A stretch of DNA of 64,000 nucleotides from Anaerovibrio sp. JC8 (GTDB lineage Bacteria > Bacillota > Negativicutes > Selenomonadales > Selenomonadaceae). The notes beneath the pieces were generated by a model. That model worked only from the letters and a program-made list of their open reading frames with translations. It was not told where the DNA came from and ran no database searches. Both the position numbers and the translations under genes were made by a program. This document shows positions 1-64,000 of the stretch, in pieces. How positions within the stretch are numbered: position 1 is the first letter of the stretch; the number at the start of each line of letters is the position of its first letter. Location of the stretch: NCBI RefSeq assembly GCF_002100115.1, contig NZ_ANBM01000010.1, positions 1-64,000 on the forward strand. Direction: 5' to 3'.

Positions 1-39
1 TTGTACTGATGGCTTGAACATGGGTACCAGTACAAGCTT

Positions 40-963
40 TTATACTAAATTATTAACTACCAATGCATCAGCCAGGGCTGCAAACTCTTTTAGAGTGAAG
101 GTCTCACCACGGCGGCCGCTGTCGATACCGCTCTTGGCGAAGGCTGCCTCAATGGCTTCCTTGGTGAAGCCTGCCCCCTTCATGGCATTGGCAATGGTCT
201 TGCGGCGCTGGCCGAAGGCCGCCTTTACCACCTTGAAGAACATCTTCTCGTCCTTTACCTCCACCGCCGGCTTCTCCCGCACGTCGCAGACGATAACCAC
301 GGAATCCACCTCCGGAGCCGGAATAAAGGACCGCGGTGGTACATCAAAGGCAATATGTGGCTTGGTGTAATACTGCACTGCCACGGACAAAGCACCATAT
401 GTCTTGCTGCCCGGCTTGGCAATCATGCGCAGGGCCACTTCCTTCTGAACCATGGTAACCAAAATGCTGATAGGCAAATGCTTCTCCAAAAGCTCCATAA
501 GAATAGGAGTGGTAATGTAATATGGCAGGTTGGCTGCCACCTTAAATGGGCCCTCCCCCATTATTTCCGGAATGTTGACCTTCAAAATATCCCCCGGCAC
601 AATGCGGACATTATCATATCCCGCCAAGGTTTCTGCCAGTACCGCCGGCAGCTTCTTGTCCAGCTCTACTGCTGTAACATCCGCCCCGGACTCCGCCAGC
701 CCCTGGGTCAAGGTACCAATACCAGGACCGATTTCCAAAATCTTGTCCCCCGGCTTGGCACCGGCAGCATCCACAATGCCCCGGACAATATTGGCATCCA
801 CCAGAAAATTCTGGCCCAACCGCTTGCTGGCCCGAAGATTAAAGGCCTTCATAATATGGCGGGTAACGCTGGGAGTAGCAATGTTGGTTTTCAAGCCATT
901 GAGATTCAGCTTTTTTTCCTTGTGAATCTCGCTATTCATGTCTTTATCTAAATCCAAGCTCAT
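40..963 (-). CDS. rsmA: 16S rRNA adenine dimethyltransferase RsmA (KsgA)
   Basis: SAM-dependent enzyme that dimethylates the two adjacent adenines in the 3'-terminal hairpin of 16S rRNA during late 30S assembly. The sequence shows the SAM-binding motif LEIGPGIGTL near residue 77, the acidic VELD at about 99-102 and the family's NLPYY active-site motif at 145-149. At 307 aa it is slightly longer than usual, because about 35 residues precede the conserved start of the fold; the internal Met-38 is an alternative start. The start codon overlaps the stop of the upstream rnmV (TAATG), so the two are translationally coupled. RNase M5 next to RsmA is a common Firmicute arrangement for rRNA maturation. 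Confidence 0.96.
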   Translation of the reverse strand: MSLDLDKDMNSEIHKEKKLNLNGLKTNIATPSVTRHIMKAFNLRASKRLGQNFLVDANIVRGIVDAAGAKPGDKILEIGPGIGTLTQGLAESGADVTAVELDKKLPAVLAETLAGYDNVRIVPGDILKVNIPEIMGEGPFKVAANLPYYITTPILMELLEKHLPISILVTMVQKEVALRMIAKPGSKTYGALSVAVQYYTKPHIAFDVPPRSFIPAPEVDSVVIVCDVREKPAVEVKDEKMFFKVVKAAFGQRRKTIANAMKGAGFTKEAIEAAFAKSGIDSGRRGETFTLKEFAALADALVVNNLV

Positions 964-1502
964 TATTTATCTCCCTCCTCAGCCAGGGCAGCTTCAAATT
1001 CTTCCCTGGTGACGCCATAATGATTCAATCGTTTTAAAAAGGTCTTGGCATTGGCATAACCGATGCCCAGACGGGCACCCATTCTGGCCCGCCGTTCACT
1101 GGCACCGTCACCGCCGCTGATGCCGGCCTTTATAAGATCTGCCCCGTTAAACTCGTTGCTGGGCTCCCAGTTCAGGGTCCGGACCTTTTCCAGGGCCTTG
1201 CGTATGGCCTCCGGGGAGGCCTGCTCAATACCAATGTCATTGTTGGCGGTAGCATCCTCCACAGGCACAAAGGCGTGCTTGGCGTTAGGACAGCGGCGGG
1301 TAACGTAGGTACGGATCCGCTCCCCCGCACTGTCAGGGTCTGTCAGGATAATGATGCCCCGCTTTTTATATGCTTTTTCTATGGAGTCAAGGCAGGCAGG
1401 CTTCAGATTAAAGCCCTCAGTGATGATGCAGTCGGCCTCAACTGCTTTGTTGATGGCCACCACATCCATCTTGCCTTCGACTACTAATACTTCTTTTATC
1501 AT
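963..1502 (-). CDS. rnmV: Ribonuclease M5 (Toprim domain)
   Basis: RNase M5 matures 5S rRNA in Firmicutes. The 179-aa protein begins with a Toprim domain: the catalytic glutamate sits in VVEGKMD (E9) and the metal-binding pair in LTDPDSAG (D55, D57). The C-terminal half has the GISGGDGASERR-type segment of the family and a helical tail. It is the first gene of a two-gene unit with rsmA, overlapping by one base. The 237 bp upstream, before tmk, are filled by a long inverted repeat. Confidence 0.93.
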   Translation of the reverse strand: MIKEVLVVEGKMDVVAINKAVEADCIITEGFNLKPACLDSIEKAYKKRGIIILTDPDSAGERIRTYVTRRCPNAKHAFVPVEDATANNDIGIEQASPEAIRKALEKVRTLNWEPSNEFNGADLIKAGISGGDGASERRARMGARLGIGYANAKTFLKRLNHYGVTREEFEAALAEEGDK

Positions 1503-1540
1503 ATTTTCCCTTCGTTAAACTAACATATTGTATCTTGCGT

Positions 1541-1745
1541 TATAGGCAGTGGGCTGGTGGATTGAACATTTAGTCACGGTACGTTAAGAAACTTTTTATT
1601 GCTATTCCTTGATTATAGTGTAAAAAATCATCTGTCTGAGCGCCCCATTCAAATGGGAAGCGAGTTATGATTTTTTACGCTATATAACAGCAAGAAAAAG
1701 TTTTAGTGCCGTGACGGCGTGAAAGCCACAGTCCACTGCCTATAG
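1541..1745. repeat. About 205-bp long imperfect inverted repeat
   Basis: The outer ends TATAGGCAGTGG (1541-1552) and CCACTGCCTATA (1734-1745, one mismatch in the longer arm) are inverted. Several further matched blocks follow inwards: TCACGG/CCGTGA, AACTTTTT/AAAAAGTT, TTGCT/AGCAA and GTAAAAAATCAT/ATGATTTTTTAC. They end in a small central hairpin (CCATT/AATGG). The whole segment could fold into one long hairpin. The right end supplies the last two bases and stop of tmk. It may be a MITE-like insertion or a large bidirectional terminator. No target duplication is evident. Confidence 0.7.
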
Positions 1746-2414
1746 ATAACTCTTTACTGCATTATATACATCTGTGTGAATGGCCTCAATACTGCGTGGC
1801 TCCCCATTTTCACTGCACACGACCTTCTTCCAGCCGTATTTGTCTGCCACCCAGTTGTATGCCTCGTGGCAGCGGTGAAGATATGCGGAGTCCTTTTCGT
1901 GAATGTCCTTTTTGCGGTCGGCATTCTGGGCTGCCCGTTCACTTATGAGGCGGTCGCTTACTGCCGGATCCATGTCCAGATATACCACCACGTCCGGCAC
2001 TGGCAGCTTCAGCTTGCCAAATTCAAAGTCCCACAGCCAGGTGAGAAATTCCTCCCGCTCTGCAGGGTCCTGGAGCTTAACCGCCTGATGCACCATATTG
2101 GAAGTGGTGTAGCGGTCCGCCAGAATAATGGTTCCTTCCTCATAGGCCTGCTTCCAGTTCAAATGATAGGAGGCATAGCGGTCCACAGCGAAAAAGGTGG
2201 AAGCACCATAGGCATCCACATCATCGGCATGCTGACCAAACTCCCCGCCCAGATACATTTTCACCAAAGCAGAGGAATCGGACTTGTAATCCGGATATTC
2301 CACCTTCATTACCTTGTAGCCATCCTTTGCCAGATGCTCCATAAGGGCCCTGGTCTGGGTGGCCTTGCCGGAGCCGTCCCCGGCCTCTATTGTAATCAGT
2401 TTTCCCTTTGCCAT
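1740..2414 (-). CDS. tmk: Thymidylate kinase
   Basis: Phosphorylates dTMP to dTDP with ATP in the cytoplasm. A P-loop GDGSGKAT lies near residue 12, and the substrate/base-binding segment ADRYTTSN near 98 matches the DR(Y/F) motif of the family. The LID-type arginine-rich stretch lies around ISERAAQNADRKKD. At 224 aa it is close to the usual length. The start overlaps the decarboxylase stop (TAATG), giving the decarboxylase-tmk pair known from Bacillus (yaaO-tmk). The stop codon lies inside the end of the adjacent long inverted repeat, so the last codons may have been altered by that element. Confidence 0.93.
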   Translation of the reverse strand: MAKGKLITIEAGDGSGKATQTRALMEHLAKDGYKVMKVEYPDYKSDSSALVKMYLGGEFGQHADDVDAYGASTFFAVDRYASYHLNWKQAYEEGTIILADRYTTSNMVHQAVKLQDPAEREEFLTWLWDFEFGKLKLPVPDVVVYLDMDPAVSDRLISERAAQNADRKKDIHEKDSAYLHRCHEAYNWVADKYGWKKVVCSENGEPRSIEAIHTDVYNAVKSYL

Positions 2415-3913
2415 TATTCCTTCACCACTTCTATGTATTTCAGGGTGCTGTCTGAGGGTCCTACCACCCGCATGCCAGCAGCCCGCTGTTTCTGTATTGC
2501 TTCAATCAGCTCCGCCCGAATGACCTCTCCCGGGCACAACACCGGCACCCCCGGAGGATAAAAGGCCACTGTCTCCGCCGCCACACAACCCACTGCATCA
2601 CATAACCTTATTTTTTCCCGTGACGCATAAAAGGCCTCTCTTGGACTCACCGCCACCTCATTGGTGGTAAATAAATCCCTTGGCACGACAGCGCTTTCCA
2701 TAGCTTCCCCGCCATGGTCCTCAGCCAGCAGCTTCAGTACCTCCAGCAAACGCCGGGCAGTTTCCTCCGTATCAGCCATGGAAATAATAAACAATAAATT
2801 ATTGTTATCCGACAGCTCACACTGAACCTTGTATTGGTGGCGAAGAATAAGCTCCGCCTCGGGACCGGGCAGACCGATTCCCGTCAAATTCACCGTGATA
2901 CGGGTCCTGTCCAGCCACTTTGTGGTGGTATTATCAAGAATTTCTTCCCCCACACAGTAAAGTCCTTCTATTTTATTAATTTCCCGCCGCAACCACTCTG
3001 ACAGCTGCACCGCCCGTTCCAGACGGTTCCTGCCCTCAGTGGCCATCTGCAGCCGGGCAATATCCAGTGAAGCCAGCAACAGCTGGTTGGGACTGGTTGA
3101 CTGCAGCAAAGCAGCCGCTTCACGTATACGAGCCCCGGATACCCTATCACTGCCAATATGCAGCATGGAGGTCTGGGTCATGCTCCCCAGCACCTTGTGG
3201 GTACTCTGGGCCACCACATCTGCCCCCAAATCCAGGGCCTGCCGCGGCATTACCTCCAAAGATTCAGCAAATTTCAAATGGGCCCCGTGGGCCTCGTCCA
3301 CCAAAAGCAGCATATTATGGTCATGGAGAATGGTGGCAATGGCCTCCAAATCCCCGGCCATTCCATAATATGTAGGGTATACTGCAATCAATGCCCTGGC
3401 CTCGGGATGGGCCTGCACTGCTGCTGCCACAGTATCAGCTGTCAACACTCCGGCGATACCCAAAGCTTCAATTATTTCCGGCTCAATATATATAGGCACT
3501 GCCCCCGCCAGGATGATGCCCCCGATAATGGAGCGGTGGGCATTGCGGGGTACCAGCACCCTGTCCCCGGGACTCAATGTGCCCATTATCATGGCGTGAA
3601 TGGCCCCAGTGGTACCATTTATCATAAAGAGGGTATCCTTGGCTCCCCACAGCCGGGCCGCCAGAGCTTCCGCCTCTTTAATGCACCCCGACGGGTCGTG
3701 CAGGTCATCCAGCTCCTCCATGAGAGAAACCTCCTGCCGCAGGCCCTCCTCAGTAATTAGCCGCTTCAGGCGGTCATGGGCACCCAGGCCCTGCTTGTGC
3801 CCCGGGGTATGAAAAGCAAGGGCGCCGTCCCTGGCATATTTGTCCATTGCTTCAGAAATCGGCGCCTCATTTTGATTAATTTGCAAATTATTACTGTTGG
3901 TATCCTTATACAT
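2414..3913 (-). CDS. Orn/Lys/Arg decarboxylase family protein (YaaO/SpeA type)
   Basis: PLP-dependent fold-type I amino-acid decarboxylase; the family feeds polyamine synthesis from arginine, lysine or ornithine. The N-terminal HTPGHKQG (about 35-42), the DEAHGAH cofactor motif (206-212) and the PLP-binding lysine in STHKVLGS (K240) are all present. The C-terminal domain ends with the PPGVPVLCPGE-type segment. The length (499 aa) matches the short YaaO-like group. It lies directly upstream of tmk, as in Bacillus. The exact substrate cannot be read from the sequence. Confidence 0.9.
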   Translation of the reverse strand: MYKDTNSNNLQINQNEAPISEAMDKYARDGALAFHTPGHKQGLGAHDRLKRLITEEGLRQEVSLMEELDDLHDPSGCIKEAEALAARLWGAKDTLFMINGTTGAIHAMIMGTLSPGDRVLVPRNAHRSIIGGIILAGAVPIYIEPEIIEALGIAGVLTADTVAAAVQAHPEARALIAVYPTYYGMAGDLEAIATILHDHNMLLLVDEAHGAHLKFAESLEVMPRQALDLGADVVAQSTHKVLGSMTQTSMLHIGSDRVSGARIREAAALLQSTSPNQLLLASLDIARLQMATEGRNRLERAVQLSEWLRREINKIEGLYCVGEEILDNTTTKWLDRTRITVNLTGIGLPGPEAELILRHQYKVQCELSDNNNLLFIISMADTEETARRLLEVLKLLAEDHGGEAMESAVVPRDLFTTNEVAVSPREAFYASREKIRLCDAVGCVAAETVAFYPPGVPVLCPGEVIRAELIEAIQKQRAAGMRVVGPSDSTLKYIEVVKE

Positions 3914-3933
3914 ACATCATAAGTCCTGCATTT

Positions 3934-5124
3934 TTATCTTGGCTGAGGATATGGCATCTTTATATTCACCCTGGTGCCCTTCCCCGGCTCAGAGCTGATG
4001 GAAATATTGGCACCTATAATACGTGCCCGCTCCTCCATGCCAATAACGCCAAAATGGCCATCTCCCGATGGATTGCGGCGTTCCTCCGCCAGTTCATCCA
4101 CATCAAAGCCCTTGCCCTGGTCGGAAACCATAATAGCCAAATGGTCTGCGGTAAACAGCATACGCACAACAGCACTGTCCGTTCCCGCATGACGGTGGAC
4201 ATTGTTCAGGGCCTCCTGCACCATACGGAAAATGGTAACCTCCACATGGTTATCAAATTTATATTCCTTGCCATCAATCTGCAAATCTGCGTTGAGAACC
4301 TCCCGCTCAGCCAATTTTTTGGTAAGCTGGCGCAAAGCCGGAATAAGCCCAAGATCATCCAGGGTCATTGGGCGCATATCAAAGATAATCTGACGTACAT
4401 CCGCCAGACATGTACGAATCTGCCGACGCAGCTCCTGCAAATTGGCCTTGGCTTCATTTGGTCGGGTATCCACAAGGCGCTCCACCACGGAAGCCTGATA
4501 AATCAGGTTTACCATTTCCTGGGCTGGACCATCATGTATTTCACGGGAAACTCTAAGACGCTCATTTTCCTGTGCCTTGATAATCTGCATTCCCAGAAAT
4601 TTGTTCTTGGACACTATCTCCATCTGGGTTACCACATCACTGAGCTGTGAGGTAAGGTAGCCAATTACAGAACCCAGCTTGGTAGCCAGGGTCTCTGCCA
4701 TGTGCAGTGTCTTCTCCATGCTGTAAAGCCGCAGCTCCAGACGGTCACGCTGACGACGGGTCTGATACTCCTTCTCCTTGGCAATGGCCAGCTTTACCTG
4801 TACGGTCTTTACGGCCTCATAGCTTGCCCGGATACGGTCCTCGGAATAATTGGAAAAGTTGCCGCTGACCTGTACCAGCTTCTGCTTTTCCTTTTGTTCC
4901 AGCCGAACCAGATCGTCCACTTCGTCCTGCAGCTTGCGGGTCTGCTCCTTCAGCTCCTTGAGCATAGTCCTGGTGGACTCCACATCCTCCTTGGTATTTT
5001 CGTATATCTGGAAAATCTGGCCTTTACTGCCTTCCATGGATTCTATACTCTGCTTAAAAGCATCACGAAGCAGGCGTTCACCCTGACCATCATCCATATC
5101 CATATTAGATAAATCGATGTTCAC
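3934..5124 (-). CDS. DegS-like cytoplasmic sensor histidine kinase
   Basis: A 396-aa soluble kinase of the HisKA_3 family. The N-terminal 180 residues are a long, charged coiled coil with no membrane segment, as in Bacillus DegS. The phosphoacceptor is H197 in SREIHDGPAQE. The ATPase part has an N-box (EALNNVHRHA), DQGKGFD and the HFGVIGMEER segment. A DegU-like response regulator would be the expected partner, but none is adjacent. The gene stands alone downstream of a short intergenic region, ahead of the decarboxylase-tmk pair. The signal sensed is unknown. Confidence 0.9.
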   Translation of the reverse strand: MNIDLSNMDMDDGQGERLLRDAFKQSIESMEGSKGQIFQIYENTKEDVESTRTMLKELKEQTRKLQDEVDDLVRLEQKEKQKLVQVSGNFSNYSEDRIRASYEAVKTVQVKLAIAKEKEYQTRRQRDRLELRLYSMEKTLHMAETLATKLGSVIGYLTSQLSDVVTQMEIVSKNKFLGMQIIKAQENERLRVSREIHDGPAQEMVNLIYQASVVERLVDTRPNEAKANLQELRRQIRTCLADVRQIIFDMRPMTLDDLGLIPALRQLTKKLAEREVLNADLQIDGKEYKFDNHVEVTIFRMVQEALNNVHRHAGTDSAVVRMLFTADHLAIMVSDQGKGFDVDELAEERRNPSGDGHFGVIGMEERARIIGANISISSEPGKGTRVNIKMPYPQPR

Positions 5125-5300
5125 GTTAAAAAACCTCCCACCTGTCCTTAGTGTAATTTTAACGTAAACCCCCTATCAATGCAAAGTATTTTTCGTGGTG
5201 CCCTGCATATTCTTTCCTTTATGACTTGCATTTAATGAAGAATACTATTAAAATCTTATATGGTTATGTCTATTTTTATCACAAGGAGAGTTCGTATTAT

Positions 5301-5777
5301 ATGGGTATATTTGACAGATTTTTACCAAAGAAAAAGCCGGTTGAAATAAAGAATAATATTCCACAGGAAAAAGAAAGCATCAGAAGATCCTTCGGCGTTT
5401 ATTGCAACAAGAACCACAGCACCAAGGGCGACAAGCTGTGTCCAAAGTGTACCGCACTTTTGGCCACTGTTATGACAAAAATGAACCGTTGTCCTTACGG
5501 CATCACCAAGCCAATCTGTGACCGTTGCGAAATTCAGTGCTTCGGCGACAAGAACAACAAGATGTTCAACGAAATTATGAGTGCTTCCAGCACTGGCATG
5601 ATGTTCAAGCATCCTATCATGTCCTTCAAGCACAAGATGGCCAGCATGAGCGTTGACTATTCCAAGAGCAAGCAGGAAAAGAACGAGCAGGAAAAGGCCA
5701 AGGCGAAGGCAAAGAACGCTGCTGAAAAGGCCAAGGCCCGTGAGGAAGCAAAGAAGAAAAAGCAGGAAGAAAAGTAA
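5301..5777 (+). CDS. Cys-rich protein of the nitrous-oxide-stimulated-promoter family
   Basis: Small protein with a cysteine-rich core: YCNKNHS, LCPKC, NRCPYG, KPICDRCEIQCFG, then a HPIMSFKHK segment. This order of Cys motifs matches the family annotated as nitrous oxide-stimulated promoter protein, whose role is unclear. The last 50 residues are a Lys/Glu/Ala-rich helix, probably a coiled coil. The start at 5301 is chosen because AAGGAG lies at 5283-5288; an in-frame upstream ATG at 5226 lacks a ribosome site. A shared terminator separates it from the convergent rubrerythrin gene. Confidence 0.8.
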   Translation: MGIFDRFLPKKKPVEIKNNIPQEKESIRRSFGVYCNKNHSTKGDKLCPKCTALLATVMTKMNRCPYGITKPICDRCEIQCFGDKNNKMFNEIMSASSTGMMFKHPIMSFKHKMASMSVDYSKSKQEKNEQEKAKAKAKNAAEKAKAREEAKKKKQEEK

Positions 5778-5802
5778 TTTCTTCCATAAAGACATTAAAA
5801 AA

Positions 5803-5838
5803 AATACTCCTGACCAGATGGTCGGGAGTATTTTTATT
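5803..5838. terminator. Bidirectional terminator
   Basis: The stem AATACTCC...GACC pairs with GGTC...GGGAGTATT, and A/T runs flank both sides. It ends both the Cys-rich gene (+) and the rubrerythrin gene (-). Confidence 0.85.
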
Positions 5839-5849
5839 TCCGAAACTAA

Positions 5850-6392
5850 TTATTTGTAGTTGGTAGGCAGAACCTGGAAATGAGCCTTTGGATGAGCACA
5901 AACAGGGCACTCCTCAGGAGCAGCCTCGCCAGTGCATACATAGCCGCAGTTGGAGCACTGCCAGATAACCTTTTCGTTCTTCTTGAATACCTTATCCTGC
6001 TCTACGTTCAGCAGCAGAATCTTGTAGCGCTCCTCATGCTCCTTCTCAATGGCTGCTACTGCCTCAAAGAGAGCTGCAATCTTGTCGAAACCTTCTTCAC
6101 GGGCAACCTTGGCGAACTCTGGATACATGGAAGTCCACTCCTCATTTTCACCAGCTGCAGCTGCCTTGAGGTTCTCAGCTGTGGAGCCAATCTTGCCACC
6201 GTTTACCAGCTTGAACCAGATCTTGGCATGCTCCTTCTCGTTCTTGGATGTCTCGGTGAAGATATTCTGAATCTGCACAAATCCATCTTTCTTAGCCTGG
6301 GATGCAAAGTACTGATACTTGGTATGAGCCTGGGACTCACCGGCAAATGCCGCCCACAAATTCTGCTCAGTCTTACTACCTTTTAATTCCAT
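5850..6392 (-). CDS. rbr: Rubrerythrin
   Basis: Di-iron peroxidase that reduces hydrogen peroxide in anaerobes. The N-terminal ferritin-like four-helix domain carries the iron ligands in [25 protein letters not shown] and [10 protein letters not shown]. The C-terminal rubredoxin-like domain has CSNCGY and CPVCAHP. The length (180 aa) is normal. A strong promoter with a PerR-like palindrome at the expected transcription start lies just upstream, which suggests peroxide induction. Confidence 0.97.
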
Positions 6393-6444
6393 GAAAAAAC
6401 CTCCTTATAATATATATACACACAACGGATACCCATTTTTTCGC

Positions 6445-6499
6445 AACGGATAATAATTATCCGTTAGATTTAGTATACCACTTTTTAAGGAGTTGTCAA
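6445..6499 (-). promoter_or_regulatory. Rubrerythrin promoter with PerR/Fur-like operator
   Basis: On the minus strand, TTGACA (6499-6494) and TATACT (6477-6472) are 16 bp apart. A perfect 10-1-10 inverted repeat at 6445-6465 is centred on ATAATAATTAT, which matches the core of the PerR box ATAATNATTAT. It sits at the predicted transcription start, where a bound repressor would block initiation. A second half-site, AACGGATA, lies at 6424-6431. Confidence 0.75.
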
Positions 6500-6502
6500 C
6501 AC

Positions 6503-7003
6503 TTACATATTTTTTACCGGAACAGGGCCACGACTCAAAGCAATGGCGCCAGTTCTGGCTATCTCGATAATCTCGAATTCCTCCAGCATTTCGCAGATGG
6601 CATTAATTTTACTCTGGGAGCCGGTGAGCTCAATAACCACATTCTCAGGACTGACATCCACGATTTTTCCCCGGAAAATATCCACAATATTGCGGATATC
6701 TGCCAGGGAGCTCTTGGTGGCCCGAACCTTCAACAGGATCAGCTCCCGCACAATGGAATCCACCAAGCCCAGATTAACAATCTTTATAACATCAATGAGC
6801 TTGCTCAGCTGGTTTACCACCTGCTCCAGCTCCCGGTCATCCTCCACGGACACCTCAATATTAATACGGGTAACATCCTCATCCTCGGTATAACCGGCGG
6901 AAATACTTTCAATATTAAATGCACGACGGCTGATAAGACCCGATACATGGGTCAATACGCCAGGCTTGTTGTCTACCAATACGGCCAATATATACTTTTT
7001 CAT
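6503..7003 (-). CDS. ilvH: Acetolactate synthase small (regulatory) subunit
   Basis: Regulatory ACT-domain subunit that confers valine feedback on acetolactate synthase. The N-terminal ACT domain begins ILAVLVDNKPGVLTHVSGL, and the C-terminal domain (LILLKVRA... through EMLEEFEIIEIARTGAIAL) is complete. It has 166 aa, normal for the family. It overlaps ilvB by four bases (ATGA), so the two subunits are made together. Confidence 0.96.
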   Translation of the reverse strand: MKKYILAVLVDNKPGVLTHVSGLISRRAFNIESISAGYTEDEDVTRINIEVSVEDDRELEQVVNQLSKLIDVIKIVNLGLVDSIVRELILLKVRATKSSLADIRNIVDIFRGKIVDVSPENVVIELTGSQSKINAICEMLEEFEIIEIARTGAIALSRGPVPVKNM

Positions 7004-8691
7004 GCTTCGGCACCTCCCAAAACCATGTTGTCCAGCTGCGCTCCGGGAGCTACCATTGGCAATACGTCCTCGTTGGCCGGCAGCATAACATCAATGAGCA
7101 TTGGCCCATCCACTGCCAGAGCCTTTTCCAAGGACTGTCGCAGCTCCGCCGGCTTTTCAATACGGCAGGCCTGCATACCCATTGATTCAGCCAATTTTAC
7201 ATAATCTGTCTTGCCCCCCAGCAGGGTCTGGGAATAACGCTTGCCGTAGAACATGCGCTGCCACTGGGTAACCATGCCCAACACCCGGTTGTGGAGCAGA
7301 ACCACCTTTACATCAATATCATTGTCAGCTGCAGTGGACATCTCCTGACAGTTCATCATGACAGAGCCATCACCTGTAAAGAGTACCACCTTTTTGCCAG
7401 GACATCCCAGCTTGGCCCCAAGGGCTGCCGGAAGGCCATAGCCCATGGTTCCCAATCCTCCAGAGGTAATGAACTGGCGTGGATTGCGGCTGTTGAAGAA
7501 CTGGGCCGCCCACATCTGATGCTGGCCCACATCCGTAACCACAATGGTATTTTCATCCACCAGCTCACTGACCGTATCAATAAGCTGCTGTGGCATAATA
7601 AACTGGTCATTGGTTTCGTAGCTGAATGGACACTCCCTGTCCATATCCACCACCTGCTGGTGCCACTTGCCAAAGCGGTTCAGATAATCCTCATTGGATT
7701 CACGGAGCTGCTCCCTGAAAATTGGCAGAGACCAGCGAAGATCACCAAGTACTGGATAATGGGAGAAAACATTCTTGTTGATTTCCGCCTTATCCACCTC
7801 AAAATGAACAATTTTCGCCTTAGGAGCAAAGGCATCCAGCTTGCCGGTTACCCGGTCATCAAAGCGGACGCCGATACCGATAAGCAAATCACTTTTCTGG
7901 ACTGCCATATTGGCCGCGTAGGAGCCGTGCATGCCCACCATGCCCACAAAGCCATCCTGCTTGGCCGGAATGCAGCCAAGGCCCATAAGGGAGCTGACCA
8001 CCGGAATGCCGGTATGGTCCACAATATCCCGCATAACCTCTGTCTGGTCAGACAGGGTAACACCGCCGCCAATGAAAAATACAGGACGCTTGGCCTCCTT
8101 CAAGGCCTCCACCACATCGGAAATCTGGCTGTCGTCCCCTGTAAAATCCCCCTTGTAGCCACGGAGCTTCACCTTCTGGGGATAATCATAATCTACCATG
8201 GTGGTAAATACATCCTTGGCAATATCAATAACCACCGGTCCAGGACGGCCGGTGCGGGCAATAAAGAAAGCTTCCTTAATGATTCTTGGCAGCTCCGAGG
8301 CCTTCTTTACCAGATAATTATGCTTGGTTATAGGGGTAGTGATGCCCACAATATCCGCTTCCTGAAAGGAGTCCTTGCCTATAAGGGGATTGGTAACCTG
8401 TCCCGTAAAGCACACCAATGGTACGGAATCCATATTGGCTGTGGCAATGCCGGTAATAAGATTGGTGGCACCAGGGCCAGAGGTGGCAAATACCACACCC
8501 ACCTTGCCGGTGGCCCGGGCATAGCCATCTGCAGCGTGAACGGCCCCCTGCTCATGGCGGGTCAAAATATGGGGGAACCTGGCCTGATATACGGCGTCAT
8601 ACAAATCCAACACTGCACCGCCCGGATAACCAAAGACCAAATCTACATTTTCTCTTTTCAGGCTTTCCAATATAGCCTGCGCACCATTCAT
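7000..8691 (-). CDS. ilvB: Acetolactate synthase large subunit
   Basis: ThDP/FAD enzyme that condenses pyruvate to acetolactate, or pyruvate plus 2-ketobutyrate, in branched-chain amino-acid synthesis. The N-terminal pyrimidine-binding domain has the catalytic Glu in the RHEQGAVHAADGYARATG segment. A GDGSVMMNCQEM stretch marks the ThDP/Mg-binding site. I place the start at 8691 (MNGAQAILE...) because GGGGGAG lies about 10 bases upstream; the longer frame to 8766 adds 25 unlikely residues. A promoter with a palindrome over the -35 box lies about 115 bp upstream. Confidence 0.96.
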   Translation of the reverse strand: MNGAQAILESLKRENVDLVFGYPGGAVLDLYDAVYQARFPHILTRHEQGAVHAADGYARATGKVGVVFATSGPGATNLITGIATANMDSVPLVCFTGQVTNPLIGKDSFQEADIVGITTPITKHNYLVKKASELPRIIKEAFFIARTGRPGPVVIDIAKDVFTTMVDYDYPQKVKLRGYKGDFTGDDSQISDVVEALKEAKRPVFFIGGGVTLSDQTEVMRDIVDHTGIPVVSSLMGLGCIPAKQDGFVGMVGMHGSYAANMAVQKSDLLIGIGVRFDDRVTGKLDAFAPKAKIVHFEVDKAEINKNVFSHYPVLGDLRWSLPIFREQLRESNEDYLNRFGKWHQQVVDMDRECPFSYETNDQFIMPQQLIDTVSELVDENTIVVTDVGQHQMWAAQFFNSRNPRQFITSGGLGTMGYGLPAALGAKLGCPGKKVVLFTGDGSVMMNCQEMSTAADNDIDVKVVLLHNRVLGMVTQWQRMFYGKRYSQTLLGGKTDYVKLAESMGMQACRIEKPAELRQSLEKALAVDGPMLIDVMLPANEDVLPMVAPGAQLDNMVLGGAEA

Positions 8692-8807
8692 CTGCAAGAA
8701 AGACTCCCCCTTATATGTGAATTGGGCTGTAAAGTTGCAATTTAAAAACTGTAAATCACAATTCATGAGCCACGGACATATATAATAACATTGTCCACTG
8801 AGTACAT

Positions 8808-8850
8808 ATTATACAATAACATCTGTACACTTATCAACAATTTGTTGATA
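8808..8850 (-). promoter_or_regulatory. ilvBH promoter with 19-bp palindrome
   Basis: On the minus strand, TTGATA (8837-8832) and TATAAT (8813-8808) are separated by 18 bp. The perfect 9-1-9 palindrome TATCAACAATTTGTTGATA (8832-8850) covers the -35 box and is a likely repressor operator. The leader to the start codon is about 110 nt. I did not recognise a T-box or a leader peptide in it. Confidence 0.55.
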
Positions 8851-8905
8851 AATTGTGTATACTTTTTAAGAATTATTAACATTGTTATTGGCTATGAACA
8901 CACAA

Positions 8906-8947
8906 AAAGAGGCATTTTACCACCTTACAGGCGTTAAAATGCCTCTT
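8906..8947 (-). terminator. Terminator of the chemoreceptor gene
   Basis: The inverted repeat AAGAGGCATTTTA / TAAAATGCCTCTT is followed on the minus strand by a T-rich tract (CTTTTTGTGTG). Confidence 0.85.
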
Positions 8948-8969
8948 GTATATAAATATTCCCTTCAGA

Positions 8970-10712
8970 TTACAGCTTAAACTTCATGGTAGTATCCTGG
9001 AGATTCTGTGCGTAATCAGCCAATGTACGGCTTGCAGAGGCAATCTCATCAATTCCGGCAGACTGTTGTTCTGTCGCCGCGGACACTGCCTGGGATTCTC
9101 TGGATACATTGTCAGCCTGCTTGGTAACATTGCCAATATTCTTAACCAGCTCATCAATAGGCCCCATAAGGCTCTTAACGGTATCGTTGATGCCGGAGGA
9201 GGTTTCACTTACATGATTTACCCTCTCCAAAATCTGGTTAAAGGCGTCTCCCGTAGTGGCCAGATTTGCCTTGCCAGACTCAGCCGCCCTGGCACCCTTT
9301 TCCATGGAAGCCACCGCATCATCGGTTTCCCTCTGAATGTTGGCAATAAGGTCACTGATCTGCTGGGCTGCACTCTGGGATTCCTCAGCCAGCTTCCTTA
9401 CTTCCTCTGCTACAACGGCAAAGCCACGGCCCTGCTCACCGGCCCGGGCTGCCTCAATGGCGGCATTCAGTGCCAGCAGATTTGTCTGTCCGGCAATACC
9501 GGAAATAACTGACACAATCTGTCCAATTTCCTTGGAGCGCTCTCCCAGACGGGCCACCCGCTGGGTGGATTCCAGAACAATATCCGTTACGCCATTCATT
9601 TCACTGATGGTGGCCGATGCCAGCCTGTTACCATCATTGGCCTTTTCAACAGCTTCGCTTACAGACTGTCTGGCCTCTTCCACGGCTGCAGTTACGTTCT
9701 CCATCTCAGCCAAAAGATTTCTGGCCTTTTCATCAGCCTCATTCAGCTCCCGGGTCTGCTGCTCGGAGGACTCTGCCATATCCCCCACAGACTGGGCCAC
9801 GCTCTGAGTGGCATCCGCCGACTGATGGGCACTGGCCGTCAGCTCCTCGGAGGAAGAGGCAACCTTTATGGCGGTCTGCTGAATATTCTGGCACATGCTG
9901 CGTACATTATCTATCATATGGTTGAACTGTACACCGATAGTGGCAAATTCATCTCCACCATTAACATTCACCTTGGTACGAAGGTCTCCTCCTGCCACCA
10001 TGGTAGAAATCCTTACCAGCTCCTCGGCAGAGGATTTTATGTTTCTGTTGAGAAGAATCATAACGCCGATACAGAAGAGGGCAGCCACCAGAGTAAGGGC
10101 CAGGGACATTACAGTTACGGCACTGTATACCGCCTCAGCCTCATCTATGGCATCCTGGGTTCCCTTATCACAGAGTTCTATATCTGCCTTTACCGCATCA
10201 TGGGCCTCATTAAAGGCCGCATCTGCCTCATCCAGCAATCCCTTCATGTCAGGAGCTGCTTCAGCGGCGGCAGCCTCCCGCGCCCGCAGGGCCTTGTCAA
10301 GCTTGCCTACTGTGGTCAGATAGGCTTCCCAAAGCTCTTTTTCTTCCCTTACAGTGTCCAGGTCCCCCTGACGTTCCTCCTCAGTATCGTATTCAGAATT
10401 CATAATCAGGGCTTCGTACTCTTTCAGGTCCTCATTTACCTCATCTCTGGCATTGTCAAAGCCACTTCGCAGTGCACTGACCTCATTGGCATTGTCTGCG
10501 GAAGAAATAAGCCCCACATAGCCATGGGCCTTTTCCATGTGATTGCTCATGTTGGAAACCAGCAGAGCCGTACTCATCCAGTCTGCAACATTCTGGGCCT
10601 CGTTATTTTGTTTTTTTGCAGAATTGTAGCTGTACAGACCCAGGCTCACAATTATAATCAGCAGTATGCCAAATACCACCATTAATTTTTGAGTAAGGCT
10701 AAGATTTCGCAT
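8970..10712 (-). CDS. Methyl-accepting chemotaxis protein
   Basis: Membrane chemoreceptor of 580 aa. TM1 spans about residues 11-30 and TM2 about 195-217; the segment between them is a predicted four-helix-bundle ligand domain of about 165 residues. A HAMP domain follows, then the cytoplasmic signalling hairpin with its tip at [20 protein letters not shown] (about 425-445). That tip is the surface that contacts CheA and CheW. No che genes are adjacent, so the receptor would feed a pathway encoded elsewhere. Confidence 0.95.
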
Positions 10713-10941
10713 TATCCCTTCACCCCTTTATTTTACTTTCATTAATAAAGATATTTTTAGCTTTTAGTTAGAATTCGTTATAAGATAGAAAAACCCTTTT
10801 TTTCAGAAACATATTTTATGATAAAAATAGTATTAAAAATTATGGACATGGGCCATTTCATTAATATATGATGAAACTAACAACGATAAAAATGTTTATC
10901 AATAATCGCTTGCTAAAATGCTGTTCACTGAGGGTACATAT

Positions 10942-13116
10942 ATGTATAAGAGTCATTATTTAAAATTCACACTATTCTTCTGCATAGCACTGGTACTGCT
11001 GCTGAACACCTCCTCCCTTCAGGCTGAGGATTTTCAGGGACGGCAGGGACCAGTACGGGTAGGAGTACTGGAAATAAATAAGGATACCAACCCACAGAGC
11101 CGGGAGCTGCTGGAGGGATATATACGGTCATATCTCAGGGAACTGTCCAAGCGCACCCATTTTGGATATGAATATATCTCCGTGGCTCCTTCGGAAGGGA
11201 AAAAGATGCTGGAGAACGGCACCCTGGACCTTTTGGCACCGATTCAGGAAAATGTTTCCCTTACCCCATCCAGAATATACAGCAATGGCTATGCGGTATA
11301 TGGCATGCTGAGTCTTTTTACAGCCCCCGGCAGCAAGCTGGATGTTATGGACGGCTCCACCATGAAGGGTGTGACCATCGGCTACGTAACAGCAGGTGAC
11401 AACACCGGTTATATTAATCACTACGTACAGACCCATGGCTGGCAAAACATAAATTTTGTCACCTTTGCCGATGGCCGGCACATGATTGAGGCCCTGCACC
11501 GCGGCGAAATCCAGGCTGCCATGGATGATGGCTCCAACCTTATGGGAGATGAAACAGAGCTGGCCATCATCGCCATAGACACATGTCAGTTTATGGCACT
11601 GCCATCAAACCAGCAGCTTATAAATGAGCTTAACGATGCCATTCTTGACATAGAGCTGAAAAACCCTTCCTTCAGTACCCGCCTGGAGCAGGAATACATA
11701 GATCCGGCAATACACAATATTGCTGTCTATTCCGAAATAGAAGAAAACTATGTCAAAAATGCCCCTCCAATAAGGATTGTCCTGCCAGGAAAATTTTCTC
11801 CGTTCATTGGGAAGCGGACGGGAATTTTCAATGGACTTATTGAAATAATGGGACAGGACAGCGGACTGACCTTCCAGATAATCCTGGCCGACAACTATCG
11901 GGAAGCAAGGACAATGCTGGAAAAGGGCGAGGCTGATATTATGCCGTGTGTTTACTACGGCGACAATTACCATAATCCCATGAATTTTACCAATAATTTC
12001 ATGACCATTGAATACTCAGCCATAACCCATGCAGACGGTTCTTTTGCCGAGCGCCCCATAAACATTGTTCTGCCGGCAAACATCCCCGGTCTTGAAGAAT
12101 ACGTCAAAAAGCTGCACCCCGACTGGGATATAACCACCATGAACACTGTGGATGATTGTCTGGAGGCTGTTGAACGGCAGCGGTTCGATATCGCTTTGGT
12201 GCCAAATCTGTATCTGACACAGCACAACAGTCTCATTACCCGACCTCATCTGAAAATCAATGATAAGTACAGCTGCCGTATTTCACTTAGCCTCATGGTG
12301 TCCGAAGCCAGTCCGGAGATGCTGGTACGAGTACTGAATACGGCCATCCAGAGACTTTCTCCAGATGTTATTAACCGTACCATAGAGAAGAACAGCAGCC
12401 CCGTCATCAATTTTGGGTATCTGCTGCAGGAATATCCCATTCCGCTGGGCATTGGCATATTGGCAGTCCTGCTGACCGTTTTGGGTATTGGCTTTGTTCT
12501 CCACAACAGCAGGCAGACCAAAAAACGTAACATTTTGCTGAGTGAAAAGAATGACGAGCTGGAACGGGCCCTTAACGAGGTAAAGGCCCTGACCAAGGAC
12601 AGGGATGCCTATAAGCAGGAAGCGGAAACTGACCAGCTGACAGGACTTCTTAACAAAAAGGGAATTGCCCTTCGCTGCAGTGAAATTCTCGCCAATCAAA
12701 TAGAGGGTGAAGCCATCGCCCTTCTCATTATTGATCTGGACCACTTCAAGGAATTTAACGATACTTATGGACACCAGCAGGGTGATGAGCTGCTGATAAC
12801 CTTTGCCAGATTATTAAAGAGCTGCTGTACCGACCTCAGCGCCGTAGGCCGGTTCGGCGGAGACGAATTTATGATGATGATCAAGCTGCCACAGGGGTCC
12901 ACCGCGGAGGATATCCAAAAGCAGACCCAATGGCTCCTGACCTGCATAAAGGATATAAGGATTCAGGGCCATGCTGCCAACGTCACCGGCAGTATCGGCA
13001 TAGCCATCACCAAGGAAATTGGCATAAGCTACGACTCCCTGTTCCGTCATGCGGACCGTGCCCTATACAAGGTCAAGGCTGCCGGACGTGACGGCTATCA
13101 GATTTACGAAAATTAA
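10942..13116 (+). CDS. Diguanylate cyclase with two periplasmic solute-binding-type domains
   Basis: An N-terminal signal/anchor (about residues 1-28) is followed by two successive SBP_bac_3-like periplasmic modules (about 40-240 and 255-480), a TM helix near 495-515, a short coiled coil and a GGDEF domain. The active-site motif GGDEF is intact (about 639-643), with DLDHFKEFNDTYGH upstream, so c-di-GMP synthesis is expected. No RxxD product-inhibition site precedes GGDEF. Start 10942 is chosen over 10918 because GAGGG lies at 10930-10934. The tandem binding modules suggest sensing of a small nutrient such as an amino acid. Confidence 0.88.
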   Translation: MYKSHYLKFTLFFCIALVLLLNTSSLQAEDFQGRQGPVRVGVLEINKDTNPQSRELLEGYIRSYLRELSKRTHFGYEYISVAPSEGKKMLENGTLDLLAPIQENVSLTPSRIYSNGYAVYGMLSLFTAPGSKLDVMDGSTMKGVTIGYVTAGDNTGYINHYVQTHGWQNINFVTFADGRHMIEALHRGEIQAAMDDGSNLMGDETELAIIAIDTCQFMALPSNQQLINELNDAILDIELKNPSFSTRLEQEYIDPAIHNIAVYSEIEENYVKNAPPIRIVLPGKFSPFIGKRTGIFNGLIEIMGQDSGLTFQIILADNYREARTMLEKGEADIMPCVYYGDNYHNPMNFTNNFMTIEYSAITHADGSFAERPINIVLPANIPGLEEYVKKLHPDWDITTMNTVDDCLEAVERQRFDIALVPNLYLTQHNSLITRPHLKINDKYSCRISLSLMVSEASPEMLVRVLNTAIQRLSPDVINRTIEKNSSPVINFGYLLQEYPIPLGIGILAVLLTVLGIGFVLHNSRQTKKRNILLSEKNDELERALNEVKALTKDRDAYKQEAETDQLTGLLNKKGIALRCSEILANQIEGEAIALLIIDLDHFKEFNDTYGHQQGDELLITFARLLKSCCTDLSAVGRFGGDEFMMMIKLPQGSTAEDIQKQTQWLLTCIKDIRIQGHAANVTGSIGIAITKEIGISYDSLFRHADRALYKVKAAGRDGYQIYEN

Positions 13117-13130
13117 AAAATACATACAAA

Positions 13131-13184
13131 AAGAAGACTGCGGCATGGTGTCTCGAAACCACTCTAGCCGCAGTCCTCTTTTTA
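13131..13184. terminator. Bidirectional terminator
   Basis: AAGAAGACTGCGG pairs with CCGCAGTCCTCTT, followed by TTTT on the plus strand and by T-rich sequence on the minus strand. It separates the convergent cyclase and transporter genes. Confidence 0.85.
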
Positions 13185-13230
13185 TATTAAGCGCATTTAC
13201 CTAATTTAATTGTCTATTATTACCCGTTGA

Positions 13231-14514
13231 TTACATGAGGTAACGGAGATATACATAGGCAGTACTGATGATGATGGAAAGAATCATCAATGGGAATGCT
13301 ATCTTCATAAAGCCGATGAAGGAAATCTGTCTGCCGTGCTGAGCTGCCATGGAAGCAACTACAACGTTGGCACTGGCACCAATCAGAGTACCGTTACCAC
13401 CAAGGCAGGCACCCAAAGCCAGGGACCACCACATAGGCTCCAGATTGTTGAGGCCCATGGCACCCATGTCCTTAATAAGAGGAATCATGGTTGCTACAAA
13501 TGGGATGTTATCAACGAAGGCAGAAGCGATAGCAGACATCCAGAGAATCAGGATAGCTGTACCCTCTACAGAACCGTGGGTAATCTTGATACCCTCCTCA
13601 GCCAGCCACTTGATAACGCCGGTTTCAACCAAACCGCCAACCAAAATAAACAGACCTGCGAAGAAGAAAATTGCAGTCCACTCAACCTTGCCAAGAACCT
13701 TTGCAATCATTTCCTCATCCCTTGTAAAGGTAATCAGCAGGAGAAGGCCAGCACCGGAAAGAGCTGCAGTTGCAGACTCAAGACCAAGGGCACTGTGGGC
13801 AACGAAAAGGCTCATGGTCAGGGCCAATACAGCCAGACACTTCTTCATAAGAGGCTTGTTGCTGATCTGCTTTCCAGCATTCAGCTTCATTACCTGCTCC
13901 TGAAGCTCAGGAGTAGTGTGGAGAGACTTTCCGTAAATCATCTCCAGCAGGAATACAGTTACAATGAAAATGATAATTGCTGGTAAAGTCAGATGGATAA
14001 TGAAATCCAGGAAGCTCAGACCTACAGCAGAACCAATCATAATGTTTGGTGGGTCGCCTACCAGAGTTGCAGTACCACCAATGTTGGAAGCCAAAATCTG
14101 GGCAATCAGGAACGGCTTTACGTCTACCTTCAACTGGGCAGTGATACTGAAGGTTACAGGAACTGTCAGCAGAACTGTAGTCACATTATCCAAAAGTGCG
14201 GAACATACAGCCGTCAACAATGCCAGTGCTAAGAGCAGCTTCATAGGGTTAGCCTTAACCCGCTGGGCCGCCCAAATGGCCAGGAAGTTAAATAAGCCCG
14301 TTTCCGCCGTAATATTTACGATAGTCATCATACCAATGAGCAAGCCCAAGGTATTAAAATCTATGTGATGAATTGCCACCTCCTGGGACAAAATTCCACA
14401 GAGGATCATCAACATAGCGCCAACGATACCAACGATGGTACGATGGACTTTTTCTGAAATAATCAGTGCATATGCAGCTACAAATATCACCACTGCAATG
14501 GTTGTTGTATCCAC
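13231..14514 (-). CDS. ArsB/NhaD-type (ion transporter superfamily) permease
   Basis: A 427-aa polytopic membrane protein with 11-12 predicted helices. Two repeats carry the hairpin signature of the family: LLDNVTTVLLTVPV with SNIGGTATLVGDPPNIMIG in the first half, and AFVDNIPFVATMIPL with GGNGTLIGASANVV in the second. This layout fits the ArsB/NhaD/YbiR-like permeases, which move arsenite, sodium/protons or organic anions. No arsR or arsA is nearby, so an arsenite role is not supported. The substrate is undetermined. Confidence 0.85.
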   Translation of the reverse strand: MDTTTIAVVIFVAAYALIISEKVHRTIVGIVGAMLMILCGILSQEVAIHHIDFNTLGLLIGMMTIVNITAETGLFNFLAIWAAQRVKANPMKLLLALALLTAVCSALLDNVTTVLLTVPVTFSITAQLKVDVKPFLIAQILASNIGGTATLVGDPPNIMIGSAVGLSFLDFIIHLTLPAIIIFIVTVFLLEMIYGKSLHTTPELQEQVMKLNAGKQISNKPLMKKCLAVLALTMSLFVAHSALGLESATAALSGAGLLLLITFTRDEEMIAKVLGKVEWTAIFFFAGLFILVGGLVETGVIKWLAEEGIKITHGSVEGTAILILWMSAIASAFVDNIPFVATMIPLIKDMGAMGLNNLEPMWWSLALGACLGGNGTLIGASANVVVASMAAQHGRQISFIGFMKIAFPLMILSIIISTAYVYLRYLM

Positions 14515-14848
14515 AACACTACCTCCTCTAACCGAAAATATTTGTTTGACGATTTCTTAAATTACCATAACTTTACCATATAATCAATAATTTGTACATA
14601 GGGAATTACTATTGTTTTGAATTAAATTTGTATAATGAATAACTTTTTCCGTACTATTGAATTATATTTTAAAGAATTGTAACCTAAGACCTCTTAATCA
14701 TACACCAATGAGGGGATAAATTGCAAGTAGCTTTTAATAGCTGGTACTAAAATATTTTTCTCCGGTTATATATATAATGTGCTATAGTTATAGGAAGAAG
14801 GGCATTCAGCCATAGTTTGGTATTTTTAATGTTGTAAGGAGACAACCC
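14515..14848. promoter_or_regulatory. Divergent intergenic region (334 bp)
   Basis: AT-rich spacer between the divergent permease and phosphatase genes. On the plus strand TATAAT (14773-14778) and TATAGT (14784-14789) are candidate -10 boxes for the phosphatase. AAGGAG just before 14849 is its ribosome site. I see no other gene. Confidence 0.5.
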
Positions 14849-16147
14849 ATGAATCACAAAGGCAACAAATATCTGCAGGGCCTGGGAGCCGCTGCCGTTT
14901 CCGGATTACTGCTTTTTTCTGCCCTGCCTCTTGCCGCTGCCAGCTCGGAGCTGACGGACAAGGGCTACCAGTTGGAGCATATGGTGGTATTCAGCCGCCA
15001 CAACTTAAGAACCAGCATTGTACAGGAAGACTCCTCCGCTGCCTCCATGATAAACCACCCATTGCCAAAATGGAATGTTACCAGAGGTTATCTGACCCAG
15101 AAGGGCGGTATCAACGAAACCATTTTAGGTCAGTATTTTCACCTCTATCTGGTGGACGAGGGCTTTATGTCCGACTCCTGGCAGCCGGATGAGGGTGAAG
15201 TGGACTTTTATGCCAACTCCTTTCAGCGCACCATTGCCACGGCCCGATATTTTTCCACGGGACTGCTGCCGGATACCAACGTAACCATAAGGTATACCAC
15301 GGAGGCAGGAGGCGATAAGGTCTTTTTCAAGCCTTTTGTTTTGGACACTACGAAGCTGTACAACTGGGGTATGGAATACCACAACCAAAACTTTGAAGCC
15401 TATAAGGGGGAGTTCGACAGAAATTATTACAGCTTTGCCAAGGCTACGGACTTCAAAAATTCCCCATACGCCAAAATGCATGGCATTGACCGGGTGGATA
15501 CCGCCGACCTTAGTCTGAAAATGCTGGGGGATGATGAAAATATCGTCAGCTATGATGGTACTGCCAGAAATGCCTACCAGGCACTGGATGCCGTTATCAT
15601 GAATTACTTTGAGGAACCGGATGACCATAAGGCAGACTGGGGCACCGGTCTTACTGCCCAGGACTGGAAAAATATAGGTGCCATAGGAACCAGGGGCATT
15701 GAAATGGTAGTGGGCAACCCCGCCGTGGCCCTGCGCCATTCCCATGACATTCTGGATATAATCCAGGACGATCTGGAAAATGACAGGCTGAAGTTCGCCT
15801 TTTTATGTGGCCACGACACCAACATTTTCACCATACTGACTGCCCTGGAGACGGAGGAATATACTCTGCCGGGAACCATATTGACCAAGGCACCTTTAGG
15901 CGTGAAGATTGTTTTTGAAAAGCGGAGAAATGCCCAGGGAGACCTGTTCATCAATCCATATCTGGCCTACGCCTCAGATAATCAGCTGCGTAATTCCAGA
16001 CAGCTAAGTCTCCGATACCCGCCGATGATTTATCACCTAAGCTTCAGAGGACTTACCAAAAACGATGACGGACTGTATCGCTACGAGGATATAATGGACC
16101 ATCTGAACAAAATCAGCCATAAATATGAAGAATATTGCCTGAAATAA
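14849..16147 (+). CDS. Periplasmic histidine acid phosphatase, glucose-1-phosphatase-like
   Basis: Exported phosphomonoesterase. Residues 1-32 are a typical signal peptide ending in LAAASS. The catalytic histidine motif is SRHNLRTS (H51), a variant with RHN in place of RHG that is also found in E. coli Agp. The proton-donor motif CGHDTNI lies near residues 319-325. The length of 432 aa fits the Agp/AppA family. It is probably a sugar-phosphate scavenger; phytase activity is less likely given the RHN motif. Confidence 0.85.
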   Translation: MNHKGNKYLQGLGAAAVSGLLLFSALPLAAASSELTDKGYQLEHMVVFSRHNLRTSIVQEDSSAASMINHPLPKWNVTRGYLTQKGGINETILGQYFHLYLVDEGFMSDSWQPDEGEVDFYANSFQRTIATARYFSTGLLPDTNVTIRYTTEAGGDKVFFKPFVLDTTKLYNWGMEYHNQNFEAYKGEFDRNYYSFAKATDFKNSPYAKMHGIDRVDTADLSLKMLGDDENIVSYDGTARNAYQALDAVIMNYFEEPDDHKADWGTGLTAQDWKNIGAIGTRGIEMVVGNPAVALRHSHDILDIIQDDLENDRLKFAFLCGHDTNIFTILTALETEEYTLPGTILTKAPLGVKIVFEKRRNAQGDLFINPYLAYASDNQLRNSRQLSLRYPPMIYHLSFRGLTKNDDGLYRYEDIMDHLNKISHKYEEYCLK

Positions 16148-16187
16148 GCTTCTGACCGGAAACACGGCAACTTAATTTACAAAGCAA

Positions 16188-16219
16188 AAAGCAGCGCCAT
16201 TTAAATTGACGCTGCTTTT
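16188..16219. terminator. Bidirectional terminator
   Basis: AAAGCAGCG / CGCTGCTTT between the convergent phosphatase and racemase genes. Confidence 0.8.
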
Positions 16220-16236
16220 CATTTCCCTATTTTCAT

Positions 16237-16947
16237 TTAAGCAATAAGTGTATCGTAGCTTCTGTCGGTCCTGGCGAATTTCACAGCTGCCTTGGCCAGC
16301 TCATCGGTGGAATCCACGAAAACACCCTCCAGACCGTACATGGCCACAGCAACCGGCACCTCGGTGCAGCCCAGAATAAAGGCCTCAGCCCCCTGTGCCT
16401 TCATCTCTGCCAGTAAATCCTTGATATCAGTGGTATCATAATCCTGATTGTTGGCCTTTACCCCATCATAAATCATATCATCAACGATATGCTGCCTATC
16501 TGCTGACGGGGAAATGCACTGAATGCCGTTGGCCTCCAAGGCCTTCTGATACAGCCCGGTACTGATGGTACCGCTGGTAGCCAGCAGGCCCACGCTCTTA
16601 TAGCCCTTTTCCTTGATGCTGGCCACAGCCACATCAATAATGGACAATACAGGAATGGTTATATGAGGCAAAATCTCCGGCAGGAAATAATGGGCAGTAT
16701 TGCAGGCCATGATGATGAAATCCGCTCCGCCCATCATAAGCCGCTTGGCACTCTTCAGCATTTCCGGAACAGGAGATGCCCCCAGTCCCTTGATGGCCCG
16801 TGTGCGGTCCGGAATCATGCAATTGTTGTCCACCAGCATCGGTATATGCTCCTGGTCCACCTTGGCCGGTGTCCCCAGAATAATTTTCTTCATTAAATCC
16901 ACCGTTGCCATAGGGCCCATGCCCCCCATAATGCCTATTGTCTTCAT
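16237..16947 (-). CDS. Aspartate/glutamate racemase family protein
   Basis: Cofactor-independent amino-acid racemase. The two catalytic cysteines are C82 in MACNTAH and C194 in LGCTEVP, one in each pseudo-symmetric half. The N-terminus KTIGIMGGMGPMAT is typical of the RacD/YgeA group. I start it at 16947, where GGGGGAT precedes the ATG; the longer frame to 16974 adds nine unlikely residues. It is divergent from a LysR gene that may control it. Substrate specificity cannot be assigned. Confidence 0.87.
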   Translation of the reverse strand: MKTIGIMGGMGPMATVDLMKKIILGTPAKVDQEHIPMLVDNNCMIPDRTRAIKGLGASPVPEMLKSAKRLMMGGADFIIMACNTAHYFLPEILPHITIPVLSIIDVAVASIKEKGYKSVGLLATSGTISTGLYQKALEANGIQCISPSADRQHIVDDMIYDGVKANNQDYDTTDIKDLLAEMKAQGAEAFILGCTEVPVAVAMYGLEGVFVDSTDELAKAAVKFARTDRSYDTLIA

Positions 16948-17107
16948 ATCACTCAATCCCCCTATGCTTGCCACAAATTTTATACCCTTTTTTATTACCC
17001 TTAACTTGCTAAAAGCATATCATTGGCATACAATATAATCAAATACCTATAATTATATAAACATCATAAAATATTTTTATATTTTATTAATTTTAGGGGG
17101 GCATTGT

Positions 17108-18046
17108 ATGACAGGCATGGAATACGTTTATACCGTATATGAAGAAAAGAGCTTTTCCGCAGCAGCCAAAAAACTCTTTATGACCCAGCCCGCCCTGTCG
17201 GCGGCCGTAAAAAAGGTGGAGCAGGAGCTGGGAATGCCGATTTTCGACCGCTCCCATTCGCCGCTGAGACTTACGGACGCGGGACAGGCCTATATCGAAG
17301 CAACGGAAAAAATATTTCAGGTGCAGAAAAATCTGCAGCGCTATGTGGACGATCTGGCCCAGCTGGAAAGTGGCCAGCTGATTATCGGGGGCACCAATTT
17401 CGTAACCGCCTGCTTTCTGCCAAACCTTATCAGAAATTTCAGCGAGAAGCACCCCCGCATCAACATTTCCATCATTGAATCCAGCAGTTCCGAACTCTTT
17501 GCGGGGCTGAAGCAGGGAACCATCGACATCGTAATTGACAGTGGCGAATGCGACACCAGGGAATTTGAATCCCTCACCTTTTATCAGGACCGCATTATGC
17601 TGGCCGTTCCAAAGTCCATGACGGAAAATATCCCCGCCCCTGCCTTTTCCCAGACAGAAATCAGCTCCGGCAAGCACCTGCAGAAGAATGCCTCTCCCGC
17701 CAATTTAATGGATTTTAAAGACCTGCCATTTCTCCTGCTGGGCAAGGGCAACGATATGTATCGTCGGGCAACGGAAATCTTTCATGAAACCGGGCTTACT
17801 CCCAATGTCCGACTGTATCTCAATCAGCTCATGACCGCCTATCACATGGCAGCCGCCGGTCTGGGAGCCACCTTCCTTACAGATACCCTTATCAGCATGG
17901 CCGCCCCCAACGACAGGCTGAATTATTACCTTTTAAATCATCCTCTGCTGGAGCGGGAAATCTTTATTGCCACCGCCCGCAGCAATTATCATCCCCGGGC
18001 CATCCGGGCCTTTTGGGACAGCGTGGATATTTTTCAAAAAAATTAG
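17108..18046 (+). CDS. LysR-type transcriptional regulator
   Basis: 312 aa with an N-terminal winged HTH (EEKSFSAAAKKLFMTQPALSAAVKKVEQELG) and a C-terminal type-2 periplasmic-binding-like effector domain (about 90-300). AGGGGGG precedes the start. It is divergently arranged with the racemase gene across 160 AT-rich bp; by the usual LysR logic it would regulate that gene and itself. Confidence 0.92.
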   Translation: MTGMEYVYTVYEEKSFSAAAKKLFMTQPALSAAVKKVEQELGMPIFDRSHSPLRLTDAGQAYIEATEKIFQVQKNLQRYVDDLAQLESGQLIIGGTNFVTACFLPNLIRNFSEKHPRINISIIESSSSELFAGLKQGTIDIVIDSGECDTREFESLTFYQDRIMLAVPKSMTENIPAPAFSQTEISSGKHLQKNASPANLMDFKDLPFLLLGKGNDMYRRATEIFHETGLTPNVRLYLNQLMTAYHMAAAGLGATFLTDTLISMAAPNDRLNYYLLNHPLLEREIFIATARSNYHPRAIRAFWDSVDIFQKN

Positions 18047-18099
18047 TTGTAATTTCCGTCATTTTACTATATAATTTGTTTTGTTGATTTCATGTTAAT

Positions 18100-18175
18100 G
18101 GGGGCGTAGCTCAGCTGGGAGAGCACATGCCTGGCAGGCATGGGGTCAGGGGTTCAAGCCCCCTCGTCTCCACCA
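18100..18175 (+). tRNA. tRNA-Ala (GGC)
   Basis: A 76-nt cloverleaf. The acceptor GGGGGCG pairs with CGTCTCC, the D-arm is GCTC...GAGC, the anticodon arm CATGC-CTGGCAG-GCATG has anticodon GGC, and the T-arm is AGGGG-TTCAAGC-CCCCT. The 3' CCA is encoded. A terminator follows. Confidence 0.97.
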
Positions 18176-18186
18176 TTACGAAGAAT

Positions 18187-18226
18187 AACCTCGGAACCTT
18201 TAGAAATAAAGGCTCCGAGGTTTTTT
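18187..18226 (+). terminator. Terminator after tRNA-Ala
   Basis: AACCTCGGA / TCCGAGGTT followed by TTTTTT. Confidence 0.9.
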
Positions 18227-18268
18227 AGTATTTTGATGCATGAATATTGTTAATATGATATATTGTGA

Positions 18269-18414
18269 TTATAACGCCATTGTTCAAATTTTTCTTCTTT
18301 AGAAGAAAAATCATCCAATTAGCGTTTCAACGAGCAGGGAGATATGCTCACCAGCTGTTGTAGTTTGTTTTCCCCCACCTAAAGAGGAAGGGGACATCTT
18401 AAAGCTCGTTATAA
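18269..18414 (+). repeat. 146-bp structured element, copy 1
   Basis: Copy 1 of a pair with 23,306-23,451. Both are 146 bp, are highly similar and have the inverted ends TTATAACG and CGTTATA. Inside, AACGAGC (18329-18335) pairs with GCTCGTT (18404-18410). That helix encloses two hairpins, one with the CCCCCACCT arm (its partner is mismatched in this copy). The element ends about 20 bp before the next start codon, so it could also act as that gene's leader. It is either a non-autonomous mobile element or a structured RNA. Confidence 0.75.
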
Positions 18415-18433
18415 ACTACCTGAGGAGGCTGTG

Positions 18434-18820
18434 ATGATGAAAAAGTTACTACTATGCTTTACTATGATGGCCGCTATTACCTTATTTTATCCCCAAACCT
18501 TCTGCCATGCCGAAGATATTTGGGTGGAGCACTGGAACGAAGAAGGATGCGATATTTACGTTATGGATGACACCATTATTCAGGGTCCCAATGACGAAAA
18601 TATCAGCTTCAAGGTAGCCGTAAAACAGATCAAGGACGGCAAGCTTGCCAATGTAGTGATATGCAATTTTGTCAGATGGCCGGACGAGCCTTGGCGTTTC
18701 AGGACCAGTGAAAGCGAGGACATTGATTTCCCTCCGGTAGTGGCAAATGACCCGGTATTCGGATATTGCATGCAGCAGCTTGGCTGGGAATATTATCTGG
18801 AGAATGGTTTGTCTTTTTAG
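18434..18820 (+). CDS. Small exported protein, unknown function
   Basis: About 128 aa. A signal peptide (MKKLLLCFTMMAAITLF... ending CHAED) is followed by an acidic mature domain of about 100 residues with several Trp. GAGGAGG at 18422-18428 favours ATG 18434, although GTG 18431 and ATG 18437 are also possible. The 146-bp element lies immediately upstream. I recognise no family. It ends 12 bp before the dehydrogenase gene and may be co-transcribed with it. Confidence 0.75.
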   Translation: MMKKLLLCFTMMAAITLFYPQTFCHAEDIWVEHWNEEGCDIYVMDDTIIQGPNDENISFKVAVKQIKDGKLANVVICNFVRWPDEPWRFRTSESEDIDFPPVVANDPVFGYCMQQLGWEYYLENGLSF

Positions 18821-18832
18821 AGGTGGTGCCAA

Positions 18833-20341
18833 ATGTATCTGGAAAGAAAGCACAAATGCGAGGATATGCTGCGCTGCACCCTTTGTGCCGATGCCCCCTG
18901 CGACCAGGCCTGCCCCAAAAAGCTGGAGCCTGCAAAGCAGCTGCGGAGTATCTGGTTTGACAACGAAATTGCGGCAGCCTCCGGTCTGCCCGAAACAAAT
19001 CCTTGCTCCGATTGCACTGCCCCTTGCGAAGCAGCCTGCATCAGGTCTGGAGAAGTACCGATAAAACAGCTGCTGTCCTTTCTGACAGAGAACGTACGGC
19101 CTGCCCTTGATGTGCCATCCCCACAGGATGAAGCCGCCCTGCAGGCAGATATTTGTGGTGTTCCACTGGAAAATCCTTTCCTGCTGTCCTCCTCGGTGGT
19201 GGGCAGCAATTACGATATGTGTGCCCGAGCCTTCGAGGCCGGATGGGCCGGTGTGGCCTTCAAAACAATATGCAGCTTTGAAATTCACGAAGCCTCTCCC
19301 CGATACTCGGCCATTCATGGGGCCAACGGCGGCTTAGTTGGCTTTAAAAATATCGAGCAGCTTTCCGACCACAGTGTTCCGGAAAACATGGAAATATTCC
19401 GCCGGCTGAAAAAAAATTATCCCACCAAGCGCGTTATTGCCTCCATCATGGGACGCAACGAGCAGGAGTGGGAAGATTTGGCCCGCCAGTGTCAGGAAAA
19501 CGGCGCCGACGTTATAGAATTAAATTTCTCCTGTCCAAACATGATGGACTGGGGGCTGGGCTCAGACATCGGCCAGGTGCCGGAGCTGGTGGAACGGTTT
19601 ACCGCTGCGGCCCGAAGGGGAGCTTCCATCCCCATTCTGGCCAAGCTCACACCCAATGTAGACCACATGAGCCCGGCGGCCGAGGCCGCCAAACGTGGTG
19701 GTGCCGACGGTCTTGCCGCCATTAACACCATCAAGAGCATTATGGAGATAAATCCCCATACCTTTGTTTCCAGCCCTGCCATCGGACGCCATTCTGCTGT
19801 AGGCGGCTACAGCGGATCCGCAGTTAAGCCTATTGCCCTGCATTTTATAGCCGAGCTGGGGCATAACCAAAATCTCAGCGGTATGCATATCAGCGGCATG
19901 GGTGGTGTGGAAACCTGGAGGGACGCCTTGGAATTCATACTTCTTGGGGCTGGCTCTGTTCAGGTAACAACCGCCATCATGCAGTACGGCTACCGTATTA
20001 TTGATGATTTAAAGGCCGGACTCAATTATTATCTGCATGAAAAAGGGTATCATTCCGTCAAGGAGCTTATTGGCGAGGGGCTGGAATTTGTCAGCGACAC
20101 CACTGAGATTCTGGAACGGGACAGCATAGTATATCCTAAATTCAAGCGAAAGACCTGCATAGGCTGTGGAAGGTGCCAGATTTCCTGCGCCGATGGTGGC
20201 CATCAGGCTATTCACTTGGATAAAAGCCGTCGCCCGGTACTTGACCCGAAACGGTGCGTTGGCTGCCATCTATGTGTGCTTATTTGTCCTACTCACTCCA
20301 TAGTGTCATCAGGGAAGCGCATCTACAAAAAGAAGATATAA
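18833..20341 (+). CDS. Dihydropyrimidine dehydrogenase PreA-like protein with extra N-terminal Fe-S segment
   Basis: A 502-aa iron-sulfur flavoprotein. Residues 1-75 are Cys-rich (CTLCADAPCDQACP and CSDCTAPCEAAC), like the Fe-S domain found in PreT/DPD domain I. Residues about 105-400 form the FMN TIM barrel of the dihydroorotate/dihydropyrimidine dehydrogenase group, with the catalytic Cys in NFSCPN (about 233). The C-terminus has two 4Fe-4S motifs, CIGCGRCQISC (about 442) and CVGCHLCVLICP (about 475). No PreT partner is adjacent, so the N-terminal segment may take electrons from another reductase. A pyrimidine substrate is inferred from the family. Confidence 0.85.
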   Translation: MYLERKHKCEDMLRCTLCADAPCDQACPKKLEPAKQLRSIWFDNEIAAASGLPETNPCSDCTAPCEAACIRSGEVPIKQLLSFLTENVRPALDVPSPQDEAALQADICGVPLENPFLLSSSVVGSNYDMCARAFEAGWAGVAFKTICSFEIHEASPRYSAIHGANGGLVGFKNIEQLSDHSVPENMEIFRRLKKNYPTKRVIASIMGRNEQEWEDLARQCQENGADVIELNFSCPNMMDWGLGSDIGQVPELVERFTAAARRGASIPILAKLTPNVDHMSPAAEAAKRGGADGLAAINTIKSIMEINPHTFVSSPAIGRHSAVGGYSGSAVKPIALHFIAELGHNQNLSGMHISGMGGVETWRDALEFILLGAGSVQVTTAIMQYGYRIIDDLKAGLNYYLHEKGYHSVKELIGEGLEFVSDTTEILERDSIVYPKFKRKTCIGCGRCQISCADGGHQAIHLDKSRRPVLDPKRCVGCHLCVLICPTHSIVSSGKRIYKKKI

Positions 20342-20497
20342 TACTGTATTATTGATTATTATTTCTTTAGGTTTTATCCACATTTTTATCCACAAATAAC
20401 TTTTTCTGTTAATAACTATTATTTATTAACAGTAGGGGAGCCGCATTATGCGGCTCCCTTTTTACATTTTCGGGGAAAAATTCCAGATGCAGGCTTC
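20342..20497 (+). terminator. Terminator plus two DnaA-box sequences
   Basis: Two exact TTATCCACA boxes lie at 20374-20382 and 20386-20394. They are followed by the hairpin GGGAGCCGC/GCGGCTCCC (20436-20458) with a T tract, which ends the dehydrogenase transcript. Confidence 0.75.
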
Positions 20498-20526
20498 TTG
20501 AAACCGAACAGTAATTCTGTTATCAT
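20498..20526 (+). promoter_or_regulatory. SOS-like promoter/operator of the polymerase gene
   Basis: TTGAAA (20498-20503) and TATCAT (20521-20526) are separated by 17 bp. The spacer holds CGAACAGTAATTCTGT, containing the inverted repeat AACAG-N5-CTGTT (20507-20521). A near-identical arrangement lies at 53,395-53,422. A LexA-type damage operator is likely because the gene downstream is an error-prone polymerase. Confidence 0.65.
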
Positions 20527-20581
20527 ATATGTGAAACGTATATTCTATAATTAATACTCAATCCCATTGGAGGCCGGAAAC

Positions 20582-22096
20582 ATGGAGGAAAAGACTTATA
20601 TTGCCATAGATTTAAAATCCTTCTATGCCTCGGTGGAATGTATTAAGGATGACCTTGACCCCCTCACCACCAACCTGGTGGTGGCAGACAAAAGCCGTAG
20701 CGGGAAAACTATCTGCCTGGCAGTTACTCCGGCCCTGAAATCTCTGGGGATAAAAGGCCGCCCCCGCCTTTTTGAAGTAGAGCAGAAGGTGAAGGAAATA
20801 AACCACCGCCGCCGTGCCATGGCTCCCCGGCACAAATTTACGGGAACTGCCACCAACATCGTGCAGCTTGAGAACGACCCGTCCCTGGCCCTTGATTTCA
20901 TCATTGCCAGGCCCCGCATGGCCCTCTATGTGGAATTCAGTGCCCAAATTTATGGTATATATTTGAAATACTTTTCTCCCCAGGACATCCACAGCTACAG
21001 CGTGGACGAGGTATTCATTGATGCCACCCCATATCTGAGCACCTACCATGTCACCGGCCGTGAGCTGGCCCTAAAAATAATCCATGATGTCCTGAAAAAC
21101 ACCGGCATTACCGCCACCGCCGGTATCGGCACCAATTTGTATCTGGCCAAGGTGGCCATGGATATTATGGCCAAGAAAATCCCCTATGACCAGGACGGAT
21201 TCCGTATTGCGGAGCTGGACGAAATGAGCTACCGCAGGGCCCTGTGGACCCACACCCCAATTACAGATTATTGGCGGGTGGGCAAGGGCTACGAAAGGCG
21301 GCTGCGGGAAATCGGGCTATATACCATGGGGGATATTGCCCGCTGTTCCATTGGCAAGGACTACGAATACCACAACGAGAATTTACTCTATAAGAAATTC
21401 GGCATCAATGCCCAGCTTCTCATTGACCACGCATGGGGATATGAACCATGCACCATGAAGGCCATCAAGAAATACAGGCCCGCATCCAACAGCCTCAGCA
21501 GCGGCCAGGTGCTTATGAGCGGCTACACCCATGAAAAGGGGCGGCTCATTGTCTGGGAAATGGCCGATGTCCTTGTGCTGGATATGGTGGATAAAGGGCT
21601 GGTTACTGACCAGATAGTTTTGTATATCGGCTATGACATCGACAATGTGAAGAATGGCCAGTACACCGGAGATACCCATACAGACCATTATGGGCGGAAG
21701 GTGCCAAAGCCCGCCAACGGTTCCATCAACCTGGGGCGGCATACTTCTTCCACTGCCCTAATAACCAAGGCCGTGCTGGAGCTTTTTGATAAAATCACTG
21801 ACCCCCGGCTCCTGATCCGGAGAGTCAATATCACGGCCAACCATGTAATCAGTGAAGAAGCCATGAAAGAAGAAGCCAACAGACCGGAGCAGCTGGACCT
21901 TTTTACAGATTATGAGCAACTGGACAGAGAACGAGCCAAGGCCGAAAAGCAGGAGGCCAAGGAAAAATCCCTGCAGCACGCCCTTCTGGACATAAAGCAC
22001 AAATATGGCAAAAATGCCATACTGAAAGGTGCCAACCTTCAGGAAGGAGCCATGACCATTGAAAGAAATCAACAGATAGGAGGCCATAAGGCATGA
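20582..22096 (+). CDS. Y-family DNA polymerase (UmuC/UvrX-like)
   Basis: Translesion polymerase of about 504 aa. The first metal-binding motif is AIDLKSFYASVE (about 8-19) and the second is SYSVDEVFID (about 139-148). They are followed by thumb and little-finger regions and a charged, Lys/Glu-rich tail. The start is ATG 20582 with GGAGG at 20569-20573; the upstream in-frame TTG lies inside that ribosome site. It overlaps the small YolD-like gene by four bases, a pairing common in Firmicute plasmids, phages and chromosomes. Confidence 0.93.
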   Translation: MEEKTYIAIDLKSFYASVECIKDDLDPLTTNLVVADKSRSGKTICLAVTPALKSLGIKGRPRLFEVEQKVKEINHRRRAMAPRHKFTGTATNIVQLENDPSLALDFIIARPRMALYVEFSAQIYGIYLKYFSPQDIHSYSVDEVFIDATPYLSTYHVTGRELALKIIHDVLKNTGITATAGIGTNLYLAKVAMDIMAKKIPYDQDGFRIAELDEMSYRRALWTHTPITDYWRVGKGYERRLREIGLYTMGDIARCSIGKDYEYHNENLLYKKFGINAQLLIDHAWGYEPCTMKAIKKYRPASNSLSSGQVLMSGYTHEKGRLIVWEMADVLVLDMVDKGLVTDQIVLYIGYDIDNVKNGQYTGDTHTDHYGRKVPKPANGSINLGRHTSSTALITKAVLELFDKITDPRLLIRRVNITANHVISEEAMKEEANRPEQLDLFTDYEQLDRERAKAEKQEAKEKSLQHALLDIKHKYGKNAILKGANLQEGAMTIERNQQIGGHKA

Positions 22097-22278
22097 CCGA
22101 CAAAGATAATCCTTATGCTGACATCATCGACTTACCCCGCCCAGTGTCCAAGAAACACCCGCCTCTGACAATGGAACAGCGGGCCGCCCAGTTTGCCCCC
22201 TTTGCTGCAGTAAACGGCCACAATGAAGCCATAACCAAAACTGCCATGGCGCATGAAAAGGGTATGAAGCATCAATAA
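22093..22278 (+). CDS. YolD-like small protein
   Basis: 61 aa with the short conserved segment MEQRAAQFAPFAAVNGH, typical of the small proteins encoded directly after UvrX/DinB-type polymerases in Firmicutes. Its start overlaps the polymerase stop (ATGA), so it is translationally coupled and would share damage induction. Its molecular role is not established; an accessory factor for the polymerase is the usual guess. Confidence 0.82.
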   Translation: MTDKDNPYADIIDLPRPVSKKHPPLTMEQRAAQFAPFAAVNGHNEAITKTAMAHEKGMKHQ

Positions 22279-22309
22279 AAATTCAAAACCTGCCAGAGAA
22301 CCAAAAAAA

Positions 22310-22337
22310 TGCAGCCCGAGGGCTGCATAATTTTTTT
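22310..22337. terminator. Bidirectional terminator
   Basis: ATGCAGCCC-GAG-GGCTGCAT with a T run on the plus side and A-rich sequence on the other; it separates the polymerase operon from the SYLF gene. Confidence 0.85.
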
Positions 22338-22344
22338 AAAACTA

Positions 22345-22989
22345 TTACTTTATTTTCTTGCCAGTATCATCGTATTTGTTCAGTTCCTTGTCCGGGTAAA
22401 TCTTCGTCCCGTTAATGGAGGCCTCCAGTGTCAGGCCTTTTGTTGTCATCTGATATACCCAAATGCCATTTGCCGCGATAGAGGCGCCATCAATGGAATC
22501 TCCTGTCATTCCATCTGTAGCTGACGCATCCGCCGAAGCAGCAAATTTTACATCACCGGAAATAAAGGAGTGCCACGCCGTCTCCGTTCCTATGACAAAA
22601 ATCAGGTCATATTCTTTCACGCCAAGCCCCAGGCCGACACCCATTTCCTGCATGCGCATATAGACCTTTTCGCCTGTCTCATTGTTTACGGCCACCCCTC
22701 TGCCGTGGGAGCTGCCGAAAATACCCAGCTTCATCCCCGTATTGCTCAAGGTTGCGTAGGCGTAACAGTTCTGAATTACCCGCTGTGCCGACGGAACCTC
22801 CTCATATAGATTGGTCAGTGCCTTGGTGGACAGATCGTTAATTTCCCCACGTTCCTTCATAACCTTGTTCACGTCAGCTGCCAGGACAGTGGACGTCATC
22901 AGGCATAACATAAGCACCGATAACATACACATCAAAGCTTTTTGTATTACACCATTAAAAGATAAATCCGGATTAATCCCTCTGTTCAT
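22345..22989 (-). CDS. Exported SYLF/Ysc84-domain lipid-binding protein
   Basis: 214 aa. The N-terminus contains a hydrophobic signal segment ending TVLAAD. The rest matches the SYLF (Ysc84) fold: a helical segment followed by a glycine-rich beta region (GMKLGIFGSSHGRGVAV; GVGLGLGVKEYDLIFVIGTE; ASIAANGIWVYQ). SYLF proteins bind phosphoinositides in eukaryotes; the bacterial role is unclear. GAGGAGG precedes the start. It stands alone. Confidence 0.82.
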   Translation of the reverse strand: MNRGINPDLSFNGVIQKALMCMLSVLMLCLMTSTVLAADVNKVMKERGEINDLSTKALTNLYEEVPSAQRVIQNCYAYATLSNTGMKLGIFGSSHGRGVAVNNETGEKVYMRMQEMGVGLGLGVKEYDLIFVIGTETAWHSFISGDVKFAASADASATDGMTGDSIDGASIAANGIWVYQMTTKGLTLEASINGTKIYPDKELNKYDDTGKKIK

Positions 22990-23112
22990 TATTGACCTCC
23001 TCTTGCACAGAAATATAAAACCACTTATTCCTATTCATATATTATACTCTCTAAAATTAAAAAATTCCTAAAAAAAATTTGTATTATGAATTTATTTGTT
23101 ATATACTATGTC

Positions 23113-23272
23113 TAACCCGTTTATTTCCTATTCGGGTGCTTGTTTTCGTTACCCTTTTTGTTATCCCACTTCTTTACCAGCTGGCAAAAGCCAGCACCAG
23201 CTATATGTTTGCCCCTTCCAACTTACATATAGCCACTCCCTTAAAAAAGCTGCCATGGTGCAGCTTTTTTTA
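23113..23272 (+). ncRNA. Candidate structured RNA with intrinsic terminator
   Basis: No credible gene. Four consecutive hairpins on the plus strand: ACCCG/CGGGT (about 23114-23135), GCTGGC-AAAA-GCCAGC (23178-23193), GCTATATGT/ACATATAGC with a C-rich loop (about 23198-23231), and the terminator AAAGCTGC/GCAGCTTT with a T run. Confidence 0.45.
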
Positions 23273-23305
23273 TTTTTCTCGCATAATTCATCATACAATA
23301 TTTCC

Positions 23306-23451
23306 TTATAACGCCATTGTTCAAATTTTTCTTCTTTCAGAAAAAAAATCTTCCAATTAGCGTTTCAACGAGCTGGGAGATATGCTCGCCAGCTGTTGCA
23401 GTTTGTTTTCCCCCACCTAAAGAGGTGGGGGGCATCTTAAAGCTCGTTATA
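23306..23451 (+). repeat. 146-bp structured element, copy 2
   Basis: Second copy of the element at 18,269-18,414, with identical length and the same TTATAACG...CGTTATA ends. Here the inner hairpins are perfect: AGCTGG/CCAGCT, and CCCCCACCT-AAAG-AGGTGGGGG. The closing helix AACGAGC/GCTCGTT is at 23366-23372 and 23442-23448. A T-rich tract follows and no gene is nearby. Confidence 0.75.
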
Positions 23452-23572
23452 TTTTTTGTAATAGATTGGATTTTAAATCGTATGTATAGACAGGAAACAA
23501 CAAAAAACCACTTTTTATCATAAATGATAAAAAATGGCTCTCCTTACATACTCTCTCATGAGCGGGTTCCCC

Positions 23573-23617
23573 GACCCGTCCCCTCCAAAGAAGCCGACTG
23601 CACACCCGGCTTCTTTT
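23573..23617 (+). ncRNA. Two-hairpin small RNA-like unit
   Basis: CGGGT-TCCCCG-ACCCG is followed by a C-rich spacer (TCCCCTCC) and the terminator hairpin GAAGCCG/CGGCTTC with TTTT. It has the same architecture as the units at 36.3-37.6 kb: a first hairpin with a UCCC loop, then a terminator. A separate palindrome, CCACTTTTTATCAT/ATGATAAAAAATGG, lies upstream (about 23508-23537). Confidence 0.45.
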
Positions 23618-23746
23618 AGTTTCTAAAAAAATTTTGGTAATAAAATATTTTTAGAAAGTTTCATATGTAAACTATTGTTCTTAAATTATTAGTGAGTTAT
23701 AATTAATTAACAACAGAATTTTTCTTTGTCGTAGAATCCTTTCCAA

Positions 23747-23858
23747 TTGGTGTATTGCTTGTGTACACCAAGCTCCTTTCTTTATCGGGCTATTGTTTCC
23801 CATTTTTTCAATAGCCCGTACACATCTCACCGGGCTGCATTTTGCAGCCCGCTTTTTT
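23747..23858 (+). ncRNA. Candidate three-hairpin RNA
   Basis: TTGGTGTA/TACACCAA (23747-23771), CGGGCTATTG/CAATAGCCCG with a UUUCCC loop (23786-23818), and the terminator CGGGCTGCA/TGCAGCCCG followed by CTTTTTT (23831-23858). There is no open reading frame of note. Confidence 0.5.
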
Positions 23859-23912
23859 GTCCGGACGTAAGCTGAATTTCATCAAACTCCAACCATAGAT
23901 CTGAAACAAAAG

Positions 23913-23961
23913 AAGAGGCTATTGCAGGCAAGTGATACGCTCACTTATGCAACAGCCTCTT
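23913..23961. terminator. Long hairpin
   Basis: AAGAGGCT...AGCCTCTT with inner pairs TTGCA/TGCAA and AAGTGA/TCACTT. It could be a terminator or an RNA element; there is no neighbouring gene on either side within 300 bp. Confidence 0.45.
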
Positions 23962-24100
23962 TAATTATGTCTGATTTACCGGAGCTTAGCATGGATTTGA
24001 CCTCTATGTTTTCTTCTTTCTGTCCTTTATATCCCCGAATTATGAAATATGTTATATTTTTTGAAATTTTTTCGTAGTGCGAAAGGTGTGGTCCATTTTG

Positions 24101-24200
24101 TATTATATTAGTGCCCATGTTCATATGTATGAGTTTTTTGGTGGTGTTTCAAAAATCCTAATACCGGACAACTGCAAAACCGCAGTGTTGCATGCAGCAG
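24101..24200 (+). pseudogene. IS21-family IstA transposase remnant
   Basis: Frame 3 of the plus strand from about 24101 reads ...SAHVHMYEFFGG, then VSKILIPDNCKTAVLHAAV. This matches the IstA core around the second catalytic Asp (PDN). Stops and loss of similarity on both sides show that only about 33 codons remain. No istB or terminal repeats are recognisable nearby. Confidence 0.72.
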
Positions 24201-24302
24201 TAAGTGGCTTGGTTTGTGGCGGCCTCCTTCGTCCCCCTTTTTACAATTAAATAACCCCTGTCTGTTACTTGAAGCAACAAACAGGGGCTAGAGAAATCTA
24301 CT

Positions 24303-24788
24303 TTAGTGATGAAATCTAAAAACAGATATTTTTCTTACAACATTATCTTTAATATAAAATTCCAAAGCTAAATATGGTGGTTTATCTGTGTTCTCATAGG
24401 CATAATAGGTTAATATATGGTCGTAAAAAAGATTATCTCCATATATAGTATCATCGGGATTACCATAAGTCAGAAGAACATTATTGGCCGGACTTCCGAC
24501 TGTAATGCCATCAGCTGTTTTAACGCCATTTTGAGCATCTATATATATTTCTTCAAAGGTTGGTGAGCAATAAAAAGACTCTCCAAAAACATAGTAGAAT
24601 TCAGGCTGTGCTTTTGACACACGCTTTATATATACTTTCTTTGCTGGTCCATAAACGCTCTCTGCATATTGTAGCGAACACCCAGGAGCAAGACCACCTA
24701 AAACAATTCTTGATGCTGATATTTTAGCAAAACATGTAGCAGCAAACAGCGAAACAACAACCAATACAAAAAGTATTTTATTTATCAT
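24303..24788 (-). CDS. Small exported protein, unknown function
   Basis: 161 aa with a clear signal peptide (MINKILFVLVVVSLFAATCFA). The mature part has a beta-rich pattern with SRIVLGGLAPGCSLQYAESVYG, GITVGSPANNVLLTYGNP and a short basic end. The two similarly placed VYGP/TYGNP segments suggest an internal duplication, as in small SmpA/OmlA-like domains, but this is only a resemblance. AGGAGG precedes the start, and a hairpin (CCCCTGT/ACAGGGG, 24253-24290) ends it. Confidence 0.7.
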   Translation of the reverse strand: MINKILFVLVVVSLFAATCFAKISASRIVLGGLAPGCSLQYAESVYGPAKKVYIKRVSKAQPEFYYVFGESFYCSPTFEEIYIDAQNGVKTADGITVGSPANNVLLTYGNPDDTIYGDNLFYDHILTYYAYENTDKPPYLALEFYIKDNVVRKISVFRFHH

Positions 24789-24929
24789 ATTCCAGACCTC
24801 CTATTCCCCTATCTTCAAAAGCAATTCATCAATACCGTTTCCGCTGAAAAATACAACTTTCTTTTTCAGCCTGCAGGCCCGCTCAACTCCTTGTACCACT
24901 GGGCATGTGCCATATAATAAATTTCGAAC

Positions 24930-25130
24930 GATTTTCGCACGCATTTTAAACTGTCAAAACCGCTTGTTTACTGGCTTGGTGTTCATAAGTACAGCCATTT
25001 CAAACGTATTTCGCACGCATTTCAAACGCATTTTGAACTCTTAAAACCGCTTATTTACTGGCTTGGCGTCCATAAGCACAGCCATTTCAAACGTATTTCG
25101 CACGCATTTCAAACGCATTTAGAACGAAGA
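24930..25130. repeat. 87-bp tandem repeat (about 2.3 copies)
   Basis: AAAACCGCTT starts units at 24956 and 25043 (period 87), each holding GTTTACTGGC/ATTTACTGGC, CATAAG and several TTCAAACG(C/T)ATTT subrepeats. It lies in the 382-bp gap before the cellulase remnant; I see no gene in it. It is not a CRISPR because unit and spacer are both repeated. Confidence 0.65.
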
Positions 25131-25170
25131 ATGAAAAACGCACATCAAATATGACGTTTTAAAGGATCTA

Positions 25171-25746
25171 ATGCAATTTGTAAAGTGGGCGGATTATTAT
25201 TGGGGAACAGCTGCTAAATACAGCAATGTTGCAATGGTTCTCTGGGATAATAATATCTATGATAACAACTCAGCAGGCTCGGATGGGGAGTGCCACAGAT
25301 ACATTGATAGAATTACATTGCAGTGGACAGTTCCGGAAATCATCAGTGCAATCATGAAGCACGTTGATGGAACGCCATCCACGATTAATGGCAAGGTGAT
25401 TCCAACACCAACTCCAAAACCACAGCCTACTCCTGCTCCAACACAGAAGCCTGTAGGTGCCGGTTTAAAGGCTGAGTACACAATCAATAATTGGGGATCA
25501 GGTTATCAGGTATTGATCAAAGTAAAGAATGATTCATCCTCGAAGGTTAATACATGGACCGTTAAGGTAAATAAGAAGGATGTAAAGATTGATTCAAGCT
25601 GGTGTGTAAATATTGCCGAAGCTGGTAATTATTATGTAATCACACCAATGTCGTGGAATTCTTCCATTGAACCAGGAGCGTCTGTAGATTTTGGAATTCA
25701 GGGCAATGGTTCCATTGGTTCAACCGTTGATATAACAGTTGAGTAA
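25171..25746 (+). pseudogene. C-terminal remnant of a GH5-type endoglucanase with linker and CBM2-like module
   Basis: The open frame starts inside a glycosidase: [10 protein letters not shown]...VMVLWDNN and [15 protein letters not shown] match the last strands of a GH5 cellulase barrel. A Pro/Thr-rich linker (about residues 76-92) follows. The last 95 residues resemble a CBM2-type cellulose-binding domain ([34 protein letters not shown]). The catalytic part and signal peptide are missing and there is no ribosome site, so it is a decayed gene. A second, shorter copy lies at 28,408-28,576. Confidence 0.75.
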
Positions 25747-25751
25747 GAAAA

Positions 25752-25850
25752 ATCCTTATTTGACGACCCGGACTATGAGCGGACCATTGCCCTTAAATCA
25801 AAAAAGGATATGCTATCCTATACCCACAGCTCAAGTGCCTCTGATGTTTG
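25752..25850 (+). pseudogene. Short coding remnant (about 31 codons)
   Basis: The plus strand directly after the cellulase remnant reads LFDDPDYERTIALKSKKDM... to a TGA at about 25850, a coding-like stretch without a start. It looks like the C-terminus of an unidentified protein left by recombination. Confidence 0.35.
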
Positions 25851-25902
25851 ACGTCTTTATAATGATTTTGTAGCGACTTTACATAATAGAAATTTGTGCA
25901 AA

Positions 25903-25948
25903 AACAGGGAGCATATGATGAAAAATCATCTAATATGCCCCCTGTTTA
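25903..25948 (-). terminator. Terminator of the Nif11-type gene
   Basis: AAACAGGG...GCATAT pairs with ATATGC...CCCTGTTT; on the minus strand it is followed by TTTTTGC. Confidence 0.8.
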
Positions 25949-25985
25949 GGGTGATTTAATTCAATGCTTTAGTTTAAGTTTTCGC

Positions 25986-26546
25986 TTAAGACCTATAGCT
26001 TAGCTTCTTAAAATCTCTCAATAAGCTCTCAGCCTGTTCATGTCTTCCAGCCTTTCTGAGCATGCCTACTGCAACATCAACGGTTGCTTTTGCCAAATCA
26101 TCACCTAGTGGCATTACATTTTTGTACACGAAATAAGCGATTTGAGCGGAATTACAGCCTTTTTTAACCATTTCACCAACCTCAGTGGCGGCCGATATTA
26201 CCTTCACTGGTATAGCAATTGGTTTAAAAATAGTTAGTCCTATTCCTTTTATGAACCCCCCAACAGACCATCCACCAGCAACTTTATCCAGTTCATCATC
26301 AGTAAGTGTTTGTCCTAAAAGGTGATATTCTTCTAAAGTGAAGGGTAAATTCTCCGCTTCAGCCAATGGCTGAAGTACCTCTGCAAAATATTTGTCATCA
26401 TAGTCCTTTCTGTCAATTTCTGTGGCAGATTCCGGTGGCATGGGATGTTTTTCGCAATAAATGTTGTCTGCTTCTTTTAGTTTTATTGCAAGCTCCTCGT
26501 TCTCTAATGCCTTGTTAAAAAACGCTTTTACATTTTCAGTAGACAT
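25986..26546 (-). CDS. Nif11-type leader peptide / long bacteriocin-like precursor
   Basis: 186 aa. The first 40 residues match the Nif11 leader pattern (MSTENVKAFFNKALENEEL). The leader continues to a double-glycine site, LTDDELDKVAGG (about residues 80-91), the classic cleavage motif of Nif11/NHLP peptides exported by C39-peptidase ABC transporters. The C-terminal part of about 95 residues is rich in Gly, Ile, Val and Lys (VGGFIKGIGLTIFKPIAIPVKVISAATEVG...), more like an unmodified bacteriocin-type protein than a short RiPP core. No modification enzyme or transporter is adjacent. It has its own terminator. Confidence 0.7.
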   Translation of the reverse strand: MSTENVKAFFNKALENEELAIKLKEADNIYCEKHPMPPESATEIDRKDYDDKYFAEVLQPLAEAENLPFTLEEYHLLGQTLTDDELDKVAGGWSVGGFIKGIGLTIFKPIAIPVKVISAATEVGEMVKKGCNSAQIAYFVYKNVMPLGDDLAKATVDVAVGMLRKAGRHEQAESLLRDFKKLSYRS

Positions 26547-26599
26547 ATTTTTTTCCTCCCTTTAGTTGTATTTTTTTATTTTTGCTTTAAAGTCCCATT

Positions 26600-26698
26600 T
26601 TACTCTGCAAAATCCTTATCCAGTGTATTGAGCTTCTCAGCCAAAGCCGCATCCTGTGCCAGCTTCTCATAAAACTTTCCTACGTTTGCCTTTGCCAT
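26600..26698 (-). pseudogene. Truncated Nif11-like leader (32 aa)
   Basis: A small reading frame beginning MAKANVGKFYEKLAQDAAL and ending ...LDKDFAE. It has the N-terminal half of a Nif11 leader but no double-glycine site or core. It lies just upstream of the full Nif11-type gene on the same strand, so it may be a decayed duplicate or a short free peptide. The ribosome site is weak. Confidence 0.5.
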
Positions 26699-26728
26699 AA
26701 TATTTTACTTAAAATCTTTGAGTGTTGT

Positions 26729-26781
26729 TTTTCTTTGTCCTTTATATCCCCGAAGTTTGAAAAGTGTTATAAATTTTTTTG
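26729..26781. repeat. About 50-bp repeat shared with 24,015-24,066
   Basis: Both sites contain TGTCCTTTATATCCCCGAA followed by T-TGAAA--TGTTATA-ATTTTTT. They bracket the block carrying the secreted protein, cellulase remnant and Nif11 genes. Confidence 0.6.
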
Positions 26782-26862
26782 GCAATAATTATCCACACTG
26801 ATTAAAAATATTGCAGTAATGCCCCCACTGTTTCAATGAGCCACTGTTTAGATCTTAGCTGG

Positions 26863-28194
26863 TTATTTACCCAAAAATCTCCCATATTCTTCCCTACAGA
26901 GTACATGACGATAACCTGCAGAATAACCGCCTTTTTCACCTTTACCTACAGACAGTTTAAAACCGGATTTACCTTCAAACAGCATTACACAGTCGGAACC
27001 ACCGAATAAGAAATAGCCCAGTTCATCCCCTTTTTTCACTTTTGTCCCCGGCTTTATGGTTTCAATAAAATTAACACTGGAAACCTGCCCCATCCCCACT
27101 GGAATAACGGCCACCATTCCATAGTCTGTCTTTATAAGAACACAGCCTCTTGTTTCCACACTTTGCCATGAAAGTGAATTTGATTCCAAAACATACAACT
27201 CTTTGTTCTTGTCCCAATAAACAACTCCTCCAACCGCATTGGCATAAGGAATTTTATATACTGCTTCAACGACTCCGGACACAGGGAAATGATATCTGTG
27301 ATAATCATCATAATTTAGATATGTATGTGTCAATATTCCGTTGTGAAATAATTTCGCGTACTCAGCTCCCGGCTCCCCCAGCAGCTGCTCAACAGACACA
27401 AAATTGGAATCCTTAATTATTACACCGTCTTCCCGTTTAATAGAATCGGCATAGAACCTTCCGGATTCATCGATATTCCACACGCCCTGGGGAAGGGAAT
27501 CCGCAGGTGAAACAACAACCCTATCATCGTTAGGTTCGGCAATCGGACGGGCATTTCCATTTGACAGCTTTCTGGAGAAAAATTCGTTGAATGAATGCCA
27601 GTTATCCGGTGATTCATACCACCCCTTATCAAGATTCCAGGATGGATCACGAAGAAGCATATCCAAGTACTCCTGTTTCCACGATGCTTCTGAATCCAGG
27701 AAATCCCGCCATGTATTGTTGTACTCTGTCAACCACGTATATATTGGTTCAAGGTACTCTACAGACGGATAGAACAGCGCTTTGTCCTTAAGCTCCTCCA
27801 GTGGTTGATCCAAAAGCCAGTACACATAGAGGATGCTTTGATCACATTTTGTGGAAAAGTTTCCGTATCGTTCCTCCGGCATGATATTCCAAGGCATACA
27901 GGTTACTGTATAATCCAGGAAACCATAGAGCTCATCCAAAGATTGCACTGGATTGGTTTTCCTGTCCGGATTGATAATTGATGCCTGCTTAATAGACTTT
28001 TCCACCAATATTCGTATATCTGGATTGTTAATCATTAACTCCCTGAAGCTTGTGGAGGCTTTTGGCCGCCCTACAGACGTTGAAATACCTGATGGCTGTT
28101 CAGCTTGCGCAGCTATAGCCTGGCTTATCCACAGCGTACTCATTGCCAGCAATAAGGCACAAAGCCATATTGCCACAAAGCTTTTTCTTTTCAT
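26863..28194 (-). CDS. Exported phosphatidylserine-decarboxylase-like protein
   Basis: 443 aa. The first 29 residues are a signal peptide (MKRKSFVAIWLCALLLAMS...QAIAAQAE). The rest matches the phosphatidylserine decarboxylase family: FNEFFSRKL, VVSPADS, HTYLNYDDYHRYHFPVSG and a C-terminal LGYFLFGGSDCVMLF. The GGS there (about residue 398) corresponds to the LGST self-cleavage site that makes the pyruvoyl group. An N-terminal PSDC-type helical domain precedes it. Export is odd for a lipid enzyme; the relatives named phophatidylserine-decarboxylase-family often act on other substrates. Its genomic surroundings are decayed DNA. Confidence 0.8.
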   Translation of the reverse strand: MKRKSFVAIWLCALLLAMSTLWISQAIAAQAEQPSGISTSVGRPKASTSFRELMINNPDIRILVEKSIKQASIINPDRKTNPVQSLDELYGFLDYTVTCMPWNIMPEERYGNFSTKCDQSILYVYWLLDQPLEELKDKALFYPSVEYLEPIYTWLTEYNNTWRDFLDSEASWKQEYLDMLLRDPSWNLDKGWYESPDNWHSFNEFFSRKLSNGNARPIAEPNDDRVVVSPADSLPQGVWNIDESGRFYADSIKREDGVIIKDSNFVSVEQLLGEPGAEYAKLFHNGILTHTYLNYDDYHRYHFPVSGVVEAVYKIPYANAVGGVVYWDKNKELYVLESNSLSWQSVETRGCVLIKTDYGMVAVIPVGMGQVSSVNFIETIKPGTKVKKGDELGYFLFGGSDCVMLFEGKSGFKLSVGKGEKGGYSAGYRHVLCREEYGRFLGK

Positions 28195-28407
28195 AATAAA
28201 ATCCTCCTCATCTAATCTTGCAATATCTCTTTAACACTCCGGTTTTCTCAGTTTTTCATAATTATATAATTATCTAATGTCTGCTCAATAATGCCTTGTC
28301 TTACACAATTCTATCAACCCACAGCGTAATCCTGCAAAAACAGGATATTTCTTTCCAGCTGCACCAAATTTCGGGCACTACCTCCCTGGCCAAAAGAGTA
28401 ATAGAAC

Positions 28408-28576
28408 GGTTCTCTGGGATAATAATATCTATGATAACAACTCAGCAGGTTCAGATGGGGAGTGCCACAGATACATTGATAGAACTACATTGCAATGGGT
28501 GGTTCCAGAAATCATCAGTGCAATCATGAAGCACGTTGACGGAACGCCAGCTACCATTAATGGCAATGGTTCCATT
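28408..28576 (+). pseudogene. Second GH5 cellulase remnant with internal deletion
   Basis: 28,408-28,566 is nearly identical to 25,236-25,394, the C-terminal end of the GH5 barrel. Then GGCAATGGTTCCATT joins sequence that lies 312 bp further on in the first copy (25,702-25,716). The linker and most of the CBM are missing. Both flanks of the missing segment in copy 1 are GGCAA, which points to deletion between short direct repeats. Confidence 0.8.
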
Positions 28577-28739
28577 CGTAATGATGGGTTACATGACTCT
28601 CAAAGTCATTATCCGCAATATAGGTAAACTCCCCAACGATTATATTAGGATTTTTTATTATTGGTTTCACATATATTTCTTTATCATATCCCGCTATGGG
28701 ATGAATAACATTGGGATCAGGATATTTTTTGCTTCCCAT
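28577..28739 (-). pseudogene. 5' fragment of a Vat/CatB-type xenobiotic O-acetyltransferase
   Basis: The minus strand from ATG 28739 (AGGGGGA upstream) reads MGSKKYPDPNVIHPIAGYDK..., then ...[16 protein letters not shown]..., then HHYEW. This matches the N-terminal 52 residues of streptogramin/chloramphenicol hexapeptide acetyltransferases. The left-handed beta-helix and catalytic His are absent: the frame runs into the inverted cellulase remnant and stops at 28557. Confidence 0.7.
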
Positions 28740-28799
28740 GGATATTTCCCCCTAAATAGTGTCATGCAAGGTAATTCGACACCTAGATTTATTTTCCCT

Positions 28800-28945
28800 T
28801 TACTGGATGCCCTGATACTGGAAATCCGCAAGGAACACTCATAAAGCAATTCGAAAATCTGCCGTATCGCAAATTACAAAGCCAGTAGTTATGCAGTATG
28901 GCAGGTTTCTTTTGCGCCTGGTACAGCCAAAGTACAGCCACAAAT
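28800..28945 (+). repeat. Hairpin-containing repeat, copy 1 (partner at 30,674-30,812)
   Basis: The two share GGAACACTC-TAAAGCA, a hairpin with arms CTGCCG.../...TGGCAG around a common CCAGTAGTT loop segment, then TTTCTTTTGCGCCTGGTACAGCC and AAAGTACAGCCA. The arms differ but still pair. The first 35 bp (CCCTGATACTGGAAATCCGC...) recur alone at 30,001-30,037. Confidence 0.7.
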
Positions 28946-29032
28946 AATGTCATGAAAATCTGCGCCCCAGTGATGACGAAGCAGGCTCTGCTAAAGGCTC
29001 CCGCCCTACAAAAAATATTTTTTAAATCTTTG

Positions 29033-29095
29033 TTGTAACTGTTGACATTACAACTAAATAATGTTATTATCTCATTGTAATCAAGTTAGTTACAA
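29033..29095 (+). promoter_or_regulatory. Two TTGTAA-N9-TTACAA operators
   Basis: Exact palindromes lie at 29033-29053 and 29075-29095, flanking the TTGACA-like promoter of the cupin gene. A third is at 29505-29525, before the Rrf2 gene. The Rrf2 regulator is the obvious candidate to bind them. Confidence 0.75.
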
Positions 29096-29124
29096 CATTA
29101 ATTCAACTTTAGGAGGAAAACAAA

Positions 29125-29481
29125 ATGAAAAATTACAACAAAATTAGTGTAGCAAATGATGCAAGAACCGAATTACATGACAACTTACAGCTTACCGGGG
29201 CTGAAATCAGCGTCAACAACCTTCCAGCCGGAGCCAGTGTTCCTTTCGTTCACTATCACAAAAAGAATGAAGAAATCTACTTCATAGTCAGCGGCAAGGG
29301 CAAAGCTGTAATCGATGGTGAAGCTGTTGAGTTGGCAGCCGGTGATTGGCTCCGTATCTCCCCTGCTGCCCGCCGTCAGTTCTTTGCCAGCCCAAATGAA
29401 GCAATCAGTTTTATTTGTATTCAGGTTCGGGAAAATTCTTTGGAAGAATATACTGCAGAAGACGCACTCATTGAAAAATAA
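29125..29481 (+). CDS. Cupin-domain protein
   Basis: 118-aa single-domain cupin. Cupin motif 1 is PFVHYHKKNEEIYFIVSGKG, with the metal ligands His, His and Glu; the motif 2 region is AAGDWLRISPAARRQF, lacking the usual His. AGGAGG precedes the start. The gene sits between operators and the Rrf2 gene, so it is probably the regulated target. The function is unknown; related small cupins are linked to detoxification of reactive carbonyls or to quinone/sugar chemistry. Confidence 0.85.
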   Translation: MKNYNKISVANDARTELHDNLQLTGAEISVNNLPAGASVPFVHYHKKNEEIYFIVSGKGKAVIDGEAVELAAGDWLRISPAARRQFFASPNEAISFICIQVRENSLEEYTAEDALIEK

Positions 29482-29497
29482 GTATAATTGACAATAT

Positions 29498-29533
29498 AGA
29501 CTCATTGTAATACCATAACTTACAATGAGTCTT
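29498..29533 (+). promoter_or_regulatory. Third Rrf2-type operator / hairpin
   Basis: AGACTCATTGTAA ... TTACAATGAGTCT is a 13-bp-arm inverted repeat that contains TTGTAA-N9-TTACAA (29505-29525) and is followed by TTTTAGTTT. It can act as the cupin terminator and as the autoregulatory operator of the Rrf2 gene. Confidence 0.65.
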
Positions 29534-29553
29534 TTAGTTTAAGGGGAATTGAT

Positions 29554-29985
29554 ATGCAGTTTTCATTTCGTATGCCGGTTGCAGTACAAATATTGTTGTG
29601 CGTCGCCAAATTTGACGGTGTCTTTAAAACCACCTCTACCTTTCTGGCCTCCAGTGTAAATATCAATCCTGTTATTATCCGCAAAACTCTGGGCCAGCTA
29701 AAATCTGCCGGTTTAGTTGAAGTAGCCGCAGGAGTAGGCGGGGCCAAGCTTACAAAACAACCTTGTGAAATTACATTACAGGAAATATTTAATGCTGTTG
29801 AAGATGATGAAGACTTGTTTCATATTCAGGATAATCCTAATCCCAACTGTCCTGTAGGGCGAAATATACAACAGGTACTTGGCAATAAATTATCCGTAAT
29901 AAAAAATAACATGCTGGATGATTTTGCCAAAATAACACTGGAAGATTTACTTGATGACATTAATAAAGCTGAACAAAGCAGATAG
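29554..29985 (+). CDS. Rrf2-family regulator (YwnA-like)
   Basis: 143 aa with an N-terminal winged helix (TTSTFLASSVNINPVIIRKTLGQLKSAGLVE) and GVGGAKL wing. It lacks the three-Cys Fe-S cluster of IscR/NsrR; only one Cys is seen in PNCPVG, so it belongs to the YwnA/YetL-like group that senses electrophiles or thiol stress. The operators and the adjacent cupin suggest a self-contained stress-response pair. Confidence 0.88.
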   Translation: MQFSFRMPVAVQILLCVAKFDGVFKTTSTFLASSVNINPVIIRKTLGQLKSAGLVEVAAGVGGAKLTKQPCEITLQEIFNAVEDDEDLFHIQDNPNPNCPVGRNIQQVLGNKLSVIKNNMLDDFAKITLEDLLDDINKAEQSR

Positions 29986-30000
29986 TATAATTTTCATTAT

Positions 30001-30086
30001 GCCCTGATACTGGAAATCCGCAAGGAACACTCGTAAAAAATAATCCGCGGGCCGTGCCTAAATTGGTGTGGCTCCGCGGATTTTTT
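30001..30086 (+). terminator. Repeat fragment plus terminator
   Basis: 30,001-30,037 repeats CCCTGATACTGGAAATCCGC and the following GGAACACTC of 28,809-28,842. The hairpin AATCCGCGG / CCGCGGATT with flanking A and T runs (about 30,045-30,083) then ends the Rrf2 transcript. Confidence 0.75.
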
Positions 30087-30179
30087 AACTCCATTGACAC
30101 ATAATTATAATATGCTATACTTTCAGACAAAGTTATATAATCGTTGCCGTATGAAAACATTAGGTTTGGAGTGATTATT

Positions 30180-30680
30180 ATGTTCAGGGAAATGAGAAGA
30201 AAAAACCAGCAGTTATCTGCTGACGAATGTATATCCATATTGGAAAAATCCACCTCAGGGGTGCTGGCCGTATCTGGTGATGATGATTATCCTTATGCAG
30301 TGCCTCTTTCCTTTGCTTATGTTGATAATAAATTGTATTTTCATGTTGCAAAAAGCGGTCATAAGTTGGACGCCCTGCGTAAAAACCCAAAGGCTTCATT
30401 TTGCGTAATAAATCAGGATAACATCGTACCAGCGGAATATACTACATATTTTCGCAGTGTAATTGCTTTTGGCACTGTTCGGATAGTGGAGGACAATACC
30501 GCTCCGGAAAAACGCCTGGCATTGGACATACTTGCAGATAAATACTGTCCACAGGAAACTATTGAAAGCAGAGAAAAAGAAATCGGAAAACTAATGTCAG
30601 CTCTGTATGTGCTGGTAATGGATATTGAACATTTAACAGGCAAAGAGGCTAAAGAACTGGCAGCTACGCGCCCCCATTAA
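30180..30680 (+). CDS. Pyridoxamine 5'-phosphate oxidase-like flavoprotein (NimA-related)
   Basis: 166 aa from ATG 30180 (TTGGAG at 30166-30171). The start MFREMRRKNQQLS... and GVLAVSGDDDYPYAVPLSF are typical of the NimA-related FMN-binding split-barrel family, some of whose members reduce nitroimidazoles. A second, more distant member lies at 37,707. The function here is unknown; resistance cannot be inferred. Confidence 0.88.
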   Translation: MFREMRRKNQQLSADECISILEKSTSGVLAVSGDDDYPYAVPLSFAYVDNKLYFHVAKSGHKLDALRKNPKASFCVINQDNIVPAEYTTYFRSVIAFGTVRIVEDNTAPEKRLALDILADKYCPQETIESREKEIGKLMSALYVLVMDIEHLTGKEAKELAATRPH

Positions 30681-30812
30681 AGCAAAGGGAACACTCTTAA
30701 AGCAGTCAGTTAAACTGCCGCCCCGCAAAGTACAAACCCAGTAGTTGCGCGGTGTGGCAGTTTTCTTTTGCGCCTGGTACAGCCCTAAATATAACCGAAA
30801 GTACAGCCAAGT
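30674..30812 (+). repeat. Hairpin-containing repeat, copy 2
   Basis: Partner of 28,800-28,945. It begins GGGAACACTCTTAAAGCAG, has the stem CTGCCGCCCCGCA/TGCGCGGTGTGGCAG and ends GCGCCTGGTACAGCC...AAAGTACAGCCA. Further GTGTACAGC repeats follow at about 30,935-30,955, close to the integration site. The rest of this gap to 30,975 is AT-rich with no gene. Confidence 0.65.
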
Positions 30813-30975
30813 AATGCCAGTTTTTTTATGTTTATACACCAAAATTGCATTATCCCCCATTCCCCACTTTTGCCTTTTTTTCCCCATAAAATTGGGACGG
30901 GCTCATTAATTTTGTAACAAAAAATCTTTGTGGGTGTACAGCGGGTGTACAGCCACAATTTTGGGGCAAAAAGAA

Positions 30976-31001
30976 AAGGCTTCCGAATGCTCGGAAGCCT
31001 T
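30976..31001. terminator. Terminator beyond the tRNA-Leu fragment
   Basis: AAGGCTTCCGA-ATGC-TCGGAAGCCTT with T-rich sequence on the minus strand; probably the original terminator of the tRNA-Leu gene. Confidence 0.85.
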
Positions 31002-31011
31002 GATATTACTG

Positions 31012-31068
31012 TGGTGCCGAAGGCCGGACTCGAACCGGCACGTAATTGCTTACGGCAGATTTTGAGTC
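31012..31068 (-). tRNA. Displaced 3' half of tRNA-Leu (CAA): attachment site
   Basis: The minus strand reads anticodon loop CTCAAAA (anticodon CAA), a class II variable arm CGTAA-GCAA-TTACG, the T-arm GCCGG-TTCGAGT-CCGGC, acceptor 3' strand CTTCGGC and ACCA. The 5' half (GCCGAAG...) is absent: identity stops at the anticodon stem. This is the usual footprint of a tyrosine integrase that crossed over in the anticodon region, and the integrase gene is next to it. An intact tRNA-Leu is expected at the other element end. Confidence 0.85.
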
Positions 31069-31232
31069 AATGTCGACCATGTGTTCTCCTATGTTGTTTC
31101 GTGTCGAATGGTGTCGAAACCCAGTAATTTCATGGGTTTATCACCTATATGAAATGTTGTCCCATGTTGTTTGGTTGTGTTCGCTTTTGAGCCCACTGCT
31201 GTCTTTTCGCTGTCAGGTGCTGTCAGCTGCTG

Positions 31233-32435
31233 TCACTTAATCAGCTTCTTGAAGCGCTCGTCTACCCAGTCCCCAACCCTTGAAGCATCTTCATCCTCAA
31301 TGTGGGTGTAAGTATCAAGAGTAATCTGAACATTGCTGTGACCAAGCTGGCCCTGAATATCCTTTACATCGAAGATATGGGACAGCTTCATGCTGGTGGC
31401 CATGTCATGGCGCAGATCGTGGAATCTGAATTTCAAATCTTTCTCCCGGCATATCCTAGAATAAAGGCTGGAGAACACATCCGGGTTATAATACCGCCCG
31501 TCATTGGTGGTAAATACCATTTCCGGATGCTCCCAAGTTTTGGAAGCAAGCCGTATTGCGGCCTGCTTCTTTTTATATTCCATCAGTTTCACACAATAAT
31601 CAGCAGAGAGTTTCAGCTTTCTCACGCTCTTTTCTGATTTGGTCTTGTCAATGTAAATCCTGCGTTTCTTGGTTTCAGGATCCTTGTCACCGATGCCCAT
31701 GGCCTTGTCAATAATAACTGAACCGCCAGTAATCTTGCCATTATCGTCCCGCTTGATGTCGAAGCTGTCCCAGGTCAGGGCCAGCAGTTCGCTCCTTCTG
31801 AGGCCTGTTATATATTCGGTGTATATGGCCATCTGCCAACCATAAAATCCGGCAGGATATTCAAGCAGCGTTTTCCAATCCTCTATAGTAGGCTTAACAA
31901 AAGGCCTCTTGGCTGGCTTCTGGGGAAGCTCCAAAAATTCCGCTGGGTTGTCCACTATAAGATGCTCCTGCCTTGCCCGCTTGAAGGCCTGTTTTATTAC
32001 AGTGCGGAAATACTGACAGGTACGATATTTGTCCGTCCCAATTACCTTGTAAATGACATACTGGAGATCAGAGGTCTGCACCTTGTCCAGCTTCATGTTC
32101 CCAATGGCATTGATGCAGATATCCAGTATTCCCCTGTAGGATACCTGGGTGTTCTCCCTTAACTTTGGAACCTTATAAGTATCGAACCACTTATTCAGCC
32201 AGTCCTTCACGGTCATTTTGTCTGCATCCACATGAAGGTTGTGGGAATATTTTTCCAGCATCTGCTTCACATAGGCCAGGGCTTCCTTTTGGGTTTTGAA
32301 ATACTTTAAAGGTCTGCTTATTTTCCCTGTTTTTGGGTCAACCCCTGCTGTAACCTGTGCCACCCATCTTTTTCTGTCCTCACGATAGAAAACAGTTCCT
32401 TCATTGTGTGCCCGCGCTTTTTTCTGACTTCCCAT
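31233..32435 (-). CDS. int: Tyrosine-type site-specific integrase
   Basis: 400 aa. An N-terminal AP2-like arm-binding domain (GTVFYREDRKRWVAQVTAG) is followed by a SAM-like core-binding domain and the catalytic domain with R (TGLRRSELLALTW, about 212), HxxR (FHDLRHD, about 340) and the C-terminal LGHSNVQITLDTYTH with Tyr near 375. AGGAGG precedes the start. The gene ends 165 bp from the split tRNA-Leu. The spacer holds repeated TGTTGT/GTGTCGAA words, which may be arm-binding sites. Confidence 0.95.
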   Translation of the reverse strand: MGSQKKARAHNEGTVFYREDRKRWVAQVTAGVDPKTGKISRPLKYFKTQKEALAYVKQMLEKYSHNLHVDADKMTVKDWLNKWFDTYKVPKLRENTQVSYRGILDICINAIGNMKLDKVQTSDLQYVIYKVIGTDKYRTCQYFRTVIKQAFKRARQEHLIVDNPAEFLELPQKPAKRPFVKPTIEDWKTLLEYPAGFYGWQMAIYTEYITGLRRSELLALTWDSFDIKRDDNGKITGGSVIIDKAMGIGDKDPETKKRRIYIDKTKSEKSVRKLKLSADYCVKLMEYKKKQAAIRLASKTWEHPEMVFTTNDGRYYNPDVFSSLYSRICREKDLKFRFHDLRHDMATSMKLSHIFDVKDIQGQLGHSNVQITLDTYTHIEDEDASRVGDWVDERFKKLIK

Positions 32436-32535
32436 TCTTTAATGCCTCCTGTCTTGCTTATAAATACTTAATAACCCATATCGTTTTAAAATCTGCCACA
32501 TACACGGCTGAAAAATACCACAAGACCAATAACCG

Positions 32536-32650
32536 TGTGGATAATACCAGATTTTCGGTGGATAACCCCAGAATCCATGTGGATATTACAAAAAAACATG
32601 TGGATAATCCCATTAATCTTGTGGATAATCTGTTAATAAACTGTTGATAA
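32536..32650. other. DnaA-box array with 21-bp phasing (origin-like)
   Basis: Six TGTGGATAA-type words (reverse complement of TTATCCACA) start at 32536, 32557, 32578, 32599, 32620 and 32642. Three are exact, three have one mismatch. A seventh (TGTGGATAG) is at 32737. The spacing of two helical turns would put the boxes on one DNA face. It lies between int and the repressor gene, a common position for element origins. Confidence 0.65.
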
Positions 32651-32658
32651 CTTCAAAA

Positions 32659-32728
32659 AGTGGTACATGTAGTGGTTCATGTAGTAGTACATGTACTGGT
32701 CCATGTAGTGGTACATCTAGTGGCTCAT
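32659..32728. repeat. 12-bp direct repeats (six copies)
   Basis: AGTGGTACATGT-like units start every 12 bp from 32659 to 32719, with changes mostly at two positions. They sit beside the DnaA-box array and look like iterons. On the minus strand they would encode a four-residue repeat, but that frame has no ribosome site. Confidence 0.7.
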
Positions 32729-32832
32729 TATGAACCTGTGGATAGTCGCTAGGCCTTGCAGGGCAAGGGCTCCAGCAACCCCTAATATAATATAAGACTA
32801 TATAAGACAAGACAGTAGTATTAGTAAGCGAG

Positions 32833-33135
32833 TTATTTACCGCCCAGTCCTTCAACAATAGCCATAATATTCTTCTTCTTATCAGGGGACAGCTTCTTTA
32901 TGGCATTGGCTATTTCAGCCACTTCCTTGTCCGGCTTGTAGTCGGCGAGATAATCAAGGGTGGTGCTGTAGTAGTCCGCCATCTTGCATATCATTTCCAG
33001 CGATGGTCTGGCATAATCCCTTTCGTAATTGTTCAGTGTAGATTTGGGAATACCCAGTTCTTTGGCAGCCTCAGCAATGGATAAGCCCTTGCCTTCGACT
33101 CTTAAACTCTTAATTCTTTCACCAAAGGTAGTCAT
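32833..33135 (-). CDS. XRE-family repressor (phage-type)
   Basis: 100 aa. The N-terminal HTH_3 (SIAEAAKELGIPKSTLNNYERDYARPSLEMICKMADYY) is followed by a short charged tail. It is transcribed towards int and divergently from the excisionase-like gene, the standard lysogeny-switch layout. The palindrome TACCA-TAATT-TGGTA (33201-33215) in the divergent region is a likely operator. Confidence 0.88.
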   Translation of the reverse strand: MTTFGERIKSLRVEGKGLSIAEAAKELGIPKSTLNNYERDYARPSLEMICKMADYYSTTLDYLADYKPDKEVAEIANAIKKLSPDKKKNIMAIVEGLGGK

Positions 33136-33200
33136 CAGCTTGTTCTCCTTAAATTTTTTTCATGTTGTTTCGTGTTGTTTCATGTTGTCCGATATCAATA

Positions 33201-33215
33201 TACCATAATTTGGTA
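33201..33215. promoter_or_regulatory. Putative repressor operator
   Basis: TACCATAATTTGGTA, a perfect 5-bp-arm palindrome in the divergent region between repressor and excisionase-like genes. Iterated TGTTGTTTC(A/G)TG words lie at 33162-33190. Confidence 0.5.
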
Positions 33216-33354
33216 CAGTTTGTATAGAGGTGTTTTAAAAAGTGACATAATTTTTGTGGACAGCCCATAGTCCATGTGTTATATTTGTTTCAGAATCAAG
33301 AACGGTTTATTTGGTAATGTATTAGAACCAGATAAACCTAAAAGAGAGGTATTA

Positions 33355-33576
33355 ATGATAATGGAACAGAAAAACCCAATGTTTGTTAGTGTCAAGGACT
33401 TCGTTAAGTATTCAGGACTCACGGAATACTGCGTCCGCAGACTTTTGAGAATAGAGGAATTTCCCAAATTCAGATACGGCCACACTATACGGATTCCACT
33501 GGAAGCCGCCCAGCAGTGGCTTCTGAACAGTCAAGGTACAGATTTGGACACCCTGTACCCCGCTTGCTATAAATAA
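33355..33576 (+). CDS. Excisionase-like small DNA-binding protein
   Basis: 73 aa. The central winged-HTH resembles MerR/Xis-type excisionases: VSVKDFVKYSGLTEYCVRRLL and FRYGHTIRIPLEAAQQWL. AGAGAGG at 33343-33349 supports ATG 33355. It is divergent from the XRE repressor and near int, as expected for xis. Confidence 0.78.
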   Translation: MIMEQKNPMFVSVKDFVKYSGLTEYCVRRLLRIEEFPKFRYGHTIRIPLEAAQQWLLNSQGTDLDTLYPACYK

Positions 33577-33608
33577 CCATGGCAAGGGGAAAAACAAGGG
33601 GCTGGATT

Positions 33609-33920
33609 ATGGAGCTGAAAGAGTTTTACATTACCCACAACTCCGACAGGATAAGCCCCAATGCTCAGGCCATGTGGCACTATCTCATGTATCGTGCCAA
33701 TCAGAACTGGTGGCATTATCCCCTTTGTCTTAATGTTCCCGAAATGGCCTTTGCCCTTAAAATGTCCACTGCCAGTGTGAAGCGGGCCAGGGATGAACTC
33801 ACCAAAAAGGGGTATATTAGGTGGGAATCCCCCGGTGGTGCCAGAGCTGCCAGATATTATATTATGAGCCGGACCGGTTCAAAATATGCAGGGCAGGAAG
33901 AAAAGGAACAAAAAGAATAA
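33609..33920 (+). CDS. Phage-type helix-turn-helix protein
   Basis: About 103 aa. MELKEFYITHNSDRISPNAQAMW... and NVPEMAFALKMSTASVKRARDELTKKGYIRW form a winged helix as found at the N-terminus of phage/plasmid replication initiators (DnaD/RepA-like). No primase or helicase part follows, so it may be a short replication or regulatory protein. ATG 33609 is preceded by AAGGGG; 33579 in frame lacks a ribosome site. Confidence 0.65.
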   Translation: MELKEFYITHNSDRISPNAQAMWHYLMYRANQNWWHYPLCLNVPEMAFALKMSTASVKRARDELTKKGYIRWESPGGARAARYYIMSRTGSKYAGQEEKEQKE

Positions 33921-34047
33921 TACGCGATATATCACCCCCGGAAACAGCCAAAAACTTTTCCTCACTCCTTATATTATTTTATTTAATCGTTTCGTTACGC
34001 AGTGGCTACTTCTGGGGGTATATGTTATATGGAAGGAAATGATAAAA

Positions 34048-34617
34048 ATGAAAGTATTTATAAATCCGGGCCATGCCCCAAATGGCAATCCCGATCCTGG
34101 GGCAATTAACGATTTTTTCAGAATCCGCGAGGCTGATGTGGCCATGGCCATAGGTGAACAAGTGAAGCAATATCTCATAAAAGCCGGATGTGGTGTTAAA
34201 CTTCTGCAGAGCAATAACCTTTATGGGGAAGCTGCTGGAGAAAATATCATCCAGAGTGCCAACGACTGGGAGGCGGATATTTTCGTCAGCATCCACTGCA
34301 ATGCCTTTGATAAAACAGTCCGCGGGGCGGAAACTCTGGTGTATGATTTGACCAGTGACGGCCATGAACTTGGAAAGTGCATCCATGCCCAACTAATTGA
34401 GGAAATGCAGGATATTGACTGCACCTTTCCCGACAGGGGAATTAAAACCCGTCCCCTTCTGGCGGTGCTTCGCTCCACCATTATGCCAGCGGTACTGGTG
34501 GAAACTGCCTTTATAGATAACGACTACGATGCCCTGCTTCTTATGAACCACCAGCAGGAAATAGCCGCCGCCATTGCCCGCGGCATTACTGACTACTGGG
34601 TACAAAAACAAGGATAA
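34048..34617 (+). CDS. N-acetylmuramoyl-L-alanine amidase (Amidase_3)
   Basis: 189-aa zinc amidase. Ligands: H in FINPGHAPNG, E in RIREADV, H in VSIHCNAF; catalytic Glu in VLVETAFI. ATG 34048 is preceded by GGAAGG. There is no signal peptide and no cell-wall-binding module, so it may be a phage-type endolysin or a cytoplasmic form needing a holin. It is followed by the GIY-YIG gene after 5 bp. Confidence 0.88.
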   Translation: MKVFINPGHAPNGNPDPGAINDFFRIREADVAMAIGEQVKQYLIKAGCGVKLLQSNNLYGEAAGENIIQSANDWEADIFVSIHCNAFDKTVRGAETLVYDLTSDGHELGKCIHAQLIEEMQDIDCTFPDRGIKTRPLLAVLRSTIMPAVLVETAFIDNDYDALLLMNHQQEIAAAIARGITDYWVQKQG

Positions 34618-34622
34618 AGCCT

Positions 34623-35471
34623 ATGATCACCACAGCAAAAACCATTCAAATGCTTTTATATGACGGGGATTTAAGCGGGGTTATGTATATTGAGGATACT
34701 TCGTGGCAAATTGGGGCCATGTTTTCATCCCCCAGAGAATCCATTGATGACCTTATCGAAAAGGCGGACTGCAAGCGATACGGGGTCTATCTCCTTTTAT
34801 CCGAGGAACAGGTCTATGTGGGACAGGCCCGGGATTTGGAGAGAAGGACCCGCCAGCACCTTACGGACAAAAGCTGGTGGGACCACATAATCCTTATGAC
34901 CACCAAGGACGACAGCTTCAATGCCTCAGATATTGATTATCTTGAATCCAAGCTGATTGAAAAGGCCAAAGATGTGGGTACCGCCTATGTTGACAACCTT
35001 AAAAACGGCAATCCCCAGAAGGTTACGGCCTTTCGTGAGGTGGTGCTGGGGCGGTATTTGGAAGAAGCCCTGTTTCTGCTGAAACTTATTGGGGTAAATG
35101 TCTTTGAACCCATAAGGAGAAAGCGCACTACTCCGCCCCTTCCCGAAGGAAACCTCTCCGTCAGTGACTTTGTAAAGACCGCCATTATTAACCTTTTGGC
35201 TGCAGGGTATGTGTTCAGTGATGAACAGCTAAAATTATATGGCTCCGTGGAAGGAAGCAAGGAATATACCCACCGGGCCCTGCCTATTCTTTGGCTACTA
35301 AAAGACGGGGAATCCCGGGAAGATGTGAAAAAGAAAATCCGCCAGCGGTACTGGAAGGATGTATTTTCCAGCGGCACCCAGCGGTTTCTGATGTTCTCCC
35401 AATGGTTCAGGGACGGCACCAATTACGGTGCCCATAAGGATGATTTTATTCGCTGGTATGGGAATCTTTGA
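34623..35471 (+). CDS. GIY-YIG nuclease-family protein
   Basis: 282 aa. An N-terminal segment of about 50 residues precedes a GIY-YIG domain (YGVYLLLSEEQVYVGQARDLERRTRQHL) with the conserved Arg and the downstream Glu in DIDYLESKLIEKA. The C-terminal half resembles the DUF4357-containing GIY-YIG proteins found widely in bacteria. The role is unknown; repair or defence is possible. It probably shares a transcript with the amidase. Confidence 0.82.
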   Translation: MITTAKTIQMLLYDGDLSGVMYIEDTSWQIGAMFSSPRESIDDLIEKADCKRYGVYLLLSEEQVYVGQARDLERRTRQHLTDKSWWDHIILMTTKDDSFNASDIDYLESKLIEKAKDVGTAYVDNLKNGNPQKVTAFREVVLGRYLEEALFLLKLIGVNVFEPIRRKRTTPPLPEGNLSVSDFVKTAIINLLAAGYVFSDEQLKLYGSVEGSKEYTHRALPILWLLKDGESREDVKKKIRQRYWKDVFSSGTQRFLMFSQWFRDGTNYGAHKDDFIRWYGNL

Positions 35472-35658
35472 AAAAAGAAGGATATTTTTAACCAATGTTG
35501 AATATATACCATGCTGGGCGGATAGCCCAGATTGCAGATTTTTCATAACATTTCCTGCATTTTCCATTATCGCAGGAGCTTTTGCCGGTAGTATTTGCCG
35601 GCCCTTTTTTTCCGGTAACAAAATGGCTTACATTTTTTTTGACACAGGGGGTACAATT

Positions 35659-36018
35659 ATGTTTGATAATTTTAAGAAAAATGTAACCAAAAACGACATC
35701 AATACGATTATAGATAAGGGAACAACTATAAAAGGCGACATCAACGGCGAGGAAAATATGCGGGTTGACGGCACCATTGAGGGAAATATCAATCTGGGCG
35801 GCAGTGTGTATATTGGTGAATCAGGCTGTGTAATTGGAAATATTACGGCAAAAGACCTTACTATATTTGGTGTGGTGCGAGGTAATGTGAATATCAGCAA
35901 CCGCCTGTCTATCTGTGCCCGTGGCCAGCTTGAAGGAGATATGATTACCAGCAGCCTCAATGTGGAGACCGGGGGCCAGTTCAATGGCTACAGCAAAATG
36001 ACCGTTTCCCTGGCTTAA
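35659..36018 (+). CDS. Bactofilin (polymer-forming cytoskeletal protein)
   Basis: 119 aa. Core of beta-helical repeats: GTTIKGDINGEENMRVDGTIEGNI, then GSVYIGESGCVIGNI and TIFGVVRGNV, each rung about 17-20 residues with V/I at inward positions. Bactofilins polymerise without nucleotide and localise wall enzymes, which fits the amidase 1 kb upstream. AGGGGG at 35646-35651 supports ATG 35659 over the longer frame. Confidence 0.92.
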   Translation: MFDNFKKNVTKNDINTIIDKGTTIKGDINGEENMRVDGTIEGNINLGGSVYIGESGCVIGNITAKDLTIFGVVRGNVNISNRLSICARGQLEGDMITSSLNVETGGQFNGYSKMTVSLA

Positions 36019-36107
36019 AATTGATGAACTAGATCTGTTAAACCCGCTCCCAGCAGAATAATCTACATAAAAACTCACTTAATATGGGTTTGACAGGTCT
36101 TTCATGG

Positions 36108-36145
36108 GCACTTTGTTCTTGCGGCAAGGTGCCTTTTTTTCCCCC
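36108..36145 (+). terminator. Terminator after bactofilin
   Basis: GGGCACTTTGTTC / CAAGGTGCC hairpin followed by TTTTTTT. The rest of the gap to 36,300 holds a promoter (TTGTAA 36260-36265, 18 bp, TAAAAT 36284-36289) for the first two-hairpin unit. Confidence 0.7.
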
Positions 36146-36314
36146 CGAGCCCACAGCTTATCCACAAAGCTATTCACAGCTGTGTATTGTTTTACATCAT
36201 TTTAACCAAAGGCTCTGTCTTTTAAGGCGGAATTGTGTATTGTTTTGTTACATTTGCTCTTGTAAGGATAGAGGCATCTATGGTAAAATTATTTTATGCT
36301 ATAATTTCACTCTA

Positions 36315-36377
36315 TTTTGCTGACTCCCACGCCAGCAAAAAGGGGAGCTGCATTCTGTCGCAGCTCCCCGTTTTTTT
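36315..36377 (+). ncRNA. Two-hairpin small RNA-like unit A
   Basis: TTTTGCTG-actcccacgc-CAGCAAAA, then the terminator GGGGAGCTGC/GCAGCTCCCC with TTTTTTT. Upstream promoter boxes: TTGTAA/TAAAAT and a further TATAAT at 36300-36305. The first loop carries CUCCC, complementary to a Shine-Dalgarno core. It also ends the convergent lipoprotein gene. Confidence 0.55.
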
Positions 36378-36383
36378 ATAAAT

Positions 36384-36887
36384 TTATTTTACGCTGAAAT
36401 CATGCTGGCAATAGTATTCGTCGTGATACCCATCAGGGGTTCCCTTCTTACGATACCATTTATTGGACAGCCCTGCCAAAGTACTGTTATCCATTTTCTC
36501 CATATCCAGATTCCTGGCGGCATCCCGATACAGCCTGTATTTGGCAACCCTTTCAAAATACTTTGTACCATAAAGAGGATTTGTGTGTTCCACGCCAATC
36601 ACGACCTCGATATACTCAAATTTCATATTACGATATTCTCTGGAATAGGCCTTCTTAAACATCTTGGCCGCCAGATCGTCGCAATAATCCTCCGTAGGAT
36701 AATCAACGGACTCCAAAATCACCTCATAAAATGGCTGACGAAAATTTATGTTAATATGGTAGAATTTGCCATTATCCAAAGCCACCTTGTCAAGGGCATC
36801 CTCCAAAGGTACTGAACCGCATCCGGCAATAAGAAGCGCAAGGACACAGCATAATATTAAAGTAATTTTCCTAAATAATTTATGCAT
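36384..36887 (-). CDS. Putative lipoprotein, unknown function
   Basis: 167 aa from ATG 36887 (AGGAGG 8 bp upstream; the in-frame GTG 36896 overlaps it). Signal peptide with lipobox LIAGCGS (Cys about 23), so it is probably membrane-anchored on the outside. The mature part is mixed alpha/beta with many Tyr and Arg. No recognisable family. Confidence 0.78.
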   Translation of the reverse strand: MHKLFRKITLILCCVLALLIAGCGSVPLEDALDKVALDNGKFYHININFRQPFYEVILESVDYPTEDYCDDLAAKMFKKAYSREYRNMKFEYIEVVIGVEHTNPLYGTKYFERVAKYRLYRDAARNLDMEKMDNSTLAGLSNKWYRKKGTPDGYHDEYYCQHDFSVK

Positions 36888-37010
36888 CCCTGTCACCTCC
36901 TATAAATTCCTCTGCCACATATTTATTTTTTTATATATGTTCTATATAGTATGTTAAAAATCCTTTATTCTTTGTTTGATGAAATAGTTGCACCATGTAA
37001 CCGCATGTGT

Positions 37011-37097
37011 TAAAATTCATTATAGTAAAATTTTATTCCAATTCTGCTGGGGCTCCACTCCAGCAGTCCCTAAAGCCAGTCCTCCAACTGGCTTTTT
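37011..37097 (+). ncRNA. Two-hairpin unit B
   Basis: Hairpin 1: CTGCTGG-ggctccact-CCAGCAG (37044-37066). Hairpin 2: GCCAGT-cctcca-ACTGGC plus TTTTT (37075-37097); the loop CCUCC is an exact anti-Shine-Dalgarno word. A candidate promoter is TTGCAC (36988-36993), 17 bp, TAAAAT (37011-37016). Confidence 0.6.
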
Positions 37098-37135
37098 GAA
37101 ACCTTCCTAATTTATGTAAACACAATATAGGCACT

Positions 37136-37189
37136 CCTGCTGGTCCCCACACCAGCAGGGAAAGAGGCTGGTCTTTGACCAGTCTTTTT
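37136..37189 (+). ncRNA. Two-hairpin unit C
   Basis: CCTGCTGG-tccccaca-CCAGCAGG, then GGCTGGTC-ttt-GACCAGTC with TTTTT. The loop of hairpin 1 is C-rich (UCCCC). Promoter boxes are not clear. Confidence 0.6.
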
Positions 37190-37257
37190 CATTTTTGTTA
37201 GAATAATACTGTTCTGATAATACATTATAGTTATAGTAGTGACATATCACTCCTTTC

Positions 37258-37275
37258 GCCGGCCTTATGGCCGGC
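37258..37275. other. Hairpin D within the two-hairpin cluster
   Basis: GCCGGCC-TTAT-GGCCGGC, a strong stem without a T run; it lies between units C and E, upstream of E's promoter. Confidence 0.5.
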
Positions 37276-37300
37276 ACTTCTTTGCTTATTGTAAATACAG

Positions 37301-37397
37301 TTGTAAGACATAACCTTATATGATAAAATTCATTTATACCATTCCATTTGCTGGTCCACTCCAGCAAATACTAAGCCGGTACTCCATGCCGGCTTTT
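37301..37397 (+). ncRNA. Two-hairpin unit E with promoter
   Basis: Promoter TTGTAA (37301-37306), 17 bp, TAAAAT (37324-37329). Hairpin 1: ATTTGCTGG-tccact-CCAGCAAAT (37346-37369). Hairpin 2: GCCGG-tactccatg-CCGGC with TTTT. Confidence 0.65.
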
Positions 37398-37436
37398 CCC
37401 AGAATATAAAATTTTCTACATATACTCTCAACACTC

Positions 37437-37492
37437 CTGCTGGTTCCCTCCAGCGGAGAAAAAGCTGGTCCTACGCTCAGGCCAGCTTTTTT
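37437..37492 (+). ncRNA. Two-hairpin unit F
   Basis: CTGCTGG-ttccct-CCAGCGG, then GCTGGTC/GGCCAGC with TTTTTT. The first loop is UUCCCU. Confidence 0.6.
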
Positions 37493-37504
37493 CTTGCCTG
37501 AAAT

Positions 37505-37625
37505 TTGCGCCAGGCAACTTTCTTATGGTAGAATATCCGCATATTAGAATACTTACTTACACAGATTCCCCGTGGGGTACCAGAGCCCTACGGGGGAAAG
37601 GGCCGGTCTTAGGACTGGCTTTTTT
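37505..37625 (+). ncRNA. Two-hairpin unit G with promoter
   Basis: Promoter TTGCGC (37505-37510), 18 bp, TAGAAT (37529-37534) in the context TATGG. Hairpin 1: TCCCCGT...ACGGGGGA (37567-37597); hairpin 2: GGCCGGTC-ttag-GACTGGCT with TTTTTT. It is nearly identical to unit H, on the far side of the next gene. Confidence 0.65.
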
Positions 37626-37706
37626 CAATGTCCATATATGGTATAATGTCGCTACATATAATAATCAATATCCCACTTGTTGATGAATATATTGGAGGTA
37701 TGAACT

Positions 37707-38174
37707 ATGCGCCGTAAAGACCGCGAAGTAACTGATTTAACAAAGATTACAGATATTCTTAACCGCTGCAACACCATACGACTCGGTATTCATGGCACAG
37801 ACTATCCCTATGTTGTTCCACTATCTTTCGGACTGGAAATTATCGACAATACACCTATTGTCTATTTCCACTGTGCCCAAGAGGGACTAAAAATCGAACT
37901 ACTGGAAAAATCCCCAAATATTTGTGTGGAAGGGGATATTTTTCACAAAGTAGAAAAAACAGAAAATGGGATCACTACCCGTTATGAAAGCATTATTGCT
38001 CAGGGTAAATGCGAATTTGTAACAGCCCCTGATGAAATAAAGCATGGACTCCGCCTTATCAACCAACATTACGGTTACGATGATTACCCATTGGAGCGGT
38101 GTAAGGGGCTTGCTCATTTAAAGATTGGAAAAATAATACTCCATAAAATCACTGGAAAACGAAATCTTGCTTAG
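37707..38174 (+). CDS. Pyridoxamine 5'-phosphate oxidase-like flavoprotein (NimA-type)
   Basis: 155 aa. MRRKDREVTDLTKITDILN... and RLGIHGTDYPYVVPLSFGLE are the N-terminal FMN-binding split barrel of the NimA-like family; YFHCAQEGLKIELL is the second conserved segment. Promoter: extended -10 TATGGTATAAT at 37637-37647, and AGGAGG-like GGAGG before the start. It is flanked by twin hairpin units G and H. It shares only the fold with the 30,180 gene. The substrate is unknown. Confidence 0.85.
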   Translation: MRRKDREVTDLTKITDILNRCNTIRLGIHGTDYPYVVPLSFGLEIIDNTPIVYFHCAQEGLKIELLEKSPNICVEGDIFHKVEKTENGITTRYESIIAQGKCEFVTAPDEIKHGLRLINQHYGYDDYPLERCKGLAHLKIGKIILHKITGKRNLA

Positions 38175-38181
38175 TTTATAT

Positions 38182-38240
38182 TTTCCCGTGGGGTACCAGA
38201 GCCTTACGGGGGAAAGGCCAGTCTATGGACTGGCCTTTTT
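38182..38240 (+). ncRNA. Two-hairpin unit H (terminator of the NimA-like gene)
   Basis: TTCCCGT...ACGGGGGA with the same GGGGTACCAGAGCC inner sequence as unit G, then GGCCAGTC-tatg-GACTGGCC plus TTTTT. It begins 8 bp after the stop codon, so it is at least the 3' end of that mRNA. Confidence 0.7.
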
Positions 38241-38343
38241 GCATTGGCAAAATTAAAGGAGCCGCCCATGGGCAGCTCCGTGTGTGTATTTGAGAACATT
38301 CGTTAGAATTGCATTTCAAATTCTACTTAGAAGGGTGTATTGT

Positions 38344-38748
38344 CTAATACTTCGATTCCTTAACCATAGCACGATTATTCAAAACTTTATATCCGAATTT
38401 ATCATATAGTCCGTGTGCATCCCTTGTAATTAAAACACCTCTCAGCCCTTTATATTCTGGCAATGCCTCGATATGTGATACCAAAGCCGTACCAAGTCCC
38501 ATGTGCTGATATGCCGTATCAACAATTACATCGCATAAGTAATAAGTTGTAGCATAATCACTGATAACCCTTGCAAAACCCACCAGCTTTTCCTCGACAT
38601 CAAGATAAATCCCATAGCAAGCAGAATTACGCATAGATTTTTCAATGTTTTCAAGCGGACGATTCTCCGCCCAGTAAGTCATCTTTAGAAGCCTAACGAC
38701 ATCATTAATTTTCAAATTCTCTGCACCGTCGATAATTCTGTATTGCAT
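38344..38748 (-). CDS. GNAT-family N-acetyltransferase
   Basis: 134 aa. The acetyl-CoA-binding motif A is VDTAYQHMGLGTALVSHI (Q-x-x-G-x-G) and motif B is HGLYDKFGYKVL. The N-terminus YRIIDGAENLKINDVVRLLKM and WAENRPLENIEKSM are typical of small single-domain GNATs. The acceptor is unknown. Confidence 0.9.
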   Translation of the reverse strand: MQYRIIDGAENLKINDVVRLLKMTYWAENRPLENIEKSMRNSACYGIYLDVEEKLVGFARVISDYATTYYLCDVIVDTAYQHMGLGTALVSHIEALPEYKGLRGVLITRDAHGLYDKFGYKVLNNRAMVKESKY

Positions 38749-38789
38749 AATATGACCTCGTTTAATAGCTATTTATTGGGGGCTGTATT

Positions 38790-39160
38790 GTTGGAAAAAT
38801 TATAGCATGATGTGGCAGTTCTTGCTATCAATTTATGGGTGGGATGTATGCCGGGTGGTGGGGCGGCGCTCTCTTTCCGGGTCTGTGTGCTGCCCCGTCG
38901 TCCGGCTGCGACGGGAGTGAAACGACATAGTCCCTTCAGGGAGTGGGGGCGACGCGAGCAAAGCGAGCTAGTACCCGAAGGGTAGGTCCCGAAGGGTAGG
39001 TCCCGAAGGGTATTCTGGGCGGAGGGCGGGGTAGACCCGTGAGGGATAGCTGGCACGAGTGGACATCTTACTTTCGATAAATGTGGTTATCGGAACCATT
39101 GGCCCCCGGAGCATAGCCAGGCGTTCCGATAACCTCTCCGGCGTTTATCGGAAGTAAAAT
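38790..39160. repeat. GC-rich non-coding stretch with 14-bp repeats and nested palindrome
   Basis: Three 14-bp units of the type GGTCCCGAAGGGTA run from 38971 to 39012. At 39069-39157 a nested inverted repeat pairs TTACTTTCGATAAA with TTTATCGGAAGTAA and, inside it, GGTTATCGGAAC with GTTCCGATAACC, which would extrude a cruciform. No gene is credible here. Confidence 0.65.
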
Positions 39161-39479
39161 GGCCTGCCTTATGAGGTTGGAGGCTCCTTCCCAGATGCCA
39201 AAAACGGATGCCAAGAAGGTGGCTCCGGCCCATACTCATAGGCCCACACTTGGAGCTGGCACCAAGAAACATGACTACAATGTATCAAAAAAATGTGCTG
39301 AAAATTGGCTTAATTTTACTGTACAATTAGGTCATGTATAGCAAATTAAAAACTGTACAAAATGGTATTATGTGCAAAAATGTACAGCAGAAAACCCTAT
39401 GTATTGTGGCATCAAATACTGGAATGTACAGAAGAATATAGGCTAACAGCAGGAAGTAAAAACCTTATACTATAAAGTC

Positions 39480-40210
39480 ATGTATTGGAAGGCCTTGGTT
39501 CGTTCCCGGCTTCGGGGCCTCGTGGGGGCCCAGGGAAGCCGTACTTTATTGCGTGGCCATGCTCTGGGGATTTCCGCTTTAAATGGCTTCTGCTGTGGCA
39601 GAAGCCGTCCTTCCGCGGAGGGTGAGGCTATGGCTTGCCATGGCCTCATCTTTCGCTACTCTCTGAGATATGGCTGGAACTTTTTTCCGGGGGGAGGATA
39701 TAGCCCAGCTTTGATGGGATATATGCTACCCTCCGGGGCCGACACTTGGAGAAGTGGTTTTGGCAGTGCTGCCGCCCCAGATAAAAAAGTGGTAGCTCTG
39801 CCTCTACTGGCCCTATAGTAGGCACTGGCCAAAATACCGACTGCTGTGTATGGGTTCTGCTTGCAGGTTCCATGCTCTGCTGTTCGGGTCATCACTTAGA
39901 GTCGGGGTAAGCGGTGACTGCTTGCAGTGACCGCAATACTAGCCCAGTAGTTGGCACTGGACCACCTTCCGGCGGCTGGGTATGCTCCCAGCTTTCTTCA
40001 GATACTGTCAGGGCTTTTCATGGCATAGCCGGAATCCGTGATGTAGGCATGACAGGGAAAGACCTGGGGCCAATGCTGCTGGGGGTATACTCTGCCGTCC
40101 GGGGCACCTTCTCGAGTCGGTGTTTCAGACGCTGGAGGTGGCTGACCGCACGTATGGGAGGTCTGACACCGCAAGCGGCTCACTTCAATCAAGGCACCCT
40201 AGTTTTTAAG
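39480..40210 (+). ncRNA. Candidate large structured non-coding RNA
   Basis: About 730 bp, clearly more GC-rich than its neighbours, with only unconvincing reading frames on both strands. Strong local hairpins include GGCTTCTGC-TGTG-GCAGAAGCC (39585-39606), GGCTATGG/CCATGGCC (39626-39645), a long arm CCGG...GGAGGATATAGCCC with GGGATATATGCTACCCTCCGG-type partner (39687-39736), GCGGTGACTGC-TT-GCAGTGACCGC (39911-39934) and GCTGGG/CCCAGC (39975-39992). This density fits a large ornate RNA class, but I cannot assign one. Confidence 0.4.
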
Positions 40211-40257
40211 AGTGTGGGTGGTCTCCTTTTATTATATAGGGCACACAATATTACTCA

Positions 40258-40300
40258 TTGCTGTTCCCACACCAGCAAAAAAAAGGCTGGTCACTGGTCT
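40258..40300 (+). ncRNA. Degenerate two-hairpin unit I
   Basis: TTGCTG-ttcccacac-CAGCAA followed by GGCTGGTCACTGGTC and a run of nine Ts. It resembles unit C with a deletion that destroys the second stem. Confidence 0.45.
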
Positions 40301-40321
40301 TTTTTTTTGCCCAAAACTAAA

Positions 40322-40349
40322 GGGCTATTCTCTGAGTTGAGAATAGCCC
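40322..40349. terminator. Terminator of the 12-gene minus-strand operon
   Basis: GGGCTATTCTC-TGAGTT-GAGAATAGCCC, with TTTAGTTTTG following on the minus strand. Confidence 0.8.
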
Positions 40350-40387
40350 CGTGATTTTTATTTAGTTGAATGGCCCACCAATTCAAT

Positions 40388-40669
40388 TCAGCAGGTCGTA
40401 TTGGTTAATAACTGAGACTTACATGAATGGGTGCCTTCATCAGAATCAGTCCAAATAACATCAATAATTTGCTTTTTAATAACCTCATCAAAACTTAATA
40501 ACATAAAAGCTGGCCCAAATTGTTCATATCCCTCGGCTCCATAAATAATAGTGTTATCCTTTACTTCCAAAATAACACTACCAGACCGCTGGCAAATGTC
40601 TTTAATTCTTTCCTCCATTACAGCCATATCAGCCTTCTTTGAAAAAATCAATTTCATGGTATATTCCAT
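40388..40669 (-). CDS. Small protein of a local paralogous family (a)
   Basis: About 93 aa. MEYTMKLIFSKKADM at the start and DNTIIYGAEGYEQFGPAFMLL in the middle recur in the gene at 40,706 and in the C-terminal half of the gene at 44,062. ATG 40669 aligns with the starts of the paralogues and is spaced from AGAGG; 40678 is an alternative. Last gene of the operon. Function unknown. Confidence 0.72.
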   Translation of the reverse strand: MEYTMKLIFSKKADMAVMEERIKDICQRSGSVILEVKDNTIIYGAEGYEQFGPAFMLLSFDEVIKKQIIDVIWTDSDEGTHSCKSQLLTNTTC

Positions 40670-40705
40670 CATAACCATCCTCTAAAAATAGGGTTATATT
40701 GCTCA

Positions 40706-41008
40706 TTAAGTATAATTTTTCAAAATATCATCCAGACAAGGATAAGTCCCATCAAATGGATCAGTACAATAAGCGCCTATAAGATTCTCCTTGAAGTAGT
40801 CGTCATACCGTATATCAAGTAAAGCAGGGCTAAATGTTTCAAAAGAATCCGCCCCCAAAGTAATCGAGTTTTCTGTGTGTTTTAAGAGAACAGTTCCATT
40901 TTCATTGCATATACCCTCAGCTTTTTGCAATATCGTTTCCATCTTGGCTTTTGGGGAAAAAATCAGTTTTAATGTATATTCCATTTCCTTAGCAAAAATC
41001 ATTTTCAT
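40706..41008 (-). CDS. Small protein of a local paralogous family (b)
   Basis: 100 aa. From residue 9 it reads MEYTLKLIFSPKAKMETIL; the middle is ENSITLGADSFETFSPALLDI and the end CLDDILKN, aligning over its whole length with family members (a) and (c). No known fold recognised. Tandem duplication within an operon is typical of phage-derived or immunity-type genes, which is only a hint. Confidence 0.72.
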   Translation of the reverse strand: MKMIFAKEMEYTLKLIFSPKAKMETILQKAEGICNENGTVLLKHTENSITLGADSFETFSPALLDIRYDDYFKENLIGAYCTDPFDGTYPCLDDILKNYT

Positions 41009-41012
41009 GGTA

Positions 41013-41255
41013 TTAGCTACTCTTTAAAACGAACTGAAACACATACCATATACCTTGCTGAGTGTATGGTTTTGGAATTGATACTTTAACCTTCTTTATG
41101 TCATATTTATCTTCTAAAGAGTGTTCTGTAAGAAACTTATTCATTGAATCATACAAGCCGTCTTCATTACAACTACAAATACCACCGAGATCTGCACCGT
41201 TTGCTTCTGCGTTTACTATTATACGATTGATAAGCTCAATAGTTTTAAGATTCAT
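41013..41255 (-). CDS. Small protein, unknown function
   Basis: 80 aa, with ICSCNEDGLYDSM in the middle and a C-terminal beta-type stretch QGIWYVFQFVLKSS. Its start overlaps the stop of the phosphoesterase gene by four bases (ATGA), so it is translationally coupled to it. No family recognised. Confidence 0.7.
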   Translation of the reverse strand: MNLKTIELINRIIVNAEANGADLGGICSCNEDGLYDSMNKFLTEHSLEDKYDIKKVKVSIPKPYTQQGIWYVFQFVLKSS

Positions 41256-42043
41256 AATCTCAAATCCTCCATAACATCCTCAACAGTATCAAACGGCCCA
41301 ACTACATTTCGCTTGTTATTTACATCATTCATAGCCCTCACAGTTTCGGGATTTGGAATATACTCATCCAGTCGTATTACCCTGTTATAAAGACAGGTGA
41401 ATTTGCCGAAATCCCTGCTCTGGTGCCAGTGGCCGAAGAACCACCGCTTAAATTCTGGCTTGTGGTTGTATATTAGCTGAAGGGCCCTTTCCACAGTGCT
41501 GTAGCCTATTGGTTTTAGGTGAAACATGGGATTTATAAGGTCAATGGGGCATGTATGGGTAAGGATATAGTCCACCTTGTTGCCAGCATTTTCAAGATTA
41601 TCCACGGCCTCGTTGAACTCCGCCCAGGAAGGCACCTCCTGGGGCCACCAGCTCAAGCCCTCTCTGCGGTGCTCCTTGTCGGTGGAATCCGCTCCCCCCA
41701 GCACGAAAAAGGTCTGGCCCTCTATTTCATAAACCTGTCCCCGCATAAGGTGGATAATGCTACCATCTTTATGAACCTTGCCCCCATGCCATTCGCTGAC
41801 TTCCATACTGTTTATCCAGTCATGGTTTTCGTGATTTCCGTCCAGCCAAAGGGTAGTCCATGGCTTTTCCTGCAGCCACTTGTGCCAGTGCCTAAAGGTC
41901 TTGTCCTCATGCCAGTAAAGGCCAAAATCCCCCAGAATAATGACGAAATCATCCTTGGTCATTTCCGCCTGCTGGGGAAACAAAGTAGTATTCAGTTTAG
42001 ATATATCAAGGGGAATATGTGTATCCCCGGTTATGTAGATCAT
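41252..42043 (-). CDS. Calcineurin-like metallophosphoesterase
   Basis: 263 aa. The five metallophosphoesterase blocks are present: ITGDTHIP, ILGDFGLY, WLDGNHENHD, ILTHTCP and FFGHWHQS. They form a di-metal site for phosphomono- or diester hydrolysis. The rest is compact with no membrane segment. It overlaps the genes on both sides by four bases. A second enzyme of the fold is at 60,231. Substrate unknown. Confidence 0.9.
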   Translation of the reverse strand: MIYITGDTHIPLDISKLNTTLFPQQAEMTKDDFVIILGDFGLYWHEDKTFRHWHKWLQEKPWTTLWLDGNHENHDWINSMEVSEWHGGKVHKDGSIIHLMRGQVYEIEGQTFFVLGGADSTDKEHRREGLSWWPQEVPSWAEFNEAVDNLENAGNKVDYILTHTCPIDLINPMFHLKPIGYSTVERALQLIYNHKPEFKRWFFGHWHQSRDFGKFTCLYNRVIRLDEYIPNPETVRAMNDVNNKRNVVGPFDTVEDVMEDLRL

Positions 42044-42288
42044 GGTTTCTCACCCGCTAAAAATGCTCTCAGTTGTTTATCGGGAATATCGCAGTTCCTG
42101 ACAGCCACATCAAGAGCCCCGCCATTTTCCAGCTTAATATCATCACTTTCACACATCTCTCCACTGCAATAAGGGCAATAGAAGCAATAGTCCTCCATTA
42201 AATGCTGTAAAGGCTTATCCAAATGGGATTTATATTTGGGAGATAGAAGGTATTTTTTGAATATCTCCTTGGTAATTGTGATAAGCAT
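42040..42288 (-). CDS. Small zinc-ribbon-like protein
   Basis: 82 aa from ATG 42288, directly after the upstream stop. CFYCPYCSGEMC near residue 40 could bind one metal together with the later Cys in RNCDI. It ends in a four-base overlap with the phosphoesterase. Function unknown. Confidence 0.68.
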   Translation of the reverse strand: MLITITKEIFKKYLLSPKYKSHLDKPLQHLMEDYCFYCPYCSGEMCESDDIKLENGGALDVAVRNCDIPDKQLRAFLAGEKP

Positions 42289-42289
42289 G

Positions 42290-42463
42290 CTACAATTCAC
42301 CCTTTTCTCTGAGTTCTTTTCTTATATCATCAACGAATTTTATGGCTTCTTCCTCTGTTAGCAGTCTTCCATTTGCTTTGATGAAAGATTGTCGACAAGA
42401 CTCAATGACCTCAGATATTGGGCGATTACTGCGTTTAAATTTCTTCTGTTCTTTTTGGTCCAT
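42290..42463 (-). CDS. Small basic/acidic helical protein
   Basis: 57 aa from ATG 42463, with GAGGAGG nine bases upstream. It contains RPISEVIESCRQSF and LLTEEEAIKFVDDIRKELREKG, mostly helical. No family recognised. The next operon gene starts right after its stop codon. Confidence 0.65.
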   Translation of the reverse strand: MDQKEQKKFKRSNRPISEVIESCRQSFIKANGRLLTEEEAIKFVDDIRKELREKGEL

Positions 42464-42521
42464 GTTGACGCACCTCCTCAACCTTTCCTGTAAACAGTCA
42501 GCCCAGTGCGGAATATCTCTA

Positions 42522-43490
42522 TTACAAATTTTCCTTTGTTTTCCCTATTTCAATTACCTTGCCCATTTTGCCAAGTATGGCTTTGGCGGTTTCTTCGGCA
42601 ATGCCCGATATATCCCCGCCACTGGCCTTGGGATGACCACCGCCACCATAAAACTGCTTCATTATTTCGCCAAGATTCAGGTCGTTTCGTATGGTGCGAA
42701 CTTCTATTTTGTCGTGATTAAAATTCACCATGAAGGCAATATCCACGCCGTATTCCTCACATATTTTATTGCCCAGGGAAGAGGTGTATCTACTGTTATT
42801 GTAAGTAAGACAGAAGGTGTATTCCTTACCCTCACTTTCTAGCTTCCCTTTAAATGCAGTTTGCATAAAGCCGCTTACATCCTTGGCTTCCCTTTCAGCC
42901 TCATAGGCAAGGATAGTCCGCTCATACTCATTAAATAGGGTAAGCTCGTTTAAATCCTTTTTGGCCAGGCGCTCCGTGAAGGCTTTCACAGTGTACTGCA
43001 AGCCCAGCTTAAATACCATTGTTGCCAAATATTTTGGCATCTGGCTGGGATACTTGGCATATTCCCATGTATCAAAAAGGCGCACCTGCTCAATGAAAAA
43101 ATCTCTTTTAGTAATAAGCCCCTTGTTCTGCAGATATCTGTAAAACAGCTCCGCCCCGCAGGTAGGTCTGCCATCCAGCATTTCAGTCACAGTGGCCCAC
43201 TTATAATCCTTGAAGGATTCCACTGCTGTTATATGGTGATCAAAGAGCTTTATATGATTGAGAATTTTGGGGTTCTGCAGCCTTACTTCCTCAATATCAA
43301 AGCTGCAGTCCGTAACAAAAATCCCCTCATAATCCTTGTATTCCGTTCCCATGGCTATCAGCTTTTTGGTGCAGTCATTGGGATTATTTAGATATGTAAT
43401 ATCTGTATTGCCCTTGTAGGCAATATTGGCCAGTACGGCACAGGCCGCCCCGTCCATATCAGTATGGGTCAGTAATTTATATGGTTTCAT
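42522..43490 (-). CDS. DHH-family phosphoesterase (NrnB-like)
   Basis: 322 aa with DHH motifs THTDMDGAACAVL, FVTDCSF, LFDHHITAVE and the C-terminal DHHA1 GGGGHPKASGG that binds substrate. The best resemblance is to NrnB-type nanoRNases / cyclic-nucleotide phosphodiesterases, which degrade 2-5-nt RNA or pAp. In this operon it accompanies other phosphate-transfer proteins. The exact substrate is open. Confidence 0.88.
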   Translation of the reverse strand: MKPYKLLTHTDMDGAACAVLANIAYKGNTDITYLNNPNDCTKKLIAMGTEYKDYEGIFVTDCSFDIEEVRLQNPKILNHIKLFDHHITAVESFKDYKWATVTEMLDGRPTCGAELFYRYLQNKGLITKRDFFIEQVRLFDTWEYAKYPSQMPKYLATMVFKLGLQYTVKAFTERLAKKDLNELTLFNEYERTILAYEAEREAKDVSGFMQTAFKGKLESEGKEYTFCLTYNNSRYTSSLGNKICEEYGVDIAFMVNFNHDKIEVRTIRNDLNLGEIMKQFYGGGGHPKASGGDISGIAEETAKAILGKMGKVIEIGKTKENL

Positions 43491-43522
43491 TATTAATTAT
43501 TCCTCCCGCTAAGTGGACAAAT

Positions 43523-44017
43523 TCACTTTCCCCAAAAGAAGCTCATTATCCTCTGCCAGCCTGATTTATCACTGTTTATCAGCTTTTTGACATCTTCCTT
43601 GGTAAAGCCTCTGGCAGCATTGGTGTAGTAGATATTCAGCTCCGGGGCGGTTTTAAACAGGGATTTGTCATCATCAAAAACGATATAATCCCTGATATTA
43701 TGCGCCTTGCAGTAATTCAGTACGCTCCGCCCCCTGTCCAGCTGGTCAAGCTCCTCAGTCTTATCCAATATGCGGATTTTCTCAGGGGCCATGGCGTGAA
43801 TTAACTCCTTTATATACACTGCATGGTTCCCGTCACTATTAAAGCCCGTTTTCCAAGAAGAAGTAAGGACAATGCCCACCTCATGGTTATACTTCCCGTT
43901 AAGATAGGTCATATATTCAAGAAAACAGCTGATACATTTGCTATTTAAGGTGAAAGGGCGCTTCCAGTCCATTTCAGTGTTCAGCACCCCATCCACATCC
44001 AGAAATATGTAAAACAT
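43523..44017 (-). CDS. HAD-superfamily protein of the SAK (RNA-repair-associated) type
   Basis: 164 aa. Motif I FLDVDGVLN (two Asp), motif II IVLTSSWK and the acidic IVFDDDKSLF as motif IV. The compact form and the SSW signature fit the HAD domains described in Swiss-army-knife RNA-repair proteins. It is probably a nucleotide or polynucleotide phosphatase. It lies between the fused paralogue (c) and the DHH gene. Confidence 0.78.
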   Translation of the reverse strand: MFYIFLDVDGVLNTEMDWKRPFTLNSKCISCFLEYMTYLNGKYNHEVGIVLTSSWKTGFNSDGNHAVYIKELIHAMAPEKIRILDKTEELDQLDRGRSVLNYCKAHNIRDYIVFDDDKSLFKTAPELNIYYTNAARGFTKEDVKKLINSDKSGWQRIMSFFWGK

Positions 44018-44061
44018 AAAATCACGATCCTTATATGATAGTTTTTAATTGATAGCTGCCA

Positions 44062-44757
44062 TCAGACCTCTTTTAATATATTTTCCAAACAAGATTCAGC
44101 GCCTTCTTTCTTGTCAAACCAAATAGCTTCTACAAGATATGGCTTTATTTCTTCAACATAACCTAAACGAACATACGCGACGGCATACTTTTCAAACTCC
44201 GTAGCCCCATAAATGATGGTGTTATCTTCATACTTGATAATTCCGCATCCGCTTTTAAGACATACTTCCCGTATACAGCCTAGCATTTCTTCCATATTAG
44301 CATCCGGGGAGAAAGTCAACTCCATAGTATAATCCATCGCTTTTCTTGCTGGCGGTGCCAATAATTCAGGTTCTTCATTCAAGTCAAAGCAGTCGCTACG
44401 GCGAAGATACTCTATCAGGGCATCTGGATTAGCGCATAGCTTTCTGATTTCATCCTCTCTTGGCAACAGCACCACATGTTCAAGGCCGTCGTATTCCTCA
44501 ATGCGGTAGTTGTACCCATCTGGAACCTCCGCGATTTTTAATTTACAATCTGGGGCTGCAGCCTTTTCCTTTAAATCAGTTATGGTTTTTATGAGATTAG
44601 GATCGTCCCTGCCCAAATAATAAATAACGCCATTAACGCCCCATGCCCGTGGATTATCAATAGACAATTTAATGGGACTAAAACTGTTATAGTATTTTGC
44701 CCCTTCCTCCGACAAGGTAAAAGCACCATAACTTTCATTAATTACGATTTGCTTCAT
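44062..44757 (-). CDS. Two-domain protein: phage-type N-domain fused to local paralogous domain (c)
   Basis: 231 aa. The first 130 residues (KQIVINESYGAFTLSEEG... YYLGRDDPNLIKTI... LKIAEVPDGYNYRIEEYDG) match a small protein type common in phages and mobile elements. From about residue 138, MDYTMELTFSPDANMEEML... DNTIIYGATEFEKYAVAYV... CLENILKEV is the third copy of the family seen at 40,388 and 40,706. The fusion suggests a functional link between the two domains. Confidence 0.7.
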   Translation of the reverse strand: MKQIVINESYGAFTLSEEGAKYYNSFSPIKLSIDNPRAWGVNGVIYYLGRDDPNLIKTITDLKEKAAAPDCKLKIAEVPDGYNYRIEEYDGLEHVVLLPREDEIRKLCANPDALIEYLRRSDCFDLNEEPELLAPPARKAMDYTMELTFSPDANMEEMLGCIREVCLKSGCGIIKYEDNTIIYGATEFEKYAVAYVRLGYVEEIKPYLVEAIWFDKKEGAESCLENILKEV

Positions 44758-44772
44758 AAAATATCACCTTTT

Positions 44773-45036
44773 CTATTCTGAAGTACTTGCTTGGTTCAGG
44801 CGTTCTTTTATTTCATCCTTCAGCTCTTTTAGTATTTCCTTGTTATCAATAATAAATACAGAATTATCATCCATATTTACACATTCATTTCCTTCTAACA
44901 TTGCCAAACATTCAAAAACATCGACCAACAAAAAGGAATCCAGCTGCTTTATTTTTTCTGTTCTTTCCTGCTGACTCATAGCTAGAATCATCTGATATGT
45001 TCTGACGGTATTTACTATTGTGTGTTTTTCTTTCAT
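44773..45036 (-). CDS. Small protein, unknown function
   Basis: 87 aa from ATG 45036 (GGAAGGGG eight bases upstream; a longer frame would run into the upstream gene). Helical and acidic, QQERTEKIKQLDSFLLVDVFECLAML... ending DEIKERLNQ. Between the ATP-grasp gene and paralogue (c). No family recognised. Confidence 0.65.
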   Translation of the reverse strand: MKEKHTIVNTVRTYQMILAMSQQERTEKIKQLDSFLLVDVFECLAMLEGNECVNMDDNSVFIIDNKEILKELKDEIKERLNQASTSE

Positions 45037-45061
45037 AGTAACAGCCCCTTCCAAATATTCA

Positions 45062-45949
45062 TCAGCTAAAGGCCAGATACAGTGACCTATAGAAAGCCCT
45101 GACATCTTGGCGGTCGGATAAGCCCGATACACTGCCATCACCTGTTTCAATTACCTTCCACGAGCCGTCAGCCAATTCCGCATAATCCACGGTATAAAAA
45201 GGACTTTCCACTGACTGGTATTTTTTCAGCATTTGCGCTGGCGGTGCGGGAGTGAAGGTCCCCTGACCGGAATTTGGTTCAAAGGAAATCATTTCATTAT
45301 TGGCATAAAATGCCCTGTATTCATTGGTCTTCCCATCATATTTCTTCAGATTGAGATATTCCTTGATACATATTCCCCCAGTCAGAAGATCACCGCGGTA
45401 TTTGTAAAATACCTCCATCCAGTGATCAAAATCCTCCTGGCTAAAGGAGCTATCAAAGAATTTCGGGAAATCCGACCCTTTAACCGATTTGACAAAATCC
45501 TTCACCATAAACCACGGAAACTCCTTTAAAACAGAGGATATCTGAATTGGCTCATGTAGCTTGAAGCAGAGAATACGGGCACTGTCCTCCTTTACGTAGG
45601 GATAGGCATTTGGGAAAACGTGAAGCCGCCCATATTCCTCTGGGCTAGTGGTAAGGAGAATATTCCTCTCCTTCAGTGCTTCATAAAACTGGGCATATTT
45701 CTCCGGCTGCATCATCCAGCCACGATAAACAGCCTTGGAGGCAGTCTTTGGCAAATCACCGGAAAGAATCATTTTTCCCTGCTGAAACCACCCTTCATAG
45801 CTAAAGATGAGAGGCATAAGGTTTGGCTGCTCCAGCACTGCCCTATATTCATTTTCAAAGTCCCCATCCACAACTGAAGGATTAAAATAATCCGAAGGGA
45901 ACAATACTATACTTAAACGTTGCTTTTTCTTATCATATATGGATTCCAT
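45062..45949 (-). CDS. ATP-grasp protein, R2K clade
   Basis: 295 aa. FMVKDFVKSVKG, GGICIKEYLNLKKY, NEYRAFYANNEMISFEPN and WKVIETGDGSVSGL follow the order of the R2K-type ATP-grasp fold (two Lys and an Arg for ATP, terminal Glu for metal). Such proteins are frequent in phages and are linked to RNA or peptide ligation-like chemistry. It overlaps the upstream gene by 37 bp; GAGGAGC precedes the ATG. Confidence 0.75.
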   Translation of the reverse strand: MESIYDKKKQRLSIVLFPSDYFNPSVVDGDFENEYRAVLEQPNLMPLIFSYEGWFQQGKMILSGDLPKTASKAVYRGWMMQPEKYAQFYEALKERNILLTTSPEEYGRLHVFPNAYPYVKEDSARILCFKLHEPIQISSVLKEFPWFMVKDFVKSVKGSDFPKFFDSSFSQEDFDHWMEVFYKYRGDLLTGGICIKEYLNLKKYDGKTNEYRAFYANNEMISFEPNSGQGTFTPAPPAQMLKKYQSVESPFYTVDYAELADGSWKVIETGDGSVSGLSDRQDVRAFYRSLYLAFS

Positions 45950-46656
45950 TCTATAAGCTCCTCATAACACTCATCACAAAATGGTGATATCCAGCGTAGG
46001 TTACCCCGCATGGTTCCTTCAGCCCCGCACATGACACAGGTATGTTCACTCAGTTCAACATATTTACTTTTAATCTGCTTCAATTTGGCATGGCGGCTGC
46101 AGTCATTATCATACCAACGGAGAGAACCAAACTTTTCCTTGATCTGCTTAACCCAATAGCCCTCCAGCATATTTTCTTCAAAGAGAAACGCCTTAATTTC
46201 CCTGCATATATCCTCACCAAATGCTTTCTTCCAGCCCTTTGGCATAGGGTCCAGCATGGTACAGCTGTAATCCTCCCCGTCCAATATCTCCCCGTTTTCA
46301 CGTTTTCTTGGTATAAGGAAAGGATATTCCTTCATTAATCTTTTATTTTCCTTAATACTCTCCTCTGTCTTATCCTCGGCGCATTCCCAGATAACATTCT
46401 TAAGGTTGCAGATATGACGGATATGGTCATCTGCCACATCCTCGGAAAAGCCAACCTTGTATATAACTCTTCCGCTGGGCAGATTCATATTTATAGTGTT
46501 AAACCTGTCTTTTTCCACATCCCACTGCCTGACAAAGACACGGACATACTTCTCTCCACTATCTGATGTCAGTATATTTGAGAAAGTTATTTTAGTACCG
46601 TCAGGGAAAGCTATATATTCATGTCCTTCTTTAAACGTTGAAATTCTATCCACCAT
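45913..46656 (-). CDS. First gene of the 12-gene operon; zinc-ribbon-containing protein of unknown function
   Basis: 247 aa. The middle part PKGWKKAFGEDICREIKAFL and VKQIKEKFGSLRWYDND is a signature I know from uncharacterised proteins of phages and rumen/soil bacteria. The end has two Cys pairs, CVMCGAEG and FCDECYEEL, a probable treble-clef zinc site. A strong ribosome site (AGGGGGGAG) precedes it. A 22-bp palindromic operator lies 67 bp upstream. Confidence 0.7.
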   Translation of the reverse strand: MVDRISTFKEGHEYIAFPDGTKITFSNILTSDSGEKYVRVFVRQWDVEKDRFNTINMNLPSGRVIYKVGFSEDVADDHIRHICNLKNVIWECAEDKTEESIKENKRLMKEYPFLIPRKRENGEILDGEDYSCTMLDPMPKGWKKAFGEDICREIKAFLFEENMLEGYWVKQIKEKFGSLRWYDNDCSRHAKLKQIKSKYVELSEHTCVMCGAEGTMRGNLRWISPFCDECYEELIEWNPYMIRKSNV

Positions 46657-46722
46657 GCTCCCCCCTGAAAACCTTTATTTACCTAATATTATCAAAGCCG
46701 CAAAGCCTTATCAATCAACGTT

Positions 46723-46744
46723 TTGACTGTGTTTATACAGTCAA
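46723..46744 (-). promoter_or_regulatory. Operator O1 (XRE-type) of the 12-gene operon
   Basis: TTGACTGT-N6-ACAGTCAA, a perfect 8-bp-arm palindrome within a longer conserved block (GCAAAGCCTTATCAATCAACG before it) that recurs at 48,797 and 50,134. On the minus strand TTGACT can serve as a -35 box. Confidence 0.65.
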
Positions 46745-46778
46745 TTTGAATATATCATCATGCTAATAATCTCTTGAA

Positions 46779-47759
46779 TCATATTATTGGTGGATTGTTT
46801 TCCATACCAATAATAAAATCCTCCATTGTTTCTGCTGCACTATATTCATATCGGAGATTTTTCAAGCCATACGTATAAAACAAACTTCGCATAGTTTCAA
46901 ACGGATTCCTCATAATATCCATCTCCTCATCAAACAGATTCCAATGCTGTTTCAAATACAGTTCCGCCACATAATTTCTTTTTCCCTTATAATTTCGTAC
47001 CTTAGTCAAAATCTCTTGTGTCAATTCTTCGCTAAAATCATATTCTTCATATTCTCCAACCAAACCATTTGCCATGGAGCAAATTGCCTGAAATATGCGA
47101 ACCAGTTTATCATTGATTTCTTTGATATCCCCCTTGCAAGAAATTCCCGAAAAATATAGTTCAAATATAATATGTACGATTTTTTCCTCCTTAGGCATTT
47201 CTGATAATTTTCTACATTCAGCGATTTTGTTTATCACTGAATAATCATATTTCAGGCTATCGCACAAAATCCTTGATTCCATAGTATATTGTGCCTTCTG
47301 GGCTATATTAAACATTGTTTCACGCTGCTTGGTGATTTCTTTCCTCACTTCTTCATTAACATATTCATATATTTTGTCTTCCAAATTTTGTTTTAGTTGA
47401 TTGTACCATTCACGTGATATCTCAATTATTCCATTGCGAGTTATCATTTTACACAGATTTTTTTCATCACTATCAAAATCTATTTTTTCACCAACCCATA
47501 CATATCCCTGCATTGCGTCACGAACAAGGCTTAAATAATCATCACTTTTTGAATTAGTAAGCAGACTATCCACTGTAATCTCCAAGAAATCTGCCATCTT
47601 TACAAGCAGTTCAAGATCAGGCTGTCTCTTATTGTTTTCATATTGACTATATGTGGTATAGGGAATTCCCAATGCGTCTGCAAAAGCCTTTTGAGTATGG
47701 TATTTCTTGCTCCGCGCTGACTTAAGGTTATCTCCGAAATTATTTCTATTATTTTTCAT
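46779..47759 (-). CDS. XRE-family regulator with long C-terminal domain (1)
   Basis: 326 aa. N-terminal HTH_3 (residues about 9-65: TQKAFADALGIPYTTYSQYENNKRQPDLE). The remaining 250 residues are helical, rich in charged residues and without a peptidase motif. The domain order and the segment after the HTH (SDDYLSLVRDAM...) parallel the regulator at 62,734 (TDDYLGYVRDYI...), so the two are paralogues. GGAGG precedes the start. It is likely to bind the TTGA(C/G)TG palindromes of the region. Confidence 0.85.
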   Translation of the reverse strand: MKNNRNNFGDNLKSARSKKYHTQKAFADALGIPYTTYSQYENNKRQPDLELLVKMADFLEITVDSLLTNSKSDDYLSLVRDAMQGYVWVGEKIDFDSDEKNLCKMITRNGIIEISREWYNQLKQNLEDKIYEYVNEEVRKEITKQRETMFNIAQKAQYTMESRILCDSLKYDYSVINKIAECRKLSEMPKEEKIVHIIFELYFSGISCKGDIKEINDKLVRIFQAICSMANGLVGEYEEYDFSEELTQEILTKVRNYKGKRNYVAELYLKQHWNLFDEEMDIMRNPFETMRSLFYTYGLKNLRYEYSAAETMEDFIIGMENNPPII

Positions 47760-47868
47760 TTATTTCGCCTCCAAATCTTTTTTATATCTTATATCCGCAA
47801 TACGAGAAAATCAATAAGCATTTTGCACATTTTATTCTCAATATGAGTATATTTGAGTCAATACATAC

Positions 47869-47897
47869 AAAAACCCCAGCATCATCACTGGGGTAAC
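47869..47897 (-). terminator. Terminator
   Basis: CCCCAG-catcatca-CTGGGG with TTTTTG on the minus strand. Similar CCCCAGC-type hairpins end the units at 48,860 and 50,219. Confidence 0.8.
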
Positions 47898-47949
47898 GAA
47901 TCACATATTGGCTTTATCACTAATATATTACAATTTCATTCAACTATTC

Positions 47950-48126
47950 TCATATTCTGCTATTTTTAAGATTCTTATAGGCATTATCCCAAATATCATC
48001 ATCAAAACTTTCATCTTGCCGGGAAATAGTCGTCTCACCCAATTCGTTCTTTACAGTATTCCTTTCGGCGATTTTATAGAAATAATCCCTATGTTCTTCA
48101 AATACTGATTTTTGTAATCTTTTCAT
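47950..48126 (-). CDS. Small protein, unknown function
   Basis: 58 aa, MKRLQKSVFEEHRDYFYKIA... ending DDDIWDNAYKNLKNSRI. Charged and helical. Weak ribosome site. It follows the 48,164 gene by 38 bp and precedes a terminator. Confidence 0.5.
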   Translation of the reverse strand: MKRLQKSVFEEHRDYFYKIAERNTVKNELGETTISRQDESFDDDIWDNAYKNLKNSRI

Positions 48127-48163
48127 GTCATTCACCACTACGCCTATACAATCATTTTTTTAC

Positions 48164-48730
48164 TTAATCATCCAACTCCATTAACGCCGGCAAACAATCC
48201 TCAACCTCATCATCTATGGTACTTATTATTGACTTGAAATAATGTGGAAACTCTTTATTATTATGCGAATACTCTATAACCCAGTCTATAATTATACAAT
48301 ATGAGTTTCTGTCAGTAGGCAAAGTAAAAAAACCATATTCTGGTTCAGAGATACCTTTTTCTCTGGCATATTCCCTCATTGGAGCCAGCAAAGCCTCTGT
48401 CGTAGTCCCAGCTGCTTCCACCGCTTCCATATTAAAATTAAATCTAAGGGTGGTAAGATTGTCATAATATCGTGTCCCTGCCTTTTCCAAGGCTTTTATA
48501 TAATCTCGGGCAAATTCATATACTCCACGCACCCGAAGCATATCGTCCATAGTAGAATATTTCGGTGATAATAAGTCGTGACATATCTCAGCCAATTTAT
48601 TTTGAAATATAGATAAAGGGCTTGATGATAAAAATACCTTATTATCCGTTGCTCTGTGAAAATCTGCAAGTAACCCCCAATATAACTCATGGAATATTTC
48701 TATTTGTTCAATAACTTCATAATCTTTCAT
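48164..48730 (-). CDS. Protein of unknown function
   Basis: 188 aa from ATG 48730 (GAGAGGA upstream). Mostly helical: QIEIFHELYWGLLADFHRATDN, FQNKLAEICHDLL, DDMLRVRGVYEFARDYIKAL, and an acidic tail. No signal peptide or membrane segment, no family recognised. Upstream lies the conserved CAATCAACGATTTGAGTG block of the local operators. Confidence 0.68.
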   Translation of the reverse strand: MKDYEVIEQIEIFHELYWGLLADFHRATDNKVFLSSSPLSIFQNKLAEICHDLLSPKYSTMDDMLRVRGVYEFARDYIKALEKAGTRYYDNLTTLRFNFNMEAVEAAGTTTEALLAPMREYAREKGISEPEYGFFTLPTDRNSYCIIIDWVIEYSHNNKEFPHYFKSIISTIDDEVEDCLPALMELDD

Positions 48731-48796
48731 AGTTGTTCCTCTCTGGGCAAAATCCCCCATTCTTGTTAGGTTACTTATCATAATATCAATCCTGCA

Positions 48797-48823
48797 AAGC
48801 CCTATCAATCAACGATTTGAGTG
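48797..48823 (-). promoter_or_regulatory. Operator-like block O2
   Basis: GCAAAGCCCTATCAATCAACG and then ATTTGAGTG, nearly the same as O1, but the second half-palindrome is degenerate here. Confidence 0.5.
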
Positions 48824-48859
48824 ATTAATAAGGCAAAATGAGTATCAAACTTTTCTATA

Positions 48860-48890
48860 CAAAAAGCCCCAGCTTTGCCAGGGCCATGTA
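48860..48890 (-). terminator. Terminator
   Basis: GCCCCAGCTTTGCCAGGGC hairpin with CTTTTTG following on the minus strand. The next 220 bp (48,890-49,108) show no gene. Confidence 0.65.
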
Positions 48891-49108
48891 GTTATAATAA
48901 TTCAAAAATCTATACAAAAAGAGGATTCCCAAGACATTACGCCTATATCACCTGTTTTCCCAATGCGGACAATTCATATACTCTGCGTTCTGTCCATTCA
49001 CGTACGAGAAAATTTCTGGCTGCCGCGTCCAACAAACATCTTCGCTTCTTAGATCTGCCAATAATAACAGGAGCAATACTCAGAAAATCCTCTTCTTGCC
49101 AAAATTAA

Positions 49109-49609
49109 TCAAACCTCTACGGTTGTTTCCAAGTCCAGACGGTCTATCTCTGAAGACAGCTTTTCAGCTTCATCAGACAATTGCCGGGCCCTATCTGCAT
49201 ATTTTGCAATATCATAGGTGGTTACATTCACCAACTGCGTGCAATCCGATCCGAAACCACCACGGTCGCGCATTCTTGGATTTTTGGAACCCAAAGCACT
49301 ACAATACTTGGCTTCCTTCCGTAACATAATGGTCTTTTCAACCATTGTGGCAATGTCGTTTTTGTTTGCGCTCGGTGCCGCCCCCACATTGGCCAGTCGT
49401 ATAACCCGTCCAACTTCAATAAGGCGGTCAATGCAGTCATCAATCTTCTTTGTAACCTCATCTACTGATACATCAATAAAGTCCATTGGATTTTCCTCTG
49501 GCATTATTGTCACAATAGCTACTCCATCCCGCTTTTCTACAAGTCTATCCAATTCCTTACCCAAGCGGGCCTTCAATACTCTGGCTTCCTTTAAGGTCAT
49601 CTTTTCCAT
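49109..49609 (-). CDS. Coiled-coil protein resembling the DIP1984 family
   Basis: 166 aa from ATG 49609 (GGAGG eight bases upstream; the longer frame starts inside that site). The pattern LKEARVLKARLGKELDRLVEKRDG, DDCIDRLIEVGRVIRLAN and the C-terminal ADRARQLSDEAEKLSSEIDRLD follows the DIP1984/septicolysin-like family (helical hairpins, function unknown). Assignment is tentative. Confidence 0.6.
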   Translation of the reverse strand: MEKMTLKEARVLKARLGKELDRLVEKRDGVAIVTIMPEENPMDFIDVSVDEVTKKIDDCIDRLIEVGRVIRLANVGAAPSANKNDIATMVEKTIMLRKEAKYCSALGSKNPRMRDRGGFGSDCTQLVNVTTYDIAKYADRARQLSDEAEKLSSEIDRLDLETTVEV

Positions 49610-49644
49610 ATTATCAGCCTCCAATCGTTAAGCCATACGGTGAT

Positions 49645-50022
49645 TTATTTTTTCCCGTCAATTCTGTCCATATCATCCAATAATGCTTTCAAATCGTGGG
49701 TTTCCAGTCTTCGACTATTAAATATTTCGAGACATGAAGCAATCCAAAGGTTATCAGTAATCAGACCCTCAATGACCTTTTTCAATTCTCCATCAGTTGT
49801 AATTTTTTCTGACACATAACTGCCAAAATCCTTGCTGTAGTAAAAACCATAATCCTTCATATAGTCAGCAATTATCTTGTCTGCTTCCTCTACTGAAGTA
49901 CCAGGATTGGCATCTTTCAGCTTTTCAGCATCAAATTTCCACTCAATGCTCATCCGAGCGACAAAGTTTTTTTCATATCTTTCATAGGCTTCAGCATATT
50001 TCTCATCATTAATATCACGCAT
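49645..50022 (-). CDS. Protein of unknown function, intact copy of a duplicated gene
   Basis: 125 aa from ATG 50022 (GGAGG upstream). MRDINDEKYAEAYERYEKNF..., DAEKLKDANPGTSVEEADKI, then LWIASCLEIFNSRRLETHDLK. A second copy, about 95 percent identical, lies at 59,736-60,114 with a frameshift. Upstream is operator O3. Confidence 0.75.
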   Translation of the reverse strand: MRDINDEKYAEAYERYEKNFVARMSIEWKFDAEKLKDANPGTSVEEADKIIADYMKDYGFYYSKDFGSYVSEKITTDGELKKVIEGLITDNLWIASCLEIFNSRRLETHDLKALLDDMDRIDGKK

Positions 50023-50145
50023 TTTTTGACCTCCGCACTTCATTTTTGGCTATTAGCAACAACATTTATCACTTCGATAAATATGATGTTTTCCTACATT
50101 TGCCTAATATATTATCACTTAAATTTTCTACATTCAATCAACGAT

Positions 50146-50167
50146 TTGAGTGGATTTATCCAGTCAA
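50146..50167 (-). promoter_or_regulatory. Operator O3 (XRE-type)
   Basis: TTGAGTGGAT-TT-ATCCAGTCAA, 22 bp, preceded by the CAATCAACGA block and followed by TTTGAATATA as at O1. Confidence 0.65.
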
Positions 50168-50218
50168 TTTGAATATAAAATACGGCAATAAACCGAGATA
50201 CTATTCATTCCAATAAAA

Positions 50219-50246
50219 TAGGCCCCAGCTTTCGCCAGGGCCGTAA
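50219..50246 (-). terminator. Terminator of the HNH gene pair
   Basis: GGCCC-cagctttcgcca-GGGCC; T-rich sequence follows on the minus strand. Confidence 0.7.
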
Positions 50247-50277
50247 ATTCATAGATATACTATTTTTATAATATGTA

Positions 50278-50937
50278 TCAATAATGATAAATATATCCAC
50301 CCATAGGGTATTCGGTGCAAGGACGAATCCATTGAATATCCATTCCTTCCTGCTGGCGTGTAAGCCTGAGAGCTCTTTCCCAGTCTCTCACATTCGCAAT
50401 GACAGAAAGTTTTATAGGTTCGATGACTTTATTAGGATAAAGCTCAAAATAGGCCTTGAGTCGTTTTGAGGCACTACTAAGTTGCATTATTTCCTTGATT
50501 TCGTCTGTTTTATCATCTTTAAAAAATGCCTTCTTCCCTCCGTTACAGTCTGAACACAGGGTCCATAGGTTATCGATGGTAGTATCTCCTCCCATATCTA
50601 CCGGAAGTTTATGGTCCACCGCCAAGCTGACATTTGGTTTATTGTGTATGTTTGCCCCACACCGTTGACATGTGCTGTTATCTCTTTGCAAAACAGCATA
50701 TCTAAGCTTATCATCGATTGGTTTTCTAATTTGTGGGGTATTTACGGGGGTGGCAGAAGTTAGAATATATCCTTCTTTTTGGGAAACAATATCTAACCCA
50801 GTTTCCTGACGAAGCTGGCGTAATGAGCGCTGCCAATCCTGAATATTCCCGGCAACATTGCGCAGGGTTTCTCGATCAATTATTTCACCTACATGTTGTA
50901 AAAAATAGTCGTGAAGCTTGTCTTTTGCACTTGCCAT
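50278..50937 (-). CDS. HNH endonuclease with flanking duplicated domains (2)
   Basis: 219 aa. The central HNH finger has CQRCG, LAVDHKLPVDMGG, DNLWTLCSDCN. The N-terminal (residues about 5-58) and C-terminal (about 160-219) segments are similar to each other: both contain an YF-(L/E)-x-V/P... helix, then DW(Q/E)R(S/A)LR-x-(L/T)RQ-x-GxDI and a final GYI strand, like winged-helix DNA-binding modules. Two bases separate it from the paralogous gene. Probably the restriction endonuclease of the adjacent methylase. Confidence 0.82.
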   Translation of the reverse strand: MASAKDKLHDYFLQHVGEIIDRETLRNVAGNIQDWQRSLRQLRQETGLDIVSQKEGYILTSATPVNTPQIRKPIDDKLRYAVLQRDNSTCQRCGANIHNKPNVSLAVDHKLPVDMGGDTTIDNLWTLCSDCNGGKKAFFKDDKTDEIKEIMQLSSASKRLKAYFELYPNKVIEPIKLSVIANVRDWERALRLTRQQEGMDIQWIRPCTEYPMGGYIYHY

Positions 50938-50939
50938 AA

Positions 50940-51611
50940 TTAATCCTCCTTGATAAAAATATATGAATCCCTCAATATCTTCCTGCTTTTGTTTTTGGGT
51001 ATGTATTTAATTTTCATTCCCGTATGAGCACGAAGATATCGAATTTGTCTTGTCCATTCCCTTGTTTTTGCTATAACAGACAGGCGATCTGCTGCTATAG
51101 GTTCATTTGGATGATGTAAAAAATAAACCTTGAGCCGGTCTTCGGTGTTCGTTTGGTTGCTTACTTCTTTCATAACAGCCGTATCCTCACCTTTAACCCA
51201 TGCCTGTTTTCCTTCGTTGCATTCACGACAGAGGGCCTGAAGATTATCTAACTCTGTTTTTCCGCCCCATTCAACTGGTACTATGTGGTCAGGACTTAAT
51301 TTGATGGCATCATCTGAAACAGTACGCCCACATCCCTGACAAGTGAAGTTATCACGATTAAATACCAAAAATCTTAATTTTTTACTTATTGCTTTCCGTT
51401 TATTAGGGTTTGGTTTTATCTCTAAAGAACATAATTTGTACCATTTACCCCGCTTATTTTCTATATTGTATCCTTCCTGAATCCAATTCCGTATCACCCG
51501 ATCCCAGTGATGCAGGCCGTTGGATGCACATAGTGAATTAAGTTCCTCTAGGGGAATTTCTCTGCCAACATTATCTATCAAGTATTGCTTTAAAACTTTT
51601 GATCCACTCAT
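50940..51611 (-). CDS. HNH endonuclease with flanking duplicated domains (1)
   Basis: 223 aa, paralogue of the next gene. HNH core: CQGCG, LSPDHIVPVEWGG, DNLQALCRECNEGK. Terminal winged-helix-like repeats HWDRVIRNWIQEGYNI and EWTRQIRYLRAHTGMKI. The pair could act as a heterodimer or recognise two sequences. It is separated from vsr by a terminator. Confidence 0.82.
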   Translation of the reverse strand: MSGSKVLKQYLIDNVGREIPLEELNSLCASNGLHHWDRVIRNWIQEGYNIENKRGKWYKLCSLEIKPNPNKRKAISKKLRFLVFNRDNFTCQGCGRTVSDDAIKLSPDHIVPVEWGGKTELDNLQALCRECNEGKQAWVKGEDTAVMKEVSNQTNTEDRLKVYFLHHPNEPIAADRLSVIAKTREWTRQIRYLRAHTGMKIKYIPKNKSRKILRDSYIFIKED

Positions 51612-51739
51612 GATAATGTATCCTCCTTCTCACAACTTTTTATTATATCAGAAGAAAGTGTCTCTTTATAGAGATTTCACTATATGCCTCATAATATAGA
51701 GCAGTGTAGTTTATGTTCTGAGGTTCTTTTATCATCAAA

Positions 51740-51775
51740 ATATAAAAGCCCTGGGCATTATATATGGCCAAGGCT
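51740..51775 (-). terminator. Terminator of the dcm-vsr unit
   Basis: AGCCTTGG / CCAGGGCT hairpin with TTTTAT on the minus strand. Confidence 0.7.
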
Positions 51776-52185
51776 TACGGTAAATATTTCATTATTTCAG
51801 CAATTACACCATTTATGTCTTTCTTTATGTCCGACTCCCAGAACCGAAGCACCAGCCACCCTGCCTGGGTTAGCTGGTCGTTTACCTCTTTGTCCCGCTC
51901 CACATTGCGGGACAGCTTCTTCTTCCAGAAGTCTTTATTTGTGCCCACTTGCTCCCCAGGTGCCTGTTCATGGCCACGGGCATGCCAAAAATCGCCATCC
52001 ACAAAGACAGCTATTTTATATTTTGTAATGGCAATATCCGGGGAGCCAGGGAGCTTTCGCCAATTTTTCCGGTATCTGATACCCCGATGCCATAAAGCAA
52101 GGCGAAGCACCCGCTCCGCCTTAGTGTTTTTTGATTTTATATTGGCCATATTATGGCTACGCTGTTGTTTGGTATGAGTATCCAT
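51775..52185 (-). CDS. vsr: Very short patch repair endonuclease
   Basis: 136 aa. Nicks T:G mismatches that arise from deamination of 5-methylcytosine. RSHNMANIKSKNTKAE at the start, LPGSPDIAI with the catalytic Asp, VFVDGDFWH, and GWLVLRFWESDI match Vsr. It lies 43 bp after the cytosine methylase, the usual pairing. Confidence 0.95.
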   Translation of the reverse strand: MDTHTKQQRSHNMANIKSKNTKAERVLRLALWHRGIRYRKNWRKLPGSPDIAITKYKIAVFVDGDFWHARGHEQAPGEQVGTNKDFWKKKLSRNVERDKEVNDQLTQAGWLVLRFWESDIKKDINGVIAEIMKYLP

Positions 52186-52228
52186 AGCATTAATTCAATA
52201 TATCATTTTGGAACTATATATAAGTCCA

Positions 52229-53293
52229 TTAACCTGCTTTTTGTTCCTTTTTATCATCGAGTAAAACATTAACAGCATCATTTCCTGTTACATTCTCTCG
52301 TGCCAAAACTTTAAGTATCTCCTTGGCTATGGCTTCAATAACATTCACTGTAACGCTGTTGCCAAACTGCTTATATAAGTGGGTATCGGCAATTCCGTCT
52401 AGATTATAACTGTCTGGGAACCCTTGCAGTCTTGCCCATTCTCTTGGGGTCATTTTTCTTATATCTTCTTTATTTATTTCACCCTTAATATGAGTGACTG
52501 GCTTCATGGAATGGGGTCTGGCATCTATAAGCAGATTTCTTTCCCGACCCATGCCGCCACAAACAATAGCCCCAGCGATATCGTCCAAATCCCTTATCTC
52601 ATAACCAAAGCCATGTCCCTTTGCTGCATGGCGTTCCTTATGTCTGCGAAGAGTGTCTACATAGACATCACTAAGATAATATTTAGGGGATATAGGTGCA
52701 TCTTCCATTATATCCCTGATGCATACTTTTTCCTTTGACCCCTGCGGAAACCGGAATGAAGAAGCATCAATATCATTTCTGAAACATACAATGTAAATTC
52801 GTTCCCGGTTCTGTGGAACACCAAAATCTTTACTGTTAAGTACCTTATCATATACAGTGTAACCAATCTGCTCAAAGGCTCTTTTGATAACCTTAAAGGT
52901 TCTGCCCCTGTCATGGATAGTTAATCCTTTTACATTCTCACAGAAAATAACTTTTGGCTTGTGATGATCGCAAATTCTGACTACCTCTTGGAACAAAGTG
53001 CCTCGGCACATTCCTTTGTAGTCATCATCAAAGCCCATGTGTTTACCGGCAAGCGAAAATGCCTGACAAGGAAATCCGGCCAGGCAGATATCAAATTCTG
53101 GTATGTCGTTTTCATCAATTTTAGTAATATCTCCAGCTATATCAAAATTATCAGCGAAATTCTGTCTGTAAGTTTTCTGTGCGAAATCATCCCATTCGCT
53201 GACAAAAACCGTTTCTATATTCTTTTTAAAAGCATTATCAAAACCAGTTCTGATACCACCAATACCAGCAAACAGATCAATAGACTTATACAT
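52229..53293 (-). CDS. dcm: DNA cytosine-5 methyltransferase
   Basis: 354 aa from ATG 53293. Motif I DLFAGIGGIRTGF, motif IV GFPCQAFS (catalytic C76), motif VI FCENVKGL, motif VIII PQNRERIY, motif X QFGNSVTVNV. The target-recognition region lies between VIII and IX (about 185-285). The longer frame to 53326 begins without homology; the ribosome site is weak for either start. With vsr and the two HNH genes it forms a type II restriction-modification set. Confidence 0.94.
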   Translation of the reverse strand: MYKSIDLFAGIGGIRTGFDNAFKKNIETVFVSEWDDFAQKTYRQNFADNFDIAGDITKIDENDIPEFDICLAGFPCQAFSLAGKHMGFDDDYKGMCRGTLFQEVVRICDHHKPKVIFCENVKGLTIHDRGRTFKVIKRAFEQIGYTVYDKVLNSKDFGVPQNRERIYIVCFRNDIDASSFRFPQGSKEKVCIRDIMEDAPISPKYYLSDVYVDTLRRHKERHAAKGHGFGYEIRDLDDIAGAIVCGGMGRERNLLIDARPHSMKPVTHIKGEINKEDIRKMTPREWARLQGFPDSYNLDGIADTHLYKQFGNSVTVNVIEAIAKEILKVLARENVTGNDAVNVLLDDKKEQKAG

Positions 53294-53393
53294 TACAATC
53301 ACCATAAACCTTTCATCAGATAACACACATATTATACCCTATTATGGAAAATAAAATAACAATTATTTTCCCAAAAATGTGCTTTTCCCCCCC

Positions 53394-53422
53394 TTGTAAC
53401 CGAACATTATTTCTGTTATCAT
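53394..53422 (+). promoter_or_regulatory. SOS-like promoter, twin of the polymerase promoter
   Basis: TTGTAA, 17 bp, TATCAT; the spacer holds CGAACATTATTTCTGT, so AACA-N7-TGTT (53403-53417) is conserved with 20,507-20,521, and downstream sequence (ACATTCTA-AATT) matches too. Confidence 0.65.
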
Positions 53423-53481
53423 TATACAAAACACACATTCTAAATTCAAGCAATATTTTCAAAAAGAAAGGAGTTTTTTAT

Positions 53482-54042
53482 ATGGTTCTCTACCGCCCAC
53501 GCGCCAAAGACTATGCCATGGCCATGCGCAATTTAAAGATTTTCGATTCCCCAACGGAAATGGACAATTATCTGATACACTTCCACAACCTCTATAATTT
53601 AATAGATGATGATTACTTCCCAAAAATCATTGTCCCAAGCAAGGAAGAAAAGGCCGACCACCGGAACGGCTGGCTTCACTCCCGCTATGTGCTGCTGGGT
53701 AATGTGCCCCTTGGCATATTTGACTCGGATACTTTGGAGCGGATAAAAAAGCCCCTGCTGGAAATCGAGGACGATGGAAACGGTGGCCTTAAATGCCAGT
53801 TTGAAATACTGAACGAAGGATATATTTTCTTCCTTGGCTCTGACCAGTGGTATGGCCATACCACCATGCTGGGATATAAGCGCTCAAACATGACCGCCCC
53901 ATGTGCCCGTGTGGATGATATTGCCGTAAATTCCGATGCCTTCACCCAGGCACTGGAGCATTTTATAGCAGAACGGGCCATTAAAATCGTGGAAACCCAA
54001 CGGAAAATAAAAGAGAAATACAATGAGAAGAAAAGAGCATAG
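53482..54042 (+). CDS. Possible damage-inducible protein, unknown function
   Basis: 186 aa from ATG 53482 with AAAGGAG before it. Begins MVLYRPRAKDYAMAMRNLK; the centre DQWYGHTTMLGYKRS and the Lys-rich C-terminal helix stand out. No family recognised, no export signal. Its promoter copies that of the Y-family polymerase operon, so it is probably induced with it. It is the only plus-strand gene between the methylase and the Hsp70 operon. Confidence 0.75.
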   Translation: MVLYRPRAKDYAMAMRNLKIFDSPTEMDNYLIHFHNLYNLIDDDYFPKIIVPSKEEKADHRNGWLHSRYVLLGNVPLGIFDSDTLERIKKPLLEIEDDGNGGLKCQFEILNEGYIFFLGSDQWYGHTTMLGYKRSNMTAPCARVDDIAVNSDAFTQALEHFIAERAIKIVETQRKIKEKYNEKKRA

Positions 54043-54058
54043 GCCTATCAAAAAATAA

Positions 54059-54094
54059 ATGACGCACTCAATGTTGATGAGTGCGTCATTTTAT
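54059..54094. terminator. Bidirectional terminator
   Basis: ATGACGCACTCA-atgttga-TGAGTGCGTCAT with TTTTA. Confidence 0.85.
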
Positions 54095-54119
54095 TAGCCA
54101 TCGTTATCACTATCACGGA

Positions 54120-55304
54120 TTATTTTTGTTTTTTCAGTCCAGTCGGATAGGCTGATAAAACAAGTTGAATATCTCGTGAATCTATGTCTCTTTTTCGCTT
54201 TGTTTGCGGATTGTTGTCATACTGGGCAACCGCCCCCCTCTTTAGAACATAATCCCTGTCTACTGATATAAGTCTGAAAGCAACTTTGTCGTCCACATCA
54301 GCATTGACAATTTTATGTACAGCTTCATCAAGAATTTTCCCATCAAATTCACTAAGAATTAAATTTTTAATAATAACCTTTAGTTTCTTTTCTCGGTCAT
54401 CCGACTTAAAATTACCTTCCAGTTTGTTGTATGGCAAATATATGTCTGCATGGAATATAAATGCTTCTTCTGGCATTCCATCAATATAAAAATCAATAGT
54501 ACCAGTTTGATCACCACCAGCAAAGGTTGTACCAAACAGATTCTTGTGATTACCTACATTTAACCCCTCTTGGACCAACCCAGGAATAATAATATCCTTT
54601 AATGATTCATCATCGGTTACTTTGGATTCCTCAATGACATTATTATTATAAATCTCTAAAATACTATAAACATTACGAATTGTATTCAGAGAAGCTGGTC
54701 GATAGCGTGTATCATGAACATCACTGTATTCCATCATTCCATCATGATCTTTAGGCTCAGGAATTCCGCCTGCACCCCAGAAGAAATAATAGACAACGCC
54801 CACCAATATGCCTATTTTTAATATTTTCTTACGATGATTTTTTATATGAGAAAATAACTTCTTTATTGGCGCCGGAATAAATGATTTTTTTCCCCCGCCC
54901 GATCTGGCAAGTTTTTCTTGTTTTTCAACAATCGCACATCTTCTGTCAACCGCATCAATATTAGGTATATTGAATTCAGCCGCAAGGTCCTTTCGCAGTT
55001 CTGTGCTAACAGAACCAAATCTCTGAATTATATCCCTTATTTTTGCATCCAAACTACTTGGAGACATATATACCTTTATCATGGCCTCTCTGACATATCG
55101 TTCCCTGATAGTGTCATCCATTAGTTCATCAATTATAGTCTCTTTTTTCAGCTTGATAAACTCAAGCTCTTTTATACTTACAGTATCACGACGACCATCT
55201 AAAGTTTTTAATACATTATTTAATTGTATTTCAATTTCTTCCCGCGTTGTCGCAGGCGGGTCAAAAGGAAGCCCAAATCTCAAATACCAATTATTATTGT
55301 TCAT
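54120..55304 (-). CDS. Membrane protein with degenerate J-like N-domain (2)
   Basis: 394 aa. Residues about 5-75 (NWYLRFGLPFDPPATTREEIEIQLNN...) follow the helical pattern of a J domain but have no HPD tripeptide. One TM helix at about 161-177 (ILKIGILVGVVYYFFWGAG) separates it from a 215-residue extracytoplasmic domain. Its start overlaps the upstream gene's stop (ATGA). It is the last gene of the Hsp70 operon and shares its layout with the 55,301 gene, so the two probably form one membrane complex. Confidence 0.7.
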   Translation of the reverse strand: MNNNNWYLRFGLPFDPPATTREEIEIQLNNVLKTLDGRRDTVSIKELEFIKLKKETIIDELMDDTIRERYVREAMIKVYMSPSSLDAKIRDIIQRFGSVSTELRKDLAAEFNIPNIDAVDRRCAIVEKQEKLARSGGGKKSFIPAPIKKLFSHIKNHRKKILKIGILVGVVYYFFWGAGGIPEPKDHDGMMEYSDVHDTRYRPASLNTIRNVYSILEIYNNNVIEESKVTDDESLKDIIIPGLVQEGLNVGNHKNLFGTTFAGGDQTGTIDFYIDGMPEEAFIFHADIYLPYNKLEGNFKSDDREKKLKVIIKNLILSEFDGKILDEAVHKIVNADVDDKVAFRLISVDRDYVLKRGAVAQYDNNPQTKRKRDIDSRDIQLVLSAYPTGLKKQK

Positions 55305-56458
55305 TTTTTCATTCCTCGAGCTGATATTTCAATTTTTACACCATTCTGTTTTCTAATAAACTGATCTGTATTTTTAATAACATAATCCCTGTTATTCCCC
55401 ATACTTCTTAGGCAAACAGTATAATCTCTCTCACGCATCATGAGATAATATGCTCTCAAATATGAAGCGAAATTTGTTGGTGACATATCCACCCGTGAAA
55501 ATCTGGCTGCATTTGATACCGCTAAAATCAAACCGTTTTCCACTTTATTATTTGAAATAACGTTTAAAATGTTCGAAAAAATCATAGATGCATCACTCTG
55601 ATTATATCCTGGTGGAAGATATACAACGAGCTTAGTGAGCAGACCATTTTTATTTGTATAGATACCTACACCGGAATCCTTATCACTAAAGCCTGCCTTG
55701 TACCAATATGTATCATGTTCGTTGCTTATGCCCGCTTCTGGTGCAGAAAGTTGAAACTTTGAATTAGCTCCTATAGAAGAATTATATTTTTCTATGAACT
55801 CCGTTGCTGACAGTTCATCGTTTATTTGGACCTCATCCTTACTTATTTGACTGTATTTAATAATTGAATCCTTGGTCTCATTAGTATTTAAAACGAAGAA
55901 ATAGGTAAATGCCAAAATACCAGCTATTGCAACATATGATGCTAAGGTGGCTTTTTTCTTTATCCTCTCCCATTTGCTGACATAAATTACCCGCTTTTTG
56001 TCAACTTTGTAATTTTTTTCGTTACAATAATCATGGATTATGGATAAGCATTCTTCGGGGGTCTTATCTACTAAATTTGACAATGTCTTTGAATATTGTT
56101 CTGATGAATCAAAGGTTATAACCCCTATACGCTCATGATCCTTATCTATTTCCCCAAACAATCTTAACCGGAATTTTTTATTCAGATACGAATCATAAGC
56201 CGCCTTGCTGGCATCATCATTGAATATAATACGTATTTTATTTACAGCTTTGTTGATGTCATTTCTGGCGCCTTTATATTTGTTCTTCAAATCCGTTGCC
56301 TTTTGTTTTAATACTTCAGGACTATCACTTGGATTACCGCCAATTACATCGTAAGCATTTTTCTTCCCCAGAACTTGTAATATATCCACAAAGGTATCAA
56401 CTTCATAATTATTGCGCTCATCAATAGTGAGAGGTTGCCAGTATTTATCATTATCCAT
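55301..56458 (-). CDS. Membrane protein with degenerate J-like N-domain (1)
   Basis: 385 aa from ATG 56458. Residues 35-95 (NAYDVIGGNPSDSPEVLKQKATDLKNK... SKAAYDSYLNKKF) align with a J domain: the start YDVIG, the middle helices and the DxxxxxAYD-YL end are recognisable, but the HPD loop is replaced by KGAR. A TM helix lies at about 171-191, then about 195 extracytoplasmic residues. Without HPD it should not stimulate Hsp70 ATPase in the usual way; it may tether Hsp70 to the membrane. Confidence 0.72.
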   Translation of the reverse strand: MDNDKYWQPLTIDERNNYEVDTFVDILQVLGKKNAYDVIGGNPSDSPEVLKQKATDLKNKYKGARNDINKAVNKIRIIFNDDASKAAYDSYLNKKFRLRLFGEIDKDHERIGVITFDSSEQYSKTLSNLVDKTPEECLSIIHDYCNEKNYKVDKKRVIYVSKWERIKKKATLASYVAIAGILAFTYFFVLNTNETKDSIIKYSQISKDEVQINDELSATEFIEKYNSSIGANSKFQLSAPEAGISNEHDTYWYKAGFSDKDSGVGIYTNKNGLLTKLVVYLPPGYNQSDASMIFSNILNVISNNKVENGLILAVSNAARFSRVDMSPTNFASYLRAYYLMMRERDYTVCLRSMGNNRDYVIKNTDQFIRKQNGVKIEISARGMKK

Positions 56459-56525
56459 AATCTCAAATCTCCGTAAACATATGCGAGCAGAGAGCAAAAT
56501 ACCCTCCGCCCGCACCAATATTATT

Positions 56526-58181
56526 TTACCTTACAGCAATGGCAGTTGTTTTTTCTTTTAGTGACATTAACGCTGTACTAGACATGCCTGTATTATGTGA
56601 AGTCTGCATATCTGCATCAACATAGTTATTAGATGAGATATCCTTTCCGTGAACATGAAGAATTCCTTCTTTGTTCAGTGTAAAAGTTACATCCAGCTGG
56701 GAACCTTTAGGCAGATTTGGTCCCATTTTTAACGAACATTTCCCCAGTACAGGTACTATTCCAAGATCATAAACTTCATCAAGTATATCACTTTCACAAA
56801 CCTGTAATTCAACAGTAGTCTGATTATCGTGTCTAGTATAAAACGGCTTGGTAACTGATACGGAGCCATAAGGCATTGATTGATTTTTTATGATCAAATT
56901 CTCACATTTTTCAACATCGTTAATATATGTAATCAAGGCATAACTCTTAGTTGTCGCCATTGTTATCATTTCAGTTATTTTATGTGATGATACACCTGTA
57001 ATGCTGGAAGAACTTACTGCAGCTTCTTCCTCGTAAAGAACGGCTTCCTGCTGTTCTGCTACAGTAAGAGCCATATTTTTCTCTTTCCTTTCTTTCCATT
57101 CTTCAACCTTATTTTCATATACACTTAAAGCATATATTGCTGCTCCCTTGGCCACAGCCTCATCAGGCTCATTGAATTTAGGTTCAATATGGAAATTATT
57201 AACCAGCATCTCTCTGACCTGTGGCATTCTGGTAGAACCGCCAACCAACAGGATTTCATCAATATCATAACCTTTTTCTTTAGCCTCGCTGATTATTTGC
57301 TTAGTAACATCAAGTGTAGTCTCCAACAAATCAGCTGTCATTTTTTCAAAATCTTCTCTGGTAACAGTAATACGGGCTTTACCAGCATCCAGCTTTAAAT
57401 TAATATCCTTGGACTCACGCTGAGAAAGTGCTTTTTTTACCTCCTCCGCCTTAGCAGCAAAAGCCTGGCAATCATCCTCATTAAAATCTCCAGTAAAACC
57501 AGTTGCAGAGTAAAATTGATTTTTCATGTTGTTGACCAAACATTTATCCCAATCATAACCTCCAAGTAACCGCTCGCCACCAGAGCATACTACCTTAATA
57601 TCACCAGCGTCATCTATTCTTAATACAGTAACATCAAATGTACCGCCGCCCAAGTCATAAACCAAAACAGTTTTTCCTTTGGATGATTTAGTGATTCCAT
57701 AATATAAAGCCGCAGCCGTAGGCTCACCTATTAATTCCAATACATTGAGCCCAGCCAGGATACCAGCATTTTTAGTGGCCTCACGTTCTTCCGTACCAAA
57801 ATAAGCCGGACATGTGATAACTACATCCTTAACAGGGGAACCAATAGATTTTTCTGCGTCAGAAGCAATTTTTTTCAAAATATACGAAGAAATCTCTTCC
57901 GGGCTCTTTTCTTCTCCATGAATTAATTTGTCAATTTTATTACTACTACCAATAAGACGCTTTACGAAGTCCACAGTCTTATCAGGGGACAGCTCTATTT
58001 CATCTTTCGCAGCCTGTCCAACAATTACCTCATCCTTACTAGGAAAGAATACCACTGATGGTGTAGTATTAGTGCCTTCAAGATTCTCAATAACCTGGGC
58101 AATGCCATTGTCATCAACATAAGCAATACATGAATATGTTGTACCTAAATCAATTCCATAAATATACTTTTTCTCGCTCAT
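56526..58181 (-). CDS. Divergent Hsp70 (DnaK-like) chaperone
   Basis: 551 aa from ATG 58181. The nucleotide-binding domain is intact: GIDLGTTYSCIAY, VYDLGGGTFDVTVL, ELIGEPTAAALYYG and LVGGSTRMPQVR. After it the usual hydrophobic linker (DVTPLSLG in DnaK) is missing: a Lys/Glu/Ser-rich stretch of about 45 residues leads to a beta substrate-binding domain, and the helical lid is short. Its neighbours, a GrpE-like protein and two J-like membrane proteins, suggest a dedicated chaperone machine rather than the housekeeping DnaK. Confidence 0.9.
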   Translation of the reverse strand: MSEKKYIYGIDLGTTYSCIAYVDDNGIAQVIENLEGTNTTPSVVFFPSKDEVIVGQAAKDEIELSPDKTVDFVKRLIGSSNKIDKLIHGEEKSPEEISSYILKKIASDAEKSIGSPVKDVVITCPAYFGTEEREATKNAGILAGLNVLELIGEPTAAALYYGITKSSKGKTVLVYDLGGGTFDVTVLRIDDAGDIKVVCSGGERLLGGYDWDKCLVNNMKNQFYSATGFTGDFNEDDCQAFAAKAEEVKKALSQRESKDINLKLDAGKARITVTREDFEKMTADLLETTLDVTKQIISEAKEKGYDIDEILLVGGSTRMPQVREMLVNNFHIEPKFNEPDEAVAKGAAIYALSVYENKVEEWKERKEKNMALTVAEQQEAVLYEEEAAVSSSSITGVSSHKITEMITMATTKSYALITYINDVEKCENLIIKNQSMPYGSVSVTKPFYTRHDNQTTVELQVCESDILDEVYDLGIVPVLGKCSLKMGPNLPKGSQLDVTFTLNKEGILHVHGKDISSNNYVDADMQTSHNTGMSSTALMSLKEKTTAIAVR

Positions 58182-58191
58182 CGTTTGTCCC

Positions 58192-58830
58192 TCACTCTTC
58201 TTCATAAATATAACGTTTAACCCATTCAGGATATACTATCTTACCTTCATAGGAATAACCATACGATAATGATTCAGCCACTTTGCCATGCAGTTCTTTA
58301 TCATGGGTTTTTTCCATAATTTTTTTTGCACGCTGACGACCAGAAACAAATTCATCACCTTTATTGCTACGATACATTTCTACACCCATCTTATCCAGCA
58401 TATCAAATATATCTTCCTCGGCATATGCGATAACCTGATTTTGGCTTATAAAGGCCTGGTCATTGCTGTTGGCATCCTGACAGTCATTTAATATGTCTTC
58501 ACGAAGCTGAATCATATCAACTATAAACGGTCGTATCATGTTGAATAACAAGCCCTTCTTGTAGGACTGCAACTCATCATTCATATTTTTTCTTGAGGTT
58601 TCCTCAAACTCTGTATATCTAATCCTTTCATTAAACAACTCCGTCAATTTATTAATCTGCTCATTCATATTTTTCATCTGAGCAGCCAGTGATGCTACTT
58701 CATCCCGTAACAACCGATTTTCAGCTTGTAACTGAGAAACCATATTCAAATCCGGTTTTTCATTATCCTGTTTTAAAATGGTATCTTCACTCAACCCGTC
58801 ATTTCGCTCTTGTTCTTCCTGAACCTCCAT
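58192..58830 (-). CDS. GrpE-like nucleotide-exchange factor
   Basis: 212 aa. Residues about 30-75 are a long coiled coil (LQAENRLLRDEVASLAAQMKNM...). A helical bundle follows with MIRPFIVDMIQLREDI, similar to the GrpE four-helix region, and a C-terminal part with VESLSYGYSYEGK-like sequence where GrpE has its beta wing (GY..GRVLRPA). It starts the operon, 10 bp ahead of the Hsp70 gene. Assignment rests on domain order and context as much as on sequence. Confidence 0.68.
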   Translation of the reverse strand: MEVQEEQERNDGLSEDTILKQDNEKPDLNMVSQLQAENRLLRDEVASLAAQMKNMNEQINKLTELFNERIRYTEFEETSRKNMNDELQSYKKGLLFNMIRPFIVDMIQLREDILNDCQDANSNDQAFISQNQVIAYAEEDIFDMLDKMGVEMYRSNKGDEFVSGRQRAKKIMEKTHDKELHGKVAESLSYGYSYEGKIVYPEWVKRYIYEEE

Positions 58831-58994
58831 ATCCTGCCCCCCTGTTCTTATTATTAAATTAGCAATAACACATCCTCAACATATTGCTATACTTACCAAC
58901 ATTTTATAAAATCATATTACAAAACAATACGCTCGTAAATATATATTCACAACATTTATTGACTATCATTTTTTCATTGAAGGGATGCGTACTT

Positions 58995-59693
58995 ATGAAA
59001 CAAAAGTATTTATCTATCGCGCTGTTAGCCACTCTATTGATAACGTTTTTTTCATCGACCTGCGTCGCTGCAAAGAAAGAAATTGATCCAGCCACAGATC
59101 CGGATTTAATATCCATACGAGAAATAACGCAATACATCGATTCTATTTATACACTTCACTATGGTATGCCTGAAGAAGAATTTCTGGCAAACTTTACCAA
59201 TGCTCCAGGATGGTATGATTACAGCACGGGAAAACCAGTTGATAGCTCTATAGCCTCGCGTTTAGTCTTTGATAACATGCCATCAGTCAGTTATTTGATT
59301 TCCAGAAAAAGAGACCGTGTATATGAAGATTTGAATATAGGATTTAATAACAACATTTTAGAAATACCACAAATCGCCCTGACAACAAATGATTCGACAA
59401 TTTATACAAAATCTCTCAAATATGCCGTTAATTCCTATACTTCACGTCTTGGAAATCCTGAACTAAAGTATTTAAAAACCCGTGGAGACGATATCCCTGT
59501 ATATACATATAAATGGTATACTGAGAAGCAATTATTATATATGATTGCAACAAATGCTCCACAAAATATCAGCGGTTCAACTCACAATTGCCAATATACC
59601 ATTACCATACAAATTATTGACAGAGAAAACCCAAATTGGGAACTCTATGAAACTCTCGATAAAAACGCAAACTATTATCGACATATACGATAG
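58995..59693 (+). CDS. Exported protein of unknown function
   Basis: 232 aa from ATG 58995 (GAAGGGA upstream). Signal peptide MKQKYLSIALLATLLITFFSSTCVAA, then a soluble domain of about 205 residues with LHYGMPEEEFLANF and YTSRLGNPELKYL, a pattern seen in small secreted proteins with repeated (L/Y)G-x-P motifs such as the 24,303 product. It is divergent from the Hsp70 operon, whose J-like proteins have outward domains, so an interaction is conceivable but unproven. Confidence 0.7.
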   Translation: MKQKYLSIALLATLLITFFSSTCVAAKKEIDPATDPDLISIREITQYIDSIYTLHYGMPEEEFLANFTNAPGWYDYSTGKPVDSSIASRLVFDNMPSVSYLISRKRDRVYEDLNIGFNNNILEIPQIALTTNDSTIYTKSLKYAVNSYTSRLGNPELKYLKTRGDDIPVYTYKWYTEKQLLYMIATNAPQNISGSTHNCQYTITIQIIDRENPNWELYETLDKNANYYRHIR

Positions 59694-59735
59694 CCAGCTT
59701 ATCACTGGATACATGATTCGTCATGGTCCAGTGAT

Positions 59736-60114
59736 TTATTTTTTCCCGTCAATTCTGTCCATTTCATCCCATAATGCTTTCAAATCGTGAGTTTCAAGTC
59801 TTCGGCTATTAAATATTTCAAGGCATGAAGCAATCCAAAGGTTATCAGTAATCAGACCATCAATGACCTTTTTCAATTCTCCATCAGTTGTAATTTTTTT
59901 CTGATACATAACTGCCAAAATCCTTGCTGTAGTAAAAACCATAATCCTTCATATAGTCAGCAATTATATTGTCTGCTTCCTCTACAGAAGTACCAGAATT
60001 GGCATCTTTCAGCTTTTCAGCATCAAATTTCCACTCAATGCTCATCTGAGCAACAAAATTTTTTTGATATCTTTCATATGCCTCAGCGTATTTCTCATCT
60101 GTCACATCACGCAT
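59736..60114 (-). pseudogene. Frameshifted copy of the 49,645 gene
   Basis: The copy is nearly identical over its whole length, including GGAGG before the start and the sequence after the stop. A run of six T in the intact gene is seven T here (about 59,894-59,900), which shifts the frame after ...DFGSYVSEK. The second half (ITTDGELKKVIDGLIT...) continues in another frame to the same stop. It is a recent duplication with inactivation, a phase-variable tract, or a sequencing error. Confidence 0.85.
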
Positions 60115-60202
60115 TTTATGCCTCCACAATAATGTAATATAAAATGACTCTATCCTTTTGAAATTCTCCTAACGTGTCCTCATTTCCTGCATTTTGCCTC
60201 AA

Positions 60203-60224
60203 TATTAAATTTTGAAATTTAATA
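60203..60224. other. Perfect 10-2-10 AT palindrome
   Basis: TATTAAATTT-TG-AAATTTAATA just beyond the 3' end of the phosphoesterase operon, followed by CTCAATTTACTGAG, which covers its stop codon. It may be a terminator or a protein-binding site. Confidence 0.5.
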
Positions 60225-60230
60225 CTCAAT

Positions 60231-60752
60231 TTACTGAGTTTTAAGGCCAAAAAACTCAATTATCTGCTCCACTGACACGGGATAAAATCCATTGGCATCC
60301 ACTCCCACATCATATCTGAGGATGCCTTCCTTGCGATTCTCCAGATTATATGATTCATCATTGTGCATGTGCCCATGGAGCATAATGCTGCCATAATGAC
60401 TCTTGGGCCAGGACAGCATCGGGTAATGCATCAATGAAATGGACTGCCCTTTATATACAATGGTCATGAAATCCCTTATTTCCTCAAAAAGCGAAGGGTC
60501 GTATTTCTTGTCATGGTTTCCCTTTAAAAGGTACTTCTTGCCATTGAGCTTGGATATAAGTTCATTGGTCTCCTCCGCCTTTATACGGTGGGCAATGTCT
60601 CCCAGAATATAGACTGTATCATTTTTGTGTACCACTGCGTTGTAGTTCGCTATGATGGTACGGTTCATTTCATTTTCATCTGCAAAGGGCCTGTTCTGCA
60701 TATATATTACAGCCCTGTGCCCAAGATGCAGGTCACTGGTAAAATATATCAT
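60231..60752 (-). CDS. Calcineurin-like metallophosphoesterase
   Basis: 173 aa. Motifs: FTSDLHLGH, YILGDIAH, LLKGNHDKK, LMHYPML, MLHGHMHND. The short form matches the phage/bacterial YfcE-like phosphodiesterases annotated as phosphoesterase or 2',3'-cyclic phosphodiesterase-like. It starts one base after the coupling ATPase stop, as the last gene of the XRE-ClpP operon. Confidence 0.9.
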   Translation of the reverse strand: MIYFTSDLHLGHRAVIYMQNRPFADENEMNRTIIANYNAVVHKNDTVYILGDIAHRIKAEETNELISKLNGKKYLLKGNHDKKYDPSLFEEIRDFMTIVYKGQSISLMHYPMLSWPKSHYGSIMLHGHMHNDESYNLENRKEGILRYDVGVDANGFYPVSVEQIIEFFGLKTQ

Positions 60753-60753
60753 T

Positions 60754-62121
60754 CTAACACGTCCTCATTTCCTTCATACTCAGTTTCTTTTCCTTCAAAT
60801 CCCTATTAATATCATACCGCTTGGTTACCACTGGCTTCTGGCCACGGCGGAAGAAGTATTCCTGTCCAATAGGCATATTCAGCACATCATTCATTGGGCA
60901 GTTCAGGCGTTTGCTCACATTAGTGGCAGTGTCCACATCCATTCCCCCAAGGTAAATATATGTATCGCAGTTATTGATGATGGTGGTTGCATTCTCCTTG
61001 CCGTACATGGCGGAAAGCTGGGTTTCAGACTGAACAAGCATGGTGGCAGATATGCCCTTTTCTCTGAAGATGGAAATCAGTTCATGGAAGTCCTGCACCT
61101 TACAGCCCGTGGCAAAATCATCACAGAGGACCTGGACTGGGTGTGGTAATACGCCATCTGCTCCCCCCTCCCCCAATTCAAAAAGGCGCTTGAAAAGCTG
61201 CTGGTACAATATGGAACAGAAGCGGTGCTGGGCCGTATTCACTGGTGATATATAAATAAATATCACAGTCTTCGGCTTAAGCAGTTCTCTGGCATCCACC
61301 TGAGGGAGATTCCCCTTAAACAGACATCTGATTTCATCGGTAAACATGGTATTTATTGGTATCATTGTGCTGGTGGCTACACTTGCGCCGGTAACTTCTC
61401 CCAAGCCCAGAAAACGCTTCCATATTTCGTAGATATCCTTGTCGAATTTATACCATTTGCGCATTTCATAATGAAGAGGGTGTTCCCTTTTCATATCCCT
61501 TTCACGTTCCAATATGCTATTCTTTGTTGTTCCATCTCTACATGTGTATTTCCCTTCTCTGAAGTCCTTCAGTGTAGGAGGGAGCGTTTCAAAATCACTG
61601 TCATCTTTATACATCAAACGGTCCAGCAAATACAATGCCTCTTTCATGGAACGCCCCTTGCTATAATGGCCTTCATAAACGTAACGCAAAACCAAATAAG
61701 TAAGGCTTTCCGCACTCTGCAACCAGAAAGGATCTTTGGGTAAATCATTTTTTGAAATTTCACTATAAGCAATTGTGTGGGCCAGATTCCGCACATCCGT
61801 AAGAGAATTGCACTGGAGCAACGGATCATAGCCGTAAGGGCTTCGGGTTGGGTCATTAAGGTCCACAAAAAGTATATTGTATCCCTTTTCCTCCAACAGC
61901 TTCTTGGTCTTGTCGTAAATACCACGCTTGGTGTGAACCACCACCGCATTGGAGTTTTCGAGATTGCAAATCATAGGCAGCAGAACACTGACGGTCTTAC
62001 CGGAGCCGGAGCCCCCTACCACCATGATGTTATTGTTAAGTCCCGTCTTGGTGCAGTCCGTGGAAATATGGCACCGCTTATCCTCCCCCAGAGGGAATAT
62101 TTCATTTATATTCTTATCCAT
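60754..62121 (-). CDS. VirD4/TraG-family (type IV coupling) ATPase without membrane domain
   Basis: 455 aa. Walker A is VVGGSGSGKTVSVL (about 35-47), followed by VVVHTKRGIYDKTKKLL and SPYGYDPL; Walker B is VLCDDFATG (about 330), then ISIFREKGISATMLVQSETQL, the usual C-terminal segment of TraG/VirD4. It lacks the two N-terminal TM helices of typical coupling proteins, so it may need another membrane partner. It points to conjugative or mobilisable DNA, but no relaxase is visible in the window. Confidence 0.88.
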   Translation of the reverse strand: MDKNINEIFPLGEDKRCHISTDCTKTGLNNNIMVVGGSGSGKTVSVLLPMICNLENSNAVVVHTKRGIYDKTKKLLEEKGYNILFVDLNDPTRSPYGYDPLLQCNSLTDVRNLAHTIAYSEISKNDLPKDPFWLQSAESLTYLVLRYVYEGHYSKGRSMKEALYLLDRLMYKDDSDFETLPPTLKDFREGKYTCRDGTTKNSILERERDMKREHPLHYEMRKWYKFDKDIYEIWKRFLGLGEVTGASVATSTMIPINTMFTDEIRCLFKGNLPQVDARELLKPKTVIFIYISPVNTAQHRFCSILYQQLFKRLFELGEGGADGVLPHPVQVLCDDFATGCKVQDFHELISIFREKGISATMLVQSETQLSAMYGKENATTIINNCDTYIYLGGMDVDTATNVSKRLNCPMNDVLNMPIGQEYFFRRGQKPVVTKRYDINRDLKEKKLSMKEMRTC

Positions 62122-62124
62122 AAT

Positions 62125-62721
62125 TCACGCCTCCATCATCTCAGCAAATCCCATCACTTTATCTGCAAGGCCAAATTTTACCGCTTCCTCCCCTTTAAAA
62201 TAGGCATCATTCAGGGTAATTCTCCGCAGCTTGCGCTTGGTCTGGCCCGTGTGCTTTGAAAGGATATCCACCATTTCTTCCTTGGTTTTCTTCAAATCCT
62301 CCGCAATGGTCTGAACAGAGGAAGTCTTTCCCCCAGCCCCGTAAGGAATCAATGGCTCATGAATCATGACCTTGCTGTGGGGCAGAAGATAACGGCCATG
62401 GCCACCACAGCAGAAAAGCACCGCCGCCATGCTGTAGGCCCTACCCAGACAATAGGTTTTTATGGGCATTGGGGCACTCTGGATAATGTCATATATCACC
62501 ATACCAGCGTCAATACTGCCGCCCCCAGAGTTAATAAAAATCTTCACTGGTTCAGTGGCGTCTTCCTTAGTCAGCTGGCTCAGCTCCTTGGAAACCTTCA
62601 CCGCCATTGCATCATTGATTTCGCCCTCTATATAAATCATTCTCTTGCTGCGGAGCATGCCATCAACTGTAAGCTCTTGGTAGCCGCTGTTGCTATATAT
62701 TACTGTGTTCATTGTTGTCAT
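62125..62721 (-). CDS. ClpP-like serine protease
   Basis: 198 aa. The catalytic triad of ClpP is in place: S97 in GRAYSMAAV, H121 in VMIHEP, D172 in TLNDAYF. FINSGGGSIDAGMVIYD is the conserved turn. The length equals mature ClpP. Located between an XRE regulator (12 bp) and a coupling ATPase (3 bp), it is an accessory copy, perhaps used to clear a repressor or a phage/plasmid protein. No ClpX/ClpA is adjacent. Confidence 0.9.
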   Translation of the reverse strand: MTTMNTVIYSNSGYQELTVDGMLRSKRMIYIEGEINDAMAVKVSKELSQLTKEDATEPVKIFINSGGGSIDAGMVIYDIIQSAPMPIKTYCLGRAYSMAAVLFCCGGHGRYLLPHSKVMIHEPLIPYGAGGKTSSVQTIAEDLKKTKEEMVDILSKHTGQTKRKLRRITLNDAYFKGEEAVKFGLADKVMGFAEMMEA

Positions 62722-62733
62722 CTCCCCGTTGTA

Positions 62734-63837
62734 TTAATCACGTAACAGATATTTTACTCTTTTATTATCTTTCAACGGCACATTCTTAGGCTGTATTTTA
62801 GCCAGCCCATTAAAGAAAAATAAAGTGCTAAAATTAACCCTTGGCAGGGAAGTATTCTCCAGCCATTTTTGATTATCTTCTGAAAGCTCCCAATAAGTGT
62901 ACAGTCCTATTTTTATGTATTTATCTATTTCCTTGTCCAGGGGTTCTCTACCAAAAATTTTTGAACGACCTTCCCAATCCTCTGGAGGTAACCCAATTTC
63001 GTCAAATGGGTGACTGTAACCGTTATCTTTATTTAACCAATAATTTTCCTCCATATCATATCCAAATATAAATGCATGTGCTTGTGCCATGTACCAATGT
63101 AAATTGCCATATAGGTTGTGCACAAATTCATCTGTATGAAGTCCGAAAAAATATAAATTGTATATTATAAAAGCCAGATCATTATTTCTATAGGGCTCGC
63201 CCTTGAACTGCCAGAACAGCAAATCTTTAATCACATTAATATCATAGCCAAGATGTTGACACAGTACTTCAATTTCAAAGTTTGAGGTTTCATTCTCCCC
63301 CGCCAGCTCGGCACGTTTACTATCGATTTCTTCGCGTATCTGTTCTTTCAGCGTTTCCCGAAAATTATAGTCAGCCTTCTCTATCAGGTGTTCATAATGG
63401 CTGTATGGAATTTCTATATCGCCGCGGGGCGTTTTTATAACACAATCTACATCCTTATCAATATTAGTTTCTAATATTTCATTTGGATGGATACTGTCTT
63501 TTATATAATCCCGTACATATCCCAAATAATCATCTGTTGCAGAATTATGGCCATTTAGCAAATAATCTATACTGGTATCCAACAGTGAAGCAATACGCTT
63601 TAAAGTTAAAATAGACCGAGGCCACCTTTTCCCCTGCTCATATTGGCTATAGCTAGACAAAGGCATGGGAAGCAACTTGGCAAATTCCTCCTGAGTTCTA
63701 AATTTTTCCTTACGTTTTTTCTGAAGATGTTCACCAAATTTTAACAAAGCACTTTCTTTTCCTTCTATTTCATCTCTTTCGTCCATTTCGTCCATTTCGT
63801 CCATTTCTTCTTCATATCTTTCTTCTTTTTTTGCCAT
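62734..63837 (-). CDS. XRE-family regulator with long C-terminal domain (2)
   Basis: 367 aa from ATG 63837 (AAGGAG upstream). An acidic run made by 9-bp repeats (EEMDEMDEMDERDE) comes before the HTH (RTQEEFAKLLPMPLSSYSQYEQGKRWP). The C-terminal 270 residues are helical and parallel those of the regulator at 46,779 (TDDYLGYVRDYI...). First gene of the operon with clpP-like and coupling genes; its promoter region contains the best palindrome of the operator family. Confidence 0.85.
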   Translation of the reverse strand: MAKKEERYEEEMDEMDEMDERDEIEGKESALLKFGEHLQKKRKEKFRTQEEFAKLLPMPLSSYSQYEQGKRWPRSILTLKRIASLLDTSIDYLLNGHNSATDDYLGYVRDYIKDSIHPNEILETNIDKDVDCVIKTPRGDIEIPYSHYEHLIEKADYNFRETLKEQIREEIDSKRAELAGENETSNFEIEVLCQHLGYDINVIKDLLFWQFKGEPYRNNDLAFIIYNLYFFGLHTDEFVHNLYGNLHWYMAQAHAFIFGYDMEENYWLNKDNGYSHPFDEIGLPPEDWEGRSKIFGREPLDKEIDKYIKIGLYTYWELSEDNQKWLENTSLPRVNFSTLFFFNGLAKIQPKNVPLKDNKRVKYLLRD

Positions 63838-63882
63838 TGCATTCACGCTCCTTTTTCTTGCTTTCAGTTTAACAAATCGTTT

Positions 63883-63923
63883 TTGACTGTTCAATAAACA
63901 AATTGAGTGTATAAATTACTCAA
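63883..63923 (-). promoter_or_regulatory. Operator O4 (XRE-type) with extra half-site
   Basis: TTGAGT-N9-ACTCAA (63903-63923), extended to CAAATTGAGT...ACTCAATTTG, plus a half-site TTGACTGT at 63883-63890. The same TTGA(C/G)TG words occur at O1-O3. Confidence 0.65.
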
Positions 63924-64000
63924 TTTGAATAATGACGGAATATTAAAAAGGCATGCCAGCAACGGCACGCCAAATTCATTTTAAATCATATTCTTTTTTC
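63924..64000. other. Window edge
   Basis: A short hairpin (GGCATGCC/GGCACGCC region) followed by T-rich sequence, probably a terminator; the adjoining gene lies outside the window. Confidence 0.35.

Follow-up and report, generated by a model that had tools for sequence, protein, structure and literature searches.

Among the described systems closest to the locus reported here, the csRNAs of streptococci comprise several short, CiaR-dependent small RNAs (sRNAs) per genome, which are diverse in sequence but have a promoter design in common; they form two stem-loops and carry anti-Shine-Dalgarno (anti-SD) or anti-start sequence in their unpaired parts (PMC3091779). The Listeria sRNAs LhrC1-5 are a multicopy set with four members at one locus, whose C-rich loop and terminator-loop motifs bind a Shine-Dalgarno region; as described there, the copies are virtually identical, have three UCCC motifs each, and depend on LisRK (PMC4132741). 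NmsRA and NmsRB of Neisseria are tandem intergenic sRNAs, structurally alike and with putative anti-SD sequences (PMC5362039). A structured-RNA survey covering motifs of the Negativicutes does not name Anaerovibrio in its main text (PMC8632094). We found no paper on sRNAs of this genus, since papers containing both terms lack the genus in title or abstract, a statement that concerns Anaerovibrio and leaves other Negativicutes aside.

We analyzed a stretch of 64,000 nucleotides from Anaerovibrio sp. JC8 (contig NZ_ANBM01000010.1, positions 1 to 64,000; hereafter the window), in which a first-pass annotation had read a tandem cluster of two-hairpin units as an unannotated multicopy sRNA family recalling LhrC and the csRNAs. 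This likeness stands as analogy and not as homology; the repeat and the nonamer of the csRNAs are absent, and LhrC differs in copy identity and motif layout. Like the csRNAs, the Anaerovibrio units are several, short, diverse, and two-hairpin in build, with a promoter design that is partly common (units B and E). Unlike them, they have the pattern GTTGY-N5-RYAAC plus TGNTANAAT, and their arrays are tandem and island-linked. The CiaR repeat TTTAAG-N5-TTTAAG is found at none of the units, the window having a single one-mismatch match at 39,298 (minus strand) with 4.7 expected by chance, and the csRNA element [A/C]UCCUAAA[A/C], searched as an exact pattern, has no match in the window. In contrast to LhrC, the units are diverse and two of them (G and H) are devoid of C-rich loops; in the folds read, no unit combines UCCC in first loop, linker, and terminator loop. 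NmsRA/NmsRB differ in being two copies only, 70% identical, in an unrelated host. Within Rfam, only a tRNA in the window exceeded its gathering cut-off; the best sub-threshold match was frnS, an RNA different from NmsR, at 32 bits (cut-off 60). Of the general traits of multicopy sibling sRNAs, the presence of several homologous units with intrinsic terminators and promoters of their own is seen at sequence level, the promoters being restricted to promoter-like sequences of A, B, E, and G. We regard the array as a putative new, genus-restricted multicopy sRNA family, outside the csRNAs and LhrC though analogous to them.

Architecture of the array

In the window, the predicted fold of units A, B, C, E, F, G, H, and I comprises two hairpins followed by a T-run, bearing out the plan of two hairpins with a terminator that had been proposed for them. 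In the predicted units, ~60-90 nt long, a single-stranded 5' leader is followed by the first hairpin and then by an intrinsic terminator. In comparison with dinucleotide shuffles, all eight units except I have folding z-scores between -5.3 and -6.9; folding of unit I is weaker (z -2.65). Two models were built, R1 trained on 17 E/C units and R2 trained on eight class G units; window units A, B, and C as well as L028A, L028B, L043B, and L035 of the relatives were aligned and then omitted from R1 training.

Unit A (36305..36376, plus strand, as are all units below) is a candidate two-hairpin sRNA with the first loop ACUCCCACGC and a z-score of -6.0, reaching just 23.0 bits with R1. Unit B (37023..37097) is composed of the leader UUAUUCCAAUU, hairpin 1, and a terminator hairpin, the second loop of which had been given as CCUCC and is folded as CCUCCA, an anti-SD-like sequence. 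Unit C (37120..37191) has single-stranded GGCACUCC in its leader and two hairpins. Although outside the R1 training set, both were recovered by this model, B with 41.8 and C with 53.4 bits. Unit D (37216..37285) is degenerate; its counterpart in relatives is longer, with its own -10 box and a CU-rich spacer. Unit E (37336..37398; leader AUACCAUUCCA) scored 72.1 bits, and the class-C-type units F (37421..37492; loop UUCCCU) and I (40241..40309; leader ACACAAUAUUACUCAUUGCUG) scored 56.7 and 49.1 bits, all three being part of R1 training. Unit G (37541..37627) joins the leader UAUUAGAAUACUUACUUACAC to a G-rich stem with the loop ACCAGA and reached 96.9 bits with R2; unit H (38160..38242) has class-G hairpins without the class-G promoter and reached 78.4 bits, both being in R2 training. 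Unit H lies directly 3' of a PNPOx-like gene (37707-38174) and is probably the 3' end of that gene; class-G-like hairpins behind a gene also occur in genome G011.

The first hairpins share an almost invariant GCUGG/CCAGC stem. The literal form TGCTGG-loop-CCAGCA, presented earlier as common to the units, is found within the window in B, C, and E only, with variants in A, F, and I. Units G and H fall outside, their first loop being ACCAGA; for the same two units the claim of a C-rich first loop throughout does not hold, and the plan is less uniform than claimed. The bare pattern is not rare, occurring at 14 places genome-wide, 11 of them outside the units. Diversity among the window units is considerable (61% mean column identity, six units).

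A unit J proposed at 23.57 kb folds, yet was matched by neither model in the genome (R1 E-values up to 0.5, R2 up to 0.01), and we do not count it as a family member. Near this site (23400-23460) and at 18362-18413, the window contains copies of a CCCCCACCTAAAGAGGTGGGGG-hairpin repeat, which is also located directly before a unit at C5:77622 of the same genome (L122) and has more copies at loci L106, L116, L159, and L160. A further hairpin, TGCTGGTCCATTCCTCCAGCA, with a class-E-like loop, was observed outside the window at C5:66145-66165 of the same genome.

A strict scan for two hairpins plus T-tract, which misses units A, E, and I, counted 32 units over an 800 kb sample of the own genome, with a maximum of 2 per 1.4 kb per strand. 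The same scan gave 5 units in the window, corresponding to B, C, G, H, and the terminator of F joined to the next hairpin. The array is denser in two-hairpin units than the 800 kb comparison sample of its own genome.

Conservation within the genus Anaerovibrio

A DNA search with positions 36,980-37,680 against 100 genomes (own included) revealed strong matches in five genomes of the genus (G004, G006, G008, G013, and G015) and short weak matches in six more genomes. Close homologues of the array are found in A. lipolyticus DSM 3074 and LB2005, Anaerovibrio sp. RM50, and two MAGs. The order E, class-C unit, G recurs at loci L017, L018, and L020; D precedes E at L020 and L033; and L028 hosts a near-identical copy of unit A, a lipoprotein gene, and further units. 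The eight class E units, from six genomes, all keep the extended -10 box; their leader ATACCATTCCA and hairpin-1 stem are kept as well, invariant or nearly so, and the terminator stem is variable with its pairing preserved. The class G leader TATTAGAATACTTACTTACAC is conserved, H excepted, and the class-C leader ends in ACTCC in seven of nine members and in ACTCA in I and L038. The class-C first loop is not C-rich in five of the six units from relatives. Between E and the next class-C-type unit, all seven pairs have a distance of 31-40 nt.

Base-pair counts were obtained from structures written by hand from the folds. The aligned stems contain 41 G-U cells versus 0 A-C in class G and 34 versus 5 in E/C; as G-U counts as a pair only in plus-strand RNA, this bias identifies the plus strand as the RNA. 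The R1 structure is 95.6% paired, with both sides changed in 8 of 16 pairs. Covariation in E/C was matched by none of 500 shuffles on four of five measures, the fifth being reached by 71 of 500; class G covariation alone was no better than that of shuffles (258/500).

A model search in further genomes had been named as a check of the family, and its outcome is in favor of it. R1 was searched against 16 genus genomes and 184 others. Its 29 matches with scores from 32.9 bits upward fall within 6 of the 16 genus genomes, own included (G000 6, G004 2, G006 2, G008 2, G013 8, G015 9), with none in the 184 others; above 31.7 bits, R1 matches in the genomes searched are confined to the genus. Weak matches (E <= 0.01) of at most 31.7 bits occurred in 30 of the 184 outside genomes. 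They were rejected as family members, the eight loci inspected being plain terminators without the GCUGG/CCAGC hairpin. R2, searched against the 16 genus genomes and 104 others, gave matches at E <= 0.01 in 7 of the 16 (G011 included) and in none of the 104. Both sets of E-values are rough owing to short calibration, and searches over more than 40 genomes ran with stricter filters and few candidates scored. The 18-base E pattern was present in seven stretches of genome contigs titled Anaerovibrio (five genomes) and in five titled otherwise, the latter being taken as chance matches of a bare 18-mer. A viral origin or spread was likewise discarded: the leader patterns of E, C, and G had 1, 0, and 0 matches in viral contigs, the single one without the hairpin. 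As far as searched, the putative family is confined to part of the genus Anaerovibrio.

Promoters and a shared upstream pattern

A plain consensus promoter scan of the region returned 8 sites versus 7.2 expected and was without enrichment. Read unit by unit, extended -10 promoters were recognized at A, B, E, and G, with P values against shuffled upstream regions of 0.03, 0.065, 0.01, and 0.025, respectively; C, F, I, and H have no clear -35/-10 pair by the same comparison (P 0.44, 0.80, 0.16, and 0.97). The promoters of A (36260..36305, plus strand; TTGTAA-18-TAAAAT, TG-extended, with a second TGCTATAAT just 3' and the same in L028A) and of E (TTGTAA-17-TAAAAT) agree with the earlier reading. 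The one claimed for G is present (37505..37534, plus strand), with its exact form re-read by us as TTGCGC-18-TAGAAT, the scan itself having picked GCGCCA-16-TAGAAT; the class-G promoter is TTGCCC-17-TAGAAT in three relatives. Unit B, left out of that reading, has a promoter too.

The promoters of B and E have in common the pattern GTTGY-N5-RYAAC-N6..9-TGNTANAAT, with two inverted arms over the -35 region. It takes the form GTTGC-N5-GTAAC followed by TGTTAAAAT at B (36987..37016, plus strand) and GTTGT-N5-ATAAC followed by TGATAAAAT at E (37300..37329, plus strand). These are the only two exact matches in the own genome, with 0 expected in the window. Relatives have 13 exact matches, in G008, G013, and G015; the other 12 genus genomes have none, including G004 and G006, which yet have arrays. 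Outside the genus, 5 matches were found in 84 genomes, and a reversed-pattern control gave 1 match in 100 genomes. Within the genus, 14 of the 15 matches sit 10-79 nt 5' of a same-strand R1 match (four of these being weak, 19.7-20.3 bits, and B-type by sequence), and the fifteenth precedes a D-type leader. Taken without the -10 box, arms at spacing 5 show no over-representation in 864 kb. The arms are kept while the N5 spacers differ, which suggests that they are a putative binding site of a regulator; common descent may also account for the likeness of the copies. The HTH gene of the adjacent island was considered as the source of this regulator and rejected, as its upstream regions in five loci, examined by eye, lack GTTGC-N5-GYAAC.

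Proposed pairing with translation start regions

The start regions belong to 774 ORFs, called with a simple script in 864 kb of the 2.68 Mb genome, two of the 40 sampled stretches having been picked since they held a match. An SD match of 4 or more is found at 87% of the 774 called ORFs, and Hfq is encoded in the genome (110 bits). The fit of 16 unpaired segments to every second start region (387) was compared with 100 shuffles per segment, with segment 5' ends assumed from -10 boxes where a box exists. The 16S tail served as positive control, and none of its 100 shuffles was as good.

The C-rich first loops had been proposed to act on GGAGG leaders, and this proposal is unsupported for five of the six units: for A, B, C, E, and I, the first loop showed an ordinary fit, no better than that of shuffled loops (33, 15, 44, 23, and 91 of 100 as good). 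The first loop of F was borderline (4/100). Among the 16 segments tested, and uncorrected for their number, a better fit was obtained for the class-C leader (0/100 shuffles as good in relatives, 1/100 in the window), the terminator loop of B (1/100), and the terminator loop of E (2/100 in relatives, 19/100 in the window version). The leaders of E, F, I, and G displayed no general start-region fit (12, 46, 57, and 86 of 100). Target prediction against ribosome binding sites, suggested along with the original reading, favors the C leader and the terminator loops of B and of the relatives' E over shuffles, most first loops being unremarkable. Anti-SD pairing is plausible for some units, via parts other than the first loops.

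On the level of single targets, the best ones by energy were mostly no stronger than those of shuffles (E 26/60, C 20/60, F 2/60), and an unusual exact start-region match was absent in six of seven leaders. The leader of unit I contains an exact 16-nt complement of the start of a gene encoding a macB-like ABC transporter (L143, 12470), equaled by 1 of 20,000 shuffles, and 12 of the 16 bases are kept in G008 and G015. The match of class-C leaders to macB spans 9 nt in G008; of three G015 units, two have 9 nt and one has 7 nt. For the 9-nt matches, 7, 17, and 24 of 2000 shuffles were as long. The match is not above chance in G004 and G006, nor for window units C and F. As a lead, the macB-like start would be the best target candidate for the class-C leaders.

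It is quite unlikely that the sRNAs act mainly on protein, as decoy or sponge, or on other sRNAs instead of mRNA starts. The almost invariant GCUGG/CCAGC stem is odd for pure antisense RNAs and several leaders are without anti-start-region fit, but the C leader and the B and E terminator loops beat shuffles at start regions, and the loops are C-rich and not of the GGA type to which CsrA binds.

Island context and leader peptides

The array is located just beyond an integrase-HTH-amidase-GIY-YIG-bactofilin module (31233..36018, no strand assigned). This module encodes a tyrosine integrase (minus strand), an HTH protein (minus strand), excisionase-like and small proteins, an amidase, a GIY-YIG protein, and a bactofilin; the HTH and excisionase-like assignments are sequence readings, the others Pfam matches. 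Homologues of the amidase and the GIY-YIG protein are found near arrays at L144, L146, L148, L149, and L156 (RM50, LB2005), with an integrase homologue also at L148, L149, and L156. Window positions 38800-40240 contain 1.3-1.4 kb without a convincing gene, having 54% G+C versus 46% in the genome sample and pieces of 73-95% identity at array loci L144, L146, L148, L153, and L154. For this stretch, which may be a repeat or represent a large non-coding RNA, no Rfam match above cut-off was obtained. An identical 46-base palindrome occurs at L122 (7671-7716, own contig C5) and at L159 (16147-16192, RM50), in each case within the terminator hairpin of an sRNA-like unit; its presence in two species is like that of a small mobile element. 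The window protein at 30144-30680 has strong similarity to nitroimidazole-reductase (Nim) families, though below cut-off (202 bits, with cut-offs of 260-270).

Double-glycine-leader and Nif11-leader peptides are abundant in the array neighborhoods of the relatives. Using our own pattern, 32 leader-motif peptides were counted in 173 kb at 16 of their array loci (L151 and L160 being left out of 18), and the 800 kb sampled from the own genome contained 3, which lie together in one 20 kb stretch that was chosen for holding the unit at C5:77622. Beside this unit, genes for Nif11-leader, double-glycine peptides form a cluster at C5:76114-79856 (in L122). The unit adjoining this cluster is the only R1 match above 30 bits in the own genome outside the window. 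The units might regulate these RiPP-like peptides, which crowd the same islands; this is doubtful, and we put forward a functional link between array and leader peptides only as a hypothesis. Besides the abundance of the peptides at the relatives' arrays, it draws on a leader common to the L155 and L161 units (promoter pattern present), which pairs with Nif11 starts such that 14 of 1000 shuffles are as good. However, this leader is one of ten segments tried, 19 of the 774 other starts pair equally well, and the window's own leaders have no special fit to Nif11 starts. Moreover, the leader motif has no match in the window and none at 6 of the 16 loci, and G004 and G006 have arrays without a match to the Nif11 query.

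Discussion

The central proposal of the first-pass annotation, an unannotated multicopy sRNA family, is sustained by homologous arrays, conserved -10 boxes and leaders, the G-U bias, the promoter pattern, and the lack of an Rfam match. Judged by its sequence, the cluster very probably makes small regulatory RNAs. As a whole, we favor, with some reserve, the explanation that the units are tandem independent sRNA genes of a multicopy family present in part of the genus Anaerovibrio.

A very improbable alternative is that the units are intrinsic terminators in tandem, or what remains of lost genes, devoid of an RNA function of their own: an intrinsic terminator does end every unit, H and class-G-like hairpins in G011 and G013:C7 lie directly behind genes, D looks degenerate in the window, and genes stand between some units (A and B are separated by a lipoprotein gene, and in DSM 3074 a 59-codon ORF separates the class-C unit from G), but the -10 box, leader, and first hairpin of class E are better conserved than its terminator, the class C and class G leaders are conserved, the promoter pattern is found solely at units in the four genus genomes having it, and the gap of just 31-40 nt from E to the class-C-type unit in all seven pairs has no room for a lost gene. 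Together with terminators that vary yet still pair and the G-U strand bias, the conservation within class E argues for RNA genes and against leftover terminators. A picture of terminators after lost genes only, which would have spoken against the proposed family, was not seen at the loci inspected in relatives.

For tandem independent sRNA genes, we propose the following mechanism. The units are very likely transcribed as separate sRNAs, and F may be made through read-through from E. They would then pair in trans with translation-start regions, mainly via the 5' leader or the terminator loop and probably with Hfq, a step for and against which we see equal weight; the pairing parts would be ACUCC/ACUCA in the class C leader and CUCC in the terminator loop of B and E. 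That one regulator, acting at the GTTGY-N5-RYAAC arms over the -35 region, switches several units jointly is a tentative assumption, held slightly short of even. A wider scenario, speculative and rather unlikely in our view, is that mobile islands carry a diversifying sRNA repertoire, in which one promoter-operator module (GTTGY-N5-RYAAC / TGNTANAAT), a common hairpin-terminator frame, and varied 5' seed leaders have been amplified into arrays and singletons alongside double-glycine and Nif11 families. One regulator would thereby fire a seed bank tuning island peptide genes, the macB-like transporter, and other host starts.

For a rumen lipolytic genus having named strains, these data offer candidate sRNA genes, along with predictions of their 5' ends and a shared promoter pattern. 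At the same time, the array would be an example of an sRNA family in which close species differ in the number of copies and in the sequence of the leader.
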